Shown one piece after another: positions 1 through 64,000 of a stretch of 64,000 bases of DNA. Source of the DNA: Erysipelotrichaceae bacterium (GTDB taxonomy: Bacteria > Bacillota_I > Bacilli_A > Erysipelotrichales > Erysipelotrichaceae); contig JAAZCQ010000037.1 in NCBI GenBank assembly GCA_012513225.1, positions 1-64,000 of the forward strand, given 5' to 3'. The position numbers and the translations under genes are program-made. Positions within the stretch are counted from its first letter, which is position 1, and each line of letters starts with the position of its first letter. The notes below the pieces were generated by a model that saw only the letters and a program-made list of their open reading frames with translations, had not been told where the DNA came from and searched no databases.

Positions 1-549
1 ATTGCTCTTGAAGAAGAATTTGGTATTGACTCAGAAGAAGCTGTTACTGGACTTAAAACTGGTTTAATGGGACCGTTTGCTGGTGTGGGAGATACTTTAT
101 TCATTGCCATTTATCGTGCGGTTGTATTCTCAATTGCAGCCTATATTGCTTTAGAAGGAAACCCTGTTGGATTAATTGTGCCTATTATCGTATGTTTAGT
201 TTTAATATTTATTCGCCGCCAATTTCTTTTTATTGGATATAATCAAGGAAAGAAAATGGTTTCAAGTTTCGCAGACACTATAGCACCTATAACTGAAGCC
301 GCTGCTATATTAGGGTTAACTGTTGTGGGAGCTTTGATTCCTTCAGTCATCAAATATTCAGTTGATTGGCAATTTACAATGGGAGAGGTTTCTTTATCAA
401 TACAAGAAATGTTTGATAGAATACTACCTTCTTTAATTCCATTATCTATAGTTCTTTTTTCTTACTGGATTCTTGGAAAGAAAAACATGAATTCAACAAA
501 ATTAATTTTTGTACTAATTGCATTAGGAATGATATTAGGTAATATCTAA
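1..549 (+). CDS. PTS mannose/fructose/sorbose-family EIID subunit, 5' truncated by window edge
   Basis: Membrane subunit of a mannose-family phosphotransferase permease. The reading frame is open from base 1, so the gene begins before the window and 182 C-terminal residues are visible. The stretch GLMGPFAGVGDTLF is the conserved EIID motif, and hydrophobic segments follow to the end. It is followed after 67 bases by an EIIB gene and then murQ, which suggests a PTS importing an amino sugar whose phosphorylated form goes to MurQ. The ATG at 67 falls inside the conserved core of the family and is not the true start. The family is clear; the substrate is inferred from context only. Confidence 0.9.
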   Translation: MALEEEFGIDSEEAVTGLKTGLMGPFAGVGDTLFIAIYRAVVFSIAAYIALEGNPVGLIVPIIVCLVLIFIRRQFLFIGYNQGKKMVSSFADTIAPITEAAAILGLTVVGALIPSVIKYSVDWQFTMGEVSLSIQEMFDRILPSLIPLSIVLFSYWILGKKNMNSTKLIFVLIALGMILGNI

Positions 550-616
550 TTCATTAGTATTGTTGATTGCGACTTTCTATTAATTTATATAAAATAATGT
601 AAAAGGAGTATTGTAT

Positions 617-1093
617 ATGCCAATAGTACATGCACGAGTAGATGAACGATTGATTCATGGCCAAGTTGCCATGGTTTGGACTAACATCGTAGGTGCAACT
701 TGTATTGCGGTTGTAAATGATGAAGCAACAAAAAATGATATGATTATTTCTGCTTTAAAGATAGCAAAACCTGCAGGAGTTAAGCTATCTATTCTTTCTA
801 AAAAACGTGCAGTTGAAAAATTTGAAGCAAATGAATTTGATAAAGATAAAGTATTTATTATTACAAAAACTATTGAAGATATGGCAGATATTATTAAAGC
901 AGGTATCCCAACTAATAGTTTTAATGTTGGAAATGTTTCAAAAAGAGAAGCGACTACACAAATTAAAAAATCTGTTTATTTAACAGATAATGAAATCATA
1001 ATAATTAAAGATCTTTTAAAAAAAGGAATAAAAATTACAGCACAGATGGTTCCAAACGAATCTGATCAATCCATCATAAATCTATTACCTTAA
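617..1093 (+). CDS. PTS mannose/fructose/sorbose-family EIIB subunit
   Basis: Cytoplasmic phosphocarrier of a mannose-type PTS, taking phosphate from EIIA and passing it to sugar bound by EIIC/EIID. The N-terminal motif ARVDERLIHGQV carries the phosphorylated histidine (H14 from the chosen start). The length of 158 residues is normal for the family. I chose ATG 617 over the in-frame TTG at 611 because AAAAGGAG at 601-608 sits 8 bases before the ATG and would be too close to the TTG. The gene lies between EIID and murQ in the same direction, so it is probably one transcript. No EIIA is visible here; it may lie upstream of the window. Confidence 0.92.
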   Translation: MPIVHARVDERLIHGQVAMVWTNIVGATCIAVVNDEATKNDMIISALKIAKPAGVKLSILSKKRAVEKFEANEFDKDKVFIITKTIEDMADIIKAGIPTNSFNVGNVSKREATTQIKKSVYLTDNEIIIIKDLLKKGIKITAQMVPNESDQSIINLLP

Positions 1094-1139
1094 TTTATTC
1101 TTATTAAATTTTAAAAGAAAATTAGAAAGGAAATATTAG

Positions 1140-2048
1140 ATGGTTAAAACAGGAAAATTAATTACTGAACAAGTAAATGAAAATACTAAAAATATTGATA
1201 AAGTTAGTACTGTTGAAATGCTTCAATTGATTAACAATGAAGATAAAAAAATAGCAGAAGCAATTGAAAAAGTTATTTTTAAAATAGCAGAAGCTGTTGA
1301 TTGTATTACAACAAGATATATAAAAGGAGGACGCATTATTTATTTAGGAGCAGGTTCATCTGGAAGACTAGGCGTACTTGATGCAGTAGAACTAACGCCA
1401 ACTTATAATGTGAGTCCTGATCGTGTGTTTGGAATAATAGCAGGAGGTAGTGATGCCATGTATCGTGCTATTGAGGGTGCTGAAGATTCAAAAGAATTAG
1501 CAAAAGAGGATTTAAAAAAACATAACTTAACAGTAAATGACACAGTAATTGGTATAGCTGCAAGTGGAAGAACACCTTATACAATTGCAGGATTAGAATA
1601 TGCAAATGAAATAGGTGCATTAAGTATAGCAATTACCAGCAATGAAAATTGTAAGATGAATGAAATAGCACAAATCCCTATTCCAATTATTGTTGGACCA
1701 GAAGCTATTACCGGCTCAACTAGAATGAAATCAGGGACATCACATAAAATGGTTTTAAATATGATTTCAACAGGTGTTATGATAAAAACTGGAAAAGTAT
1801 ATCAAAATTATATGATAAATGTTTTAGCAACAAATGAAAAACTTGTGGATCGCTCAATTAGAATTCTTTCTAACATAACAAATTTAAGTGAGCAAGAAGC
1901 GATATCATTATTTGAAAAATCTGAACAAAATGTTGCTTTAGGATTAATCATGCATGAAGCAAACACTAATCTTACTGTTTCAAAACAAGCTCTAAGTGAC
2001 AATGATAATTCTGTCTACAAAGCTATAGAATCATTAAAGAAAATATAA
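1140..2048 (+). CDS. murQ: N-acetylmuramic acid 6-phosphate etherase
   Basis: Cleaves the lactyl ether of MurNAc-6-phosphate to give GlcNAc-6-phosphate and D-lactate, recycling or catabolising peptidoglycan sugar in the cytoplasm. The protein is a 302-residue SIS-fold enzyme, the usual length. Visible motifs are GAGSSGRL at 70-77, the catalytic-type Glu in DAVEL (E84), a second acidic site in EGAED (about E115), and GSTRMKSGTSHKM near 190-200. AAAGGAAAT lies upstream of the ATG. It is the last gene after the EIID and EIIB genes and is followed by a hairpin terminator, so the PTS probably delivers MurNAc-6-P or a related compound. Most MurNAc PTS permeases described are glucose-family MurP, so a mannose-family pairing is noteworthy. 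Confidence 0.95.
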   Translation: MVKTGKLITEQVNENTKNIDKVSTVEMLQLINNEDKKIAEAIEKVIFKIAEAVDCITTRYIKGGRIIYLGAGSSGRLGVLDAVELTPTYNVSPDRVFGIIAGGSDAMYRAIEGAEDSKELAKEDLKKHNLTVNDTVIGIAASGRTPYTIAGLEYANEIGALSIAITSNENCKMNEIAQIPIPIIVGPEAITGSTRMKSGTSHKMVLNMISTGVMIKTGKVYQNYMINVLATNEKLVDRSIRILSNITNLSEQEAISLFEKSEQNVALGLIMHEANTNLTVSKQALSDNDNSVYKAIESLKKI

Positions 2049-2050
2049 AA

Positions 2051-2083
2051 AGAAGTTTTAAAAATTTTAAAGCTTCTTTTTTT
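2051..2083 (+). terminator. Terminator after murQ
   Basis: A hairpin with arms AGAAGTTTTAAA and TTTAAAGCTTCT (one G-T wobble) and a very short loop is followed by seven T residues. It starts three bases after the murQ stop. A-rich sequence on the left side would also give a weak T-run on the minus strand, where tcdA ends at 2127, so it may work in both directions. Confidence 0.8.
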
Positions 2084-2126
2084 GTGTCTCTTTAAATAAT
2101 CAAATCATTATTTTAAACTTATTTAA

Positions 2127-2837
2127 TTATTCTAATATCTTTCTTACTACTATACTTGCACATAATATTCCTGCAGCTGCTGGTGTAAATATAACAGTTG
2201 CTGGAGGCATCTGTTCTTTTCTAGTTATACCATCTTTATTTAACACAGTATTTTGTTTTAAAGGAAGTTCACTTGTAAATACTACTGGTATCTTTCCTTT
2301 CAAACCTCTTTTTTTCACTAAATCTCTACAAGCTTTAGATAGAGGATCATTAAATGTTTTATCTAATCTTGTATATTCTATTTTAGATGAATCAAATCTA
2401 TTAGCCATTCCCATACAAGATACAAATTTAATATTATTATTTAAACAATATTCCATAATATCGACTTTAGATGAAACAGTATCTATTGCATCAACAACAT
2501 AATCTACATTTTCAAATATATAATTGTTGTTCTTATCATAAAACATATTATAAGTTACTACTTCACAATCAGAATAAGCTTCTACTCTTTCTTTCATTGC
2601 TAAAACTTTAGACTTTCCTATTGTTTCATTTGTCGCATGTATTTGTCTATTTAAATTAGTAATATCAATAATATCTTTATCAACTAATATAAGCTTTCCT
2701 ATTCCACTTCTTGCAAGACTTTCAACACAATAAGAACCAACTCCACCTATACCAATTATTAAAACAGTAGAATTTTTAAGTTTTTCTAAACCTTCTTTTT
2801 TTATTAATAGCTCAACTCTTTCTAGTCTTTTATCCAT
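2127..2837 (-). CDS. tcdA: tRNA threonylcarbamoyladenosine dehydratase (TcdA/CsdL, E1-like)
   Basis: E1/ThiF-type enzyme that uses ATP to cyclise t6A37 in ANN-decoding tRNAs to ct6A. The N-terminal nucleotide-binding loop GIGGVGS is at about 29-35, followed by LVDKD and the ThiF-type segment NLNRQIHA. At 236 residues it matches the short TcdA form, without the extra domains of MoeB or ThiF. AAGGAT precedes the ATG. The start overlaps the end of miaA by 16 bases, so the two are translationally coupled; both modify position 37 of the tRNA anticodon loop. MoeB/ThiF alternatives are unlikely because no molybdopterin or thiamine genes are nearby. Confidence 0.88.
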   Translation of the reverse strand: MDKRLERVELLIKKEGLEKLKNSTVLIIGIGGVGSYCVESLARSGIGKLILVDKDIIDITNLNRQIHATNETIGKSKVLAMKERVEAYSDCEVVTYNMFYDKNNNYIFENVDYVVDAIDTVSSKVDIMEYCLNNNIKFVSCMGMANRFDSSKIEYTRLDKTFNDPLSKACRDLVKKRGLKGKIPVVFTSELPLKQNTVLNKDGITRKEQMPPATVIFTPAAAGILCASIVVRKILE

Positions 2838-3727
2838 TGCTCTATCCTTGTGCTTATATATTCAATTTCTTTATCATCTAACATATTTATCCAGTTAACT
2901 TCCATTTGATTATTAAACCAAGTGTATTGTCTTTTTGCAAAACTCCTAGAATTTCTTTGTATTAATCTAATTACTTCATTTATATCTATATTTCCTTCAA
3001 AATATTCCTTCCACTCTTTATATCCAATTCCTTGCATTGATTGGTTATCAAAATTTATACCACTATCTAATAATGATTTAATTTCTTTTTCTAATCCTAA
3101 CTCAATCATTTTAATTACTCTTTGATTTATTCTTTCATAAAGTAAATCTCTTGGCATACTACATCCCACAATAAAAGCATCATATATTAATTCTTTTTTT
3201 TGAAGACTTTCTAACTCACTTTTTGATTTACCAAGATTTTTTAATCTTAAAGCTCTAATTACTCTTTTTCTATTATTTATATGAATCTTCTTTGTTGATT
3301 CAAAATCTACTTCTTCTAATAAAGAATATAATTCTTCATTTGTTTTAGTATCATAATCATCTTCTACTTCATTTGTTTCTTGTTTAATAAAATTATAGTC
3401 ATATAAACAAGCTTTAATATATAATCCCGTTCCTCCTACAATCATAGGTAACTTATTTTGTTTAATAATTATATCTATATAATTTCTAGCAAGCTTTTGA
3501 AAATCTGCAACACTATAGTTATCTGTATTTTCTAATATATCAATTCCATAATGATCAATGTTTTGCATTTCTTTTTCAGTGATTTTTGCACTACCAATAT
3601 TTAAGCCTTTATAAACTTGAATAGAATCTCCACTTATAATACTTCCATTAAATCTTTTTGCTAGTTCAATTGAAAACTCACTTTTTCCAGCTCCAGTAGG
3701 CCCAACTATAATTAATACTTTTTTCAT
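2822..3727 (-). CDS. miaA: tRNA dimethylallyltransferase
   Basis: Transfers the dimethylallyl group to N6 of A37 in tRNAs reading UNN codons. The P-loop GPTGAGKS is at 9-16, SGDSIQVY at about 32-39 binds substrate, and VGGTGLYIK follows near residue 100. KRQYTWF close to the C-terminus is typical of the family. The length of 301 residues is normal. The start overlaps the mutL stop as ATGA, giving a tight mutS-mutL-miaA-tcdA operon. The mutSL-miaA order is common in bacteria. Confidence 0.96.
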   Translation of the reverse strand: MKKVLIIVGPTGAGKSEFSIELAKRFNGSIISGDSIQVYKGLNIGSAKITEKEMQNIDHYGIDILENTDNYSVADFQKLARNYIDIIIKQNKLPMIVGGTGLYIKACLYDYNFIKQETNEVEDDYDTKTNEELYSLLEEVDFESTKKIHINNRKRVIRALRLKNLGKSKSELESLQKKELIYDAFIVGCSMPRDLLYERINQRVIKMIELGLEKEIKSLLDSGINFDNQSMQGIGYKEWKEYFEGNIDINEVIRLIQRNSRSFAKRQYTWFNNQMEVNWINMLDDKEIEYISTRIEQWIKD

Positions 3728-5451
3728 CTTAAAAACTCTCTTTCAAGATATTTATCTTCTATTAAAACAAAGGTAGGTCTTCCATGAGGACATTGAAAAG
3801 GTTGTTTGCATATGGATAATTCATCTACTACTTGTTGCATTTCTAATTTATTTAAAACTCTATTAAATCTAATACTTCTATGACATGCCATAGTAGCTAG
3901 TTTATGTCTGTGCAAATGTATTTTATTAATATCTTTTTCTTCTTTAAAGTAATCTACTAAATCCTCTATAAATGCTTGTTCATTAACATCTTTTAGCCAC
4001 AATGGTAAGCTATGAACAATAAGTGTATCATTTCCAAAAGCTTCAAATTTAATATTTAAATCACTTATTTTCTCATTTAATTCATCTAGTCTTTTTATAA
4101 TATCACTAGATGTATGAACCATTATTGGTATTAATAATTCAAAGAACCCTTTAGGATTATTCATCATATTTGATATTTCTTCAAAGTGAACTCTTTCTTG
4201 TGCCGCATGTTGATCAATTACATATAATCCTTTATCACCTTCTGCAAGTATAAACTTACCATGAAATTGTCCAATAACTCTTAAGCTAGGAAAGGCAATG
4301 TTTACTATATTTATATCTGTATTTTCACTAACTTGTATTTCTTGTATTATTTCTTCTTTTATTGATTCTTCTTTTTCTTTTGGTGTTTCATAAGTGAAAT
4401 TATCTAATAGTGAAACCATTTCTACTTTTTCTTTAATTTTAGGTGCTATTTCAATAGTAAAAGGTTGTATATCTTTAGATAAAAGTTTATTAAGTCTTTC
4501 TTTAATTAAATATTCTAATTGTTGTTGCTTTGATAATCTTACTTCCCATTTACTAGGATGAACATTAACATCTATTAATTGAAAGTCCATTATAATATCT
4601 AATACAACTATTGGATATCTATCGTTAGGAATGTATTCTTTATAAGCATCTATTACGGCCTTTTGAATTTTATATGATCTAACCATTCTACCATTCATAA
4701 ATATATTAATTGCATTTCTATTTGCTCTAGTATATTGGGGTTGTATCATATAACCTTTTAATTTATAATCAAAATCTTCTTCATCTATTTTAATTGCATT
4801 TTTAGCTATATCTTTTCCATATACTTTATATATTACTTCTAGTAAATCTCCACTTCCAACTGATTTAAAAGATTCTTTATTATCACTTATAAAAGTAAAG
4901 CTAATATCTGGATTAGATAATGCAAATTTAATTATTACATCATTTATTAAAGAATTTTCATAATTTGGATTTTTTAAATGTTTAAGTCTTGCTGGAGTTT
5001 TATAAAATAAGTCACTTACAGTAATATCTGTACCAGTATTACTTGGATAAGGTCCAACAAAAATATTTTCTCCTTGGTTTATTTCAACCTTTGTACTGTC
5101 AACTTTATTATTAGTTATTAATACTACTTTAGAAACACTACTAATAGAAGGCAAGGCTTCACCCCTAAATCCAAAAGTATTAATAGAAAATAGGTCTCTA
5201 GGCTTAAATATTTTACTTGTCGCATGTCTTTTAAAAGATAGAACAGCATCTTCCTTATCCATACCTTCTCCATCATCAATGACTTGGATACTTTTTATTC
5301 CACCTTCTAATACTTTTACTATAATATTTTTTGCATTTGCATCTATAGAATTTTCAATTAATTCTTTTACAATTCCTGAAGGTCTTTCTACAACTTCTCC
5401 TGCAGCAATCATATTAGTTAATTGTAAATCTAACAACTGTATTTTACTCAT
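3724..5451 (-). CDS. mutL: DNA mismatch repair protein MutL
   Basis: GHKL ATPase that couples MutS mismatch recognition to strand incision. The N-terminal ATPase motifs are ELIENSIDANA at about 30-40 and DDGEGM at 59-64. The C-terminal domain has DQHAAQERVHFEE at about 413-425 and CPHGRP at 554-559, the metal-binding signature of the endonuclease-type MutL found in organisms without MutH. Residues about 330-400 form the low-complexity, acidic linker. The gene starts one base after the mutS stop and overlaps miaA by 4 bases. Confidence 0.97.
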   Translation of the reverse strand: MSKIQLLDLQLTNMIAAGEVVERPSGIVKELIENSIDANAKNIIVKVLEGGIKSIQVIDDGEGMDKEDAVLSFKRHATSKIFKPRDLFSINTFGFRGEALPSISSVSKVVLITNNKVDSTKVEINQGENIFVGPYPSNTGTDITVSDLFYKTPARLKHLKNPNYENSLINDVIIKFALSNPDISFTFISDNKESFKSVGSGDLLEVIYKVYGKDIAKNAIKIDEEDFDYKLKGYMIQPQYTRANRNAINIFMNGRMVRSYKIQKAVIDAYKEYIPNDRYPIVVLDIIMDFQLIDVNVHPSKWEVRLSKQQQLEYLIKERLNKLLSKDIQPFTIEIAPKIKEKVEMVSLLDNFTYETPKEKEESIKEEIIQEIQVSENTDINIVNIAFPSLRVIGQFHGKFILAEGDKGLYVIDQHAAQERVHFEEISNMMNNPKGFFELLIPIMVHTSSDIIKRLDELNEKISDLNIKFEAFGNDTLIVHSLPLWLKDVNEQAFIEDLVDYFKEEKDINKIHLHRHKLATMACHRSIRFNRVLNKLEMQQVVDELSICKQPFQCPHGRPTFVLIEDKYLEREFLR

Positions 5452-5452
5452 A

Positions 5453-7966
5453 CTACTCCTTACTAATCTTTTGTAAATCTATAATCATTTGTAAAGCTTG
5501 CATTGGTGTCATTTCATCTGGGTTAACTTCATATAATATTTGTTTAAGCTTCTCTTCATTATCATTTCTTTTCATTTCAACTATTTGATAAGATTGTTGA
5601 ACAACTCTTTTTTTACTTTCTAATTCCTTTAACAGCTCTTTTGCTCTATCAATAACACTTTCAGGTAAATTTGCAAGTTTAGCTACATTTATACCATAAG
5701 ATCTTTTTGCTACCCCTGGTTTTACTTTATATAAAAATGTAACTTTTTCTTTGTCTTCATGTACTTGAACATGAACATTTTTTACGTTTTGTAAATTATC
5801 CGCAAGATTTGTTAATTCATGATAATGAGTAGAAAATAAGGTCTTCGCATGAATTATTGTTGCAATATATTCTATCATTGCCTGTGCTAAAGCCATACCA
5901 TCATAAGTAGAAGTACCTCTACCTATTTCATCAAATAAGATTAATGACTTTTTTGTAGCATTTGATAAAGCATTATTAGCTTCTATCATTTCTACCATGA
6001 AAGTAGATTGACCACTCAAAATATCATCACTAGCACCAATTCTAGTAAATATCTTATCAAATACAGGCATGTTACAGCTTCTACAAGGCACAAAACAACC
6101 CACCTGAGCCATAATAACTATCAGTGCAATCTGTCTCATATAGGTACTTTTTCCACCCATATTTGGACCAGTTATAATTTCTATTTCAGTATTATTATCT
6201 AATAATATATCATTAGAAATATATTTAGAGTCTTTCATTATTACATCTAATATAGGATGTCTTCCATCTTTTATTTCAAAAATATCTTCATTAAAAGTAG
6301 GCCTTACATAATTATTTTGTTTGCTTAAAGTACTTAATGCATATAAACAATCTATGTTTGCTAATACATTTGCTAGCTTTTGAAGTTTTGGTAAATAAGA
6401 TTTTATTAAGTCTAATAATTCTTCAAATAATTGCTTTTCTAATTTAATGGTTCTTTCTTGAGCATGAAGTATTTCATCTTCTCTTTCTTTTAATTCTTGT
6501 GTTATATATCTTTCACCATTTACCAATGTTTGTTTTCTAACATAACCATATTCATCTTTAATTAAATTTGTTGCAGCCTTACTAACTTCAATATAATATC
6601 CAAAAACTCTATTGTATCCAATTCTTAAAGTTTTAATTCCTGTTCTTTCTTTTTCATATGCTTCCATACTTAAAATCCAAGACTTTCCTTCTTTTTGAAT
6701 TGTTCTTAGTCTATCTAATTCTTCATTATATCCATCTTGAAACATTCCACCATCACTAGTAATTAAAGGAGGATCTTCAACAAAAGCATTTTTTAATTCA
6801 TCGTATAAATCAGTACAGACATCTACTTTATTAAAATTAGAAAATAAAGGATCTTGTAAAAGTTCCATAATTAAAGGAACTTCTTTTAAAGTTTTTTGTA
6901 ATCTTACGCAATCAAGTGCATTTGCGCTCTTCATTGCTACTTTAGTTATTATTCTTTGTAAATCATAAATATTTTTTAAATGTTCTTTTAAATCATCTAA
7001 TATTAAAAAATTATTCATAAAATATTCTAAGATATCATATCTATTTTCAATTTTATTTTTATCCACTAGTGGTTTTTCTATCCACTTTTTTAATAATCTA
7101 GAACCCATAGCACTTTGACATTTATCCATAAATGTCCATAGTGTATCATTCTTGCTTTGATTTCTTAGTGGCTCAATTAATTCTAAATTAATAGTAGTAG
7201 AGTAATCCATATATAATACATCATCTTCACGCTCATATATTACAATATTAAGATGATCTAACATTCTTTTTTGAGTTGATTCTAAATAGTTAAGAATTAA
7301 TCCAAAAGCCTCTAGATTTCTTTCTTCTTTTAAGTTTTCTGAAAGTAAATTATATTCTTCTTTAATATTTGTTTCACTACAATAAGATATAATAATACTA
7401 TTTTCTCTAAGTAATTTAATAATCTTTTCATCAAAATCTTCACTTAATACAACTTCTTTTATATTGTTTTTAAGCATTGTTTGAATTAATAAAACTGAAT
7501 TATGATCAATTTCTTTACATATAGATTCACCAGTAGACATTTCTACCATTATTAAAGAATAACCATATTTAAAATCTACAATACTAGCTATATAAACACT
7601 CTTTTTATCATCATTAATTTCATCTATTACTGTACCTGGAGTAACTACTCTTACTACATCTCTTTTTACTATACCTTTTGCTTGTGATGGATCTTCTAGT
7701 TGCTCAACTATTGCAACCTTATATCCTCTTTGAACAAGTTTTTGAAGATATCCATTTACCGCATGATAAGGTACACCACACATGGGAACCTTTTCTTCTA
7801 CCCCTGCACTTTTTCCTGTTAAAACTAAATCTAGTTCACTCGATGCAATTTTTGCATCGTCAAAAAACATTTCGTAAAAATCTCCAAGTCGATAAAAGAC
7901 AATCGCATCAGGATAACCTTTTTTTACTGATAAATACTGCTCTATCATTGGTGTATATTTTTTCAT
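5453..7966 (-). CDS. mutS: DNA mismatch repair protein MutS
   Basis: Mismatch-recognition ATPase. The N-terminal mismatch-wedge motif is present as DFYEMF, and the ABC-type Walker A GPNMGGKST lies at about residue 600, followed by Walker B ILFDEIGRGTST and the THYHEL segment. A helical C-terminus ends near 837 residues. The frame can be extended upstream to a TTG at 7981, but AAAGGAAG lies between that TTG and the ATG at 7966 and is the ribosome binding site for the latter, so ATG 7966 is chosen. It is the first gene of mutS-mutL-miaA-tcdA, divergent from the IMPACT-family gene. Confidence 0.97.
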   Translation of the reverse strand: MKKYTPMIEQYLSVKKGYPDAIVFYRLGDFYEMFFDDAKIASSELDLVLTGKSAGVEEKVPMCGVPYHAVNGYLQKLVQRGYKVAIVEQLEDPSQAKGIVKRDVVRVVTPGTVIDEINDDKKSVYIASIVDFKYGYSLIMVEMSTGESICKEIDHNSVLLIQTMLKNNIKEVVLSEDFDEKIIKLLRENSIIISYCSETNIKEEYNLLSENLKEERNLEAFGLILNYLESTQKRMLDHLNIVIYEREDDVLYMDYSTTINLELIEPLRNQSKNDTLWTFMDKCQSAMGSRLLKKWIEKPLVDKNKIENRYDILEYFMNNFLILDDLKEHLKNIYDLQRIITKVAMKSANALDCVRLQKTLKEVPLIMELLQDPLFSNFNKVDVCTDLYDELKNAFVEDPPLITSDGGMFQDGYNEELDRLRTIQKEGKSWILSMEAYEKERTGIKTLRIGYNRVFGYYIEVSKAATNLIKDEYGYVRKQTLVNGERYITQELKEREDEILHAQERTIKLEKQLFEELLDLIKSYLPKLQKLANVLANIDCLYALSTLSKQNNYVRPTFNEDIFEIKDGRHPILDVIMKDSKYISNDILLDNNTEIEIITGPNMGGKSTYMRQIALIVIMAQVGCFVPCRSCNMPVFDKIFTRIGASDDILSGQSTFMVEMIEANNALSNATKKSLILFDEIGRGTSTYDGMALAQAMIEYIATIIHAKTLFSTHYHELTNLADNLQNVKNVHVQVHEDKEKVTFLYKVKPGVAKRSYGINVAKLANLPESVIDRAKELLKELESKKRVVQQSYQIVEMKRNDNEEKLKQILYEVNPDEMTPMQALQMIIDLQKISKE

Positions 7967-7990
7967 AGTTCTTCCTTTCAACGTGTTATT

Positions 7991-8024
7991 ATTATACCTT
8001 ATTTTTAAAAGTATAATGTATAAT
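7991..8024. promoter_or_regulatory. Back-to-back divergent promoters for mutS and the IMPACT gene
   Basis: On the minus strand TATAAT (complement of 7991-7996) would start mutS mRNA about 18 bases before its ATG, leaving room only for the ribosome binding site. On the plus strand there are two TATAAT boxes, at 8012-8017 and 8019-8024, only 7-19 bases before the ATG at 8031. The -35 matches are weak in both directions. The two transcription units must share or compete for this 65-base gap. Confidence 0.5.
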
Positions 8025-8030
8025 TATGTT

Positions 8031-8642
8031 ATGAGTAATCCTATTAGAATAAAAGAAGATTTTAATCATACTATAATAATTGAAAAATCTAAGTTTATTT
8101 GTTATATTAGAAAAACTTTAGATGAAGACAGTGCAAAAACGTTTATAAATGAAATTAGAAAAAAACACTATAATGCAACTCATGTTTGTACTGCATATGT
8201 TATAGGAAATGATATACAAAAATCAAATGATGATAATGAACCAAGTGGTACTGCAGGTATCCCTATGCTTACAACAATTAAAAATATGAATGTTGTTGAT
8301 GTTTGCGTCTGTGTTGTTAGATATTTTGGTGGTATAAAGCTAGGTGCAGGTGGACTAGTTAGAGCTTACTCTAACAGTGTTAGTGAAACTATCAATTTAG
8401 CACCAAAGGTAAAAATGGAAAACTATAGATTTTATGAAATCAGTTTTCCATATAATCTAATTAATAAAATAGAGTATTTATTAAGTAATAATACAGTTAT
8501 ATTAGATAGAAATTATGACTTAGATGTAACATTTAAATTTAGATGTCTTGATGATAGCATTGAAAAAGATATTCAAATGCTTACAAATGGCCAATATCTA
8601 GCAAAGTTTATAGAAGAAAAAGAAATTGAAATAAATATATAA
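8031..8642 (+). CDS. YigZ/IMPACT-family protein
   Basis: Member of the UPF0029/IMPACT family, linked to translation control under stress in other organisms; the bacterial biochemical role is not settled. The N-terminal half contains KSKFICYI, NATHVCTAYV, the signature EPSGTAGIP and VVRYFGGIKLGAGGL. The C-terminal 70 residues fit the ferredoxin-like DUF1949 domain. I chose ATG 8031 (203 residues) because the protein family starts there. The upstream ATG/TTG codons lie inside the promoter. No Shine-Dalgarno sequence is present, and a -10 box ends 7 bases before the ATG, which suggests a leaderless or near-leaderless mRNA. Confidence 0.88.
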   Translation: MSNPIRIKEDFNHTIIIEKSKFICYIRKTLDEDSAKTFINEIRKKHYNATHVCTAYVIGNDIQKSNDDNEPSGTAGIPMLTTIKNMNVVDVCVCVVRYFGGIKLGAGGLVRAYSNSVSETINLAPKVKMENYRFYEISFPYNLINKIEYLLSNNTVILDRNYDLDVTFKFRCLDDSIEKDIQMLTNGQYLAKFIEEKEIEINI

Positions 8643-8676
8643 AAAAAATAACAACTCAATTATGAATTGTTATTTT
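8641..8676. terminator. Bidirectional terminator between IMPACT gene and sodA
   Basis: Arms AATAACAA (8647-8654) and TTGTTATT (8667-8674) enclose a 12-base loop. A run of A on the left and T-rich sequence on the right allow it to work for both converging genes, which end at 8642 and 8683. Confidence 0.65.
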
Positions 8677-8682
8677 AATTTA

Positions 8683-9300
8683 TTATTTTTTAAGTGCTTC
8701 TTTATAATTTTTTAAAATCTCATCCCAATTAACAACTTCAAAGAATGCATTTATATAATCTCCTCTAAGGTTTTTATATTTTAGATAATATGCATGTTCC
8801 CATACATCTATTCCAAGTAATGGGGTATTTGATGAATCCATTAATGGGTTATCTTGATTTGGTGTTGAACTAGTTACTAGCTTATTATCTGGTGTTAATG
8901 ATAGCCATGCCCAACCTGATCCAAATTGATTTGCGCCTAATTTGCTTAATTCATCTTTCAAATTATCATAACTTCCAAATGTTTCATCTATTAAATCTTT
9001 TAATTCTCCAGTAGGTGTTTTTGAACCATTTGGTTTCATACTTTTGAAATATAGATTATGGTTATAAAAACCTCCTCCATTATTTCTAACAGCTTTTCTT
9101 AAAGCTTCATCCTGTATTGTATCTAATGTTGATAACAATTCTTCAATACTCTTATTATCTAAATTTAGTTTTTCTACTGCACCATTTAGGTTATTTGTAT
9201 AAGCCTTATGGTGTTTTTCATAGTGTGTTTCCATTGTTAAAGCATCAATGTATGGTTCTAAAGCATTATATGCATATTCTAATTCTACTTGTTTAAACAT
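8683..9300 (-). CDS. sodA: Superoxide dismutase, Mn-type
   Basis: Dismutates superoxide in the cytoplasm. Metal ligands are visible in YEKHHK, in FYNHNLYF, and in DVWEHAYYL (Asp and His). NNGGGFYNH together with the Gln in STPNQDNPLM is the pattern of Mn-type enzymes; Fe-types place the outer-sphere Gln in the N-terminal half. The length of 205 residues is normal. AAAGGAGAT precedes the ATG. It is a single-gene unit, with an 18-bp palindrome 33-50 bases upstream that may be a metalloregulator operator. Metal choice is inferred from motifs only; cambialistic use cannot be excluded. Confidence 0.95.
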   Translation of the reverse strand: MFKQVELEYAYNALEPYIDALTMETHYEKHHKAYTNNLNGAVEKLNLDNKSIEELLSTLDTIQDEALRKAVRNNGGGFYNHNLYFKSMKPNGSKTPTGELKDLIDETFGSYDNLKDELSKLGANQFGSGWAWLSLTPDNKLVTSSTPNQDNPLMDSSNTPLLGIDVWEHAYYLKYKNLRGDYINAFFEVVNWDEILKNYKEALKK

Positions 9301-9332
9301 AATTATTATCTCCTTTATCGTATATAACGTTT

Positions 9333-9350
9333 AGTTAGCATATGCTAACT
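9333..9350. promoter_or_regulatory. 18-bp perfect palindrome upstream of sodA (candidate operator)
   Basis: The half-site AGTTAGCAT is followed directly by its reverse complement ATGCTAACT. Read on the minus strand, TTAGCA inside it could act as a -35 with TATATA 16 bases downstream, so a bound protein would block the sodA promoter. The TTAG...CTAA flavour recalls DtxR/MntR-family boxes, but it is not an exact match to any consensus I know. Confidence 0.5.
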
Positions 9351-9431
9351 TATAACTATACTTTACAAGAGATAGTATTATATTCAATTAATATGCTCAT
9401 TCATAAATTATGTTTGATAATTTTGTACATT

Positions 9432-9459
9432 AAAAAAGTGAATCTGAATGAATTCACTT
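9432..9459 (-). terminator. Terminator after the first lipoprotein gene
   Basis: On the minus strand AAGTGAAT and ATTCACTT form a hairpin with an 8-base loop, followed by six T residues. It lies 10 bases beyond the stop of the lipoprotein gene. Confidence 0.8.
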
Positions 9460-9468
9460 CTCTATATT

Positions 9469-10134
9469 TTAAAATGGCATTGTTATTGTTTTTTCTTCTT
9501 TTAAATTTCCATTGTCTATTTTATTAATAGTAATAGTTTTATTATCATAATCAACTGCTACTTTATAATTTGCATCTTCCCTATCAAATTGAGCATTACC
9601 CGCTTCTTTATCATAAGCTATATCATAATAATAATAATTAGTATCTAAAATATTTGATAAAATAGCAATTGCATATTCTGCTTTTGCTACTTCTTCAACC
9701 TCCAAAATAGTAAAACCACCATTTTTAGTAATATTTGTGAATAAATCAGTACCTACTCCATCGTAGTTATAATCATAATCTATACTAATATCAAGATTAT
9801 AATAATCTAAATCTGTAGTGTAATATAAGCTTGGTTCATCATCTACAGCTCTTGCTGCATAGAATCCTGGCCTAATCATATTTAAGTTATCATCAAAAAG
9901 ATTATTGTCATCAATATCTGTAACTTTTAAATGTAATGTAATATATTTATCATCTGTTATATTATCAATATAAAAAAAATATTTATCATTATATAATCCA
10001 TAAGTTCCATTTACATCTTCTTGAGTTCCTTCAGCTGTTTTAAAGTAATCCAAAGCAGTTGTTTTTTTCTCTTTTGAGCCTGAACATCCTACTAACATTA
10101 TTGCTAGTAATAGTATAATTAAAATCTTCTTCAT
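9469..10134 (-). CDS. Putative lipoprotein, paralogue of the gene at 11545-12222
   Basis: I recognise no family. The 221-residue product begins with a lipoprotein signal peptide (MKKILIILLLAIMLVGC), with lipobox LVGC at about residues 14-17, and then a short KEKK spacer. The mature part is rich in Asp and Tyr (SIDYDYNYDG, NYYYYDIAYD) and is predicted to be extracellular and membrane-anchored. It shares many blocks with the protein at 11545-12222, including GTQEDV, LYYTTDL, GGFT..EVEEVAK.EYAI and QFDR. The two are duplicates separated by a flavoprotein gene. Acidic clusters might bind a cation; this is a guess. Confidence 0.75.
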   Translation of the reverse strand: MKKILIILLLAIMLVGCSGSKEKKTTALDYFKTAEGTQEDVNGTYGLYNDKYFFYIDNITDDKYITLHLKVTDIDDNNLFDDNLNMIRPGFYAARAVDDEPSLYYTTDLDYYNLDISIDYDYNYDGVGTDLFTNITKNGGFTILEVEEVAKAEYAIAILSNILDTNYYYYDIAYDKEAGNAQFDREDANYKVAVDYDNKTITINKIDNGNLKEEKTITMPF

Positions 10135-10187
10135 AGTACACCTCCAACTATAGAGACATTATATTATAAAATATTCGTAATATACAA

Positions 10188-11360
10188 TTAAATAGATTCC
10201 CCCGCAATGTAGCCACTAATAAATGCCAATGTTAAATTATATCCACCTATTGGTCCATGCATATCTATTATTTCACCACAAATACTTAAATTACTTACTT
10301 TTAATGATTTCATGGTCTTTGAATCAATCTCATTTGTTTTAATTCCACCTGCAGTTACTGTTGCTTTTTCAATAGGCAAAGAATCTAATATATTAAATCT
10401 AAAATCTGTTAGATTCTCATTTATTTTTAATAATTCTTTTTTACTTATCTCTTCCATATTTCTTTCTTGATTGCTTACTAAGTAATCTATCCATCTTCTT
10501 GGACCTAAGTTTTTAACATTATCTTTTAATCTTTTTTTATAAAACTCTATATTTTCTATAGTAGTTATTTTAATTTGTACTTTTTTATTTTTTCTTAAGT
10601 TAAGTACAACTTCTTCAGAAAGCTCTAATATTATTGGACCACTTAAGCCAAAATGAGTAATTATTAAATCTCCTTGAACTTGCTTTTTTAATTTGTTATC
10701 TACAATTAGCCCAACTTTAATATTAGATAATGATAGACCCATTAAATATTTATCTTGTATTACTTTATCATTGCTGACTAGTGCAACCTCAGTTCCATAA
10801 AGCTTAGTTAAAGAATGTCCTACCCTTTTTGCAAGTTTGTACCCAAATCCATTTGACCCTGTTTTAGGAAATGATTTTCCTCCACAAGTTAATATAAAAT
10901 GATCTCCATAAATATTTCCCATATTTGTTTTTACACCTAATATTTGATTATCTTTTATTATCCAATCATATACTTCATGATTTAATTTTATATCCACTTT
11001 ATTTTCTTTCATTTGATTTTCTAATACATGTAATATTGAAGATGCTTTATTACTTTTTGGAAACACTTTATTATTATCTTCTTCTATTAATTCACAATTT
11101 CTTTCTATAAAAAAATTCATTAAGTCTTTTATAGAAAATTTATTTAATGAATAATACATAAACCTAGTTGATTTACTACAATTATTTATAAATTCATCTA
11201 CACTTTTATTATTTGTTAAATTACATCTTCCATTACCGCTCATTAAAAGTTTAATACCTAACTGGTTATTTTTTTCTAATAATATAACTTTATTATTCTT
11301 ACTGGCACTAATACTGGCCATCATTCCAGATGGGCCTCCTCCAATTACTATTACTTTCAT
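10188..11360 (-). CDS. BaiN/HI0933-family FAD-dependent oxidoreductase
   Basis: Two-dinucleotide-binding-domain flavoprotein of the HI0933/YhiN family. The FAD-binding loop GGGPSGMMAS is near residues 7-16. The family signature KLLMSGNGRCNLTN follows, then CGGKSFPKTGSNG in the middle and CGEIIDMHGPIGGYNL near the end. The length of 390 residues is typical. ATG 11360 is chosen because GAGGT lies immediately upstream, inside the longer TTG-started frame. BaiN, a member of this family in a clostridium, acts on bile-acid intermediates, but most members have no assigned substrate and I do not infer one. It lies between two paralogous lipoprotein genes in the same direction. Confidence 0.88.
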   Translation of the reverse strand: MKVIVIGGGPSGMMASISASKNNKVILLEKNNQLGIKLLMSGNGRCNLTNNKSVDEFINNCSKSTRFMYYSLNKFSIKDLMNFFIERNCELIEEDNNKVFPKSNKASSILHVLENQMKENKVDIKLNHEVYDWIIKDNQILGVKTNMGNIYGDHFILTCGGKSFPKTGSNGFGYKLAKRVGHSLTKLYGTEVALVSNDKVIQDKYLMGLSLSNIKVGLIVDNKLKKQVQGDLIITHFGLSGPIILELSEEVVLNLRKNKKVQIKITTIENIEFYKKRLKDNVKNLGPRRWIDYLVSNQERNMEEISKKELLKINENLTDFRFNILDSLPIEKATVTAGGIKTNEIDSKTMKSLKVSNLSICGEIIDMHGPIGGYNLTLAFISGYIAGESI

Positions 11361-11482
11361 AATTACCTCAAACAAAATTATTCTAACATATATAAAAATA
11401 TATTAATAATAATTATTTAAACGTATAATTACAAGTTACTTAGACATTTTCTTATAATATATTTTTATACATATCATATTTT

Positions 11483-11510
11483 AAAAGTAGTAACTTTTTA
11501 AGCTACTACT
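11483..11510 (-). terminator. Hairpin downstream of the second lipoprotein gene
   Basis: Arms AGTAGTA and TACTACT enclose an 11-base loop, and TTTT follows on the minus strand. It lies 35 bases beyond the stop of the gene at 11545-12222. The T-run is short, so termination may be partial. Confidence 0.5.
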
Positions 11511-11544
11511 CTTACTTTTTATATATTTAAAAAATGAAAGGTTT

Positions 11545-12222
11545 CTAATATCCAAATGACATTTTTATTTTTTTATATTCTTTTAGTTCTTTCCCATTTA
11601 CTTTATATATTTTTATAGTTTTATCACTATAATTTGCAATTGCTTTATATAAAGCATTTTTTCTGTCAAACTGAGAGCCTTCTAATTCTTTATCATATGG
11701 TATGTCATAAAAATAATAGTTAGTTTTTATAATGTTAGATAAAATTGAAATTGCATATTCTGTTTTTGCAACTTCTTCAACTTCTGAATCAGTAAAACCT
11801 CCGTCTTTAGTTATATCAACAAACAATTCATCTTCTGCCCAATCATAATAGTATTCATAATTTATATCAGTCTTAAGATTATAATAACTTAAATCAGTAG
11901 TGTAATATAAATATGGCTCACTTTCCAAATATACTACATAATTTTCTTTTGGCTTAATTAAATTTGTTTTTTTATCATAAATACTTTTATCATTAATATC
12001 AGTAATTTTTAAGTTTAATATAATATATTTATCTTCTGTTAAATTTTCAACATTAAAATAGTAATGAGTATTATACATACCTACTTCATAAAATCCTTCC
12101 ACATCTTCTTGAGTTCCATCTGTTTCTTTAAAATAACTAAAAGCCTTTTTTTCATTAGAACAGCCTACTAAGATAAATATAAGAGATAATAAAATTAAGA
12201 TATTTTTCAAACCTTTTTTCAT
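11545..12222 (-). CDS. Putative lipoprotein, paralogue of the gene at 9469-10134
   Basis: No recognised family. The product has 225 residues with a signal peptide and lipobox (FILVGC). The mature domain aligns along its whole length with the protein at 9469-10134: YFKETDGTQEDVEG, TEDKYI, LYYTTDLSYYNLK, DGGFTDSEVEEVAKTEYAISIL and SQFDRKNALYK all have close counterparts. An aromatic and acidic core (INYEYYYDW) is shared. It is an exported, membrane-anchored protein of unknown job. The BaiN-like gene lies between the pair, so they probably arose by duplication followed by insertion or rearrangement. Confidence 0.75.
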   Translation of the reverse strand: MKKGLKNILILLSLIFILVGCSNEKKAFSYFKETDGTQEDVEGFYEVGMYNTHYYFNVENLTEDKYIILNLKITDINDKSIYDKKTNLIKPKENYVVYLESEPYLYYTTDLSYYNLKTDINYEYYYDWAEDELFVDITKDGGFTDSEVEEVAKTEYAISILSNIIKTNYYFYDIPYDKELEGSQFDRKNALYKAIANYSDKTIKIYKVNGKELKEYKKIKMSFGY

Positions 12223-12295
12223 ATGTCTACCCCCAATTCTAAAATTATTATATTTAAATAAAAAATAATTTACAATTCTTACGAACCCATTAATT

Positions 12296-12323
12296 AAAAA
12301 AGCTAAATGTATAACATTCAGCT
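12296..12323 (-). terminator. Terminator after telA
   Basis: On the minus strand AGCTGAATG and CATTTAGCT form a hairpin (one wobble) with a 5-base loop, followed by six T residues. It lies 7 bases beyond the telA stop and ends the xpaC-telA operon. Confidence 0.85.
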
Positions 12324-12329
12324 TAAGAT

Positions 12330-13496
12330 TTAACTATTTTTTACTTCTAGTAATTTTTTATTTAATTCTTCTTCAATTCTAGATAATTCTTTTTGTGCTT
12401 CTGCACGTTTTGTTCTACCATCTTCTTGTATTTTTAATACTTCATCTAAAGTAGAAATTAGTTGATTATTAGTGTGTTGCAATGTCTCAAGATCAACAAT
12501 ACCTCTTTCAGATTCTTGTGCAGTTTGAATTGTTGCTTGTTTTAATGTTTCAGCATTTTTCTTTAATAATGCATTAGTCATATTTGTCACTTCTCTTTGA
12601 GCTTCCATAGCTTGTTTAGAATGACTTACACCTAAAGCAAGAACCATTTGAGATTTCCATAAAGGAATTGTATTAACTAAAGATGATTGAATTTTTTCGG
12701 TCATCAAAATGTTATTGTTTTGTACTAATCTAATTTGAGGAGCCATTTGAATAGAGATTACTCTTGTTAGTTCCAAATCATGTAGTTTCTTTTCAAAACG
12801 ATTTAATGCATTTGCTAAATCATTTGCAGCTTGAGAGTCTTCTGCTAAACCAGAATTTTCTGCTTTTTCTACTAATTCCGGTAATTTAGTTTCTTTAATT
12901 TCTTTTATTTTCTTTTGTCCCGCAATTATATACATTGATAATTCTTTAAAATTAATTAAATTTTTATCATAAAGTTGATCTAATAAAGCAATATCTTTAA
13001 GCAAAACAATTTGATGTTCTTCAAGAAGTCTAGATATTTTATCTACGTTTGCTTCTGCTTTATCATATCTAGCTTTCATGGCCATTATTTTATCGCCACT
13101 TTTTTTGAACATTCCTAATATTCCACTTTTTTCTTCTTCACCACTAAATCCTTTTAATTCTATAACGAGATTGCTCATTAAATCTCCAATTTCTCCCAAG
13201 TCTTTAGTTCTAACATTTTCTAAAGCACTATCAGAAAAACGTGCAATCTTTTTTTGTGCGTCAGATCCATATTGCAGTATCACATCTGATTCAGTAATAT
13301 CTATTTGTTTCGAAAAATCTTCAACCATCTTCTTTTCTTCTGCAGTTAAAGTACTTTCATCAAATTGTGGTACATAACTAGACCCAATAGTTTTCTCTTG
13401 TTGCATTGTGTCAAGTTCACTAACTTTTATTTCATTTTTTTCACTTTCTTCTTCTGGTTTTAGAGTAAGAGTGATTGCTTCTTTTTCTTCTGACAT
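12330..13496 (-). CDS. telA: TelA/KlaA-family toxic anion resistance protein
   Basis: A 388-residue, almost wholly helical cytoplasmic protein of the TelA family (called toxic anion or tellurite resistance, though the biochemical role is unknown). Recognisable parts are SDVILQYGSDAQKKIARFSD near residues 73-92, a long coiled-coil middle, the typical SLVNTIPLWKSQM segment at about 275, and a charged C-terminal coiled coil. It is the last gene after xpaC, a small protein gene and a tandem-AAA gene, 62 bases behind the latter, with a terminator after it. TelA and XpaC are regularly neighbours in Firmicutes, which points to a joint envelope-stress role rather than tellurite handling specifically. 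Confidence 0.9.
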   Translation of the reverse strand: MSEEKEAITLTLKPEEESEKNEIKVSELDTMQQEKTIGSSYVPQFDESTLTAEEKKMVEDFSKQIDITESDVILQYGSDAQKKIARFSDSALENVRTKDLGEIGDLMSNLVIELKGFSGEEEKSGILGMFKKSGDKIMAMKARYDKAEANVDKISRLLEEHQIVLLKDIALLDQLYDKNLINFKELSMYIIAGQKKIKEIKETKLPELVEKAENSGLAEDSQAANDLANALNRFEKKLHDLELTRVISIQMAPQIRLVQNNNILMTEKIQSSLVNTIPLWKSQMVLALGVSHSKQAMEAQREVTNMTNALLKKNAETLKQATIQTAQESERGIVDLETLQHTNNQLISTLDEVLKIQEDGRTKRAEAQKELSRIEEELNKKLLEVKNS

Positions 13497-13558
13497 TTTT
13501 ATTCCTCCATATTATCTTTATTTTATTTTATTAATTTATTAAGTCAATTAAATATATA

Positions 13559-15616
13559 CTAATTTAATCTAAAATCTTCTAATTTTAACTCATCAATGTT
13601 TGCTTCAGGATTTTTTACAAGCCTATCTGATTGAGCTAGTATAGCTTCTTCTACTTCATTACGTGCTAATCTACCATTTCCACTTTCTTTTGAATTATTA
13701 GCTTGTACTTTTGTAAAGTAATCTTGTAAGGGTTGTTTTGCATTTTCATCAACCTTGTATCCTTTACTTGTAGCTATTACTAAAGCAATCTTCATTAGTT
13801 CTTCTCCTGTATAATCAGGGAAATTTATAACATTTGGAAATCTAGATTTTAATCCTGAATTTGATTCTAAAAATGTAGACATTTCTTTTGAATATCCTGC
13901 AAGTATAACAATTAAATCATCACGATAATCTTCCATAGCTTTTACAAGTGTATCAATAGCTTCAAGTCCAAAGCTATCATCTTTTCCTCTATATAAAGAA
14001 TATGCCTCATCAATAAATAAGACTCCACCTAATGCAGATTTAATAACTTGCATTGTCAAAGGTGCAGTATGTCCTACATATCTTCCAACAAGATCAGCCC
14101 TAGTTACCTCTACTAGTTGTCCTTGACTTAATGCTCCAATTGCTTTCATATATCTACTTATTAATCTTGCAATTGTAGTTTTTCCTGTACCAGGATTACC
14201 AGTAAATATCATATGCTTGCTGACATCACTTGTTTTCATACCTTGTTGTTTTCTTTTCTCTTGAATTAAAATATGACTTTGAAGTGATTTTATATAATTT
14301 TTAACCATATCTAATCCAACAACTTCATCTAACTCTGCATTTATTTCTTCTAATATTTTTTCTTTATCATCCTTTTTAATTAAATTAATTTCTTCATCAT
14401 TAATTAAAGCAATAGGCAAATCATTTTTTACTAATATCTCTACAGTTTGATTTTTTTCTAATAAATCATGTAATTTTACTTGAGACAATTCTTTATAAAA
14501 ACTATTTATATAATCATTTATTGATTCAATCCCATTATGTTTGTCATATGATTTTAATATAAATTGTTTTATATCTTCATTAATAACTAGATTAATATAT
14601 AAGTTATTATTACTCTTTTTTTCAAGTTCAAAAAGTTTATTATCAATAATTTGAATAATATATTTTTCTTCAATTGGTTTTAACTCTATCACATCATTTA
14701 TATAATCCATAAATGTTGTTCCAAAGGAATCAACAACTTTTGAGAGTTTTTGATTTGTAATAAATACTAAGTATTTTCCTGCAACACTTAAAGAATTAAC
14801 TGCTTGAGATACTAAACCAGTTTGTGATTCAACTAGTTGTCCTTGATTTACAATATATCTTTTATTAAGCATCATTTTTCCAGTAGTTACTAATTCATTA
14901 ATCATTCTTAAAAATGGTGCATAGCCTACTTCAAAATTCTCAAAACAAATAACAGCTCCCTTACCTTTTATAGCCATATATAAGTCTTGTAAAAACAATT
15001 GTTCTTGAGATGAAGATGTGTATAATCCCATATCTATTGTATATACTTCATCACTTAGTAATATTTGTCTTTTATATAAAGCTCTTGTAGCTTTAGTAAT
15101 TAGTGTGTGTCTTCCTGAACCAGTATTACCTCTTACAACAAAAGAATTACTAGCTTTATCATTATCAAGTTTCATTACAAAAGGTCGTCTAAAAGCAACA
15201 ATAATAGAATCTATTGCTTCTGGTTGTCCAATTATCTCATTATTTAGTTCTAATTTAATTTCATCTAAATGATCTTTTGAAACTTCTTTTGTAGTAACAA
15301 TTAATTCTTCTTTAGGTTCTAATTTAACTCCAAAATCTTTTTCTATTTCAGCTTGAAGTCTATTTAAAGCTTCTTCATTAAGCCCATCTTTACTTACTTG
15401 TTTAGACATTGCAACCATTTCATCAAGATCTTTTTGTTGCTTTTTTAATATTGAATTTAGCTCATTCATCATGCTATTAGTTTCTTTTACAGTACCATCT
15501 TTATTTTCTAGATAATCTTTAGCATTGACTGAATCATAAGTAGCCCCTCGATCCTTGCCTAAAATTTCCTTCATTAGCCTTTCTTTTTCTTTAGTTATAT
15601 CATCCCTTTTTGACAT
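13559..15616 (-). CDS. Tandem AAA+ ATPase, CbbX/SpoVK-like C-terminal domain with degenerate N-terminal AAA domain
   Basis: A 685-residue protein with three parts. Residues 1-120 are a charged, probably coiled-coil region. Residues about 125-385 look like a ClpB/ClpC-type AAA domain (IIGQPEAI at 128-135), but the P-loop reads GNTGSGRH (163-170), with no Lys-Thr, and the Walker B position reads ICFENF (223-228). This domain is therefore probably unable to hydrolyse ATP. Residues 425-685 are an intact CbbX/SpoVK-type AAA+ domain: GNPGTGKT at 473-480, LFIDEA at 533-538, and a likely arginine finger in GLKSRFP. GAGGTG precedes the ATG. The gene lies 4 bases after the small gene and before telA. 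It is probably a remodelling motor acting on TelA/XpaC or a membrane target; the target is inference. Confidence 0.85.
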   Translation of the reverse strand: MSKRDDITKEKERLMKEILGKDRGATYDSVNAKDYLENKDGTVKETNSMMNELNSILKKQQKDLDEMVAMSKQVSKDGLNEEALNRLQAEIEKDFGVKLEPKEELIVTTKEVSKDHLDEIKLELNNEIIGQPEAIDSIIVAFRRPFVMKLDNDKASNSFVVRGNTGSGRHTLITKATRALYKRQILLSDEVYTIDMGLYTSSSQEQLFLQDLYMAIKGKGAVICFENFEVGYAPFLRMINELVTTGKMMLNKRYIVNQGQLVESQTGLVSQAVNSLSVAGKYLVFITNQKLSKVVDSFGTTFMDYINDVIELKPIEEKYIIQIIDNKLFELEKKSNNNLYINLVINEDIKQFILKSYDKHNGIESINDYINSFYKELSQVKLHDLLEKNQTVEILVKNDLPIALINDEEINLIKKDDKEKILEEINAELDEVVGLDMVKNYIKSLQSHILIQEKRKQQGMKTSDVSKHMIFTGNPGTGKTTIARLISRYMKAIGALSQGQLVEVTRADLVGRYVGHTAPLTMQVIKSALGGVLFIDEAYSLYRGKDDSFGLEAIDTLVKAMEDYRDDLIVILAGYSKEMSTFLESNSGLKSRFPNVINFPDYTGEELMKIALVIATSKGYKVDENAKQPLQDYFTKVQANNSKESGNGRLARNEVEEAILAQSDRLVKNPEANIDELKLEDFRLN

Positions 15617-15620
15617 TGAT

Positions 15621-16142
15621 TCACCTCAAATCTTTTGATTCATAAAATTCTTGTATCGCATCTTCAACAATTATTTTAAATAAATATAAGCCATCCTTAT
15701 ATCCTTTTAATTTCATATCTAGTAGTATATCAACTATGCTTATCTTTGCTTCTTCTAAATAGCACTCTTTAAGTATTAAATCTATTTCTTCATTGCTTTT
15801 TAATTTATCGTAATATTTATTTAAAGCTTCTTGGTGACCATCTTTATATAATCCCATTTGTCTTGCTTCATACTCTATATTTAAAATTGAATTTTTAACA
15901 TAATTACTTATAAATTCATTTTCTGTTTCTTCGTATATATTATCTTGTTCTTCTTTGTTAACTTTTTTTATAAGCATACTTGTATAATCACTATATCCTT
16001 TTTTAGTAGCAACTTCATTAAGCTTACTTTTTAGTTGTGAATTAAACTCAGTATTTGTTTGATTTATAATTTCAGAATCATCATTATCTAATTTTTCTAA
16101 CATTTCATCAATTACTTTTAATAAATCCTTGTTTTCACTCAT
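15621..16142 (-). CDS. Uncharacterised helical protein in the xpaC-telA operon
   Basis: I do not recognise a family. The product is about 173 residues, highly charged and predicted all-helical, with no signal peptide, membrane segment or cysteine pair. ATG 16142 is chosen over the GTG at 16154, which would sit right against the AAGGG site; from the ATG the spacing is about 11 bases. The start overlaps the last 8 bases of xpaC and the stop is 4 bases before the AAA gene, so translation is coupled to both. The position between a membrane protein and an AAA motor suggests an adaptor or linker, which is inference only. Confidence 0.7.
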   Translation of the reverse strand: MSENKDLLKVIDEMLEKLDNDDSEIINQTNTEFNSQLKSKLNEVATKKGYSDYTSMLIKKVNKEEQDNIYEETENEFISNYVKNSILNIEYEARQMGLYKDGHQEALNKYYDKLKSNEEIDLILKECYLEEAKISIVDILLDMKLKGYKDGLYLFKIIVEDAIQEFYESKDLR

Positions 16143-17199
16143 CAGTAGCACCACCCTTAAATTGTGAAAGCCTATTGTCCCCTGCTAAGCCATCTTTTTT
16201 TAGTAATGATTCAAGTGTTGATATGTCAGCTGATAAATTAATAAAATCTTCTTCACAAAGACTTGCAGCTAAAGTTTTCATAGCTTCATTTACTAATGTT
16301 ACATTTTTATTTAATTTTTCTTTTGTAGAATTAAAATTCTCATGAGTTTGTGCTGTTTGTAATTCTTTGTATTGACTTAAATTATTAATAAGCATTGGTA
16401 AATAATACTTATATAATTTTGTAAGCTTTTCACTCTTCTCTGGAAACTTGCTTTCTATTTCTCCAATTTGTTTTAATAAAGCACTTGTTTCATATAAACC
16501 TTCTGAAATAGCTTCATCAGGTATTTCTATATTTAATTCATTTATTTTATTTATAAAACTTTCTGTATTTATAATTTCTTCTTTTTTAGTAGTTTCTTGT
16601 TTTTTCTCTTCTTTTTGAGAATCAAATATTTTAGAAGTATCTCTTTCATTAGCAAAAGCTATTAACCATTTTATTACTTGATCATATATATCTGTATACT
16701 TAGTTCCAAATTCTTCTAAAGAACAAACATAATCATCATTAATATAAACATTTAAACTTTTTAATGAAATATATGCAGTTCCTTTTAATCTAAGATTAAT
16801 ATCATTTATTACTGGTAGAGTTTCATTCTCATCAAAATAATATGCAAGTTTTTTATCTACAGCTTGAATGTCTTTTTTTGAATATGTTGGTCTATATGTC
16901 TTACTTCTTCCATATCGCTCTGTAGTATTTACAGTAGTATATCTACTTTTGTAATTATTTGTTTTATATGATCTTGTTTGTGTTGAATTAAAAGGACTAG
17001 AAATACTATCTTTATCTCTTTTATAACCAAATATAAAATAAGATATTACCCCTATAATTAGTACGGGCATTAGAATTCCAAGAATTTGTCCTAAAACGGA
17101 TAATATTCCGCCTCCAAAAATAAAAAACATAAGTATAATAAAACCCCAATTGTTTTTATCATTGTCCCTTTTATAATTTGGTCTATATCTATTAGGCAT
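16135..17199 (-). CDS. xpaC: XpaC-family membrane protein
   Basis: A 354-residue protein of the XpaC group (named after an old screen for 5-bromo-4-chloroindolyl phosphate hydrolysis; no enzymatic motif is visible here). An Arg/Lys/Asn-rich N-terminus is followed by two adjacent hydrophobic segments at about 18-38 and 41-58, then a basic, Tyr/Ser/Thr-rich linker (about 60-110) and a long helical cytoplasmic domain. AGGAAAT precedes the ATG. It is the first gene of xpaC, small gene, AAA gene, telA. The co-occurrence with telA is what identifies it most strongly, since XpaC proteins vary widely in sequence. Confidence 0.82.
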   Translation of the reverse strand: MPNRYRPNYKRDNDKNNWGFIILMFFIFGGGILSVLGQILGILMPVLIIGVISYFIFGYKRDKDSISSPFNSTQTRSYKTNNYKSRYTTVNTTERYGRSKTYRPTYSKKDIQAVDKKLAYYFDENETLPVINDINLRLKGTAYISLKSLNVYINDDYVCSLEEFGTKYTDIYDQVIKWLIAFANERDTSKIFDSQKEEKKQETTKKEEIINTESFINKINELNIEIPDEAISEGLYETSALLKQIGEIESKFPEKSEKLTKLYKYYLPMLINNLSQYKELQTAQTHENFNSTKEKLNKNVTLVNEAMKTLAASLCEEDFINLSADISTLESLLKKDGLAGDNRLSQFKGGATDE

Positions 17200-17220
17200 T
17201 TCTTATTTCCTTTCCCTAAC

Positions 17221-17249
17221 ATTATACTACTCTAAATCTTGATACTTTA
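17221..17249 (-). promoter_or_regulatory. Probable promoter of the xpaC-AAA-telA operon
   Basis: On the minus strand TATAAT (complement of 17221-17226) lies 21 bases before the xpaC ATG. A poor -35 (TAAAGT) sits 17 bases further upstream. The preceding gene ends in a terminator at 17261-17285, so the xpaC operon needs its own start here. Confidence 0.5.
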
Positions 17250-17260
17250 CTATTATAACT

Positions 17261-17285
17261 AAAAAGTGGTATTCAATACCACTTT
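17261..17285 (-). terminator. Terminator overlapping the stop codon of the 282-residue gene
   Basis: The arms AAAGTGGTATT and AATACCACTTT form a nearly perfect hairpin; on the minus strand five T residues follow. The hairpin overlaps the stop codon at 17284-17286. It separates the 282-residue gene from the xpaC operon. Confidence 0.85.
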
Positions 17286-18132
17286 AATTAGTTATTTCTT
17301 TTTCTTCTTTAGCCTGATTTTGTCCAGTGCATCTCCATAGTTCACTAAAGGACATAAACTTTATTTCCTCACTATTTAGTTTCGCTTGATTTCTTTGTTT
17401 TTTCACAATTCCATCATGAACTCTGTTAAGAATATCTTTATTTACCATATATTGAACATATAGTACCTTTTTTAACAAGAACCATTTAATAACCATTAAA
17501 TATATTGCATCAGTTTTATCTTCTAAATCAGTTAAAACATCAACAGCTTTGTCTCTGATTTCATTTGCACATTCTATAGCATTTTCTTTTAAGCTTTCAT
17601 AGTTTGTATAATCAGAATGATCAATACTTCTTTGAAGTGATCCTGCAGTAACACTGTATAACCTCTTGTATGCGTCAAATATAGATGTTGCATTATCCAT
17701 ACTAATCGCAACTATTTCATTTTTACAATTAGAAAAATCACTACCTGGTTCTGTCATGCTATAGTAATATCCTTTAGCAAATAAGTAGCCATATTTTTCA
17801 TAAGGAACTAATAATAGTGCCCTATCTGCATCATTTTTCTCCCCATAAATTATGTAAGGAAGAATAATCGGTTTTCCAGTAAGTTTAAATACATCTTTAT
17901 ATCTAATTATTTGATTAGATATTGCATCTTTGTTTACAGCCATCCTTAAATTAACACAAATTTTTGCTTGATTATCCTCTTCAGCAATTAATTTTAGTGC
18001 TTCTTTAATTGTTTCATCCATTTCTAGTTCATCAATATCTAGAATGTAATCTTCAAGGTATCCATTGAACTCACATTCATCTCCACCTTTTCTAACGTCC
18101 AGTTTGTTTTCTAGAATTTCGACAATTGCCAT
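17284..18132 (-). CDS. Uncharacterised soluble protein upstream of the xpaC operon
   Basis: Not recognised. The protein has 282 residues and no signal peptide or long hydrophobic segment. An acidic N-terminal part (LEDYILDIDELEMDETIKEA) is followed by a mixed alpha/beta middle with two hydrophobic strands (PIILPYIIYG, RALLLVPYEKYGYL), then a helical C-terminal part with basic patches. GAGGGAG precedes the ATG. It is transcribed alone, between zinc-ribbon membrane protein genes and xpaC, and ends in its own terminator. Conserved synteny with telA/xpaC would be needed to link it to them. Confidence 0.7.
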   Translation of the reverse strand: MAIVEILENKLDVRKGGDECEFNGYLEDYILDIDELEMDETIKEALKLIAEEDNQAKICVNLRMAVNKDAISNQIIRYKDVFKLTGKPIILPYIIYGEKNDADRALLLVPYEKYGYLFAKGYYYSMTEPGSDFSNCKNEIVAISMDNATSIFDAYKRLYSVTAGSLQRSIDHSDYTNYESLKENAIECANEIRDKAVDVLTDLEDKTDAIYLMVIKWFLLKKVLYVQYMVNKDILNRVHDGIVKKQRNQAKLNSEEIKFMSFSELWRCTGQNQAKEEKEITN

Positions 18133-18387
18133 GTTTTTCTCCCTCTTAGTCTTTAATTTTATTATATTTGATTTTATCCCAATTACAACTATTATATATA
18201 AATCACAAATGTATCTTTATGTTTATTATAACATTTAAATTTAAAGTTGTTATCATAATATAAATAATTAAATTTATATAATTTTTATTTATATCACATT
18301 ACATAAATTTAGTATTAATTATAGAGCTTATATTTAAATCTTTGTTTTGAATATTAATTTTTGCATAAAAAGGATTATATGGTTTTC

Positions 18388-19182
18388 CTAATTAGCCCAT
18401 TTTTCAATAGCATCATCACCTAGTGTTTGTAAATCACTAACAAGTGCTCCAAGTTCACTTATCATTCTTACTGTTTCATTTGTAGGCTCCGCTGTAAAAG
18501 ACACAAGTGCTTTATTACCAACAATCGAACTACTAGGACCTTCTCCAACATTTATTGGCATCCCTGTAGTTGCGGATGAGTATATACATAAAAAGAAGGT
18601 TTTTTTAAATACATTATATAATATGAAAGCAGCAATTATTAAAAAAATAAAGCCAACAAAAACATTTTTATCTAATATAAAAAATCCTAATAATATTAAT
18701 AAAATACCATTTATCAAAAAAAATAAGTTAAAGTTTCTTCCAATATAAGCTACTAAACCTGAGATAGAACTTATTTGTACTTCTTCATTTAAAGTACTTT
18801 TTTTTCCAATTCCATGAAATAGAATTCTCTTATTTGTGACAATTAAATAACCATCTGATGAAGGGCTATAACTTCTAGAACAATGGTATTCTTTTACTAC
18901 TTTTTCATTTTCAGATAAAACTAAATCTAAATAGTTTTGTTGAGGAATAATATTCCTTCTGTAATATTGATTTGCTCGATTATTATAATTCGTATTATTT
19001 GTGTTCTCTGAATTATTATAAGTTGTATTTGAATTGTTTGAATAAGTTGTAGTATTTTGAGTATTATTTGTTTTTGGTAAGCTGTTTTCAACTTGTTGAT
19101 TATCTTTAGAAACTTTTAGCCCGCAATTAGAGCAAAACTCTGCATCTTCAAGTAAATCAAAACCACATTGTGAACATTTCAT
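18388..19182 (-). CDS. Zinc-ribbon membrane protein with a PH-like domain
   Basis: A 264-residue protein. An N-terminal zinc ribbon (CSQCGFDLLEDAEFCSNCG, residues 3-21) holds two CxxC pairs. A low-complexity Asn/Thr linker follows at about 35-75. Next comes a segment typical of bacterial PH-like domains (DGYLIVTNKRILFHG, about 108-122), interrupted by two hydrophobic helices at about 150-195 and continued by a cytoplasmic C-terminus. It is probably an inner-membrane protein with both ends inside. It is adjacent to a second zinc-ribbon protein. The function is unknown; PH-like/zinc-ribbon proteins are often linked to envelope stress. Confidence 0.75.
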   Translation of the reverse strand: MKCSQCGFDLLEDAEFCSNCGLKVSKDNQQVENSLPKTNNTQNTTTYSNNSNTTYNNSENTNNTNYNNRANQYYRRNIIPQQNYLDLVLSENEKVVKEYHCSRSYSPSSDGYLIVTNKRILFHGIGKKSTLNEEVQISSISGLVAYIGRNFNLFFLINGILLILLGFFILDKNVFVGFIFLIIAAFILYNVFKKTFFLCIYSSATTGMPINVGEGPSSSIVGNKALVSFTAEPTNETVRMISELGALVSDLQTLGDDAIEKWAN

Positions 19183-19242
19183 ATTAGATATCTCCCTATT
19201 TCTAATTTAAATAATTACATACAATTTGTAAACATAAAACTT

Positions 19243-20148
19243 TTAATACAAAGTTAAATCAGTCCATTCTCCTTGTTTAGATGCAATATATTTACCATTT
19301 TCTATCTCAATCCAAGTATATCCTTCAGAATCTATTAGAGCATAAACATCATGGGTTCCCATTTTCACAAAACCAGAATCTGGTGCATTCTTAGAAGCCC
19401 AATCTCTAAGAAATAGATTATTTATAAGAACTTTAACCTTCCCTATTGATTCTCTTTTGTTTTCTTGGGTTGTATTTGTATTAGAGTTTGTTGAGGAATT
19501 ATTTACATTTTGTTTTTCAATTTGTTTTTCATTTGAAGGTTCATCTATATAGTAAAGTTTTGATTGTCCAAGATTTACTTTTATATGATACTTTTCAGCA
19601 AGTTTTTCATTATATACAAGTTTAGCAATTATCTCTTCTCCGTTTTTTAAATTGCTTTCTTTATTAAATTCTATTTTTACAGAATTTAATATTTCACTTA
19701 CTTTTAAAACATCATCATAATTTTCATATTTAGAAAAAGCACTTATTTTATCACTTTTTATATTATTATTTTTAAAGTTAATCATTCCATTATCTTTATC
19801 AAACATATATTCTGAATAACCATAATTATATACAGGATAGCCAATTAAATAATAATTGTCATATTCCCCGTTTAGTTCAACATAATAATCCACATATTCA
19901 TCAGATAAATCAATTGTAGCTATATATTTTGACTGTTCATTAAAATAATAAAATAATGGAATTAATAATAAAGAGGAAAATAATATTATCCATCCAATAT
20001 AAACTTTGCTTGAAGTTTTAGGCTTCTCTTGGTGAATAAATGAGTTTTTATATTTAACAGTTTTTTCTTCTATAATTAATTTCTTACCGCAATACGCACA
20101 TACTTTTGAATTATCCGGAATATTTTTACCGCAAAATCTGCAAAACAT
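19243..20148 (-). CDS. Zinc-ribbon, single-pass membrane protein with C-terminal SH3-like domain
   Basis: A 301-residue protein. The zinc ribbon CRFCGKNIPDNSKVCAYCG is at 3-21. One membrane segment lies near residues 50-66, then an external acidic/Tyr-rich region, an Asn/Ser/Thr linker near 215-230, and a C-terminal bacterial SH3-like domain (VKVLINNLFLRDWAS ... DSEGYTWIEIENGKYI). The SH3-like part would face the cell wall, as these domains often bind peptidoglycan, while the zinc ribbon is cytoplasmic. Such a layout suits an envelope sensor. It is upstream of the PH-like protein gene in the same direction, with a 60-base gap. I have no gene name. Confidence 0.78.
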   Translation of the reverse strand: MFCRFCGKNIPDNSKVCAYCGKKLIIEEKTVKYKNSFIHQEKPKTSSKVYIGWIILFSSLLLIPLFYYFNEQSKYIATIDLSDEYVDYYVELNGEYDNYYLIGYPVYNYGYSEYMFDKDNGMINFKNNNIKSDKISAFSKYENYDDVLKVSEILNSVKIEFNKESNLKNGEEIIAKLVYNEKLAEKYHIKVNLGQSKLYYIDEPSNEKQIEKQNVNNSSTNSNTNTTQENKRESIGKVKVLINNLFLRDWASKNAPDSGFVKMGTHDVYALIDSEGYTWIEIENGKYIASKQGEWTDLTLY

Positions 20149-20312
20149 AAGAATCCCCCTTTGTAAAATATTTAATTTTATTATAATACTATTAAAGCAT
20201 TTTACTTAGACTTTTATCTTATTATTTTTAAAAATTGTTAAATATTTTTAATTTAAAATATTATTTGTATTAAAATTACTTTCATATGTACAATATAATT
20301 TATTTTTCCATA

Positions 20313-20358
20313 ATAAAAGCTCTCTTAGTGTATATAATATTATATTTTAAGAGAGCTT
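20313..20358 (-). terminator. Terminator after the amidohydrolase gene
   Basis: Arms AAGCTCTCTTA and TAAGAGAGCTT pair perfectly over 11 bases around a 20-base AT-only loop. TTTTATTAT follows on the minus strand. It lies 21 bases beyond the stop of the M20 gene. Confidence 0.8.
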
Positions 20359-20378
20359 AATATATTTTTTTTATTTTA

Positions 20379-21551
20379 TTAACTATTTAAATAATCTATT
20401 GCATATTGTGCGTATAAAGCTGATCCATTTTTTAATACTGATTCATCAACATTAAATCTTTCATTATGGTGAGCATAATCAGTTCCTAAATCTGGATTTG
20501 CACAACCAATAAATGCAAATACACCTGGTTTGTTTTCTATGTAATAAGAAAAATCTTCTCCTCCTGTTGTCTTAGGATATTTTTCTATTGCTTCTTCTCC
20601 AAACATTTTTTCTACAGCCTTTGTTGCTATCTTTGATGAAGCTTCATCATTAATTAAAGGTAAAGTTACAAAATCATATTCAACACTAGCTTCAGCTCTA
20701 AAAGCTTTTGCTGTATTTTCTACAATTCTACTCATAACTTCTACAATATTTTTTCCTATTTCTTTTGAAAAATAACGACAAGTTCCTTCAAGAATAGCTT
20801 CACCAGAAATAATATTAAATCTAGTTCCACTAGTTAATTTTCCTATTGTAACTACAACAGATTCCATTGGGCTAAACTCTCTAGATACCATCGTTTGTAG
20901 ATTCAAAACTATAGAACTTGCAACTATTGTTGCATCAACTGTTTGCTCTGGTTGAGCTCCATGTCCTGATACGCCTTTAACAACGATTTTAAACTTATCT
21001 GCAGAAGCCATTCTTGGACCAGATTCTACTGATATTTTTCCTGAAGGAACATTAGACCATATATGTGCTCCAAAAAAATTATCAACCTTATCAAACCAAT
21101 CACCTTTTTTGATAATTGTTTTTGCTCCACTTCCTACTTCTTCTGCAGGTTGGAAAATAAAATAAACTGTTCCATTAATTTCATCTTTTAATTCATTTAA
21201 TATTTTTACAGCTCCTAGATTCATTGCTGTATGAGCATCATGCCCACAAGCATGCATAAACCCTTCATTTTTTGACTTATATGGAACATCATTTTTTTCA
21301 AGTACGCATAATGCATCAATATCACTTCTTAATGCAACTATCCTACCATCTTTATTTCCTTCGATTTTTGCAATAACTCCTGTGCAATCTTCAAATGTTT
21401 GATACTCAACGCCTAATTTTTCTAATTCTTCTATAATCTTTTTTGTAGTTTCATATTCTTCATAACTTGCTTCTGGATACATATGAAAATGTCTTCTTAA
21501 ATCAATAATCCAATCTTCATATTTTGTTGCTAACTCTAATACTTTATTCAT
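20379..21551 (-). CDS. M20-family amidohydrolase (N-acyl amino acid/hippurate hydrolase type)
   Basis: Cytoplasmic metal-dependent amidase that removes acyl or similar groups from amino acids. Metal and catalytic motifs are HACGHDAHTAMNLGA, FQPAEEVGSGA and, near the C-terminus, TTGGEDFSYY with the following HNERF. The dimerisation insert begins at about residue 180 with VSGHGAQPEQ. The length of 390 residues fits the IAA-amino acid hydrolase/HipO/AmaA group. It starts 13 bases after the stop of a GltS-like transporter gene, so the pair probably imports and hydrolyses one N-acylated substrate. The exact substrate cannot be read from the sequence. Confidence 0.92.
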   Translation of the reverse strand: MNKVLELATKYEDWIIDLRRHFHMYPEASYEEYETTKKIIEELEKLGVEYQTFEDCTGVIAKIEGNKDGRIVALRSDIDALCVLEKNDVPYKSKNEGFMHACGHDAHTAMNLGAVKILNELKDEINGTVYFIFQPAEEVGSGAKTIIKKGDWFDKVDNFFGAHIWSNVPSGKISVESGPRMASADKFKIVVKGVSGHGAQPEQTVDATIVASSIVLNLQTMVSREFSPMESVVVTIGKLTSGTRFNIISGEAILEGTCRYFSKEIGKNIVEVMSRIVENTAKAFRAEASVEYDFVTLPLINDEASSKIATKAVEKMFGEEAIEKYPKTTGGEDFSYYIENKPGVFAFIGCANPDLGTDYAHHNERFNVDESVLKNGSALYAQYAIDYLNS

Positions 21552-21564
21552 TTATAGTGCCTTT

Positions 21565-22755
21565 CTAAACCATAGCTGCTACTATTCCAGCTAAGAATAC
21601 TGATGCTATTGATACAGTTATAAATCCTGCAACCAACATCTTTGGTAATATTGCGTCTAAAATCATTTCTTGCTCTTCTAGTGTATCCCCTGTAGACTTA
21701 CTAACTTCTTTTGAAATTACATATGTTCCTGGAAAACCGTAGTTACAAGTAGATCCAATTGCTATAGACATCCATAGAGAAATACCTAGAAATTTTCCAG
21801 CTAATACGCCAAATATTGAATAACCAATTACTCCTAGAATTTGCGCAATAATAATTAAAGGCAAAATTTCTAGTAATAATATTGGTGTAGCTTTTGATAA
21901 ACTAAGAAACACAACTGACATTAAAGCAGCCATTGCTAATCCATCTGAACTTGCTCTTTTTAATATGCCTGATTCTAAAAATCCAATCTCATAAAAAATG
22001 ATACCAAATATTAATGACATAATATTTTTATCTATAAGATTATACCCTGTTACTTTAGTTAATAACATACTAGTTCCAGTTGCAGCTAAAGCAACTAATG
22101 CAGTTTTAGCAAGATAAAAATTTTCTGATGCATATTTTTCTGACAACTCTGGAATAAGTTTCTTTTTTTCTTTTAATTCATCTAATTTAAACTCTTCATT
22201 GTAAGTACCATCTTTTATTTTTTCTTTAACTCTATTAGCTTCATTCTTTAAACATATAGAAGCTATTGGATAACCTACAAATCCTTCCATAACCATAAGC
22301 ACTGTTGCAAATACCGCAAGTTGATCAGAATTTGAAACACCACTAGAAGCCATTGCTTCTTGCATTTTTAATGCCGCAATAACACCTCCAGAAATAACAG
22401 GTGCTGCTACAAATGCTTCATTTCTACCCATAATGAATTGACCAATCGTTAAAATTATAGCTGAAATACCTATAATAGCACTTACTGCAATTACTACAGT
22501 TTTCCATTGTTGTGCTAGTTGGCGTAAACTCATCATAGTACCCATGTTTACAAGTAACATTGTAATTAATAATGATCCTATACCTATTAATTGTGCATCT
22601 TCAAATAACGTTTGTGGTACTCCTAACCAAAACCCTATAATAAAAATTACCGAACATGTAAACATCGATGAAACAATGCTTTTTGTCTTGGTTGCAATAA
22701 TATCTGCTATCGCAAAAGTAACCAAAACAAAAGAAAGTGACAATATTGGTTGCAT
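21565..22755 (-). CDS. Polytopic membrane protein resembling Na+/glutamate symporters (GltS-like)
   Basis: A 396-residue integral membrane protein with about ten hydrophobic segments in two halves separated by a charged cytoplasmic loop at about residues 175-210 (KEKIKDGTYNEEF). SGGVIAALKMQEAM in the first half and GSTCNYGFPGTYVIS in the second are placed like the Gly-rich re-entrant motifs of GltS. Overall similarity to classical GltS appears distant, so the transported solute is open; its operon partner, an M20 amidohydrolase, suggests an N-acyl amino acid or dipeptide. Its start is preceded by AAGGGGGT. Confidence 0.7.
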   Translation of the reverse strand: MQPILSLSFVLVTFAIADIIATKTKSIVSSMFTCSVIFIIGFWLGVPQTLFEDAQLIGIGSLLITMLLVNMGTMMSLRQLAQQWKTVVIAVSAIIGISAIILTIGQFIMGRNEAFVAAPVISGGVIAALKMQEAMASSGVSNSDQLAVFATVLMVMEGFVGYPIASICLKNEANRVKEKIKDGTYNEEFKLDELKEKKKLIPELSEKYASENFYLAKTALVALAATGTSMLLTKVTGYNLIDKNIMSLIFGIIFYEIGFLESGILKRASSDGLAMAALMSVVFLSLSKATPILLLEILPLIIIAQILGVIGYSIFGVLAGKFLGISLWMSIAIGSTCNYGFPGTYVISKEVSKSTGDTLEEQEMILDAILPKMLVAGFITVSIASVFLAGIVAAMV

Positions 22756-22877
22756 ATACTTACCCCCTTAGATTCAACCTACATTCTAAAAAAATAACAC
22801 AAATATAATTGTATACCCTTTATATCAACTTTTCAAAAATAATTAAATATTTACTACTATAAATATTTATAATCAAT

Positions 22878-22911
22878 AAAAATATTCCACTTTCAATTAA
22901 GAAAATGGAAT
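22878..22911 (-). terminator. Terminator after the EIIA-Glc gene
   Basis: Arms ATTCCATTTTC and GAAAGTGGAAT (minus strand, one wobble) with a 6-base loop are followed by TATTTTTA. The hairpin is close in sequence to the terminator of the next operon at 23561-23589. Confidence 0.8.
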
Positions 22912-22941
22912 CAATTTAAATAATTATTATTATATTTTTAA

Positions 22942-23400
22942 TTATAAAGTAGCAATTATTGTATTTTTAGTAACATTATTATCAAAATCAACTAAAGAAA
23001 TTTTTTCACCACTAGTAATAATACACATTGAAGTACAAGGAAAGTTATTCTTTTTAATTTCTTCCAAGTCCATTTTTGCTATTAAATCTCCTTGTTTAAC
23101 TTTATCTTTAACTTTTACAAATGCATTGAAACCTTTACCATTAAGCTCTACAGTATTTATCCCTAAATGAAGTAATACTTCTATATTTTTCTTTGTTTTA
23201 ATACCATAAGCATGTAAAGTAGGGAAAACTACTGTAATTTCTCCATCTATTGGTGCATAGATATCACCTGATGATGGTTCTACAGCAAAACCATCTCCCA
23301 TCATTTTACCTGAAAATACAGGATCATCTACTTTTTCAATAGGTAAGAATTCTCCTTCACAAAAGGAGTGTAGATCTTTCTTGCTAGTAAATTTGAACAT
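22942..23400 (-). CDS. crr: PTS glucose-family EIIA component
   Basis: A stand-alone EIIA-Glc domain of 152 residues. It receives phosphate from HPr and passes it to EIIB domains of glucose-family permeases. The active-site region VLLHLGINTVEL places the phosphorylated His at 78, with the partner His at 63 (TLHAYGI). It is a single-gene unit with a terminator after it and AGAGGTA before its ATG. It could serve EIIBC permeases without their own EIIA elsewhere in the genome. It cannot substitute for the missing EIIA of the mannose-family systems in this window, which need a different fold. Confidence 0.95.
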   Translation of the reverse strand: MFKFTSKKDLHSFCEGEFLPIEKVDDPVFSGKMMGDGFAVEPSSGDIYAPIDGEITVVFPTLHAYGIKTKKNIEVLLHLGINTVELNGKGFNAFVKVKDKVKQGDLIAKMDLEEIKKNNFPCTSMCIITSGEKISLVDFDNNVTKNTIIATL

Positions 23401-23560
23401 GAACTACCTCTTTTCTAATATACAAATTGTACAATATATTTTATATATTGAACATAAACTTATTTAATTGGTATTGAAACTTCATTATATTTATATTCAA
23501 ATTTGTAATTTTTTATATGGATTCTATTTTAGATTTCTTTAACTAAATAAATTTTTTAAT

Positions 23561-23589
23561 AAAAAAACCACTTTCAATTTAGAAAGTGG
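23561..23589 (-). terminator. Terminator after rubrerythrin gene
   Basis: On the minus strand CCACTTTC and GAAAGTGG pair perfectly around a 6-base loop, followed by seven T residues, 12 bases beyond the rbr stop. Confidence 0.9.
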
Positions 23590-23600
23590 AATTAATATAA

Positions 23601-24140
23601 TTAATAATTATTAGCTAAAACTTCAAAATAAGCTTTTGAATATCCGCATAGTGGACATTTTTCTGGAGCTTTTACGCTATCAAGAGTATATCCGCAAACT
23701 TCACAAATCCAAGTAACTTTTTCTTCTTTAACAAATACTTTTCCATCTTTAACATTGCCTAAAAGATCTAAGTATCTTTTTTCATGACGTTTTTCAACAC
23801 TTGCAACCATATCAAATTGTACAGCAAGTTTATTGAATCCTTCTTCACGTGCTACTTCAGCAAAGCCTTTATACATATCTGTCCACTCATAATTTTCACC
23901 ATCAGCAGCGATTTGTAATGCTTCATCTACATTAGGGATAGCATCATTATGAAGAGCCTTGAACCATAACATTGCATGTATTTGTTCATTAAATGCTGTT
24001 TCTTCAAAAATGTTAGCGATTTGTTCCATACCTTCTTCACGAGCTTTAAGCGCAAAGTAAGTATACTTTCCTCTTGCCATGCTTTCTCCAGCAAATGCAG
24101 TTTCTAAGTTTTTTTCAGTTTGAGATCCTTTTAATTCCAT
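23601..24140 (-). CDS. rbr: Rubrerythrin
   Basis: Non-haem di-iron peroxidase that reduces hydrogen peroxide in the cytoplasm of anaerobes and microaerophiles. Residues about 1-140 form the ferritin-like four-helix domain with ExxH motifs (NEQIHAM and VEKRHEKRY). The C-terminal rubredoxin-like domain has two CxxCG pairs (CEVCGY, CPLCGYS) for one iron. The length of 179 residues is usual for the short form. It lies 12 bases after the perR stop, so PerR controls its own operon with a peroxidase in it, a well-known arrangement. Confidence 0.96.
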
Positions 24141-24152
24141 TTTTTCCTCCTA

Positions 24153-24530
24153 TTATTTTTTGCAATCATTGCACACACCCTCAAAAGTAGTAAAATATTC
24201 TTCCACACTAAAACCTTTTTCATCTTCAATAGCCTTAATATTTTCTTCATTTAATATCTTAGGCACATCAAAAATCTTTCCACACATTCTACAATGTAAA
24301 TGATCATGAGGTTCAGGGTTTCCATCATATAGTGCAACTCCATCTTTCAATACTTTACCAATCATGTTGTTTTCATGAAGATGATGTAAGTTTCTATAGA
24401 CTGTTGCAAGTCCAACTTGCCTATCATTCTTCTTTAGTTCTTCCATGACTTGATCAGCAGTAAGATGTCTATCTAAACCTTTTAAAACATCATATACGTC
24501 TTTTCTTTGTTTAGTATTTCTATATGTCAT
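24153..24530 (-). CDS. perR: Fur-family peroxide-responsive repressor PerR
   Basis: Winged-helix metalloregulator of 125 residues. The DNA-binding helix region is LATVYRNLHHL (about 41-51). His in RHLTADQV (H22), Asp and His residues in LYDGNPEPHDHLHC form the iron/manganese sensing site, and CRMC plus CNDC hold structural zinc. The sensing His/Asp set and the rubrerythrin partner favour PerR over Fur or Zur. AAGGAGT precedes the ATG. A Fur/PerR-type box at 24544-24558 abuts its -10 element, so autoregulation is likely. Confidence 0.9.
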   Translation of the reverse strand: MTYRNTKQRKDVYDVLKGLDRHLTADQVMEELKKNDRQVGLATVYRNLHHLHENNMIGKVLKDGVALYDGNPEPHDHLHCRMCGKIFDVPKILNEENIKAIEDEKGFSVEEYFTTFEGVCNDCKK

Positions 24531-24543
24531 TTTAACTCCTTAA

Positions 24544-24566
24544 TGAGAACTGTTATCATTGTATCA
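24544..24566 (-). promoter_or_regulatory. PerR-type box and extended -10 of the perR-rbr operon
   Basis: A 7-1-7 inverted repeat reads TGAGAAC, T, GTTATCA at 24544-24558, one mismatch from perfect symmetry and close to the PerR/Fur consensus. On the minus strand an extended -10 TGATACAAT (complement of 24558-24566) directly precedes it, so a bound repressor would cover the transcription start. Confidence 0.65.
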
Positions 24567-24629
24567 TAGTTTATTTTAATAAAAAGAGAATATCTAAAAG
24601 ATTAGACTTGGCTAACCAATTTTTTTCAT

Positions 24630-24664
24630 AAAACTATAATAAATCAACTGATTTTTTATAGTTT
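24630..24664 (-). terminator. Hairpin at the 3' end of rsmI
   Basis: AAACTATAA and TTATAGTTT, with inner arms AAATCA and TGATTT, give a 15-bp stem with one mismatch that overlaps the rsmI stop codon. The T-run after it on the minus strand is short (TTTTA). It lies at the end of the nudix-to-rsmI gene block and before the perR promoter. Confidence 0.55.
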
Positions 24665-25504
24665 ACTATGAAAAAATTCATATATTTTATTTTTATTTAC
24701 TCCAGTAAATTTTGATACTTCTTTAATTGCATCTTTTGTACTAAGACCCAAATTTATTTTTTCATCAACTAGCTTCATTATCTCTGACATATCAATTGCT
24801 CTAGTATCATCCTTATAACCATCTATTACTAATACAATTTCTCCTTTTAGATTATTGCATTCTAGTAATATTTCTTCTATAGTTCCCCTAATAAATTCTT
24901 CATGACATTTTGTAATTTCTCTAGCTAAGCATGCTCTTCTATTTCCTAAAATATCTAATGCATCTTTTAACATTTTTTCTATTCTATGAGGTGCCTCATG
25001 AAATATCATAGTCATTGGTAATGTTTTATAATAATTTAATTCTTTTCTTCTTTCATTAGAACTTGAATTTAAAAATCCAATAAATGCAAAAGGTTGAACT
25101 TGTAATCCACTTGCAACAAGAGCATTTAAAGCAGCATTACTTCCAGATAAAGGAACTACGTTATAACCCATTGACGTAGCAATATTAACAATATTTTGAC
25201 CTGGATCACTTATTAAAGGATAGCCAGCATCACTAACTAAAGCAATATTATATCCTTGTGTTAATAGCTTCAATAAACCAATAGATGACTCTTGTTCATT
25301 ATGTGCTTGATGTTGAATTACTCTTGTATTAATATCAAATTTTTTTAAAAGACTTAGTGTTACCCTTGTATCTTCTGCAGCAATAACATCAACCCTCTTT
25401 AAAATATCTATTGCTCTTGGTGTCATTTCATCAAGATTTCCTATTGGGGTAGGAACAATAAATATAGTGGGTTTTTCATTTTTAAAACTTTTTTGCCGAT
25501 TCAT
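24656..25504 (-). CDS. rsmI: 16S rRNA (cytidine1402-2'-O)-methyltransferase
   Basis: Adds the 2'-O-methyl group to C1402 in the ribosomal decoding centre. It is a SAM-dependent TP-methylase fold: VPTPIGNLDEMTPRAI at the N-terminus, AAEDTR near residue 42, the Gly-rich VSDAGYPLISDPG at about 90-102, and SGSNAALNALVASG after it. The C-terminal segment KDAIKEVSKFTGVNKNKIY is the family's small helical tail. The length of 282 residues is normal. It starts 2 bases after the ricT stop, and the tmk-holB-ricT-rsmI order is that of Bacillus. Confidence 0.96.
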   Translation of the reverse strand: MNRQKSFKNEKPTIFIVPTPIGNLDEMTPRAIDILKRVDVIAAEDTRVTLSLLKKFDINTRVIQHQAHNEQESSIGLLKLLTQGYNIALVSDAGYPLISDPGQNIVNIATSMGYNVVPLSGSNAALNALVASGLQVQPFAFIGFLNSSSNERRKELNYYKTLPMTMIFHEAPHRIEKMLKDALDILGNRRACLAREITKCHEEFIRGTIEEILLECNNLKGEIVLVIDGYKDDTRAIDMSEIMKLVDEKINLGLSTKDAIKEVSKFTGVNKNKIYEFFHSKL

Positions 25505-25506
25505 AT

Positions 25507-26418
25507 TTATTCCTTTTTAAAACTTCTTTTTTCTGGTTTAGCTTGTTTTGTTTTAGCTTCACTTGCCGCTTTTTTCTTTATCAACATTGGTTTAAAAATA
25601 ATTCCTCTATCTTTTAAATCTTTCATTGTAATATTAAGTACTTTTTCATAATTTTGTATTCTGATATCATCTAAAATTGGATTAATAGATGTAACAGTAT
25701 ATATATTGTTCTCATATTCAACCTTACTATTTAATTTAGGTAATCCTGTTACAACTTCTTTATAATCTTCATCTTCGTATTTTAAACAGCACATTAGTTT
25801 TCCGCATTGTCCACTTAACTTAGGAATATTTAAAGCTAACATCTGATTTTTAGCCATATTTATACTTATAATATCAAATTTATTTAAAAATCTTGAACAA
25901 CAACATTCCATTCCACAAACACCAATTCCACCAACTAGTTTTGCACGATCCCTTGCGCCTATTTGTTTTAATTCAATTCTACACTTTAAATGAGAGGCAA
26001 GTAATTTTAACAAATCTCTAAAATCTACTCTTTCATCTGCAAGATAAACAAACAATATTTTTGTTTTATCTAAAGTATATTCTGCACTTATAAGTTGCAT
26101 ATCAAGCCCAAGCTCTTCAACTTTTTTTTCGCAAAATTTTAATGCTTCCTTTGCATCCTCAATGTTATTTTTATATTCTTGGTGATCTCTTTCATCACCT
26201 TTTCTTAATATAGGTTTTAATTCTATATCACTTACATAGGTGCTACTGTCCCTTAAAGAACTTATACATTCACCTAATTCTAATCCTTGTGATGTTTCTA
26301 CAACTAAATAATCACCATATTCAATTGTTTCATCATCAGTTCCAAAACTATATGCTTTTCCTCCACCTTTAAATCTTAAAGAGACAACATATTTATACTG
26401 TAATTTAGCTTCAGTCAT
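25507..26418 (-). CDS. ricT: PSP1-domain protein RicT (YaaT), RNase Y regulator subunit
   Basis: Part of the RicA-RicF-RicT (Y) complex that steers RNase Y mRNA processing in Bacillus; the complex carries iron-sulfur clusters. The PSP1 core contains VCGMECCCSRFL and SGQCGKLMCCLKYE (about residues 165-215), which supply the conserved cysteines. The C-terminal 35 residues are a Lys-rich tail. The organism appears not to sporulate, so the older name, stage 0 sporulation protein, does not reflect its role here. The start overlaps the holB stop by 8 bases. Confidence 0.93.
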   Translation of the reverse strand: MTEAKLQYKYVVSLRFKGGGKAYSFGTDDETIEYGDYLVVETSQGLELGECISSLRDSSTYVSDIELKPILRKGDERDHQEYKNNIEDAKEALKFCEKKVEELGLDMQLISAEYTLDKTKILFVYLADERVDFRDLLKLLASHLKCRIELKQIGARDRAKLVGGIGVCGMECCCSRFLNKFDIISINMAKNQMLALNIPKLSGQCGKLMCCLKYEDEDYKEVVTGLPKLNSKVEYENNIYTVTSINPILDDIRIQNYEKVLNITMKDLKDRGIIFKPMLIKKKAASEAKTKQAKPEKRSFKKE

Positions 26419-27379
26419 TTTTTTCCTCCATAATTATTTGATACATTAATTGATCTAATATTAAACTTGTATTAAATATACCTAATTTACATTTATCTTT
26501 AGCTTCTACTAGTAATAATATTATACTTGAATAATCTTTCTTATTAAATTTTTTAACCAATTTACTATACCATCCATATTCACTATCAAACTCTCTTGAA
26601 ACATCTTTAAAAAATAAACCCAGTATTTCTAACAAATATGATACTATCTTAGCATTTTTACTAGAATCAGTTAATAAAATCTCTCTTTGAAAATAATATA
26701 AAACAGAATATAAATTATCATAGTTTTCTATAAAATATTTTGCACCATTTAAAGCAAGCTGATATTCTTCTTCCTCACTGGTAGCAAACATATTAATATC
26801 AGGTTTTATATTACTAATAATATATGAATCAATATCATTCATTCCACTAGTTAAAGCAATGTTCATAAATTCATCAGGATTAGGGTTTTTAAAATTAATA
26901 ATTTGACATCTAGAAACTATTGTTGGAAGTACCCTTTCCGCACTATTTGTAGTAAGTATTGCAATAGTATTATTAGGTTCTTCTAAAAACTTTAATAAAG
27001 CATTCATTGCTTTTGGACTAGATTTTTCAACACTATTAATAATATAAAATTTCTTACCATCTTTTTCAAAAGCTGTTTTTGAAAATCTATCTTGTATAAA
27101 TTCTGCATCATCTTTTGTGAATAATTTTTCTTCTCCATCAAAATATAGAAAATCAACATAATTGTTATTTGCTATTCTTAAACATGTATTACATTTTTCA
27201 CAAGCTAATTCATCTTCTTTACAAACTAAACTTTGTCCCATAAATACCGCTGTTTCTTTTTTTGGTGTTCCAGGAATACCAACTAATAAAAAAGCATGAT
27301 TAATATGGTCACTAGTAAGTAATCTTTGTATTAATTTATAAACTATAGGTTGCGTTTCTTTTAAGTATTCTTTAACCAT
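26411..27379 (-). CDS. holB: DNA polymerase III subunit delta'
   Basis: Clamp-loader subunit that pairs with the delta and tau/gamma subunits. A zinc module (CKEDELACEKCNTC) lies at about 53-66. The P-loop position reads GIPGTPKKE, degenerate as expected for delta', which does not hydrolyse ATP. The sensor/arginine-finger motif SRC is in PTIVSRCQ. The length of 322 residues is typical of Firmicutes. Its start overlaps the tmk stop by 8 bases. Confidence 0.93.
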   Translation of the reverse strand: MVKEYLKETQPIVYKLIQRLLTSDHINHAFLLVGIPGTPKKETAVFMGQSLVCKEDELACEKCNTCLRIANNNYVDFLYFDGEEKLFTKDDAEFIQDRFSKTAFEKDGKKFYIINSVEKSSPKAMNALLKFLEEPNNTIAILTTNSAERVLPTIVSRCQIINFKNPNPDEFMNIALTSGMNDIDSYIISNIKPDINMFATSEEEEYQLALNGAKYFIENYDNLYSVLYYFQREILLTDSSKNAKIVSYLLEILGLFFKDVSREFDSEYGWYSKLVKKFNKKDYSSIILLLVEAKDKCKLGIFNTSLILDQLMYQIIMEEKND

Positions 27380-27992
27380 TGATAATTTTAATTACCTCAT
27401 TAAAACAAGATTCTATTACCTCTTCTTCAGTTTTAGATGCGTCAATAATGATAATTCTATCTTTAAATATTTTAATTACTTCTTGATAACCATCAAAAAC
27501 ATCATTATGAAAAGATAATGCCTCTTGATCTAATCTATCTTTATTTTCTCTATTTTGTATTCTATCTAATGCTGTTTTAGCATCAATATTTAAAAACAAT
27601 GTTTTATCCGGTAAATTATTTTCAATCGCAAATTGATTAATTTTATAAACTTGATTTATTCCAAGTTTTCTTGCATAACCTTGATAAGCTAATGAAGAAT
27701 CAACAAATCTATCACAAATTACTATCTTATTATTTTTTAAAGCTGGTAAAATTTTTTCTATTAGATGTTGTCTTCTGCTCGCAGCATATAATAAAGCTTC
27801 AGTTCTAAAATCCATTTCTGTATTCTTAGGATCTAAAATTATATCTCTAATTTGTTCTGAAATCTCTATTCCACCAGGTTCTCTTGTATAGATTACATCA
27901 TAGCCTTTTTCCAATAATTTATTATAAACACCCATAGAGGCACTAGTTTTACCGCTTCCATCAGGTCCTTCAAACGTTATAAAAAATCCCAT
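27372..27992 (-). CDS. tmk: Thymidylate kinase
   Basis: Phosphorylates dTMP to dTDP. The P-loop GPDGSGKTS is at 9-17, the DR(Y/F) motif reads CDRFVDSSLAYQG at about 95, and TREPGG is near residue 36. The length of 206 residues is normal. It heads the conserved tmk-holB-ricT-rsmI block; an 90-base gap separates it from queT. Compared with Bacillus, the small genes between tmk and holB (darA, yaaR) are absent. Confidence 0.97.
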   Translation of the reverse strand: MGFFITFEGPDGSGKTSASMGVYNKLLEKGYDVIYTREPGGIEISEQIRDIILDPKNTEMDFRTEALLYAASRRQHLIEKILPALKNNKIVICDRFVDSSLAYQGYARKLGINQVYKINQFAIENNLPDKTLFLNIDAKTALDRIQNRENKDRLDQEALSFHNDVFDGYQEVIKIFKDRIIIIDASKTEEEVIESCFNEVIKIING

Positions 27993-28082
27993 ATTTTATC
28001 TTCCTTTTGTGTAATTATATCATAAGTGTATATTATTTATCTTCTAGTATCATAATCACATAAAAAAATAAAATTAGAAATT

Positions 28083-28607
28083 TTATCTAACTTTATTATT
28101 TTCAAATATTTTATTTTTTTTCATTGCATTAATTATAAAATAACCAACTATTACTGCAATAAGTTGCCCTATTGCTACTTCTAAACCAAATATAATAATA
28201 CCAAGCATTAAATTATTTGGCATTAATACAAAAGCTAATTCAGTTCCAATAAAAATTCCATTTAACAATACAGGAAATATCATTGAGATTAATGGAATAT
28301 TTTTTATTGTTTTATCTTTAAAATAATATGTTCCTAAAGCAGCAAGAAATGTTGCTAAAGTCCCAATAAAAATATCTAAAAACCCAAGTATATTAATACC
28401 CATCATTGCACCTATTAGATTTGTTAAAAAACAACCTAAGGTTACTCCATAAATAGAAGGTTTATATATTAAAGGTAATAAAGTTAGTACTTCTGCAATT
28501 CTAATTTGAATATTTCCAAATGATATTGGTGCTAAAACCAAAGAAACAACTGCATAGGATGCAGCAATTAATGCAATATTTGTTAAATCTTTTGTAGTAT
28601 ATTTCAT
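28083..28607 (-). CDS. queT: QueT-family ECF transporter S component (queuosine precursor uptake)
   Basis: Membrane substrate-binding component of an energy-coupling-factor transporter for preQ0/preQ1-type precursors. The signature SFGNIQIRIAEVLTLLPLIY is followed by GVTLGCFLTNLIGAMMG, and about five or six hydrophobic segments are present in 174 residues. ATG 28607 is preferred over ATG 28643 because GTGGGGT precedes it at the right distance. It lies 49 bases after the nudix gene, leaving no room for a preQ1 riboswitch. Transport needs a shared EcfAA'T module encoded elsewhere. Confidence 0.87.
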   Translation of the reverse strand: MKYTTKDLTNIALIAASYAVVSLVLAPISFGNIQIRIAEVLTLLPLIYKPSIYGVTLGCFLTNLIGAMMGINILGFLDIFIGTLATFLAALGTYYFKDKTIKNIPLISMIFPVLLNGIFIGTELAFVLMPNNLMLGIIIFGLEVAIGQLIAVIVGYFIINAMKKNKIFENNKVR

Positions 28608-28656
28608 ATTTACCCCACACAAACTTAACTTATTCTCATTCAATTATTTAAATAAG

Positions 28657-29193
28657 TCAATATTTTAATAGCTCTTTTACCATAAAAGTCATTGCGATAG
28701 TTTTACCATCGCAAATTTCTTTATTCATAATCATTTCTATAAGCTCTTCTAATGAATATGATTCTAATGTTATAAATTCATCATCATCAAAATGTTGTCC
28801 ATAATATTTATCTGTCTTTGCATAATACATATCAATTACTTCTTCTAAATAAGCTCCTGTAGGAACCATTTGTCCTAAATATACATAGTCTTTACCACTA
28901 TATCCTGTTTCTTCCACTATTTCCCTTTTTGCACAAGTTAAAGCGTCTTCCCCATACTCCTTCTTTCCCGCTGGAAATTCAAGCATTGTTTTTTGTTGAC
29001 CATATCTAAATTGATTTACCAAAAAAAACTTTCCATCTTCTTTTTGTAAGGCTATAGCCACCCCTCCTGGATGTTCTACTACTTCTCTATATCCTTTATT
29101 ACCATCAGGTAATAATACCTCATCAGTTCTTAAATTAATGATTTTACCATCAAATATTCTTGTGCTTTTTATTTTTTTTTCAACTTTATTCAT
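28657..29193 (-). CDS. nudF: ADP-ribose pyrophosphatase-type NUDIX hydrolase
   Basis: Hydrolyses ADP-ribose or related nucleoside diphosphate sugars. The Nudix box reads GKKEYGEDALTCAKREIVEE followed by TGY, at about residues 85-107. RIFDGKIINLRTDEVLLPDG at the N-terminus and MVPTGAYLEEVIDMYYA after the box are typical of the ADP-ribose group. The length of 178 residues is normal. It is the first gene of a unit continuing into queT and tmk. Confidence 0.9.
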   Translation of the reverse strand: MNKVEKKIKSTRIFDGKIINLRTDEVLLPDGNKGYREVVEHPGGVAIALQKEDGKFFLVNQFRYGQQKTMLEFPAGKKEYGEDALTCAKREIVEETGYSGKDYVYLGQMVPTGAYLEEVIDMYYAKTDKYYGQHFDDDEFITLESYSLEELIEMIMNKEICDGKTIAMTFMVKELLKY

Positions 29194-29289
29194 AACTTAG
29201 CTCCATATCTATTTTTTATTATAGTAGTTATCTTAACTTATATCTAACATATATTTGATTAATTATGAATATTTAAGTATTAAAAAATA

Positions 29290-29318
29290 TTGACTTACAA
29301 AAATATCAAGGATATACT
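29290..29318 (+). promoter_or_regulatory. Sigma-A promoter of the metY-metA T-box transcript
   Basis: TTGACT (29290-29295) and TATACT (29313-29318) are separated by exactly 17 bases. The predicted start, near 29325, is just upstream of the T-box leader. Confidence 0.8.
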
Positions 29319-29324
29319 ATATTT

Positions 29325-29588
29325 CATAAAGACAAAGAAGAGGAAAGTAGACTGGAGCTAGTTGCAAAGAGATCCCTTTATAGGTGAGATAAGGGAAATG
29401 AATGCTAGTTGAAAATGGCCTTGGAGTTGCGTATCGAGTGAATATTTCATTAGACTACGACGGTTGCTACCGTTAAAAAGCTAGAGTATGTTTGTACTTG
29501 ATGAGGGAATAATTGTGAAGTTATTCTAAATAAAGGTGGTAACACGAAGTTATATGCTTTCGTCCTTATATGGATGGAAGCATTTTTT
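29325..29588 (+). promoter_or_regulatory. T-box riboswitch, methionine specific, with terminator
   Basis: The conserved T-box sequence AAAGGTGGTAACACG is at 29532-29546. It is followed by a terminator hairpin (arms ATGCTTTCGTCC and GGATGGAAGCAT, 29554-29583, then six T). Upstream is a long stem I with AGTAGA, AGAGA and the apical GGTGAGA. After the inner helix the 3' side reads GAAAATGG, so the specifier codon is most likely AUG at 29415-29417. Uncharged tRNA-Met would favour the antiterminator and switch on the downstream methionine genes. Confidence 0.9.
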
Positions 29589-29607
29589 GTTAGAAAGGAA
29601 TAAGACA

Positions 29608-30885
29608 ATGACAAAAAAAGAATATCGTATTGAAACAAAAGCAATTCAAGCAGGATATGATCCTAAAACTGGAGAGTCTCGTATACCTCCAATATCACAA
29701 TCAACAACTTTTGTTTATGAAAAAGCTGATGATATGGCGGCTTTATTTGATCTTGAGGCTTCAGGCTTCTTCTATACTAGATTAGGTAATCCAACAACTG
29801 ATGCTTATCAGAAAAAAATGGCTGAGCTTGAAGGAGGAATCGCTGCTATTGCAACAGCTTCTGGTCAATCAGCAAGTCTATATTCAGTAGCTAATATTGC
29901 TCAATCAGGTGATAATATTATTGCTTTAAATAATATTTATGGTGGAACTTTTACTTTATTAAAGGCTTCTCTTGCAAGATTTGGAATAGAAACAAGATTT
30001 GTTGAAATTGGTGAACTTGATAAAATACATGATTTAGTTGATGAAAATACTAAATGTGTATTTGGTGAGAGTCTATCTAATCCAAGTGTACAAGTTTTAG
30101 ATATCGAAAAAGTTGCTGATATTGCACATCAACACGGTTTACCACTAATTATAGATAACACATTTCCAACTCCATATTTATGTAGGCCTTTTGAACATGG
30201 GGCAGATATTATAGTTCACTCATCAACCAAATATTTAGATGGACATGCAGCTGCAATGGGCGGAATTGTTATAGATTCAGGTAAGTTTGATTGGACAAAT
30301 GGAAGGTTCCCACTTCTAACTGAACCAGATCCAAATTATCATGGAGTTTCTTACACAGAGTCTTTTAAAGAAGCAGCTTATATAACAAGAGCAACTGCAG
30401 TATTAAGTCGTGACCTTGGTGCTATTATTAGCCCAATGAACGCATTTTTAACAAGTAGAGGAGTTGAAACTCTTCACCTTAGAATGGAAAGACATTCTGA
30501 AAATGCACTTAAAGTAGCTAAATTTTTAGAAGGACATGAAAAAGTAGAATCAGTTAATTATCCAGGATTAAAGTCTGATCAATACTATGAATTAGCAAAG
30601 AAATATCTCCCAAAAGGCCAATCAGGGGTTGTTTCAGTACGCGTTAAAGGTGGTAAGGAAGAAGGTAAAAAATTCATGGAAGCATTGAATCTATTCAGAA
30701 TAGTTACTCACGTAGCTGATACAAGATCATGTGTACTTCATCCAGCTTCAGCAACACATAGGCAGCTAGATGACGCTACTTTAATAGCTTCTGGAATCTA
30801 TCCTAATTCTGTTAGGCTTTCAATTGGAATCGAAAATATTGATGACATTATAGAAGATATAGATCAAGCACTAAGTCAGATTTAA
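29608..30885 (+). CDS. metY: O-acetylhomoserine sulfhydrylase (PLP-dependent)
   Basis: Makes homocysteine from O-acetylhomoserine and sulfide. It is a Cys/Met-metabolism PLP enzyme of 425 residues. TRLGNPT near residue 52, the PLP-binding lysine in HSSTKYLDGHAA (about 200-212), and SRGVETLHLRMERHSENA follow the family pattern. The length and the first 30 residues (ETKAIQAGYDP) fit MetY better than MetB or MetC. ATG 29608 is chosen because AGAAAGGA precedes it; the frame extends upstream only into the T-box. The adjacent acetyl-type MetA supplies its substrate. Confidence 0.92.
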   Translation: MTKKEYRIETKAIQAGYDPKTGESRIPPISQSTTFVYEKADDMAALFDLEASGFFYTRLGNPTTDAYQKKMAELEGGIAAIATASGQSASLYSVANIAQSGDNIIALNNIYGGTFTLLKASLARFGIETRFVEIGELDKIHDLVDENTKCVFGESLSNPSVQVLDIEKVADIAHQHGLPLIIDNTFPTPYLCRPFEHGADIIVHSSTKYLDGHAAAMGGIVIDSGKFDWTNGRFPLLTEPDPNYHGVSYTESFKEAAYITRATAVLSRDLGAIISPMNAFLTSRGVETLHLRMERHSENALKVAKFLEGHEKVESVNYPGLKSDQYYELAKKYLPKGQSGVVSVRVKGGKEEGKKFMEALNLFRIVTHVADTRSCVLHPASATHRQLDDATLIASGIYPNSVRLSIGIENIDDIIEDIDQALSQI

Positions 30886-30928
30886 TAATAAAGTTTTACA
30901 ATAATTAAAAAAAGAAAGAGGTGGTAAC

Positions 30929-31849
30929 ATGCCTGTTATTATTCCAAAAGACTTAGTTTCAGAATCTGTTTTAAAGGAAGAGAAAATAACTACAATTTGG
31001 GATGCCTCTGCCATTAAGCAAGATATAAGACCATTAAAAATTGGTATTGTCAATTTAATGCCAGATAAAACAACCACAGAAATACAATTACTGAGATTGT
31101 TATCAAATACAGCCTTACAAATTGAAATTGATTTAATCCATATGGGTTCTTATAAATCAAAAAATACTGCTTTTGAACACTTGGAAAAATTTTATAAGAC
31201 ATATGATGAAATTAAAAATAAAAGATATGATGCTTTAATAGTAACAGGAGCTCCTGTAGAAAAATTGGACTATGCAGATATAAAATATTGGCCAGAATTA
31301 AGATTAATTCTAGATTTTGCAAAAGTACATGTATATTCAACAATGTTTATTTGTTGGGGAGCACAAGCAGCTTTATACTACTATTATGGTATAGAAAGTA
31401 TTTTGACTGATAAGAAAATATTTGGTATTTATGACTATAAGATATTAGAAGATGATTCCCTTTTACAAGGTTTTGACGATTTCTTTTATCATCCTCAATC
31501 TCGCTATACATATATAAATAAAGAAAATATTTTAAAACATAAAGATTTAAAAGTTTTATCAAATAGGGAAGATACCGGTGTAGGATTAGCTATAAGCAAA
31601 GATCAAAGGCTTATATTTAATTTTGGGCATTGGGAGTATGATGAAGATACTCTTCATAAGGAATATGTAAGAGACTTATCTAAAAATCTAGATATTATAA
31701 AACCTATTAATTATTATAAAAATAATGATCCAGAACAAGGTACTTTAGTACGTTGGAGATCATATGCATCCGTATTCTTCTCAAATTGGATAAACTCGGT
31801 ATATCAAGGTACCCCTTATGATTTAAATGAACTTTCTGAAAACTTCTAA
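30929..31849 (+). CDS. metAA: Homoserine O-acetyltransferase (MetA family)
   Basis: Activates homoserine for methionine synthesis. It is a 306-residue class-I glutamine-amidotransferase-like fold. The catalytic Cys is C142 in FICWGAQAA, and the His/Glu partners lie in FNFGHWEYDEDTL. Residue 111 is Glu (TGAPVEK). In this family Glu at 111 is known to favour acetyl-CoA whereas Gly gives succinyl-CoA, so this enzyme should be an acetyltransferase. That agrees with the neighbouring O-acetylhomoserine sulfhydrylase. AGAGGTGGT precedes the ATG. Confidence 0.94.
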   Translation: MPVIIPKDLVSESVLKEEKITTIWDASAIKQDIRPLKIGIVNLMPDKTTTEIQLLRLLSNTALQIEIDLIHMGSYKSKNTAFEHLEKFYKTYDEIKNKRYDALIVTGAPVEKLDYADIKYWPELRLILDFAKVHVYSTMFICWGAQAALYYYYGIESILTDKKIFGIYDYKILEDDSLLQGFDDFFYHPQSRYTYINKENILKHKDLKVLSNREDTGVGLAISKDQRLIFNFGHWEYDEDTLHKEYVRDLSKNLDIIKPINYYKNNDPEQGTLVRWRSYASVFFSNWINSVYQGTPYDLNELSENF

Positions 31850-31873
31850 ATGAATTTATAAATTAAAGGCTTT

Positions 31874-31912
31874 AAAAAGCAGTTGCTCTTATATATAAGC
31901 GACTGCTTTTAC
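31874..31912. terminator. Bidirectional terminator between metAA and gpmI
   Basis: AAAAGCAGT and ACTGCTTTT pair perfectly, with inner arms CTTAT and ATAAG. A and T runs flank both sides, serving metAA (ends 31849) and gpmI (ends 31943) in opposite directions. Confidence 0.85.
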
Positions 31913-31942
31913 TTTTCTTATTTTTTTATCAACAATACTAAA

Positions 31943-33511
31943 TTATTTAATTATACCTTCATTCCAGCCTTCAACTGGATCTAAATCTAGTAATTTAACA
32001 ATTGTAGATGCAACATTACTTAAACCAAAGCTTCCTTCTTTAATTTCTACATCTGCATTATAAATTGCAAATGGAACAGGGTTTAATGTATGTGCTGTTT
32101 TTGCCCTTGTAGGATCTTCTGGTTTTTTCTTCTTTTCATACATTTCATCAGCATTTCCATGGTCTGCAGTAACAACTAATATAGCATTTGCTTTCTTACA
32201 AGCATCCATTACTCTTTTTAGCATTAAATCTACAGATTCAACACCAATTAATGTTGCTTGATAAACTCCAGTATGCCCTACCATATCTCCATTAGGATAG
32301 TTACATCTTAAGAAGTCATAATCACCTGATAAAATTGCTTCAACTAACTTATCAGTTATTTCTGCTGATTTCATCCAAGGTCTTTGTTCAAAAGGTATAA
32401 CATCACTAGGAATTTCTACCCATGTTTCTAAAGTATCGTCAAATTTTTCTGATCTATTTCCATTCCAGAAATATGTAACGTGTCCATATTTTTGTGTTTC
32501 ACTTATTGCATAAGATCTAATACCTTTTTTAACTAGATATTCACTCATAGTGTTTTTAATATGAGGTGGAGCAACTAAGTAATTATCAGGTAATTGTAAA
32601 TCTCCATCATATTGAAGCATTCCTGCATAAAATACATTAGGATATTTTACTCTATCAAATACATCAAAATCTTTATAGTCGAAAGCCTTAGATAATTCTA
32701 TAGCTCTATCTCCTCTAAAGTTAAATAGAATTACGCTATCTCCATCATCGATTGTTCCTGCAGGTTCACCATTCTTACTAATAACAAATCCAGGTAAATC
32801 TTGGTCAATAACTCCAAGTTCTTTTCTGTATGTTTCAATTGCTTCAGTAGCACTTTCAAACATTCTTCCAAGTCCCATAACATGGTGTTTCCAACCATCT
32901 TCAACCATCTTCCAATTAGCTTCATAACGGTCCATTGTGATAACCATTCTTCCACCACCAGAAGCAATACATCCATTAAATGTATCATCATTTAATTCTT
33001 TTAATTCATTTTCAAGCATATCAACATATGTCAATGCACTTGTTTCAGGTACATCTCTACCATCTAATAAGATATGTACTCTTACTTCTTTTACACCTTC
33101 TTTTTTTGCTTGTTTTAGCATAGCAAACAAATGATTAATGTGAGAGTGAACATTCCCATCAGACAATAATCCAATAAAGTGTAGTTTACCATTTTTACAA
33201 GCATCTAAACTCTTTTTCCATGTTTCTGATTCAAAAATAACTCCACTAGCAATTGATTCATTTACTAGTTTTGCACCTTGACTATATATTTGCCCACAGC
33301 CAAGGGCATTATGTCCTACTTCAGAGTTACCCATATCATCATCACTTGGAAGTCCAACCGCAACTCCATGTGCCTTAATAGTAGTACTAGGACACTCATT
33401 CATTAAGAAATCAAGCTGTGGCTTATAAGCGTGTAGAACAGCATTACCATTATCTTTTTCAGTATAACCAACACCATCCATTACAACTAAAACAACTGGT
33501 CTTTTACTCAT
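31943..33511 (-). CDS. gpmI: 2,3-bisphosphoglycerate-independent phosphoglycerate mutase
   Basis: Interconverts 3- and 2-phosphoglycerate in glycolysis using two Mn ions and a phosphoserine. It is an alkaline-phosphatase-fold enzyme of 522 residues. VVMDGVGY at the N-terminus and the catalytic Ser in DDDMGNSEVGH (about residue 63) are seen; metal ligands occur in HGNADEM and AKTAHTLNPVPF. It stands alone here rather than in the usual gap-pgk-tpiA-gpmI-eno cluster. AAAGGAGAAATAT precedes the ATG. Confidence 0.96.
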   Translation of the reverse strand: MSKRPVVLVVMDGVGYTEKDNGNAVLHAYKPQLDFLMNECPSTTIKAHGVAVGLPSDDDMGNSEVGHNALGCGQIYSQGAKLVNESIASGVIFESETWKKSLDACKNGKLHFIGLLSDGNVHSHINHLFAMLKQAKKEGVKEVRVHILLDGRDVPETSALTYVDMLENELKELNDDTFNGCIASGGGRMVITMDRYEANWKMVEDGWKHHVMGLGRMFESATEAIETYRKELGVIDQDLPGFVISKNGEPAGTIDDGDSVILFNFRGDRAIELSKAFDYKDFDVFDRVKYPNVFYAGMLQYDGDLQLPDNYLVAPPHIKNTMSEYLVKKGIRSYAISETQKYGHVTYFWNGNRSEKFDDTLETWVEIPSDVIPFEQRPWMKSAEITDKLVEAILSGDYDFLRCNYPNGDMVGHTGVYQATLIGVESVDLMLKRVMDACKKANAILVVTADHGNADEMYEKKKKPEDPTRAKTAHTLNPVPFAIYNADVEIKEGSFGLSNVASTIVKLLDLDPVEGWNEGIIK

Positions 33512-33773
33512 ATATTTCTCCTTTTTCTAAGCATTTTTAGTATAACATAATTATATACTAAAGTTAGTTAACACTGTTTAAATATGATTAAGAAAAATAA
33601 AAAAATTATTCTTACAATCTATTTAATAATAAAGATTCTCTAAAATCGTATGGGCTTGGGGATTCCCTCTAAAACTATATGAGTCAATTTTTAACTCATT
33701 TTTTAATGATGTGGGGATATCCTTTAAAATTATGTGGGGTGTTCAAGACAAAAGAAAACCTGCAGGCTAAAAT

Positions 33774-33923
33774 GTGATTAGTATATCAAATGGTTTATTT
33801 AATTTTGAAAGATTAAGGGCTAAATCTATTTATTTTCTTAATAGATTCATGTCTTACTCTATTACTAATAACTTAAAATCTTATAAAAGAGCTGATAAAC
33901 CTAAAAGATTATATAAAAAATAA
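33774..33923 (+). pseudogene. Possible transposase C-terminal remnant
   Basis: A 49-codon open frame encodes a basic, aromatic peptide with ISNG near its start and NFERLRAKSIYFLN in the middle. The two parts recall the end of ISL3-type transposases, where they are normally separated by about 20 residues, so an internal deletion is possible. There is no ribosome binding site and no inverted repeats were found. The match is by eye and weak. Confidence 0.3.
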
Positions 33924-33946
33924 ATGTTATTTGATTCTGTTTGATT

Positions 33947-34010
33947 ATAAAAAGATGATTCACTAGCACTGAAAGTTTACTTCTATGTCTTGTTCTTCAT
34001 CTTTTTTTAT
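33947..34010 (-). repeat. Terminator-like repeat, copy A (after bglA)
   Basis: On the minus strand AAAAAAGATGA and TCATCTTTTT are inverted arms 38 bases apart, with T residues after the second arm. The same outer arms occur at 39553-39654 and 44309-44360. It starts 23 bases beyond the bglA stop and probably ends the five-gene beta-glucoside operon. Confidence 0.6.
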
Positions 34011-34032
34011 ATAACATTTTTAAATAAATAAA

Positions 34033-35818
<1,786 letters not shown>

Positions 35819-35819
35819 C

Positions 35820-36122
35820 TTAAACCCCCATTAACTCTCTAGCTTGAATAACAACTTTTTTTCCATCAAACATTCCATATACAGCCATATCAATAATACC
35901 TACTGGTTTTTCAGGGAAAAGATCTTGAATTTCTTTTTGTTTATATCTAATTTGTGGTCCTAACAAAATTACATCAGCATCTACAGCTGTTGTAGGCGCA
36001 CTATCTACAGAATATGCATTTACTAAATAATCTAAATTATTTCTTTCAACAACTTCTCTCATATTTTTTACTAATACACTTGTAGATAAGCCTTGGTTAC
36101 ATAATAATACTATTTTTTTCAT
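35820..36122 (-). CDS. PTS cellobiose-family EIIB
   Basis: Cytoplasmic phosphocarrier of 100 residues with the phosphorylated Cys at position 8 (VLLCNQGLSTS). The P-loop-like turn after Cys and the GPQIRY segment near residue 62 are typical of lactose/cellobiose EIIB. It starts 2 bases after the stop of the PRD regulator gene and is followed by EIIA. Confidence 0.95.
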   Translation of the reverse strand: MKKIVLLCNQGLSTSVLVKNMREVVERNNLDYLVNAYSVDSAPTTAVDADVILLGPQIRYKQKEIQDLFPEKPVGIIDMAVYGMFDGKKVVIQARELMGV

Positions 36123-36124
36123 AT

Positions 36125-37996
36125 TTATTTTTCTCCTTTAAATAACGATAGTAATTTTTCAAATGATTGAATTTCATCTAATTTTAATAACCATTTTGAA
36201 TCAGTTACATATTCAATCAATTCTTCATTTAATTCATGCTGTATTCCTAAGTCTTCTTTACTAAAAAGCATCAAGAATACATAACGTACTTTTTTATTTT
36301 GCCAAGTTATTGGTCTTTTTAAAATACTTATAACTAATACTGTTTTTTTAACATATAGCGAGAAAGGATGTGGTATTGCTACCATATTCCCTATTTCTGT
36401 TGTAGATAAAGATTCTCTTTTTAAAATCTCCTCTAAAAGATTTTTATCTGCTATGTCAAAATCATTTAATTTTTTACAAATATTCTTAAGAACTATCTCT
36501 TTTGTTTCACCTAAATTTTCTGTAAAAAACGTTTGTTTATTGAGATATTTATATAGCTTTTTATTTGATACTAGTGTCATATCTCCAATATTAATATCAG
36601 ACATAATATTTTCTATGTAGATGACTTTTTGGTTTATTTCAAAAGGAATAGTTACTGTTGATATTAAGTAATCATATTTACTTAAATCAATCTCTAGTAA
36701 TTCTTTAATACTTGCAAACTTAATATTTTCATTACCAACATTAAATTCATTCTTTATTTTTCTTTGAAGTAACATAGCTGTTCCAAAACCACTACTACAT
36801 ATTAGTAAGAATTTCTTCTCATTTCCTTTTTTTTCATTTTTTTCAATTGCTAAATTGTAATGAATAGCTAAATATCCAAGTTCCTCATCACTAATTCTTT
36901 TTTTATATGTTTCATAAATTACTTTTGAGGCAATAACCGCACATTCAAACGCTAATGCAAATTTTAATTTAACTTCTTTAAGTAATGGATTGGGTAAACT
37001 CATTCCATATTTAATTCGTGTTATCATGGGCTCTATATGTAGAGCTAGACCATAGAATAAATCAAAGTCTTGCCTAAAATCTAATTCTAAATGCTCCCAA
37101 ATTTTTAAATTAATCTTATGAATTAAATGTTCAGTACTCTCTGAAATCTTTAATCCTAGATCCTCGTGACCTGCTCTTTTACCTAATAAATGTAATGAAA
37201 TATAGTCCACTTCATTTTCTGGTATAGTAACCTCATATTTTCTTTCAATATTTTCAATAATTTCTCTTGCAATTTTTAATTCAACTTCACTAATCTCATA
37301 TTCAACTTCAACACTATCAATATAATCACCTTTTTTGATTCTTGAAATCATATACATAATATGAATTATTAAGTTTTTGTGCCCAACTTCTGTTACATAA
37401 AAATCATATGTTATAAAATTTTTATGCAAAATATAATCAATAATATAATAGTCTTCTGGTTCAAGATCACATATTTGGGTTAAAGATTTAAGATCGCTTG
37501 ATAATAAATGTGAGTTGTTATGTACAAAACACAATCTTTTGGAAACTTCATCACCTTCAACACTTATACCATGTGCAGGCTTAACACTAACCGTTAAGTT
37601 ATGCTTAATTAAATATTCTTTTACTTCACGAAAATCTCTATTAATTGTTGCTTGAGAAACATAAAGCTCATCTGCTAAATCAACTAATTTAATATATTCT
37701 TTTTCAAGTAGAAGCCTATTGATAATATAGGTTTTTCGTGAATCATAATCTAATATATTTGCCTTGTTTTCTTGTTGTTTAAAAAAGTTTTTTACTTCTT
37801 GTTTATCCAATAACAACTCGTATCCTTTGTTTGTAGATTGTATTGGTTTTATTTTTATTGAGGGATTACTTAACATATTTGAAATTTCATTTCTCACTAC
37901 TTTTTCAGAAAAACCTGTTACTAAAGAAAGTTCTTTAGCGCTCATGATTTTTTTATTACCTTTATAAGCGTTAATAATCATTTTTAATTTTTCCAT
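36125..37996 (-). CDS. licR: PRD-containing transcriptional activator, LicR/BglG-type
   Basis: PTS-controlled regulator of 623 residues. Two N-terminal helix-turn-helix regions lie at about 1-60 and 95-145 (SQATINRDFREVK). PRD1 and PRD2 follow at about 180-390, with conserved His in LIIHIM, YISLHLLGKRAGHED and AIHYNLAIE. An EIIB-like domain begins near 395 (LICSSGFGTAML, with its Cys), and an EIIA fructose/mannitol-type domain covers about 480-620 (VAIPHPFS, His). DNA-binding HTH domains rather than a CAT RNA-binding domain point to a LicR-type activator, not an antiterminator. It sits within the operon it probably controls, 28 bases after the EIIC gene. Confidence 0.92.
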   Translation of the reverse strand: MEKLKMIINAYKGNKKIMSAKELSLVTGFSEKVVRNEISNMLSNPSIKIKPIQSTNKGYELLLDKQEVKNFFKQQENKANILDYDSRKTYIINRLLLEKEYIKLVDLADELYVSQATINRDFREVKEYLIKHNLTVSVKPAHGISVEGDEVSKRLCFVHNNSHLLSSDLKSLTQICDLEPEDYYIIDYILHKNFITYDFYVTEVGHKNLIIHIMYMISRIKKGDYIDSVEVEYEISEVELKIAREIIENIERKYEVTIPENEVDYISLHLLGKRAGHEDLGLKISESTEHLIHKINLKIWEHLELDFRQDFDLFYGLALHIEPMITRIKYGMSLPNPLLKEVKLKFALAFECAVIASKVIYETYKKRISDEELGYLAIHYNLAIEKNEKKGNEKKFLLICSSGFGTAMLLQRKIKNEFNVGNENIKFASIKELLEIDLSKYDYLISTVTIPFEINQKVIYIENIMSDINIGDMTLVSNKKLYKYLNKQTFFTENLGETKEIVLKNICKKLNDFDIADKNLLEEILKRESLSTTEIGNMVAIPHPFSLYVKKTVLVISILKRPITWQNKKVRYVFLMLFSKEDLGIQHELNEELIEYVTDSKWLLKLDEIQSFEKLLSLFKGEK

Positions 37997-38024
37997 ATTT
38001 TCCCTCCTAAATTAATATAGCAAT

Positions 38025-39356
38025 TTATATTAAATCCATTTTATCATTTTCTTCAGCCAGCTTTTCTTCTTTAAGTTTTTGACTGTCATATAATTTAAAG
38101 AATGGATAATATATTGCAGTATCTATAATTATAAGTATCATTTGCCATGCAAATCCTGTCCAATTATTTGTAGCAAACATACCTAATATACCTATTGGGA
38201 AATATGGATTAATCATTGCCCCTGTAAGAACAGCAAATCCAAGTTTATTAACAATAGTTGATAAGAAGAAGTTAACAGTAGGTGCTAAGATAAAGGGAAT
38301 TGCTAAAGTTGCATTCATTACCATAGGTGTTCCAAATATAATTGGTTCATTAATACCAAATATAGAAGTTGGAAATGAAATTTTACCTAATTTCTTTAAA
38401 TGTTGAGATTTAGCAAGAAAAATCATAAGTAATACAAGTCCCATTGTGGCACCACTTCCACCAATTGATGTATAGTACATACTATAATTCCACTCAGGAT
38501 GAGGTGCAGCTAATCCATTTCCAAATGCGATAATATTTTCAGTCCACATTGCATTTGCTACTGGAGCCATTGCAACATAAACAAGCATAGATCCATGGAT
38601 TCCAAATAGCCATAAAACAAGTGCTAATATTGTGTAAACAAATGCTCCCCAGTATCCTCCAGTTACATAAGTTATAGGTTTTTGAATTAAACCATAAACT
38701 ATATTTTGAAGTGTTCCATAATCTGTGTATGAAGCTAAAACTCTTACTATTAAGAAAATAAATAGGATTACTGATGCTGGAATCATTGTTTCAAACATAT
38801 TAGTTACATTTTCAGGAACAGAAGCAGGCATTTTAATTTTAATGTCTTTGTCATCTAGCCATGCATATAATTTAACAGAAACAATACCTACAATTAATGC
38901 TACAAATATACTAGCTGCTCCAAATACTTCAGTTGGAATTACGCCAGTAACTAACCCGCTAACTTCAACTCCTTCTTCACTTACAAGTGTAATAACTTTT
39001 TCAAATGGTGTAACCATTAAGAAACTACCTAACGCTAATAAAGCGCCATTAATTGATTTTTTATTAAATGCTTTTGCTGTAAAATACCCTACAGCTAAAA
39101 TTAAATATAACGATATTAATTCAGATGTTATAAGTACTGGTAAACTAAGTATTACTCTTAGCCCTGTTCTTTCCAAAAAGTTAACATACCAGTCTCCAAG
39201 CGGTAATGATAAAGCTAGGGTGAAAAATGATGATCCAATTGTTAATGCACTTATACCCATAAAACTATTCATCATTACCTTAACGTACTTATTATCGTTA
39301 ATTTTATGAGTAAAAGGCAGAAGCTTTGATTCTAAAAATTCTTGAATTTTTTTCAT
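38025..39356 (-). CDS. PTS cellobiose/beta-glucoside-family EIIC permease
   Basis: Membrane channel of a lactose/cellobiose-family PTS, 443 residues with about ten hydrophobic segments. The N-terminus (FLESKLLPFTHKINDNKYV) and the segment SIFGINEPIIFGTP (substrate-binding Asn-Glu motif, about 335-350) are characteristic. An acidic C-terminal tail ends the chain. TTAGGAGGA precedes the ATG. It is the first gene of the operon EIIC, PRD regulator, EIIB, EIIA, phospho-beta-glucosidase. Cellobiose or other beta-glucosides are the likely substrates. Confidence 0.94.
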   Translation of the reverse strand: MKKIQEFLESKLLPFTHKINDNKYVKVMMNSFMGISALTIGSSFFTLALSLPLGDWYVNFLERTGLRVILSLPVLITSELISLYLILAVGYFTAKAFNKKSINGALLALGSFLMVTPFEKVITLVSEEGVEVSGLVTGVIPTEVFGAASIFVALIVGIVSVKLYAWLDDKDIKIKMPASVPENVTNMFETMIPASVILFIFLIVRVLASYTDYGTLQNIVYGLIQKPITYVTGGYWGAFVYTILALVLWLFGIHGSMLVYVAMAPVANAMWTENIIAFGNGLAAPHPEWNYSMYYTSIGGSGATMGLVLLMIFLAKSQHLKKLGKISFPTSIFGINEPIIFGTPMVMNATLAIPFILAPTVNFFLSTIVNKLGFAVLTGAMINPYFPIGILGMFATNNWTGFAWQMILIIIDTAIYYPFFKLYDSQKLKEEKLAEENDKMDLI

Positions 39357-39428
39357 ATTACTATCCTCCTAAATCAACTTTAGCATGGTAACACAATAAC
39401 TTTTGTATCATCATTTACCGTTTCATTC

Positions 39429-39449
39429 TTTATTTTATGATAAAATAAA
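39429..39449. promoter_or_regulatory. 21-bp perfect palindrome upstream of the beta-glucoside operon
   Basis: TTTATTTTAT and its reverse complement ATAAAATAAA flank a central G. It lies 73-93 bases upstream of the EIIC ATG in an otherwise gene-free stretch (39357-39552). A site of this symmetry fits a dimeric regulator such as the LicR-type activator of the operon, but AT-rich palindromes also arise by chance. Confidence 0.45.
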
Positions 39450-39552
39450 TAAATATATTTTTAATAATTTAACGTGTATACTTACTAAGCATATATCATA
39501 CTCTATAATTAAAAATTAAAATGTAATAATAGGTTCTATAAGTTTTTAATGT

Positions 39553-39654
39553 AAAAAAAAGATGATTTATCATAAAACGATAAACCATCTCTAGTTTAGA
39601 TTTATTTTACCTGTCTACTTGACAGGAGCAGTTCGTTTCATATTTCATCTTTTT
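39553..39654 (-). repeat. Terminator-like repeat, copy B, with strong terminator (after frlB)
   Basis: On the minus strand GATGGTTTATC and GATAAATCATC pair around a 7-base loop and are followed by eight T residues (39553-39589), a strong terminator for the frlB operon. A second 5' arm AAAAAGATGAAATATG lies at the other end. Between them is a hairpin CCTGTC/GACAGG at 39610-39626. The outer arms match copies A and C; the middle 60 bases are unique to B and may be an insertion. Confidence 0.65.
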
Positions 39655-39677
39655 ATCTATATAAATTTTTTAATATA

Positions 39678-40700
39678 TTAATAATCTATTTTTCTATAAT
39701 ATCTTCTTGTTTTAGTGGACTTCCCTGTTGATTCTGTATATATATTTAGAAGTATATCAAACACATGATTTAAAATATATGGTTCTACAATCTTTTTAGT
39801 TTCACTATATTTGTAAGGTAAATAGAAATCTTTCATATCAATTAAAATATATTTGATTTCAAAACTATCTATAAATTTTTTTACTCTCAAATCTTGTTCT
39901 CTATTATTATCAGTATTTAATACTAAATTTGGAACAAAGTTTTTATCAACCAATTCAAATGGACCGTGGAAAAATTCTGATGAATGTATTGGCTGAGAAA
40001 AAATCCACTGAATTTCTTCTAAAACATAATTTGTATAGCAACAAATTTCTCCCCACAAACGTCCAGATCCTACCCACATTTCTCTAGTTCCAATCTTCCT
40101 TTCACTAACTTGATTTTTTAATATTTCTTTTTGATTATACAATATATCACTAATATTTTGACCTATCGATATTAATTCATCTTTAATTTGGTTTTTATTT
40201 TCTTGATTTATTTTTTTATTTAACGATATTAATAGCCAACCAAATAATATTATATGAACATCAGTGTCAACAGAACTTATTCTTTTAAATATAATTTTTT
40301 GATTATCAATGGAAGTATTTTCATCTCCTATAAACCCAATCATTTTTATATTAGATTTAGTTTTATCAATTATATTTAAGGCATCTATTAATTCAACCGT
40401 TTCTCCAGTTTTTGTACCAAATACTATTAAAGATTTTTCTGTAATCTCATCAATATATAATGAGATTAATTCTTCAGGACTTGTAATTACATTTGAAATA
40501 GGTATTAATTCAATTATTAAAGGCCTCATACTGACAAACTTAGTAAATGCACCACCACTCCCTACAAAAAATATTTTATCAATTTTATTTATATCTAAAC
40601 TATTAGCAAATTCTTCTATTTTGTCAATTTGACTAATCGCTTTATTATAATTACTTAGAAATTTTTTTTCATTAAAAATAGCTGTCATATTTTTATCCAT
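39678..40700 (-). CDS. SIS-domain FrlB-like fructosamine/glucosamine-6-phosphate deglycase
   Basis: Predicted to cleave a 6-phosphorylated Amadori compound (fructoselysine-6-P type) to glucose-6-P and an amine. It has 340 residues and two SIS domains: VGSGGAFTKFV (about 47-57) and TKTGETVE (about 97) in the first, and the typical SSEFFHGPFELVD in the second. The C-terminus ends RRYYRKIDY, very like the RRYY-containing tail of FrlB, which also has 340 residues. The start overlaps the EIID stop as TAATG. GlmS-like or AgaS functions are alternatives, but the tail and length favour the FrlB/GfrF group. Confidence 0.82.
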   Translation of the reverse strand: MDKNMTAIFNEKKFLSNYNKAISQIDKIEEFANSLDINKIDKIFFVGSGGAFTKFVSMRPLIIELIPISNVITSPEELISLYIDEITEKSLIVFGTKTGETVELIDALNIIDKTKSNIKMIGFIGDENTSIDNQKIIFKRISSVDTDVHIILFGWLLISLNKKINQENKNQIKDELISIGQNISDILYNQKEILKNQVSERKIGTREMWVGSGRLWGEICCYTNYVLEEIQWIFSQPIHSSEFFHGPFELVDKNFVPNLVLNTDNNREQDLRVKKFIDSFEIKYILIDMKDFYLPYKYSETKKIVEPYILNHVFDILLNIYTESTGKSTKTRRYYRKIDY

Positions 40701-41503
40701 TACGCTAAAAATCCAAACATAGCTCCTAAGACGCTGATTACTAAAATACTTAATAAAATATACGAAACTTTAACTTTCTTTTTTAATAAATATCTAATTA
40801 AAAATGTAGCAACTAAAGGTAAGAATGCAGGCATAAAAGAATCAATAAACGATTGAATTGTTTCTCCTTCAAAACCACCTATTCCTACAGAAATATTTAT
40901 AGAAATCATAGTAGCAACCATTCCCCCAATAACAACAGTGCCAAGTACATTCATAATAAAAGTAATATTTGAAACCACACTATGATCTATGTTTTCTGAT
41001 AATGATGTTCCTAACTTATATCCCCAAAATGTCCCAAAATATCTAACTAATAAATTTGGAATATTATATAGTAATAAAAATAGAATTGGACCTAAAATAT
41101 TTCCTTTAACTGTCAGTGCGATTCCAATTCCAGTCGCAATTACCTTTAAACTTCCCCAGAATATAGAATCACCAACACCAGATAATGGACCCATTAAACT
41201 AATCTTTACTGAATTTATTGTGTTTGTATCAAAAGTGGGATCACTAGCTTTTTTTTCTTCTAAAGCCGCTATTGTTCCTGCTACAATTGGTGAAGTAGCT
41301 GAAGTACAATTAAAGAATTCTAGATGTCTTTTTGCAGCTTCAATTTGATCTTCCTTATTAGGATATAGTTTTTCTATAATATTATACATTGAATAACTAA
41401 ACGCCAAACTCATCATACGCTCATAATTAAATGAAGCTTCCATAGGTATTGTTCTTAAAAATAGATTATTTAAATCTTTTTTTTCTAGTTTATTAAAAGT
41501 CAT
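40700..41503 (-). CDS. PTS mannose-family EIID
   Basis: Membrane subunit of 267 residues. FLRTIPMEASFNYERMMSLAFSYSM is too long a match to quote in full, but its core ASFNYERM and GPLSGVGDSIFWG (about 105-117) are the EIID signatures. ATG 41503 is selected because AAGGAT lies 12 bases upstream and the longer starts would place it inside the frame. It overlaps the EIIC stop by 11 bases and the frlB start by 1 base, so the four genes are tightly coupled. Confidence 0.93.
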   Translation of the reverse strand: MTFNKLEKKDLNNLFLRTIPMEASFNYERMMSLAFSYSMYNIIEKLYPNKEDQIEAAKRHLEFFNCTSATSPIVAGTIAALEEKKASDPTFDTNTINSVKISLMGPLSGVGDSIFWGSLKVIATGIGIALTVKGNILGPILFLLLYNIPNLLVRYFGTFWGYKLGTSLSENIDHSVVSNITFIMNVLGTVVIGGMVATMISINISVGIGGFEGETIQSFIDSFMPAFLPLVATFLIRYLLKKKVKVSYILLSILVISVLGAMFGFLA

Positions 41504-42281
41504 CAAATTCACCATCCTTATCAAATTTCACTTGTTGTTTTGAATTTATTTCTTCAATAATTACATACATAATTCCTGCAAAAGCAACCCCAATAATACT
41601 AACAGCCACAAGATCTAAATTTAAATATGCTACCGCTAAAAACCCTATTAAGAAAAAAGGTGCAGTATTTATTTTGAAAATCATGTTTAATAGCATTGCA
41701 AACCCTATAGCTGGTAAAATATTAGCAGCTATAGACATACCATCAATAAACGCCTGTGGAATTATGTTTAAAACAGCATCTATAGTATTAGTACCTAAAA
41801 TAAAAACTAAAACTGTAGAAATTGACATTAAAATAATTCTTGTAAATGATGCTTTTAAATGCATATTTGCAGCTTTTTTAATTTCACCCATTTCTACTAA
41901 AGAATCTGCTTTATGTGTCATAGCTGGGAATACAACAACATAAAGGAAATTTTTTATTACCAATCCAAGTGTAGCTACTGGAAAAGCAATTGTTAATGCA
42001 ACTTCAATATCATATCCACTCAATATAGTTAATGCAGTAGCAATGATACCCCCCATAATTTCATCAGGTGGAACTGTTGCTCCAACACCAACTAGGCCTA
42101 AAAATATCAATTCTAATTGCCCACCTATAATTATACCTTGGGTAACATTTCCAAATATTAAACCTATAATAGGGCCCGTAACAAGTGGCCTGCCTATAAA
42201 GGAAGCTCCTAAAAAATCTTGAGAATTAGCTATTAAAGCAACTATAAATATAGCTAATATATGTCCTATGTTTATATCCAT
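41493..42281 (-). CDS. PTS mannose-family EIIC
   Basis: Membrane subunit of 262 residues with about seven to eight hydrophobic segments. LGASFIGRPLVTGPIIGLIFG near residues 24-45 (only the GRPLVTGPIIGL core is diagnostic) and GATVPPDEIMGGIIATAL at about 68-85 belong to the family. It forms the sugar channel with EIID. The gene lies 17 bases after the EIIB gene in the same operon. Confidence 0.93.
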   Translation of the reverse strand: MDINIGHILAIFIVALIANSQDFLGASFIGRPLVTGPIIGLIFGNVTQGIIIGGQLELIFLGLVGVGATVPPDEIMGGIIATALTILSGYDIEVALTIAFPVATLGLVIKNFLYVVVFPAMTHKADSLVEMGEIKKAANMHLKASFTRIILMSISTVLVFILGTNTIDAVLNIIPQAFIDGMSIAANILPAIGFAMLLNMIFKINTAPFFLIGFLAVAYLNLDLVAVSIIGVAFAGIMYVIIEEINSKQQVKFDKDGEFDDF

Positions 42282-42298
42282 TTTTTTCTCCTTCTAAT

Positions 42299-42769
42299 TT
42301 AAACAAGATTAAGAATATCTTTGTCTTCGTCACCTGGTGCTTGTTTAACGTTTACAAATACACCGTTTTTTGCCATTTCAACTAATAATTTTTCTTCTTC
42401 TTTATCGATATATATAGATTTAGCAATATTTTTACTATTCTCTTTTTTAGATGATAATCCTAAATTTATTTTATCTATTAATTTAGTTCCCTTATAGAGT
42501 TTATATGCATCCTCAACATTTTCAACAATAATATATAGATTATAATTATCAGTTTTTCCGCTATTAATAGCCTCAATAGATTCTTCAATTGTCTTAAAAA
42601 TTATTTTTACACCTACTGGTTTAGCTAAACTCATCATTCTTTTTTGAAAAATATCATTTGCAACTTTATCATTTGCAACTAATATTGCGTCTACAGACAA
42701 ATAATTTGTCCATACATAAATAACTTGACCATGCAATAGCCTATAATCAATTCTTGTTTGTAATATCAC
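42299..42769 (-). CDS. PTS mannose-family EIIB
   Basis: Phosphocarrier of 156 residues with the active His in TRIDYRLLHGQV (H13). It starts with GTG, preceded by GAAGGGAGG at good spacing; the frame leaves no better ATG. It is the first gene of EIIB-EIIC-EIID-frlB, with a leader of about 180 bases containing a perfect 23-bp interrupted palindrome. No EIIA gene of the mannose family is present in or near the operon, so the phosphoryl donor must come from elsewhere. Confidence 0.93.
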   Translation of the reverse strand: MILQTRIDYRLLHGQVIYVWTNYLSVDAILVANDKVANDIFQKRMMSLAKPVGVKIIFKTIEESIEAINSGKTDNYNLYIIVENVEDAYKLYKGTKLIDKINLGLSSKKENSKNIAKSIYIDKEEEKLLVEMAKNGVFVNVKQAPGDEDKDILNLV

Positions 42770-42914
42770 TCGCTTTTCCTCCCTTCATTTTTTAATAGTT
42801 TTAATAATCCATACTAAAAAGAATAATTATCTAAACTTTCAAAATATAAAATTGAATTTTACTAGATAGTTATTTAATAATATTTTAAATATGCATTTAA
42901 TATGGATAAATTTA

Positions 42915-42937
42915 CAATTATTGTTGCTCAATAATTG
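42915..42937. promoter_or_regulatory. Perfect interrupted palindrome just downstream of the PTS/frlB promoter (candidate operator)
   Basis: CAATTATTG and CAATAATTG are exact reverse complements separated by TTGCT. The element begins about 14 bases downstream of the predicted transcription start and about 146 bases before the EIIB start. No T-run follows on the minus strand, so it is an operator rather than a terminator. The divergent position next to the GntR/UTRA genes makes those proteins the obvious candidates. Confidence 0.6.
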
Positions 42938-42957
42938 TTTCTATTAATTTAATTTTT

Positions 42958-42986
42958 ATTATAGTTTTCATATATTATCAAGTCAA
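42958..42986 (-). promoter_or_regulatory. Sigma-A promoter of the EIIB-EIIC-EIID-frlB operon
   Basis: On the minus strand TTGACT (complement of 42981-42986) and TATAAT (complement of 42958-42963) are separated by exactly 17 bases. The predicted start is near 42951, leaving a leader of about 180 bases that contains the palindrome at 42915-42937. Confidence 0.8.
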
Positions 42987-43008
42987 TTTTAATAAGGAAA
43001 TCAAATTT

Positions 43009-43031
43009 AAAAAGAGCCCATTATAGGGCCC
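43009..43031 (-). terminator. Terminator after the GntR gene
   Basis: On the minus strand GGGCCC and GGGCTC form a 6-bp stem (one wobble) around TATAAT, followed by five T residues, directly beyond the GntR stop. It separates the regulator genes from the downstream PTS promoter. It is the most GC-rich spot in the region. Confidence 0.75.
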
Positions 43032-43036
43032 ATTAT

Positions 43037-43747
43037 TTAATATGTTAAATTGAAATTAATATTTATAGAATCATGTATAAAATATGATTGAGTATACTCT
43101 ACTAATACATTACTTTTATTAAAACCATAATATTCGAAGAAATATAGGCTTTCATTATTTGGAATATTTAAATATTTCTTTAATTCTTCATTAGCTTTTA
43201 TGAACTGTAACCTTTTTTTAAATATAATAGGTTTATTACCTTTAAACTCCATATAACTATATAAAGATATTTTCGAAAAATCATACCTATGTGCATTTTC
43301 AAAAAGTTTAAAAGGTATATAAGCCTTTTGTAAGCAAAATGTTTCTCTGTTAGTTGATCTTAATCTTATTAATTCATAAAACGTATCATAATCTGTAAAT
43401 TCTTCAGAAATTTTTCTATATATTAATTTAAAAGAAATAATATTATCTTCTAAAAACATATCATTAAATTTTACGTCTTGAGAAATGCTGTTAGAAGAAT
43501 TATCACCTACTTCTAATATAAAAGGAATATTTTCTTTAAAATATAAAGAAGAGTTATAATTATTTTTTCTATATAAAACACCATCTTCAATAAGACTTTT
43601 TATAGCTCTTCGTATCGTTGATCTTGAATACTTTGTAATTTCAACAATTTTTCTTTCAGAAAATATTTTATTATTTTTAATTATTTTTCCACTTTTTAAT
43701 AAAGAAAGGATTTCTTCTTTAGCCTCTATATATATAAACTTTTTCAT
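43037..43747 (-). CDS. GntR-family transcriptional regulator with UTRA domain
   Basis: A 236-residue regulator. The N-terminal winged helix-turn-helix includes FSERKIVEITKYSRSTIRRAIKSL (core SRSTIRRAIKSL, about 40-52) and GVLYRKN. Residues about 90-236 fit a UTRA sugar-phosphate-sensing domain (IRLRSTNRETFCLQKAYIP and the C-terminal VEYTQSYF). It lies directly upstream of the PTS/frlB operon and probably represses it until a phosphorylated sugar binds. It follows a UTRA-like gene after 2 bases. The helix-turn-helix lacks the usual leading 20 residues of classical GntR proteins but appears functional. Confidence 0.85.
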   Translation of the reverse strand: MKKFIYIEAKEEILSLLKSGKIIKNNKIFSERKIVEITKYSRSTIRRAIKSLIEDGVLYRKNNYNSSLYFKENIPFILEVGDNSSNSISQDVKFNDMFLEDNIISFKLIYRKISEEFTDYDTFYELIRLRSTNRETFCLQKAYIPFKLFENAHRYDFSKISLYSYMEFKGNKPIIFKKRLQFIKANEELKKYLNIPNNESLYFFEYYGFNKSNVLVEYTQSYFIHDSININFNLTY

Positions 43748-43749
43748 TT

Positions 43750-44193
43750 TTAACCCTCATAATAATAGGTACTTGTTTTAAATACAACTTCTTCATATCT
43801 TACTAATTTATTTTTCTTTTCAAATATTTTATTTTTTTCAATCACTACCATTTCATTATTTTTGATATTAAGAAGATTAATTTCTTTTTCAGTTGGATAT
43901 GATAACTTGATTTCCCTTTCTATTTTAGAAATTGTAAATTGATGATCAAAATTTTCTGTAGATAAATATCCATTTAAATTTAGCTTTGCTGAATGTGGCT
44001 GCCATATTCTCGCAAGATATACTATAATTCCCATTTCATTAAGCATATAATAATTAAATTCAATTATTTTTTCATATTTAGCATTATTAAATAAGCTCTT
44101 AAAAAAAGTATTATATTCATGTTCTTTTTGACTACTTAAAACTTTACTAATATAATTACTACAATATTTATTTAGACTTCTACTTTTTTTCAT
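43750..44193 (-). CDS. UTRA-like domain protein without a DNA-binding domain
   Basis: A 147-residue protein. The last 60 residues (YPTEKEINLLNIKNNEMVVI and VRYEEVVFKTS) follow the UTRA pattern seen at the end of GntR/HutC regulators. The N-terminal half is helical and basic (KKSRSLNKYCSNYISK) and contains no winged helix. It is cotranscribed with the complete GntR gene, 2 bases upstream. It may be a ligand-sensing partner that forms mixed dimers with the GntR protein, or the truncated remains of an older regulator; the open frame and clean start argue for function. AGGATATC precedes the ATG. Confidence 0.6.
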   Translation of the reverse strand: MKKSRSLNKYCSNYISKVLSSQKEHEYNTFFKSLFNNAKYEKIIEFNYYMLNEMGIIVYLARIWQPHSAKLNLNGYLSTENFDHQFTISKIEREIKLSYPTEKEINLLNIKNNEMVVIEKNKIFEKKNKLVRYEEVVFKTSTYYYEG

Positions 44194-44308
44194 GATATCC
44201 TCAATTTTATATAATTTACAATTTCAACTCTTTAGTTTTACAAATAATACCAATTAAATTTCATAACTTCAATTTTTATATTTTTCATAATAAGGCAAAA
44301 AATTATTT

Positions 44309-44360
44309 AAAAAGATGATTTACCTATACATTTTTTGATGTTTCGTAATTCATCTTTTTT
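44309..44360 (-). repeat. Terminator-like repeat, copy C (after the small membrane protein gene)
   Basis: On the minus strand AAAAAGATGAATTAC and GTAAATCATCTTTTT pair over 15 bases with one mismatch, around a loop with an inner ACAT/ATGT hairpin. It lies 32 bases beyond the stop of the gene at 44392-44847. It is very close to copies A and B in its outer arms. Confidence 0.65.
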
Positions 44361-44391
44361 ATTACTATTATTTCAATGATAATATTATTAT

Positions 44392-44847
44392 TTAATATAA
44401 TTTAACTTCACAAAATTTCTTTTGTTGTTTATTGGAGAACCATAAACCAAAAATCAATATAAGTAGTGAAATTAATTTGTATGGTAATCCTGCCCATGGC
44501 AGTGTAATAACTGTAAAGCTAATGCCAATAGCAGCAAAAAATGAAATCACACAAGGAGTACAACCATATGTAAGCATCCCAAATAATACTGCAAATATAG
44601 AGACATTTGAACCTTTAACCTCTTTACCAACTTGTTTTAAAATGTCTTCATGCATTATATATATTTTTGTAGCAATTAATGCCATAACAACATTTAAAAT
44701 AATATGTATTGCCGTAATTAATAATCCCTGTACTTTAATCATTTCAATATATGACATATTTAAATAATCAATCATAAAAAAGATTATTAAATATACAACT
44801 AATACCAACCCTCTTGTAATATTTTCTTTATTTAATATAGTTTTCAT
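44392..44847 (-). CDS. Small polytopic membrane protein with an intramembrane CTPC motif
   Basis: Not recognised. The product has 151 residues and four hydrophobic segments at about 12-28, 38-60, 83-115 and 122-140. Between the second and third is a charged loop (MHEDILKQVGKEVKG). The third segment carries YGCTPCVISFF, a CxxC pair within or at the edge of the membrane, which recalls small thiol or metal-handling membrane proteins such as MerT-like or vitamin-K-reductase-like families, without a clear match. It is a single gene ended by a repeat-type terminator. Confidence 0.7.
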   Translation of the reverse strand: MKTILNKENITRGLVLVVYLIIFFMIDYLNMSYIEMIKVQGLLITAIHIILNVVMALIATKIYIMHEDILKQVGKEVKGSNVSIFAVLFGMLTYGCTPCVISFFAAIGISFTVITLPWAGLPYKLISLLILIFGLWFSNKQQKKFCEVKLY

Positions 44848-44902
44848 GAATTAACTATATAAATATATAAAATTTATAACAATACATATGCTCTAAAATA
44901 AT

Positions 44903-45226
44903 TTACTTATCTTCATTTGCTGGAAGATAATATATTTCTTCACCATCTTTTGTAAGCATATAATTTCCTCTTGCATAACTTTGAACATAATCAGGATCTT
45001 CTAATTTTTCTTTTTGAGAAGTAAGGTATAAATTTTCATCTTGAATTTCTCTAAGTTGTACTTCTACTTTTGCAAGTTGACTTCTTAACTGTATGGTTGT
45101 ATATACTTCTTTTATAACTCTATATGAAAAATATATGCCAAGAGCAAATAGCATCAATAAAAACAATTTAAATATTGGAGTTAATTGCTTTTTTTTCTTT
45201 TTAACTTCTTTTCTTGTTGTACTCAT
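44903..45226 (-). CDS. divIC: Septum formation initiator DivIC (FtsB-like)
   Basis: Bitopic cell-division protein of 107 residues. A basic N-terminal tail (KEVKKKKKQ) is followed by one membrane segment at about 18-38, an extracytoplasmic coiled coil (about 45-75, LRSQLAKVEVQLREIQDE), and the conserved end YVQSYARGNYMLTKDGE. It pairs with FtsL and DivIB at the septum. It follows rqcP, as in Bacillus, but the sporulation genes yabP and yabQ found between them there are absent. Confidence 0.9.
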   Translation of the reverse strand: MSTTRKEVKKKKKQLTPIFKLFLLMLFALGIYFSYRVIKEVYTTIQLRSQLAKVEVQLREIQDENLYLTSQKEKLEDPDYVQSYARGNYMLTKDGEEIYYLPANEDK

Positions 45227-45274
45227 TTATATTCCTTCTTTGTATTCATTATTATAACTTTTTTTTAAGTTTAA

Positions 45275-45535
45275 TCAATCTTTAATAAACTCATCACTAA
45301 TTATTTCATATGAGTCTTTAGCTTCTTCTTTTCTTTTAACATCACCTATATCTAATACTTTTACAACTACTTTTCTATTTCCAAAAGTTATAGATACAAT
45401 ATCATCTACCTTAACCTTATGAGATGGCTTAACTACTTTCCCATTAATTTCTATTCTATCATTTAAAGCTAGTTCTTTAGAAACTGTTCTTCTCTTTAAT
45501 ATCCTAGAGACTTTTAAAAATTTATCAATTCTCAT
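45275..45535 (-). CDS. rqcP: S4-domain ribosome quality control protein RqcP (YabO)
   Basis: RNA-binding protein of 86 residues that helps RqcH add alanine tails on stalled 50S subunits. The S4 domain spans MRIDKFLKVSRILKRRT to DIVSITFG. ATG 45535 is chosen over the GTG at 45547 because family members begin MRxDKFLK and because AGGGG then has workable spacing. The start overlaps the mfd stop by 11 bases. pth-mfd-rqcP-divIC follows Bacillus order. Confidence 0.93.
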   Translation of the reverse strand: MRIDKFLKVSRILKRRTVSKELALNDRIEINGKVVKPSHKVKVDDIVSITFGNRKVVVKVLDIGDVKRKEEAKDSYEIISDEFIKD

Positions 45536-48500
45536 TAAGAGCTTCACCCCTTTTTTCTATTACTTCAAATACTGTTTTTAATGTATCATTATTTTTTGGA
45601 ATTCTTACAATAATCTTATTATCCGTATATTTTAAGGTAATATCTTTACTTATATGAGTAAATAATTCAAATAATTTAACTCCATTTACCTTACTAGAAA
45701 ATTCTTTTGAAAATACAATTTCAGAAATATTTTTAATTTCTCTATACTTTTCTATATCATCATCTTGTATTAATATATCTAGTTTCTTTTTATCAAATAA
45801 TGAAGAAACAACTTTGGGAAGTTTTCCATATTCATCAATAATCTTGTTTTTATAATTTTCAAGATCTTTTATATTGTCTAGTTTATCTATATCTTGATAC
45901 ATATTAATTTTATCATAGTCATCACTAGTAAAATCTTCAGGCAGATATCCTTCTACTGCAACATTTAATACTTCTCTTTCTTCCTTAACTTCTATAACTT
46001 CACCTTTTTGTTCACGTATTGCTTCTTCAAGCATCTCTATATACATATCTATTCCAACTGTATCAATAAACCCTGATTGTTCTGGACCAAGCATATCTCC
46101 AGCACCTCTAATTGTTAAATCTCTCATAGCAATTTTATATCCACTACCAAGTTGAGCAAATTCTTTAATAGCTTTTAATCGTTTTGATGCTATTTCACTT
46201 AATTCTTTTCTGGCTGGAATCATTAAATAAGCATATGCAACCCTATCTGATCTGCCAACTCTACCCTTTATTTGATAAAGTTGTGACAATCCAAATCTAT
46301 CCGCATTTTCAATAATAATAGTATTAGCATTAGGTATATCAATTCCTGTTTCAATGATTGTTGTGCAAACTAATACATTAATTTCATTTGCAGTATATTT
46401 AATCATAACATCTTCAATATCATCTCTATTCATTTGTCCATGAGCAACCTGAACCTTTGCTGTTTTAACTAAGTTTTGAATTTTTCTTGCAGTGTTATAT
46501 ATCTCTTCAACATTATTTAATAGGTAAAACACTTGTCCATCTCGAGCAAGTTCTCTTTCTATTACTTCTTTTATTAAACTTTGATTTTTTTCAACTACAT
46601 ATGTTTGTACAGGATATCTATTATCTGGAGGTGTTTCTAACTGAGATAATTGTCTTATTCCAATTAAAGACATTTGTAAAGTTCTTGGTATTGGAGTTGC
46701 AGATAGTGATAACACATCTACACTTACTTTTAATTCTTTTATTTTTTCTTTGTGTTCTACACCAAATCTTTGTTCCTCATCAATTATAAGTAATCCTAAA
46801 TCAAAAAACTTTATGTCTTTACTAAGTATTCTATGAGTGCCGATTAATATATCTACTTTTCCTTCTTTTAATTCCTTTATTATCTTTTTTTGTTCACTCA
46901 CTAAAACAAATCTATTTAAAACCCTTATATTAACTGGATAATTTTTAAATCTTTTTTCAAATGTTTTATAGTGCTGTTGTGAAAGTATAGTTGTAGGACA
47001 TAAAAATGCAACTTGTTTGTTTTCCCCTACTGCCTTAAAAGCAGCTCTTATTGCAACTTCTGTTTTCCCAAAGCCTACATCTCCACATAAAAGTCTATCC
47101 ATAGGTTTACTTGATTGCATATCATTTTTTACATCTATAACTGCTTGTTTTTGATCAGGAGTTAATTCATATTCAAAGTCCTTTTCAAAATCCTCTTGAT
47201 ATGCGCTATCTTCTTTATATTTATAACCAATAAGATTTTCTCTTTGTGAATATAAATTAACTAATCTTTCTGCAATCTGAGTAACATTTTCTTTAATTGT
47301 CTTTTTAGTATTTGCCCATTCATTAGAGCCTAATTTATTTAATTTTGGTACTATTCCTTCTCTAGATACAAATTTTCTTATTAATCTAAATTGTTCTAAA
47401 GGAACTAAAAGTTCTGTGTTACCTCTATAAACTACTTTTAAAAAGTCTCTATGCAGTCCTTGTACTTGCCTTGTTTCAATACCTATGTATTGACCTACTC
47501 CATGTGTATTATGAACAATATAGTCACCTGGATTTAAATCTTGATATTTATTTATTATTTCTGCATTTTTAAATTTATTGCTATATTTTGAAATTGTAGC
47601 TTTCACTTCAAAAAGTTCAGTAGATGTTACTACACTAAAGCCTTCTATATTAGCTCTAAATCCTTGAAAAATAGATCCAAAGTAAATATTAATACCATCA
47701 ATAATTGCTTCATCATTTAATATTAAATTGTATGGTTTATCTAGTTCAATACAAACATCAATAACTTTTTTAATTTCCTTGTCATTTAAAAACATTATAA
47801 TTTTTTTCTCATCTTTTAATAATATTTTTATAAGACTATCTAAATTATCTTTAGGTAAATCAATTTCTTCTATATTTGATATATTTTTTCCAAAAGAATC
47901 ATTAATTACAATATGTTTTTTTGGAATAATCCTATAATAATCATGCATTAAAGAATATCTAGGTAACCATTTATTTTCTTGAACTAATTCTTGTACATAA
48001 ATTGTTGTTTCTTCTAGTAATCTATGTAAAGTAGAACTAACTTGTTCATCACTTTCCATAATAATTAATGGATCATTTATATAATCAAATAAAGAACCTG
48101 TTTTTTCTAACAAAGAATAATACATATAAAGTCTATTTTCTTTTATATGATTTTTTATATAATCTAAATCTTGATCTATTCTAGACACTAAAGAAATATT
48201 GTTATTATTTTTCAATAATTCTTCACTTCTTTTAACAATTTCTTCTATATCTTTTTCACTGAATAATATATCACTTGCTGGTATACACAATACTTCATCA
48301 ATTTGATTAATTGTTTTTTGGGTATTAATATCAAAAAATCTTATACTATCAATTACTGTATCAAAAAATTCTATTCTTATTGGATATTCGTAATTCATTG
48401 AATAAAAATCAACAATTCCTCCCCTACTAGCAAAATATAAAGGTTGATCTATATGTGATACTTGACTATATCCACTAGAAAGAAGCAAATGTTTTAAATC

Positions 48501-48932
48501 ACTAATACTAATTTCTTGATTTGTAGATAATTTAATACATTTTTCTTTAAATAATTCTATTCTTGGTAGCTGTCTTATTAAAGCTGCTACATGAGTTACT
48601 ATTATTTTATTGTCATCTTGAGTTAATTTATATAAGGTTTCTATTTTTGAAGCTGTATTTTCTGGAGAAGAGGCTATGGCTTCAACTCTTAAAGATTCTT
48701 CAACATTAAATAATAAAGAGTCTTCAGGTAATAATGAATTAATTCTTTCAAATAGTCTTTGTGCATTATATAAATTGTTTTTCACTATTAAAATAGGTCT
48801 TTTATTGACCTTATAACTTGATGCAATAATTAGTGCTTCTTCAATTAAAGAAAATGAAGAAAACCCATCCTCATTATTAAGACTTTTTACTGCAGGATTA
48901 TCTTTTAATAACTCTAATATTTTATTGACCAT
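45525..48932 (-). CDS. mfd: Transcription-repair coupling factor Mfd
   Basis: A 1135-residue SF2 translocase that removes stalled RNA polymerase and recruits UvrA. The UvrB-like N-terminal region occupies about 1-330. The RNA-polymerase-interacting domain near 465-530 begins at LNPGDYIVHNTHGVGQY. The helicase has Walker A GDVGFGKTEVA near 630, DEEQRFG near 730, and the translocation motif TRG-like region after 880. The C-terminal domain ends in a Lys/Asp-rich stretch. It overlaps pth by 11 bases at its start. Confidence 0.97.
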   Translation of the reverse strand: MVNKILELLKDNPAVKSLNNEDGFSSFSLIEEALIIASSYKVNKRPILIVKNNLYNAQRLFERINSLLPEDSLLFNVEESLRVEAIASSPENTASKIETLYKLTQDDNKIIVTHVAALIRQLPRIELFKEKCIKLSTNQEISISDLKHLLLSSGYSQVSHIDQPLYFASRGGIVDFYSMNYEYPIRIEFFDTVIDSIRFFDINTQKTINQIDEVLCIPASDILFSEKDIEEIVKRSEELLKNNNNISLVSRIDQDLDYIKNHIKENRLYMYYSLLEKTGSLFDYINDPLIIMESDEQVSSTLHRLLEETTIYVQELVQENKWLPRYSLMHDYYRIIPKKHIVINDSFGKNISNIEEIDLPKDNLDSLIKILLKDEKKIIMFLNDKEIKKVIDVCIELDKPYNLILNDEAIIDGINIYFGSIFQGFRANIEGFSVVTSTELFEVKATISKYSNKFKNAEIINKYQDLNPGDYIVHNTHGVGQYIGIETRQVQGLHRDFLKVVYRGNTELLVPLEQFRLIRKFVSREGIVPKLNKLGSNEWANTKKTIKENVTQIAERLVNLYSQRENLIGYKYKEDSAYQEDFEKDFEYELTPDQKQAVIDVKNDMQSSKPMDRLLCGDVGFGKTEVAIRAAFKAVGENKQVAFLCPTTILSQQHYKTFEKRFKNYPVNIRVLNRFVLVSEQKKIIKELKEGKVDILIGTHRILSKDIKFFDLGLLIIDEEQRFGVEHKEKIKELKVSVDVLSLSATPIPRTLQMSLIGIRQLSQLETPPDNRYPVQTYVVEKNQSLIKEVIERELARDGQVFYLLNNVEEIYNTARKIQNLVKTAKVQVAHGQMNRDDIEDVMIKYTANEINVLVCTTIIETGIDIPNANTIIIENADRFGLSQLYQIKGRVGRSDRVAYAYLMIPARKELSEIASKRLKAIKEFAQLGSGYKIAMRDLTIRGAGDMLGPEQSGFIDTVGIDMYIEMLEEAIREQKGEVIEVKEEREVLNVAVEGYLPEDFTSDDYDKINMYQDIDKLDNIKDLENYKNKIIDEYGKLPKVVSSLFDKKKLDILIQDDDIEKYREIKNISEIVFSKEFSSKVNGVKLFELFTHISKDITLKYTDNKIIVRIPKNNDTLKTVFEVIEKRGEALNEN

Positions 48933-49488
48933 TTTTATTATATCTACTCATTACAATTTCAATTGGATTACTTATAAAATCAATTGCAGCCTCACTCGCG
49001 GTTTCAATTGAATTTTCAAATACTTCTAAGTCTTCTTTTTTTACTTTTCCTAATACATAGTCTGCTGTAGGTATTTGTTTATCATTATCAATTCCTATTC
49101 TAATTCTAGGAATATCTTGGGTATGTAGTAAATCAATGATATTTTTCATGCCTTTTTGACCACCTGCTGACCCTTTTGTTCTTATTCTAATTTTTCCAAC
49201 TGGTAAATCTAAATCATCATGTATAACTAATATATCTTCTTTGTTTATTTTGTAATAGTTAACTACTTGAATAACTGCTTCACCAGATAAATTCATATAT
49301 GTTTGTGGCTTAACAAGAATGACTTGTTCATTTTTATGCTTAAAAGTACATATTAAAGATTTAAATTTATTTTGAGATACTTTAACATTTAATTTTTCTT
49401 CAATTTTATCCATAACCATAAAACCACAATTATGTCTTGTTTTTTCATATTTTAAACCAGGATTTCCTAGTCCTATAATTAACTTCAT
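48922..49488 (-). CDS. pth: Peptidyl-tRNA hydrolase
   Basis: Releases tRNA from prematurely dropped peptidyl-tRNA. It has 188 residues, with GLGNPGLKYEKTRHNCGFM at the N-terminus (catalytic His in TRHN), the KPQTYMNLSG segment near 60, and DDLDLPVGKIRIR near 93. The start overlaps the upstream gene's stop by 4 bases (ATGA). It is placed before mfd as in Bacillus. Confidence 0.97.
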   Translation of the reverse strand: MKLIIGLGNPGLKYEKTRHNCGFMVMDKIEEKLNVKVSQNKFKSLICTFKHKNEQVILVKPQTYMNLSGEAVIQVVNYYKINKEDILVIHDDLDLPVGKIRIRTKGSAGGQKGMKNIIDLLHTQDIPRIRIGIDNDKQIPTADYVLGKVKKEDLEVFENSIETASEAAIDFISNPIEIVMSRYNKNGQ

Positions 49489-50237
49489 TTTTCTTCCTCT
49501 TTTAAATAGTCATTTAGATTTAACTCTTCAATAAACCTATTACCAATTACCGTTTCTTTATAATTATACAAATCTTCTTTTAAATCATTAAATTTTTCTT
49601 TTTCATTTTCATCTATGTATATTTTAGCTAAAACAATTGTTACTATACTTTTATAAATTCCTATTAATTTTTTATTATAATAGTATTCACTATAATTACC
49701 CTCTAATACATTTTCAAAAAAATTCTTTCCTAAATCATCTTCTTTAAAGTAGTATTTTTGATTTGACTCATATATTTTATATATTAGAGTTTCATTTATA
49801 TCCTCTTTTATAGTAAATAGATTGTTTAACTGTTTCATTATATCTATTTTATTATTACTATAAAGTGTATTTTGAGATGCAAGTAGGTAATAATAAATAG
49901 AATCTTCATTATTTTCAATACTATATCCTTTTTTATTTGTACTTAAAAGATTATTGAAATTAATCTTTTTTGATTCTTCAACTACTTCATCATACCTTCC
50001 ATAATATATTAAGCCCCAAACTTTTACTATTCTTCCTTTATTTAAAAATTCATTATCATTTATTGTATTTATAAAATTTTCTATGTTTTCAAAAAATACT
50101 TCTTTACCATTAAATGTTTTTACTACATTAATTAATTTTTTTGATCTATTATTTCTTTTACTTAACTTAAGAATGTTAAAAAACATTATTCCAATTATTA
50201 TTAAACTTATGTAATAAATTATATTATTTATATTCAT
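49485..50237 (-). CDS. Uncharacterised membrane-anchored helical protein upstream of pth
   Basis: Not recognised. The product has 250 residues: one N-terminal membrane segment at about 6-24, a basic stretch (KLSKRNNRSKK), then a helical cytoplasmic domain rich in Asn, Tyr and Glu, with a pattern of alternating helices that would suit TPR-like repeats (RIVKVWGLIYYGRYDEVVEE). ATG 50237 is chosen because TTGGAGG precedes it; the longer start would contain that site. It is the first gene of the pth-mfd-rqcP-divIC unit and is divergent from the D,D-peptidase gene. Confidence 0.7.
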   Translation of the reverse strand: MNINNIIYYISLIIIGIMFFNILKLSKRNNRSKKLINVVKTFNGKEVFFENIENFINTINDNEFLNKGRIVKVWGLIYYGRYDEVVEESKKINFNNLLSTNKKGYSIENNEDSIYYYLLASQNTLYSNNKIDIMKQLNNLFTIKEDINETLIYKIYESNQKYYFKEDDLGKNFFENVLEGNYSEYYYNKKLIGIYKSIVTIVLAKIYIDENEKEKFNDLKEDLYNYKETVIGNRFIEELNLNDYLKEEEK

Positions 50238-50281
50238 AAAAGCCTCCAATATCAAATATTATAACCCAAATTAATTCTATA

Positions 50282-50290
50282 TGTTATAAT
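50282..50290 (+). promoter_or_regulatory. Extended -10 promoter for the D,D-peptidase gene
   Basis: TGTTATAAT matches the extended -10 pattern TGnTATAAT. It lies 21 bases before the ATG with GGAGG in between. No good -35 is present, as usual for extended -10 promoters. Confidence 0.6.
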
Positions 50291-50310
50291 TCAAAAGACT
50301 GGAGGTAAAT

Positions 50311-51120
50311 ATGAATAAAATAATATTATTACTTTGCTTTATTTTATTTATTTTTATTACTATAGGGATTGGATATAGATTTATTAACAAGGAGTCTGAT
50401 CAAGTTGAACCTATAATTCAAGAAGAAGAAGTTATTATTGATGATGTTAAACCTATAGATACAGAAATTCCTGCTGATACTGATATTATAGATAATAGTA
50501 CTATTGAAGATAATGAAATTATGGAGCCCGAAAAAATCTATGATAATGATGTTTTTACAGATTTAAACAGTATTTTATTATTAGTTAATAAAACTCATCC
50601 ATTGCCAAAAGATTATGTACCAAGTGATCTAGTTAAGCCTAATGTAAAATCAAATAAAAGTGGTTTGTCTCTTAGAAAAGAAGCTACTCTTGCATTAGAA
50701 AAAATGTTTGAAGGTGCATTAGAAGATAATATTACTTTAGTATTAGGTTCGTCTTATAGATCTTACTCATATCAGACAACATTATATAATAATTATGTTG
50801 CAAAAGATGGTGAAGAAAAGGCAAATAGATATAGTGCAAAACCTGGTACTTCTGAGCATCAAACAGGTCTTGCTGTTGATATAAGTGATGCAAGTGGGGC
50901 AAATTATCTTAAAAGAAGCTTTAAAGATACTAGTGAAGGTATATGGTTAAAAGAAAATGCTCATCTTTATGGTTTTATATTAAGATATGCAGAGGAAAAA
51001 GAAGAAATAACTGGATATATGTTTGAACCATGGCATTTTAGATATGTAGGTATAGAAGAAGCTACAAAAATTTATGAATCTAACTTGACTTTTGAAGAGT
51101 ATTATAATTTATTAGACTAA
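50311..51120 (+). CDS. M15B-family D-alanyl-D-alanine carboxypeptidase (VanY-type)
   Basis: Membrane-anchored wall peptidase of 269 residues. A membrane segment at about 4-22 is followed by an acidic linker of about 60 residues (EPIIQEEEVIIDD), which places the enzyme well above the membrane. The catalytic domain has SSYRSYSYQ at about 146-154, metal ligands His and Asp in SEHQTGLAVDIS, and the last His in EPWHFRYVG. It removes the terminal D-Ala of stem peptides. Vancomycin resistance is not implied: there is no VanS/R/H/A gene here. Confidence 0.93.
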   Translation: MNKIILLLCFILFIFITIGIGYRFINKESDQVEPIIQEEEVIIDDVKPIDTEIPADTDIIDNSTIEDNEIMEPEKIYDNDVFTDLNSILLLVNKTHPLPKDYVPSDLVKPNVKSNKSGLSLRKEATLALEKMFEGALEDNITLVLGSSYRSYSYQTTLYNNYVAKDGEEKANRYSAKPGTSEHQTGLAVDISDASGANYLKRSFKDTSEGIWLKENAHLYGFILRYAEEKEEITGYMFEPWHFRYVGIEEATKIYESNLTFEEYYNLLD

Positions 51121-51138
51121 AATTTAAAATAATTAAAT

Positions 51139-51183
51139 AAAAAATGCTAAAGATAGTTATTAAACTATATTCAGCATTTTTTT
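51139..51183. terminator. Bidirectional terminator between D,D-peptidase and bacterioferritin genes
   Basis: AAAAAATGCT and AGCATTTTTT pair perfectly, with an inner ATAGTT/AACTAT hairpin. A and T runs on both sides serve both convergent genes. Confidence 0.85.
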
Positions 51184-51204
51184 AATACTAGAAAATATAT
51201 AACC

Positions 51205-51672
51205 TTATAATACTTGTGTAGTTAAGAAAATTGGAAGTGTCATATGCTCAATTTGATCTTGTAACTCTTCAATTTCATCCATATGACGATCTTCATCATT
51301 TAGAATTTGTAGAAGAATATCTCTTGTTGCATAATCTCTTAGTTCTCCAGCTACTGCAATTGCATCATTATAAGCCTGGATTGCACCCTCTTCAGCAATA
51401 CGATCATTTTCTACTTGTGTAGCAACTTCTCTACCAATATGAATATCATTTAAACTAGATACAACTGGTGTTCCTCCAAGGAACAGAATTCTTCCAATAA
51501 GTTTTTCAGCATGCCTCATTTCTTCAATAGCTCTGTTTTCAAAGCTTTGATGCAACTTACCATAACCCCAATCTTCGCACATTTCCGCATGAACAATGTA
51601 CTGGTTGATTGCAGTTAACTCATCAGCAAGTAAAGAATTCAAAATTTCAATTAATTTAGGATCTCCCTTCAT
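51205..51672 (-). CDS. bfr: Bacterioferritin
   Basis: Iron-storage 24-mer subunit of 155 residues. Ferroxidase ligands fall at the classical positions E18, E51, H54, E94, E127 and H130, and M52 (IEEMRHAEK) is the haem-axial Met, so dimer-interface haem is likely. ATG 51672 is chosen because AAAGGAG precedes it and because the residue numbers then match E. coli Bfr exactly. A promoter about 190 bases upstream gives a long untranslated leader. It stands alone, without the bacterioferritin-associated ferredoxin seen in proteobacteria. Confidence 0.96.
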   Translation of the reverse strand: MKGDPKLIEILNSLLADELTAINQYIVHAEMCEDWGYGKLHQSFENRAIEEMRHAEKLIGRILFLGGTPVVSSLNDIHIGREVATQVENDRIAEEGAIQAYNDAIAVAGELRDYATRDILLQILNDEDRHMDEIEELQDQIEHMTLPIFLTTQVL

Positions 51673-51860
51673 AAAAATAACTCCTTTCATTTTTTTTATG
51701 ATAATTAATATTTAAGGCAGTAATAAGAGCAAACTATCTTTTCTATGCCTATTTAACAATTTTTAATAAAATTTATCTAATTATGAAACAATTAAAAAAT
51801 AAAATCTTAGATACCATAATAAATTAAAATTAACTACTAAATAACGCTTTCTATAAATAT

Positions 51861-51888
51861 ATTATATAATTTTTATAAAGTCCGTCAA
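51861..51888 (-). promoter_or_regulatory. Sigma-A promoter of bfr
   Basis: On the minus strand TTGACG (complement of 51883-51888) and TATAAT (complement of 51861-51866) are separated by 16 bases. The predicted start near 51855 gives a leader of about 183 bases before the bfr ATG, long enough for a regulatory structure. Confidence 0.7.
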
Positions 51889-52027
51889 CTAACAATCAAT
51901 CCTTATATTTCATGTACAATTAAATATAAAATATATATTATTATAGATATCAATTATATTTATTATTGATAAATATTATAATTAATTTATAATTTGTTTT
52001 TATTATCTTAATATTTATCCATTTTTA

Positions 52028-52056
52028 TTGACTTTTATCACTCGTTTTTGTATTAT
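52028..52056 (+). promoter_or_regulatory. Sigma-A promoter of rpmH-rnpA
   Basis: TTGACT (52028-52033) and TATTAT (52051-52056) are spaced by exactly 17 bases. The predicted start near 52063 gives a leader of about 41 bases with GGAGGTG at 52091-52097. Confidence 0.8.
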
Positions 52057-52103
52057 AAACTAGCATTGTTCGATTATTGTATAAAATACTGGAGGTGCTA
52101 TCG

Positions 52104-52238
52104 ATGAAAAGAACATATCAACCAAGCAAGAGAAAACACCAAAAGACGCATGGTTTTAGAGCACGTATGGAAACAGTAGGTGGACGTAAAGTACTTGCTA
52201 GACGTCGTGCTAAAGGAAGAAAGGTTTTATCTGCTTAG
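52104..52238 (+). CDS. rpmH: 50S ribosomal protein L34
   Basis: A 44-residue, very basic ribosomal protein, identified by [18 protein letters not shown] and the end [12 protein letters not shown]. The length is exactly that of most bacteria. GGAGGTG lies 6 bases before the ATG. It is first in rpmH-rnpA-yidC-khpB. A compact terminator hairpin begins in its stop codon, which would reduce transcription of rnpA relative to the ribosomal protein. Confidence 0.98.
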
Positions 52239-52261
52239 GTCACCTAAATGGTGGCTTTTTT
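52237..52261 (+). terminator. Attenuating terminator between rpmH and rnpA
   Basis: AGGTCACC and GGTGGCTT pair (two wobbles) around TAAAT, followed by six T residues. It overlaps the rpmH stop. Since rnpA begins 10 bases later with no promoter of its own visible, this is most likely a partial terminator that sets the ratio of L34 to RNase P protein. Confidence 0.7.
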
Positions 52262-52270
52262 ATTAATTGT

Positions 52271-52603
52271 ATGAAAGAAAAATTTAGAATAAAAAAGAAT
52301 GAGGAATTTCAAGAAATTATTAGTAAAAAAAAATCAAAAGCTAATAAGTGTTTTGTAGTTTATTATTCAAAAAAATCTAAGGAATATGCTAGAATTGGAA
52401 TTTCAGTAGGAAAAAAACTTGGATCTGCAGTAGAAAGAAATTTATATAAAAGAAGATTAAGGATGATGATACAAGAAATATTTGACTTTTATAATTATCC
52501 ATATGACATTATTATAATTATAAGAAATGGATTCAAATCCAATTCTTATGAACAAAATAAAAACTTCTTGGAAAATATACTTAAAACTAGTACAATTAAA
52601 TAG
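52271..52603 (+). CDS. rnpA: Ribonuclease P protein component
   Basis: A 110-residue basic protein that assists the RNase P RNA in tRNA 5' maturation. The conserved motif SVGKKLGSAVERNLYKRRLR is split here as GISVGKKLGSAVERN and YKRRLRMM (about 47-72). No Shine-Dalgarno sequence is seen before the ATG at 52271; the preceding bases are T-rich terminator tail. Translation may be weak or coupled. It is followed by yidC after 21 bases. Confidence 0.96.
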   Translation: MKEKFRIKKNEEFQEIISKKKSKANKCFVVYYSKKSKEYARIGISVGKKLGSAVERNLYKRRLRMMIQEIFDFYNYPYDIIIIIRNGFKSNSYEQNKNFLENILKTSTIK

Positions 52604-52624
52604 CATGTAAAATAGGAGAAAAAT

Positions 52625-53503
52625 ATGAAATTTAAAAATAAAAAATTACTAATGTTATTAGTTATTATAAGTGCTCTATTTTTAGTTAGTGGATGTTCAT
52701 CTCCAACTGACGAAAATGGAAAAGTTATAATGATTACTTCTAGCACTACATTTAAACAAATTTTTGATACTGAAAGTTGGTTTAGCGCTTTGTTTGTTTT
52801 CCCACTATCTTACTCTATAAATTTACTAACTCCAAAAGTTGGAGTTGCAGGTGCTATTGCTACAGTTACAGTACTTGTTAATGGAGTTATTTTATTACTA
52901 ACAATGAAATCAAATGTTCAAACACAACAAATGCAATTACTACAACCTGAGATGGATCGTATTAATAAAAAATATGAAGGCAAAACTGATGATGCATCAA
53001 ACATGAGAAAAGCACAAGAAATTCAAAGCCTTTATGCAAAATATAATATTAATCCTCTAGGAACAATTTTAGTAACATTTGTACAATTTCCAATAATATT
53101 TGCAATGTTTCAAGCAGTACAAAGAGCTGAGTCAGTAGCTAAAGGGTCTTTTATAGGATTAAGTTTAGAACAATCTCCATGGAACGGAATTAAATCAGGT
53201 CAATATTTATATATAGCTATATTTATAGTTATGATGATAACTCAAGTATCTTCTATGATGTTGCCTCAATTTATCGCTAAAAATAAAGCTAAAAAAGAAG
53301 CAGAAAAACGTCATAAAAAACCTGAACAATCTAATAATCCAAACCAAAATATGATGTACTATATGATGATACCTATTCTAGTATTATCAATTACATGGCC
53401 AGCAGCAATGTCTATTTACTGGATTATAAACTCTCTTGTTAATATTGGAAAAACATTAATAGTTCAAAAAGTAATATCCAATACTGACATGGGGGTGAAA
53501 TAA
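52625..53503 (+). CDS. yidC: Membrane protein insertase YidC (lipoprotein type)
   Basis: Inserts and folds inner-membrane proteins with or without SecYEG. It has 292 residues: a signal peptide with lipobox LVSGC (residues about 20-24), then the five-segment Oxa1 core. The first core segment after a short external loop begins near 60 (FPLSYSINLL), the cytoplasmic helical hairpin is at about 100-130 (MQLLQPEMDRINKKYEGKT), and a Lys-rich tail precedes the last segment. AGGAGA precedes the ATG. Only one copy is in the window. Confidence 0.95.
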   Translation: MKFKNKKLLMLLVIISALFLVSGCSSPTDENGKVIMITSSTTFKQIFDTESWFSALFVFPLSYSINLLTPKVGVAGAIATVTVLVNGVILLLTMKSNVQTQQMQLLQPEMDRINKKYEGKTDDASNMRKAQEIQSLYAKYNINPLGTILVTFVQFPIIFAMFQAVQRAESVAKGSFIGLSLEQSPWNGIKSGQYLYIAIFIVMMITQVSSMMLPQFIAKNKAKKEAEKRHKKPEQSNNPNQNMMYYMMIPILVLSITWPAAMSIYWIINSLVNIGKTLIVQKVISNTDMGVK

Positions 53504-54120
53504 TGAATAAATATACTGCAAAAAATTTAAATGATGCTTTAAATAATGCATCAAAGGATAAAAATGTAACTATTGAAGAATTAATTTATGAAGTAACTGA
53601 AGAAAAAAGAGGTATTTTAGGATTAGGAAATTCTGTAACTATTGAAGCTTATACATTAGAAGATGTAAAAGAATTCTTATTTGATTATTTAGGTGATTTC
53701 TTTACGGGAATAGATAATGAAATTGAAATTGAAATTACTCCTGTAGAAAATGGATATAAAATTATGCTTGATGCAGATAATAATGCTTCTTTGATTGGAC
53801 ATAATGGTAGAACATTACATGCAATAAATACTGTTGTTAGAGGTGCTGTAAATAGTAATTTTAAAAGAAAATTTAATATATTAATTGATATTAATAATTA
53901 TAAAGAAAATAGATACAGAAAAGTAAAAGCAATGGCAATTAGAATTGCAAAAAATGTTAAAAGAACAAAAATAGATGCAACATTAGATCCTATGCCTAAT
54001 GATGAAAGAAAGATTATACATCAAACACTTACAAACTTTGATAATATTAAAACTGAAAGTGAAGGCGAAGGAAGAAATAGATATTTAAAAATTATGTATA
54101 TAGAACAAAAAAGTAATTAA
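53503..54120 (+). CDS. khpB: KhpB (Jag) RNA-binding protein
   Basis: A 205-residue RNA-binding protein that works with KhpA in cell-wall growth control. The Jag N-terminal domain is at about 1-50 (EKRGILGLGNS), a type-II KH domain near 75-150 (LIGHNGRTLHAINTVVRG), and an R3H domain ends the chain (MPNDERKIIHQTL). The ATG overlaps the yidC stop as TAATG, so translation is coupled. It is the last gene before the origin, stopped by a terminator at its end. Confidence 0.94.
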   Translation: MNKYTAKNLNDALNNASKDKNVTIEELIYEVTEEKRGILGLGNSVTIEAYTLEDVKEFLFDYLGDFFTGIDNEIEIEITPVENGYKIMLDADNNASLIGHNGRTLHAINTVVRGAVNSNFKRKFNILIDINNYKENRYRKVKAMAIRIAKNVKRTKIDATLDPMPNDERKIIHQTLTNFDNIKTESEGEGRNRYLKIMYIEQKSN

Positions 54121-54137
54121 TTTTACTTTTTTTTTTT
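54107..54137 (+). terminator. Terminator at the end of khpB, next to the origin
   Basis: AAAAAAGTAA and TTACTTTTTT pair perfectly over 10 bases around TTAATT, followed by more T residues to 54137. It overlaps the khpB stop codon and would keep transcription out of the origin. Confidence 0.8.
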
Positions 54138-54189
54138 ATTATAGCTTATTTTATATTAATTATTTTAAATATTTAGTAAATATAGATAT

Positions 54190-54573
54190 TATTTTGTGGA
54201 ATTTTTTTTATTAATAAATTAAAGTGGATAAAATAAAATTATATTTTTGTTTTTTTAATTATAAACATACAGTTAACATATACACAATAATGATTTTCCA
54301 CATATGTTGATTAATGTTAAAAATTAATAAATACATTATAAATATAGGTTATTTAATATGTTGATAACTTAGTTATTAACATATAATTTTAATAGATATC
54401 CAACTTTCCACATAAATATGTATTGTGGAGTATTTATAAACATTTTATAAACAATTAAAAGATGTGGATAAATGTGGATAACTATTAATTTTATGATATG
54501 TATAATATAGTTTATAAAATATACTATGTGGATAAAATTTTTATTTACTTTTTTATGTGGAAATTGTGGATAA
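54190..54573. other. Chromosomal replication origin oriC, DnaA-box cluster upstream of dnaA
   Basis: A gene-free stretch of about 500 very AT-rich bases between khpB and dnaA. Four exact DnaA boxes (TGTGGATAA) lie at 54463-54471, 54473-54481, 54527-54535 and 54565-54573, all in the same orientation. The first two are 10 bases apart. One-mismatch boxes lie at 54223-54231 (AGTGGATAA) and 54294-54302 (TTTTCCACA), and weaker ones at 54404-54412 and 54556-54564. The long A/T tract between about 54310 and 54400, or after the last boxes, is a candidate unwinding element. Confidence 0.92.
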
Positions 54574-54619
54574 ATAAGTCTATTATAGTAATACACGCTT
54601 TATTTTTGAGGAGTTATAT

Positions 54620-55990
54620 ATGATTGACTACAATTATTATCTAAAAAATGTTTGGGATAAAACTATTTCTTCTATTAAAGATTCAAAAAAAATTGAACCT
54701 GAAATAATTGATACATTTTTTTATGATGTAAAAATATATGAAGCCAATGAAAATAAAGTAATATTATTAACAGAAAATATAATAAAAAAATCTATATTAG
54801 ATAATGAAAAAGAAATTATAAAATATTATTTACAAAATACACTAGAAACTGATAATGATTTTATTCTAGAAATATATGTTGAAGATCAATTTAAAACAGA
54901 AAAATTAGCAGATACTATTAAAATTCCATTATTAAAAGAATTTGATGGACAAACTATAATGCCCCATATGACTTTTGATAATTTTGTTGTTGGAGAATGT
55001 AATAGAGAAAGTCATGTTGCTGCTTTAGCATGTGCATATGATCCTGGAAAAATGTTTAACCCTCTTTTTATATATGGTAATTCTGGACTTGGAAAAACAC
55101 ACTTACTTTGTGCTATAGGAAACTATGTTAAAAAAAATAATCCAAATAAGAAAGTATATTATACAGACACTTTAAAATTTGTTGAAAGAGTTTCTGATAG
55201 TATAAAAGATGGAAGTATAGATTCTTTTAAAAAGTTTATGTACACAATTGATGTGTTATTAATAGATGATATTCAGCTTTTAGCTAATAAAGAAAAATCA
55301 CATGAAGTATTTTTTACAATATTTAATGAACTTGTAAATAATAGAAAACAAATATGTATTGCTTCTGATAGATTACCACAAGAAATAAAAGGAATTGAAA
55401 GTAGATTAATTAGTAGATTTAGTTCAGGTTTATCAGTAAGTGTAGACTCTCCTGAATTTGAAACATCATTAGATATATTAAAAATGAAATTGAAAAATTC
55501 AAGTTTAGACTTAGATATAAATAATTTTGATGAAGAAGCATTAGCATTTATAGCATCTAACTTTAGTAAAGATGTTAGAAGTTTAGAAGGTGCATTAACA
55601 AGAGTTATATTTTTATCAATACAAGATACTGCTATTGAGAAAATTGATTTAGATTTTGTAAGTATTGCTTTAAAAGGACAAACTGTAGTATCAGATAAAT
55701 CTGGTTTAAGTCCTAAAAAAATTATAAAATGTGTAGCTGATTATTATAATCTTTCTAAACAACAAATAACAAGTAAAACTCGAACAAAAAATATTGCTAT
55801 GGCAAGACATATTTCTATTTATTTATGTAGAAAATTATTGGATTTGCCATATACTAAAATAGGAGATGAATTTGGAGGAAGAGATCACTCAACAATTATA
55901 AGTGCATGTGATAAAGTTGAAAAACAAATTCAAATTAATCCTTCCTATAAAAAGGCAGTAGAAGAATTAGAATCTATTATTACTAAATAG
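54620..55990 (+). CDS. dnaA: Chromosomal replication initiator protein DnaA
   Basis: Initiator ATPase of 456 residues. Domain I is at about 1-80 and a very short domain II follows. Domain III (AAA+) begins near 112 with Walker A GNSGLGKTH at 153-161, then Walker B VLLIDDIQLL near 210. The DNA-binding domain IV carries the signature GGRDHSTIISA near 425-435. GAGGAGT precedes the ATG. It sits next to the DnaA-box cluster and is followed by dnaN, the usual order. Confidence 0.98.
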   Translation: MIDYNYYLKNVWDKTISSIKDSKKIEPEIIDTFFYDVKIYEANENKVILLTENIIKKSILDNEKEIIKYYLQNTLETDNDFILEIYVEDQFKTEKLADTIKIPLLKEFDGQTIMPHMTFDNFVVGECNRESHVAALACAYDPGKMFNPLFIYGNSGLGKTHLLCAIGNYVKKNNPNKKVYYTDTLKFVERVSDSIKDGSIDSFKKFMYTIDVLLIDDIQLLANKEKSHEVFFTIFNELVNNRKQICIASDRLPQEIKGIESRLISRFSSGLSVSVDSPEFETSLDILKMKLKNSSLDLDINNFDEEALAFIASNFSKDVRSLEGALTRVIFLSIQDTAIEKIDLDFVSIALKGQTVVSDKSGLSPKKIIKCVADYYNLSKQQITSKTRTKNIAMARHISIYLCRKLLDLPYTKIGDEFGGRDHSTIISACDKVEKQIQINPSYKKAVEELESIITK

Positions 55991-56067
55991 TTATTAACAA
56001 TTTTATCAACTTTTATTAAACAGTTAAAAATGTTAAAATAGTGCTATATTAATAATGTATTTAATAC

Positions 56068-56127
56068 TTATCCACATTTCCACAATACTAATAGTATTAA
56101 AACTATTTAAATATATATATATATATG
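56068..56127. other. Second DnaA-box site between dnaA and dnaN
   Basis: An exact DnaA box TTATCCACA is at 56068-56076, with a degenerate partner ATTTCCACA at 56076-56084. An (AT)n tract of about 16 bases follows at 56111-56126. Together with the upstream cluster this gives the bipartite layout known from Bacillus; the AT repeat could be the unwinding site. Confidence 0.7.
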
Positions 56128-56141
56128 CAAGGAGAAAATTA

Positions 56142-57266
56142 ATGAATTTCAAAATATCTAAAAGTGTTTTATATGATTCTTTACAATTAGTATCAAAAGC
56201 TATTTCAAATAATTCACCTTTACCAGCATTATCTGGAATAAAAATAGATGTAGAACAAGATAAAATAATACTTACAGGAAGTGATGCTGAAATAAGTATA
56301 AAAAAAGAATTAAATAATGAAAAATATGAAGATCTTAATCTAATAGTTATTAGTGAAGGAAGTATAGTAATTGAAGCAAGATATTTATTGGAGATAGTAA
56401 GAAAAATTGATTCAAGTGAAATTAGCTTTGAAATAGTAGATGGATCATTAATTAAAATTATAGGTAAAGCTACAGAATATAAAATAAATGGTATGAGAAG
56501 TTCTGATTATCCTTCTATTGATTTTAATAAACCTAATAAATCTTTTAATATTGATTCTTCAGTTTTAGTTAAAATTATTAATCAAACAGCTTTTGCTGCA
56601 AGTGATAAAGAAATTAGACCTGTATTAACAGGAGTAAATTTTAAAATTAAGGATGGAGTAATGGAGTGTGTTTCTACTGATAGTTATAGACTCGCTAAAA
56701 AAATAATAAATATTGATACTGATTTAAATATTAATGTAACAATACCTGCAAAAAGTCTATATGAAATAGTTAGAGCAATTGAAAGTAATGAGCTAATTAG
56801 CATAGCTTTAGATGATAAAAAAGCACAATTTTATGTGGATAGTACTTTAATACAAACTAGATTAATTGATGGATCATATCCAGAAACAAATAGACTTATT
56901 CCAACTGAATTTAAAAATGTTTTAGTAGTAGAAGCAAGAGATATTATAAATGCAATAGATAGAGCTGTTTTTATAAAAAATGAAGGTGTATCAATTGTAA
57001 AGTTATCTTTAAGTAAGGAAGAAGCAGTTATTTCTAGTAAGTCACAAGAAGTTGGATCATTACAAGAAGTATTAAATTTTGAAAGTTATGAAGGAGATAA
57101 TTTTAATATTAGCTTTAGTGGAAGTTATATGTTAGATGCAATAAGATATCTTGGATCAAATAAAGTTAGAATTAATTTTGCAGGAGAAATGAAGCCATTT
57201 ATTATAGATAATCCTGATGATTCTTCAATAATTCAACTAGTTTTACCAGTTAGAACTTATAACTAA
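56142..57266 (+). CDS. dnaN: DNA polymerase III sliding clamp (beta subunit)
   Basis: Ring-forming processivity clamp of 374 residues. It begins MNFKISKSVLYDSLQLVSKA and ends in LVLPVRTYN, the conserved C-terminal (L/M)PVR motif. The three repeated clamp domains are of equal size. ATG 56142 is chosen because AAGGAG lies 7 bases upstream and clamp proteins start here; the frame extends 29 codons further upstream only through the DnaA box and AT tract. A very stable hairpin lies 55 bases after the stop. Confidence 0.97.
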   Translation: MNFKISKSVLYDSLQLVSKAISNNSPLPALSGIKIDVEQDKIILTGSDAEISIKKELNNEKYEDLNLIVISEGSIVIEARYLLEIVRKIDSSEISFEIVDGSLIKIIGKATEYKINGMRSSDYPSIDFNKPNKSFNIDSSVLVKIINQTAFAASDKEIRPVLTGVNFKIKDGVMECVSTDSYRLAKKIINIDTDLNINVTIPAKSLYEIVRAIESNELISIALDDKKAQFYVDSTLIQTRLIDGSYPETNRLIPTEFKNVLVVEARDIINAIDRAVFIKNEGVSIVKLSLSKEEAVISSKSQEVGSLQEVLNFESYEGDNFNISFSGSYMLDAIRYLGSNKVRINFAGEMKPFIIDNPDDSSIIQLVLPVRTYN

Positions 57267-57321
57267 TAAAACTAATAAAAAAGTGATAAAATAAAGCTTT
57301 TTAACTCATAATAACATTAAA

Positions 57322-57357
57322 AAAACCCTTATTTATGGTATAATAAATAAGGGTTTT
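57322..57357 (+). terminator. Strong hairpin between dnaN and yaaA
   Basis: AAAACCCTTATTTAT and ATAAATAAGGGTTTT pair perfectly over 15 bases around a GGTATA loop. The T-run after it is only four bases long, included in the stem. It ends 13 bases before the yaaA ATG, so it may reduce read-through or mask translation of yaaA. TATAAT occurs across the loop (57339-57344) and might act as a -10 box. Confidence 0.65.
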
Positions 57358-57370
57358 AATTGGTGATAAA

Positions 57371-57574
57371 ATGACTAAAATTAACACAGAATATATTACA
57401 TTAAGTCAACTATTGAAAATAGAAAATTTTGTTTCTTCTGGAGGAGAAGTAAAAATGATAATATCTTCATTAGATATTTTAGTTAATGGAGAAAAAGAAA
57501 ATAGAAGAGGCCGTAAATTATTTCCTAATGATGAAATTATTATCGAAGGTAAAAAATTTATTATAACAAAATGA
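57371..57574 (+). CDS. yaaA: S4-domain protein YaaA
   Basis: A 67-residue RNA-binding protein with an S4-like fold (LSQLLKIENFVSSGGEVK and ILVNGEKENRRGRKL). It is found between dnaN and recF in many Firmicutes and is linked to ribosome assembly, with no proven mechanism. It has only a weak ribosome binding site (GGTGAT). Its stop overlaps the recF start as ATGA, so recF translation probably depends on it. Confidence 0.9.
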   Translation: MTKINTEYITLSQLLKIENFVSSGGEVKMIISSLDILVNGEKENRRGRKLFPNDEIIIEGKKFIITK

Positions 57575-58677
57575 TAATAAAAGAATTAAGATTAAGAAAT
57601 TTTAGAAATTTTAAAAATATTCATATTACTTTAAATCCTAAAATGAATGTTATTACTGGTAATAATGGACAAGGTAAAACAAACTTGTTAGAAAGTTTAG
57701 TGTTCTTATCAACAACAAAATCTCATAGGATAAATGATGATAAGAAATTAATAATGATAGGTGAAGATTTAGCTAATATAGATTGTTTATATAACGATAA
57801 TATAGATAAAAGAATATCGGCTGTTATTCATCAAAAAGGAAAAACATTGTTGATTAATAAAAACCCAGTACAAAAAAGTAGCGAATTTGTTGGTTTACTT
57901 AATGTAATATTATTTTCTCCTTCTGATATAAATATATTTAATGAAGCTCCTAGAGAAAGAAGAAAAGTAATAAATCTAGAGATTACAAAAGTTAGTAAAA
58001 AATATATAGATAGTTTAAATAAATATCATAAATTATTAAAAGAAAGAAATTTAGCTTTAAAAAGAGAAAATATAGATAATATTTATTTAAATATATTAGA
58101 AAATCAACTTATTGATAATCAAATAATTATTATTAATGAAAGAAATAATTTTATAAAAATTATAAATGAGAATATTAATAAATATTTTAAAAAATTAATT
58201 AATGATGATTTAAAAATTAATATTGAATATCAAAGTTGTATAAAAATAAATGATGAATTAAAGATGAAAAAAGATTTAAAAGATATGTATATTAATAATT
58301 TTGAAAAAGATAAATATAATCAACTAACAAATTATGGTGTACATAAAGATGATATATTATTTAAAATAAATGATCTAAATGTTAATGATTTTGCAAGTCA
58401 AGGTCAAAGAAGACTTGTTGTTATGGCATTTAAATTAAGTCTGAAAGATTACATTATTAAAAAAACAGGAAAGATACCAATTTTATTATTAGATGATGTA
58501 TTAAGTGAATTAGATGTAAATAAACAAACTAATTTATTAAATTGTATAGATGATAATATACAAACAATTATAACTACTTCTGTATTAAGTAATAGTTTGA
58601 AAATTATTAATAAAGAATTAAATATTCAAACAATTGAATCTGGAAATATTATTAAAAATAAGGAGGTAATAAAATGA
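57571..58677 (+). CDS. recF: DNA replication and repair protein RecF
   Basis: SMC-like ATPase of 368 residues that loads RecA at gaps. Walker [10 protein letters not shown] is at about 30-38, the ABC signature [13 protein letters not shown] near 275, and Walker [12 protein letters not shown] near 308. The head begins with [11 protein letters not shown]. The middle is Lys/Asn-rich helical sequence. It overlaps both yaaA and gyrB by 4 bases; the gyrB ribosome binding site lies inside its last codons. Confidence 0.96.
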
Positions 58678-60611
58678 GTGAAGAAAAAAATGTTGTAGAA
58701 CATTCTTATGATGATTCAGATATACAGGTTTTAGAAGGATTAGAAGCTGTTAGAAAAAGACCTGGTATGTATATTTCTTCAACATCTGAAAGAGGATTAC
58801 ATCACTTAGTTTGGGAAATTGTAGATAATGGTATAGATGAAGCATTAGCTGGATATGCTGATACTATTATTGTTTCTATAGATAAAGAAAATATTGTTAC
58901 AGTAGAAGATAATGGTAGAGGAATGCCTGTAGGTATTCATCAAAAAACAGGTATTTCTACAGTTGAAACAATTTTTACAGTACTACACGCTGGAGGTAAA
59001 TTTGGTGGTGGTGCTTATAAAGTATCTGGTGGATTACATGGTGTAGGAGCATCTGTTGTAAATGCATTATCTGAATGGTTAGAAGTTACAATATATCATC
59101 AAAGTAAAATATACAATGTAAGATTTGAAAATGGTGGACATTCTGTTAGACCTTTAGGAGTTATTGGAGAATGTAGTGAAGAAGAGCATGGTTCAGTTGT
59201 AAGGTTTAAAGCTGATCCAACTATTTTTACTGAAACAACAAGTTATAATCATGACACTATAAGAGATAGATTAAGACAAATGGCATTCTTAAACAAAGGA
59301 ATTAAGATAATTTTTACTGATTTAAGAATGGAAAATGAAAAAAAAGTAACAGAAATATTTCATTATGAAGGTGGTATTAAAGAATACATTCATTACTTAA
59401 ATAGAAATAAAACACCAATTAGTAAAGAAATATTTTATTGTGAAGGAAAAAAGGATGGAATAGAAGTTGAAGTATCATTACAATATAATGATGGATATGT
59501 TCCAAATGTATATACGTTTTGTAATAATATAAATACTGCAGAAGGTGGAACTCATGAAGAAGGATTTAGAAATGCATTAAATAGAACAATTAATAAATAT
59601 GCAAAAGATTCTAATTTATTGAAAAAAGAAGATGAAAATTTAACAACTGATGATGTTAGAGAAGGAATTACTGCAATAGTAAGTGTAAAACATCCAGATC
59701 CTCAATATGAAGGCCAAACAAAAACAAAACTTGGAAATAGTGAAGCAAGAAAAATTGTTTCTGATATTTTTTCAGAAAATTTATTAAGATATTTATTAGA
59801 AAATCCTAATGAAGGAAAAATAATAATTAATAAAGCTAAAGTAGCATCTGAAGCTAGAATTGCTGCAAAAAAGGCTAGAGAAGTTACTAGAAGAAAAAGT
59901 TCTTTAGAAATTACAAGTTTACCTGGTAAACTTGCAGATTGTTCTAGTAAAGATGCTTCAATTTCAGAAATATATATAGTCGAAGGGGATTCTGCAGGTG
60001 GAAGTGCTAAACAAGGAAGAAATTCTAAATTTCAAGCAATATTACCACTTAGAGGAAAAATATTAAACGTAGAAAAAGCAAGATTACATAGAATTTATGA
60101 TAATGCAGAAATAAGATCAATGATTACAGCATTTGGAAGCGGTATAGGAGATGAAATTGATACCTCTAAGCTTAGATATCATAAAATAGTAATAATGACC
60201 GATGCTGATGTCGATGGGTCTCATATAAGAGCTTTATTATTAACTTTCTTCTTTAGATTCTTAAGACCAATCATAGAAGAAGGATATGTATATATAGCTA
60301 TGCCTCCTTTATACAAAGTACAAAGAGGTAATAATATTAGATATGCATATAGTGAAGATGAACTTGAAAATATTAAAAAAGAAATAGGTGAAAGAGTTAA
60401 TATTCAAAGATATAAAGGTTTAGGAGAAATGAACCCAGAACAATTATGGGAAACAACAATGGATCCTGAAAATAGAACACTAATAAAAGTAACAATAGAA
60501 GATGCAATAGAAGCTGATGAAGCATTCAGTATGTTAATGGGTGATGAAGTAGAACCTAGAAGAAATTTTATAGTTGAGAATGCACAGTTTGTAAAGAATC
60601 TTGATATTTAA
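58674..60611 (+). CDS. gyrB: DNA gyrase subunit B
   Basis: ATPase subunit of 645 residues. The GHKL domain has [10 protein letters not shown] near 45 and the Gly-rich [14 protein letters not shown] near 120. The TOPRIM domain has [17 protein letters not shown] near 440 and [10 protein letters not shown] near 515. The end [15 protein letters not shown] belongs to gyrase rather than ParE in most families. AAGGAGG at the end of recF drives translation. It is in order with gyrA 11 bases downstream. Confidence 0.97.
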
Positions 60612-60622
60612 GGAGTATAAAA

Positions 60623-63082
60623 ATGAGTGAAAATTTTAATTCAGATAACTTTAATCACGGAAAGATACGAGAAACTGATTTAGCTAAAGAGGTTAGAAAT
60701 TCATTTTTAGACTATTCAATGTCAGTTATTGTTTCGCGTGCATTACCAGATGTAAAAGACGGTTTAAAACCAGTTCATAGAAGAGTACTTTATGCGATGA
60801 ATGATCTTGGTATAACTGCAGATAAACCACATAAAAAATCCGCAAGAATTGTTGGTGAAGTTATTGGTAAATATCACCCTCATGGTGATACTGCAGTATA
60901 TGAAACTATGGTTAGAATGTCACAAGATTTTAGCTATCGCTATCCACTAATAGATGGTCATGGTAACTTTGGATCAATAGATGGTGATGGAGCTGCGGCT
61001 ATGCGTTATACGGAAGCTCGTATGTCTAAAATAGCTATGGAAATGTTAAAAGATATTAATAAAGATACCGTAGATTTTAAAGATAACTATGATGGTGAAG
61101 AAAAAGAACCAGATGTTTTACCAGCAAGATTTCCTAATTTACTTGTTAATGGATCTACTGGTATAGCTGTTGGTATGGCAACAAATGTTGCACCACATAA
61201 TTTAAAAGAAACAATAGATGCAACAATTGCTATTATTGATAATCCAAATATAAGTGTTATGGAATTAATGGATAATTATATTTATGGACCAGATTTTCCT
61301 ACTGGTGCATATATTTTAGGTAGATCAGGTATTAAACAAGCATTTGAAACAGGCAGAGGTTCTATAGTAATGAGAGCTAAAGCTGAAATAGATGAAATGA
61401 AAAATGGGAAGCCTAGAATTATTATTTCAGAAATTCCATATATGGTTAATAAATCAAAATTAGTAGAGAGAATTGCTGAACTTGTAAGAGAAAAAATAAT
61501 TGATGGTATTACAGACTTAAGAGATGAGTCTAATATGAGTGGTATTAGAATTGTTATTGAATGTAGAAAAGATATTCAGGCAGAGGTTTTATTAAATCAA
61601 CTATATAAATTAACCTCATTACAATCATCATTTGGAGTTAATAATGTAATATTAGTAAATGGAACACCTAAACAATTAGGTTTAAAAGATATTTTAAGTT
61701 ATTATATTGATCATCAAATTGATGTTACAGAAAGAAGAACAAGATTTGAATTAAAACGAGCAAGTGATAGAGCCCACATTTTAGAAGGATTAATTATTGC
61801 ATTAGATAATATAGACGAAATATTATCTACAATTAGAAATTCTAAAGATTCAAATGAAGCTCTAATATCATTAATAGATAAATTTAATTTGACTGAAATT
61901 CAAGCTAAAGCTATTTTAGATATGCAATTTAGAAGACTTACAGGTTTGGAAAGACAAAAAATTATTGATGAACATACAGAATTAGTAATACTTATTAATG
62001 ATTTAAAAGATATTCTTGCAATACCAGAAAGAGTATTAGAAATAATAAAAACAGAATTAACAGATATTTCTAACAAATATAAAGATGATAGAAGATCTGA
62101 AATTATTGATGCAGATATTGATATGGATGATGAAGAATTAATACCTGTAGAAAATATAGTTGTAACTATGACAATGAATGGATATATTAAAAGATTAAAT
62201 TCTGATACTTATAGAGTCCAAAATCGAGGAGGAAAAGGTGTAAAAGGAATGTCTATTAATGAAGAAGATATAATAGATCAAATGATTAGTATGTCTACTC
62301 ATGATTACCTATTATTTTTCTCTAATTTAGGTAAAGTATATAGAATAATGGGTTATAATGTTCCATCATCTTCAAGAATAGGAAAAGGAATTCCTGTTGT
62401 AAATCTTATTAATTTAGAAAAAGATGAAAAAATAACTGCTTTAGTTCCTGTATATAGAGATAATGAAGAATATAAATACTTATTCTTTGTAACAAAAAAA
62501 GGTATTGTTAAACGCGTTACTATAGATAATTTCCATAGAATTAATAAAAATGGAAAAATTGCGATTAATATTGATGAGGGAGATGAGCTATTTAAAGCTA
62601 AACTTACAACTGGTAAAGATGAAATAATACTAGGTGCATCTAATGGACAAGCAATAAGATTTAAAGAAAGTAATGTTCGTTCAATGGGAAGAAATACTAG
62701 AGGAGTTAAAGGTATTGAATTAGGTGATTCAACAATTGTTGGTTTTGCAACTAATAATGAAGGAGATACAGTTTTATCTATAACAGAAAATGGTTATGGT
62801 AAAAAATCACTAATTGAAGATTATCGTTTGACAAATCGTGGTGGAAAAGGTGTTAAAGCTATTAAGGTAACTCAAAAGAATGGTGATTTAATATCTATGA
62901 GAGCAGTAAAAGAAGGCGATGACTGTATGATAGTTACCGAAGATGGAATTATTATAAGAATTTCAACGGATCAAGTACCTGTTTTAAGTAGAAATACACA
63001 AGGAGTAAGACTGATAAAAGTTGGTGATGAATCTAAAGTAAGTAGAGTCGCTATTCTTGAAAAAGAAGAAGAAGTAAATTAA
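60623..63082 (+). CDS. gyrA: DNA gyrase subunit A
   Basis: Strand-passing subunit of 819 residues. The catalytic Tyr is Y129 in [10 protein letters not shown]. The quinolone-resistance region reads [18 protein letters not shown], so the positions equal to E. coli Ser83 and Asp87 are Thr90 and Glu94. The C-terminal domain has six beta-pinwheel blades; the gyrase box is recognisable in [11 protein letters not shown] near 535. AAGGAGT precedes the ATG. A terminator follows the stop. Confidence 0.97.
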
Positions 63083-63088
63083 ATTATG

Positions 63089-63125
63089 AAAAGACTATTT
63101 TATAAAAATATAAAATGGTCTTTTT
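63089..63125 (+). terminator. Terminator after gyrA
   Basis: AAAAGACTATTTTAT and ATAAAATGGTCTTTT pair over 15 bases (one wobble), followed by T residues. It ends the dnaA-to-gyrA gene block. Confidence 0.85.
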
Positions 63126-63226
63126 AATAATAAATAATTAATATTTATTATTCTTATATGTTAAATAATATAATTTAAACTTAAATTATGTATAATTAGA
63201 ATAAAGATATTATATAAAGGAGAATT

Positions 63227-64000
63227 ATGGCAAAGAAGACACCGTTATACGACATCCATTTAAAATTAAATGGAAAAATGGTTGAATATGCTGGTTATAA
63301 TTTACCAGTACAATATTCAAGCATAATTGAAGAACATAATGCAGTAAGAAATAATGTAGGCTTATTTGACGTAAGTCACATGGGTCAATTTATTATTGAA
63401 GGAAAGGATGCTTTAAAATTTATAAATTATATTATTAGTAATGATATTACTAATTTAAAAGTAAATAAGATTAGATATTCTTTATTACTTAATGATAATG
63501 GCGGAATTATTGATGACTTGCTAGTATATAGAACTAATGAAGAAGAATATATGCTTGTCGTAAATGCAGCTAATAAAGAAAAAGATTATTCATGGATTTT
63601 AGATCATTTAATAGATAATGTAATTATTTATGATGCAAGTGATAATATTTGTCAAATTGCAATTCAAGGACCAAATAGTGAAAATGTATTAAAAAAGATA
63701 ACAAATCAAATTCCTGAAAAATTTTATTCATTTATAGATGATGTTGATATTGATGGTACAAAAGTATTAATATCTAGGACTGGATATACTGCTGAAGATG
63801 GATTTGAGCTATATTTTGATTCTAATGATGGTATAAAAATTTATAATTTATTATTAGAAAATGGAAAAGAATTTGGTATTATACCTTGTGGACTAGGTAG
63901 TAGAGATACACTAAGATTAGAAGGATCCATGCCTTTGTATGGACATGAAATGAATGAAAATATTTCACCTTTAGACATAGGATTAGGAAATTTTGTAAAA
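63227..64000 (+). CDS. gcvT: Glycine cleavage system T protein (aminomethyltransferase), 3' truncated by window edge
   Basis: Transfers the aminomethyl carbon from the H protein to tetrahydrofolate, releasing ammonia. 258 codons are visible, from MAKKTPLYDIHLKLNGKM to the window end; a normal protein has about 360. FDVSHMGQ near 46, NDNGGIIDDLLVYR near 88, RTGYTAEDGFELYF near 185 and CGLGSRDTLRLEG near 225 are family motifs. AAAGGAG precedes the ATG. TATAAT at 63191-63196 is a likely -10 element. No glycine riboswitch fits in the 100-base gap to the gyrA terminator. Confidence 0.93.
   Translation, partial: MAKKTPLYDIHLKLNGKMVEYAGYNLPVQYSSIIEEHNAVRNNVGLFDVSHMGQFIIEGKDALKFINYIISNDITNLKVNKIRYSLLLNDNGGIIDDLLVYRTNEEEYMLVVNAANKEKDYSWILDHLIDNVIIYDASDNICQIAIQGPNSENVLKKITNQIPEKFYSFIDDVDIDGTKVLISRTGYTAEDGFELYFDSNDGIKIYNLLLENGKEFGIIPCGLGSRDTLRLEGSMPLYGHEMNENISPLDIGLGNFVK

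Follow-up and report, generated by a model that had tools for sequence, protein, structure and literature searches.

Four genes lie close together on the minus strand of the window (the whole stretch of 64 000 nucleotides that was analysed), in the order XpaC-like protein, small helical protein, tandem AAA protein and TelA, as given by the list of open reading frames (ORFs). The XpaC and small genes overlap by 8 bases, the small gene and the AAA gene are separated by 4 bases, and the AAA gene and TelA by 62 bases; ORFs, strand and distances all match the tight packing described in an earlier note on this DNA. Most starts have a purine-rich sequence upstream, resembling a ribosome-binding site. 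The features of the region are the following:

12300..12324, minus strand: terminator-like hairpin 3′ of TelA, an 11-pair stem followed by a TTTTTAATTAA-type tail
12330..13496, minus strand: TelA, 388 amino acids, proposed client or scaffold (PF05816, 406 bits, residues 58-383)
13455..13475, minus strand: short linear motif ITLTLKP near the TelA N-terminus (residues 8-14), within a variable tail of acidic character
13559..15616, minus strand: tandem AAA protein, 685 amino acids (ORF; family alignment of 20 proteins)
13577..14359, minus strand: AAA domain D2, residues 420-680, intact motor domain of the SpoVK/CbbX/EccA clade (TIGRFAM-type profiles, PDB CbbX, invariant residues)
14432..15289, minus strand: AAA domain D1, residues 110-395, of HSP100/Clp D2 type, degenerate, probable pseudo-ATPase (profile alignment, Walker motifs)
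15621..16142, minus strand: small protein, 173 amino acids, fast-evolving, probably helical, accessory (homologues between XpaC and AAA)
16135..17199, minus strand: long XpaC-family protein that may act as membrane anchor or adaptor (aligned with short XpaC proteins that match PF10112)
17263..17285, no single strand: terminator-like hairpin between XpaC and the 282-amino-acid gene (both strands, weak T run)
17284..18132, minus strand: 282-amino-acid protein (u282), member of a conserved, unnamed family and optional neighbour (family alignment, distribution, hairpin before XpaC)

The terminators proposed on either side of the four genes are also found, as hairpins at both ends, the one at 17263-17285 being a single bidirectional structure with a weak T run; terminator-like sites number 4 in the 12-kb region versus 1.7 expected from shuffles. 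With one hairpin 3′ of TelA and another between u282 and XpaC, a four-gene operon read as a single transcript is plausible, and u282 is probably transcribed separately from the XpaC-AAA-TelA set. u282 had been put forward as a further member of the set, a proposal that we do not retain. Our order-wide sample consisted of 98 genomes (94 of them placed on an rpoB tree, the named relatives being mostly Erysipelotrichaceae), and u282 is present in 36 of them, many without AAA or TelA, i.e. its distribution is wider and largely independent, which rules it out as a core member. The family has a mean column identity of 47% in its alignment and the AF2 model is confident (pLDDT 87). A Foldseek search with this fold returned nothing significant, and VIA-align against known structures gave weak rows (Z up to 6.0) with no interpretable match, the N-terminal part pointing to PD-(D/E)XK-type nucleases (not significant) and the C-terminal part to CorA-like helices. 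Upstream of u282, two zinc-ribbon proteins with hydrophobic stretches are encoded at 18388-19182 and 19243-20148, the first with a weak match to the GRAM domain; downstream of TelA, two paralogous predicted lipoproteins of about 220 amino acids (9469-10134 and 11545-12222) lie either side of an FAD-dependent-oxidoreductase-like gene.

The identity of TelA is certain, the gathering cut-off of PF05816 being 30 bits, and a PDB sequence search with the protein gave no convincing match. The XpaC label, in contrast, holds by family (16 of the 20 aligned relatives match PF10112, with E up to 0.1 and a best E of 2e-24, the scores of two short forms being 44 and 61 bits) and not for the window protein taken alone, which reaches 12.9 bits for a gathering cut-off of 29.8. 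The layout of this long form comprises a hydrophobic stretch (residues 17-60), an extra alpha/beta domain (108-184) and a helical XpaC domain (about 210-338). Its AF2 model is of low confidence (mean pLDDT 73, pTM 0.37), and the fold search carried out with it yielded helical-bundle noise only. The small protein shows about 20% identity beyond the genus, and the idea that it could be a homologue of XpaC or AAA was dropped after profile searches gave no match.

The tandem AAA protein

The family alignment comprised 20 proteins, including that of the window, to which the other 19 are 40-64% identical. Judging from profile matches, the protein is composed of two halves of different AAA lineages, an HSP100-type one followed by one of the SpoVK/CbbX/EccA clade. 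For D2 the scores were 321.5 bits with TIGR02881 (SpoVK), 259 with TIGR03922 (EccA) and 254 with TIGR02880 (CbbX), all of them under the respective equivalog cut-offs (422.95, 466.65 and 459.25), and a profile search matched PDB CbbX (3syk) with 285 bits. Walker A, Walker B, the GY sensor-1 signature (G574 and Y575), the loop tyrosine Y513, R592 and sensor-2, i.e. the second arginine finger (R649 and R652), are invariant in 20/20 proteins. So is N586, which aligns with the SNPGFRSR stretch of CbbX; position +4 from it is K/R590 (K in 15, R in 3, Q and A in one each) and position +6 is the invariant R592.

The best profile stretch of D1 leads to the second AAA region of ClpE, ClpB, ClpC and Hsp104 (best E 4.6e-19). 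Its Walker A reads GxxGxG[RK]H: position 170 is never S or T in any of the 20 proteins and the lysine is gone in 12 (position 169 is R in 11, K in 8, V in one). Walker B is mostly ENxE, E226 and N227 being the majority residues, and the active-HSP100 signature (GK[ST] in Walker A, DE in Walker B) is absent. Mean column conservation is 46% for D1 versus 74% for D2. Because the Walker A S/T is lost and Walker B altered in D1, while the D2 residues are invariant, the motor is most likely D2, with D1 as a pseudo-ATPase; of the two domains, D2 alone looks capable of ATP hydrolysis. The earlier picture of a tandem CbbX/SpoVK-like motor is therefore right for residues 420-680, which are intact, and wrong for residues 110-395 or so, which are Clp/HSP100 D2-like and degenerate.

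Longer AAA relatives, of about 1130-1210 amino acids and probably with three AAA modules, are found in Bacillus, Lysinibacillus, Paraclostridium and others (loci L123, L129, L130, L132 and L180) and have a weaker tie to TelA. A phage or plasmid origin of the tandem AAA was considered and rejected: each collection gave one match with about 80% query coverage, an unannotated faecal ‘Bacteriophage’ record and a Subdoligranulum plasmid record, and otherwise D2 alone was covered among the matches listed.

Co-occurrence and linkage of AAA, XpaC and TelA

The tandem AAA is present in 25 of the 98 genomes of the order (this includes G065, whose shorter copy was accepted after an iterative profile search). 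For the genomes on the rpoB tree, a strong TelA match was found in 25/25 genomes with AAA versus 7/69 without, 3 of those 7 being divergent, and an XpaC-family protein in 25/25 versus 3/69. At the genus level the figures become 17/17 versus 4/34 for TelA (p=4e-10) and 17/17 versus 1/34 for XpaC (p=1e-12). Pagel likelihood-ratio comparison of dependent and independent evolution gave p=2e-8 for AAA-TelA, 7e-10 for AAA-XpaC and 5e-8 for XpaC-TelA, values limited by a tree built from a single gene with a quick search. The co-occurrence with TelA and XpaC anticipated in the earlier note is thus seen for this AAA type. It is incomplete for the small gene, which had been presented as part of the set: 12 genomes of the order and 6 further loci have a homologue between XpaC and AAA, and XpaC abuts AAA where the gene is absent. 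Being present in roughly every second AAA genome of the order, the small protein is accessory.

One may object that these genes are merely neighbours in close relatives and covary by phylogenetic inertia, and it is true that one large clade of the family holds many AAA genomes. We regard this as very unlikely, however. AAA changes state 8 times on the rpoB tree (TelA 11 times), with isolated lineages G017, G057 and G065 in the other family; the association recurs in Clostridia and persists with unlinked genes; and the comparison gene u282 gave only p=0.012 in the same Pagel test. Among independent pairs TelA is never opposite to AAA, the 5 pairs that remain with well-supported branches being mostly concordant and too few for significance. 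Since the grouping recurs across many genera, it is not a chance assembly in a few close relatives. In a set of 33 genomes with AAA relatives from beyond the order (which nevertheless includes some Erysipelotrichaceae), 30 have TelA, the base rates of TelA in two Clostridia orders being 29/117 (25%) and 64/146 (44%); the three exceptions are one 1.0-Mb assembly and two genomes with other architectures. Three Lachnospirales genomes with three-domain relatives (G129, G266 and G280) have no TelA, so that the rule linking AAA to TelA is limited to the two-domain family and does not extend to every relative. Conversely, TelA and XpaC are found without tandem AAA in many Clostridia and, within the order, in G070 and G095, which implies that the motor is dispensable for some TelA function.

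The fact that D2 scores best with the SpoVK model (321 bits) could suggest a SpoVK-like sporulation chaperone, whose tie to TelA would reflect sporulating lineages. This is hardly credible: besides a score under the SpoVK cut-off, 17 of the 25 AAA genomes, including that of the window, are without SpoIVA, and the association of AAA with SpoIVA is weak and negative (8/25 AAA genomes versus 37/69 others; p=0.04 in the Pagel test, with opposite sign). A sporulation role was rejected on this SpoIVA profile.

As to gene linkage, 18 genomes of the order and 11 loci from named genomes have XpaC directly upstream of AAA, or of the small gene followed by AAA, and TelA is at most 3 genes from AAA in 11 of the order's genomes. 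In G054, G056, G057, G093 and G097 the genes are not linked, from which it follows that the co-occurrence is not a by-product of clustering or hitch-hiking. In several unlinked genomes TelA sits beside a short XpaC, in some cases together with LemA-like and TPM-domain genes, and the L112 series runs XpaC-long, small gene, AAA, short XpaC, TelA, LemA-like, TPM; this suggests that the LemA-like and TPM-domain genes are further members of the XpaC-TelA operon. The LemA-like gene and the TPM-domain gene that follow TelA are at 8733-10243 in L082 and at 11875-13322 in L112. That AAA, XpaC and TelA form one functional set, as first supposed from the window, agrees with the joint distribution of the three genes over the order, which also holds where they are not linked, and we consider a functional module to be well supported. 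In these gut bacteria, none of the genomes checked within the order has the motor without TelA and XpaC, however far apart the genes lie, so the three proteins probably make up one machine.

The TelA tail and a possible mechanism

The otherwise variable acidic tail of TelA contains a conserved motif of the [I/P]xLTLxP type, a candidate docking handle. Its core was found within the first 50 residues of 50 out of 57 TelA proteins, versus a mean of 5.9 and a maximum of 12 in 200 shuffles of the tails. The LTLxP-type motif is sometimes double in TelA (L051, L186, L194 and L204), and two XpaC-profile proteins (L044 and L202) bear one near the C-terminus. As a handle specific for AAA the motif is unsupported, for it is also present in AAA-negative genomes, mainly beside XpaC: among the TelA of 40 genomes without detected tandem AAA, a hand count gave 20/23 with the motif when XpaC is adjacent versus 4/17 otherwise. 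It may therefore serve XpaC or another partner, and could act as a peptide on which XpaC or the complex docks. On the TelA tree, partnership with AAA switches 5 times or more when supported branches are counted, and 11 times in the best tree; it is thus not confined to one TelA subfamily.

Published work connects XpaC-TelA of other Firmicutes to stress: in L. lactis its induction accompanies that of the CesSR envelope-stress regulon (PMC3139573), in B. subtilis the pair is part of the sigma-W regulon (PMC3498285), and disruption of telA in L. monocytogenes is reported to increase nisin sensitivity (PMC12791056). TelA has been proposed to build submembrane structures (PMC7824862). SpoVK-clade AAAs are dedicated chaperones, SpoVK serving MurG (PMC10659427). 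An association of TelA, XpaC and AAA was not mentioned in the literature searched, which excluded the main TelA genomics paper (Anantharaman 2012).

From the co-occurrence and this literature on stress regulons and chaperones, we arrive at a reading to which we give an even chance in its entirety, that of a dedicated AAA+ remodelling chaperone with XpaC as membrane anchor and TelA as client, acting in envelope stress. The long XpaC protein would anchor the assembly at the cytoplasmic membrane and recruit AAA, which would form a ring. The degenerate D1 and the N-terminal region would serve for assembly and client docking, and the intact D2 would hydrolyse ATP and draw the tail of the client through the pore by means of the YVGHTAP loop common to CbbX. 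TelA would be the most likely client, gripped at the variable tail of its N-terminus, where the [I/P]xLTLxP-type motif lies; the role of the motor would be to build up, take apart or recycle the TelA-XpaC complexes by which the envelope is protected in stress. Ring formation, recruitment to the membrane, the role of TelA as client and a stress role of the AAA-containing set are what we infer from these comparisons. A bolder version, which we put forward tentatively, is that a cross-clade tandem AAA (a dead HSP100-type domain joined to a live SpoVK-clade one) is an ATP-driven remodeller of TelA-XpaC membrane scaffolds that grips TelA by the N-terminal LTLxP, on a principle like that of Vps4 with ESCRT-III.

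The chief alternative is that AAA and XpaC are the working pair, AAA remodelling XpaC or activating a membrane or cell-wall enzyme, with TelA a parallel member of the stress module. AAA adjoins XpaC more often than TelA, which would fit XpaC as the client; of the three correlations, that of XpaC with AAA is the strongest (p=7e-10), and the relative SpoVK activates the cell-wall enzyme MurG (PMC10659427). On the other hand, no AAA genome of the order is without TelA, and a merely parallel member would not need to be so constant. We judge this pairing possible, though doubtful. The question matters because TelA is widespread in Firmicutes and tied to tolerance of cell-wall antibiotics and tellurite, so far without a mechanism. 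A motor that is never found without TelA and XpaC in the order makes such a mechanism testable, and AAA remodelling of TelA-XpaC scaffolds, if true, would be the first one for TelA.

Comparison with known systems

The Ter/TelA tellurite-resistance systems have the TelA family in common with our locus. Their proposed function, with TelA as a submembrane structural part blocking phage or xenobiotics (PMC7824862), invites the idea of a Ter-like barrier in which AAA would drive fast assembly of TelA at the membrane. We find this improbable. No TerB, TerC or TerD was found among the nine window genes scanned (9469-20148), which sets the locus apart from these systems; PADLOC matches were generic, at the ATPase level only; and AAA is rare in phage and plasmid records.

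With the HSP100 proteins (ClpB, ClpC, ClpE and Hsp104) the likeness lies in D1, which aligns over its full length with their second AAA domain; what sets it apart is the loss of the residues for catalysis in Walker A (S/T) and Walker B, and the protein has no counterpart of the first HSP100 AAA domain. The SpoVK/CbbX/EccA clade is closer: D2 has the Walker motifs, GY sensor-1, YVGHTAP/YIGHTAP loop, arginine finger and sensor-2 of CbbX. The tandem protein nevertheless adds the degenerate HSP100-type N-terminal half, stays under the three equivalog cut-offs and has XpaC and TelA as partners, instead of Rubisco, type VII secretion or spore proteins; unlike SpoVK proper, it is not confined to spore formers. 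Finally, the xpaC-yaaN (XpaC-TelA) envelope-stress operon of Bacillus, Listeria and Lactococcus contains both families, which are adjacent in many loci, but in the present case XpaC is longer, with the extra alpha/beta domain, and an AAA motor and sometimes the small protein are added. We thus view the AAA protein as a new form within the SpoVK/CbbX/EccA clade, whose known members have one specific target each and which gains a further partner set, and XpaC-AAA-TelA as a new form of the XpaC-TelA module, one equipped with a motor.
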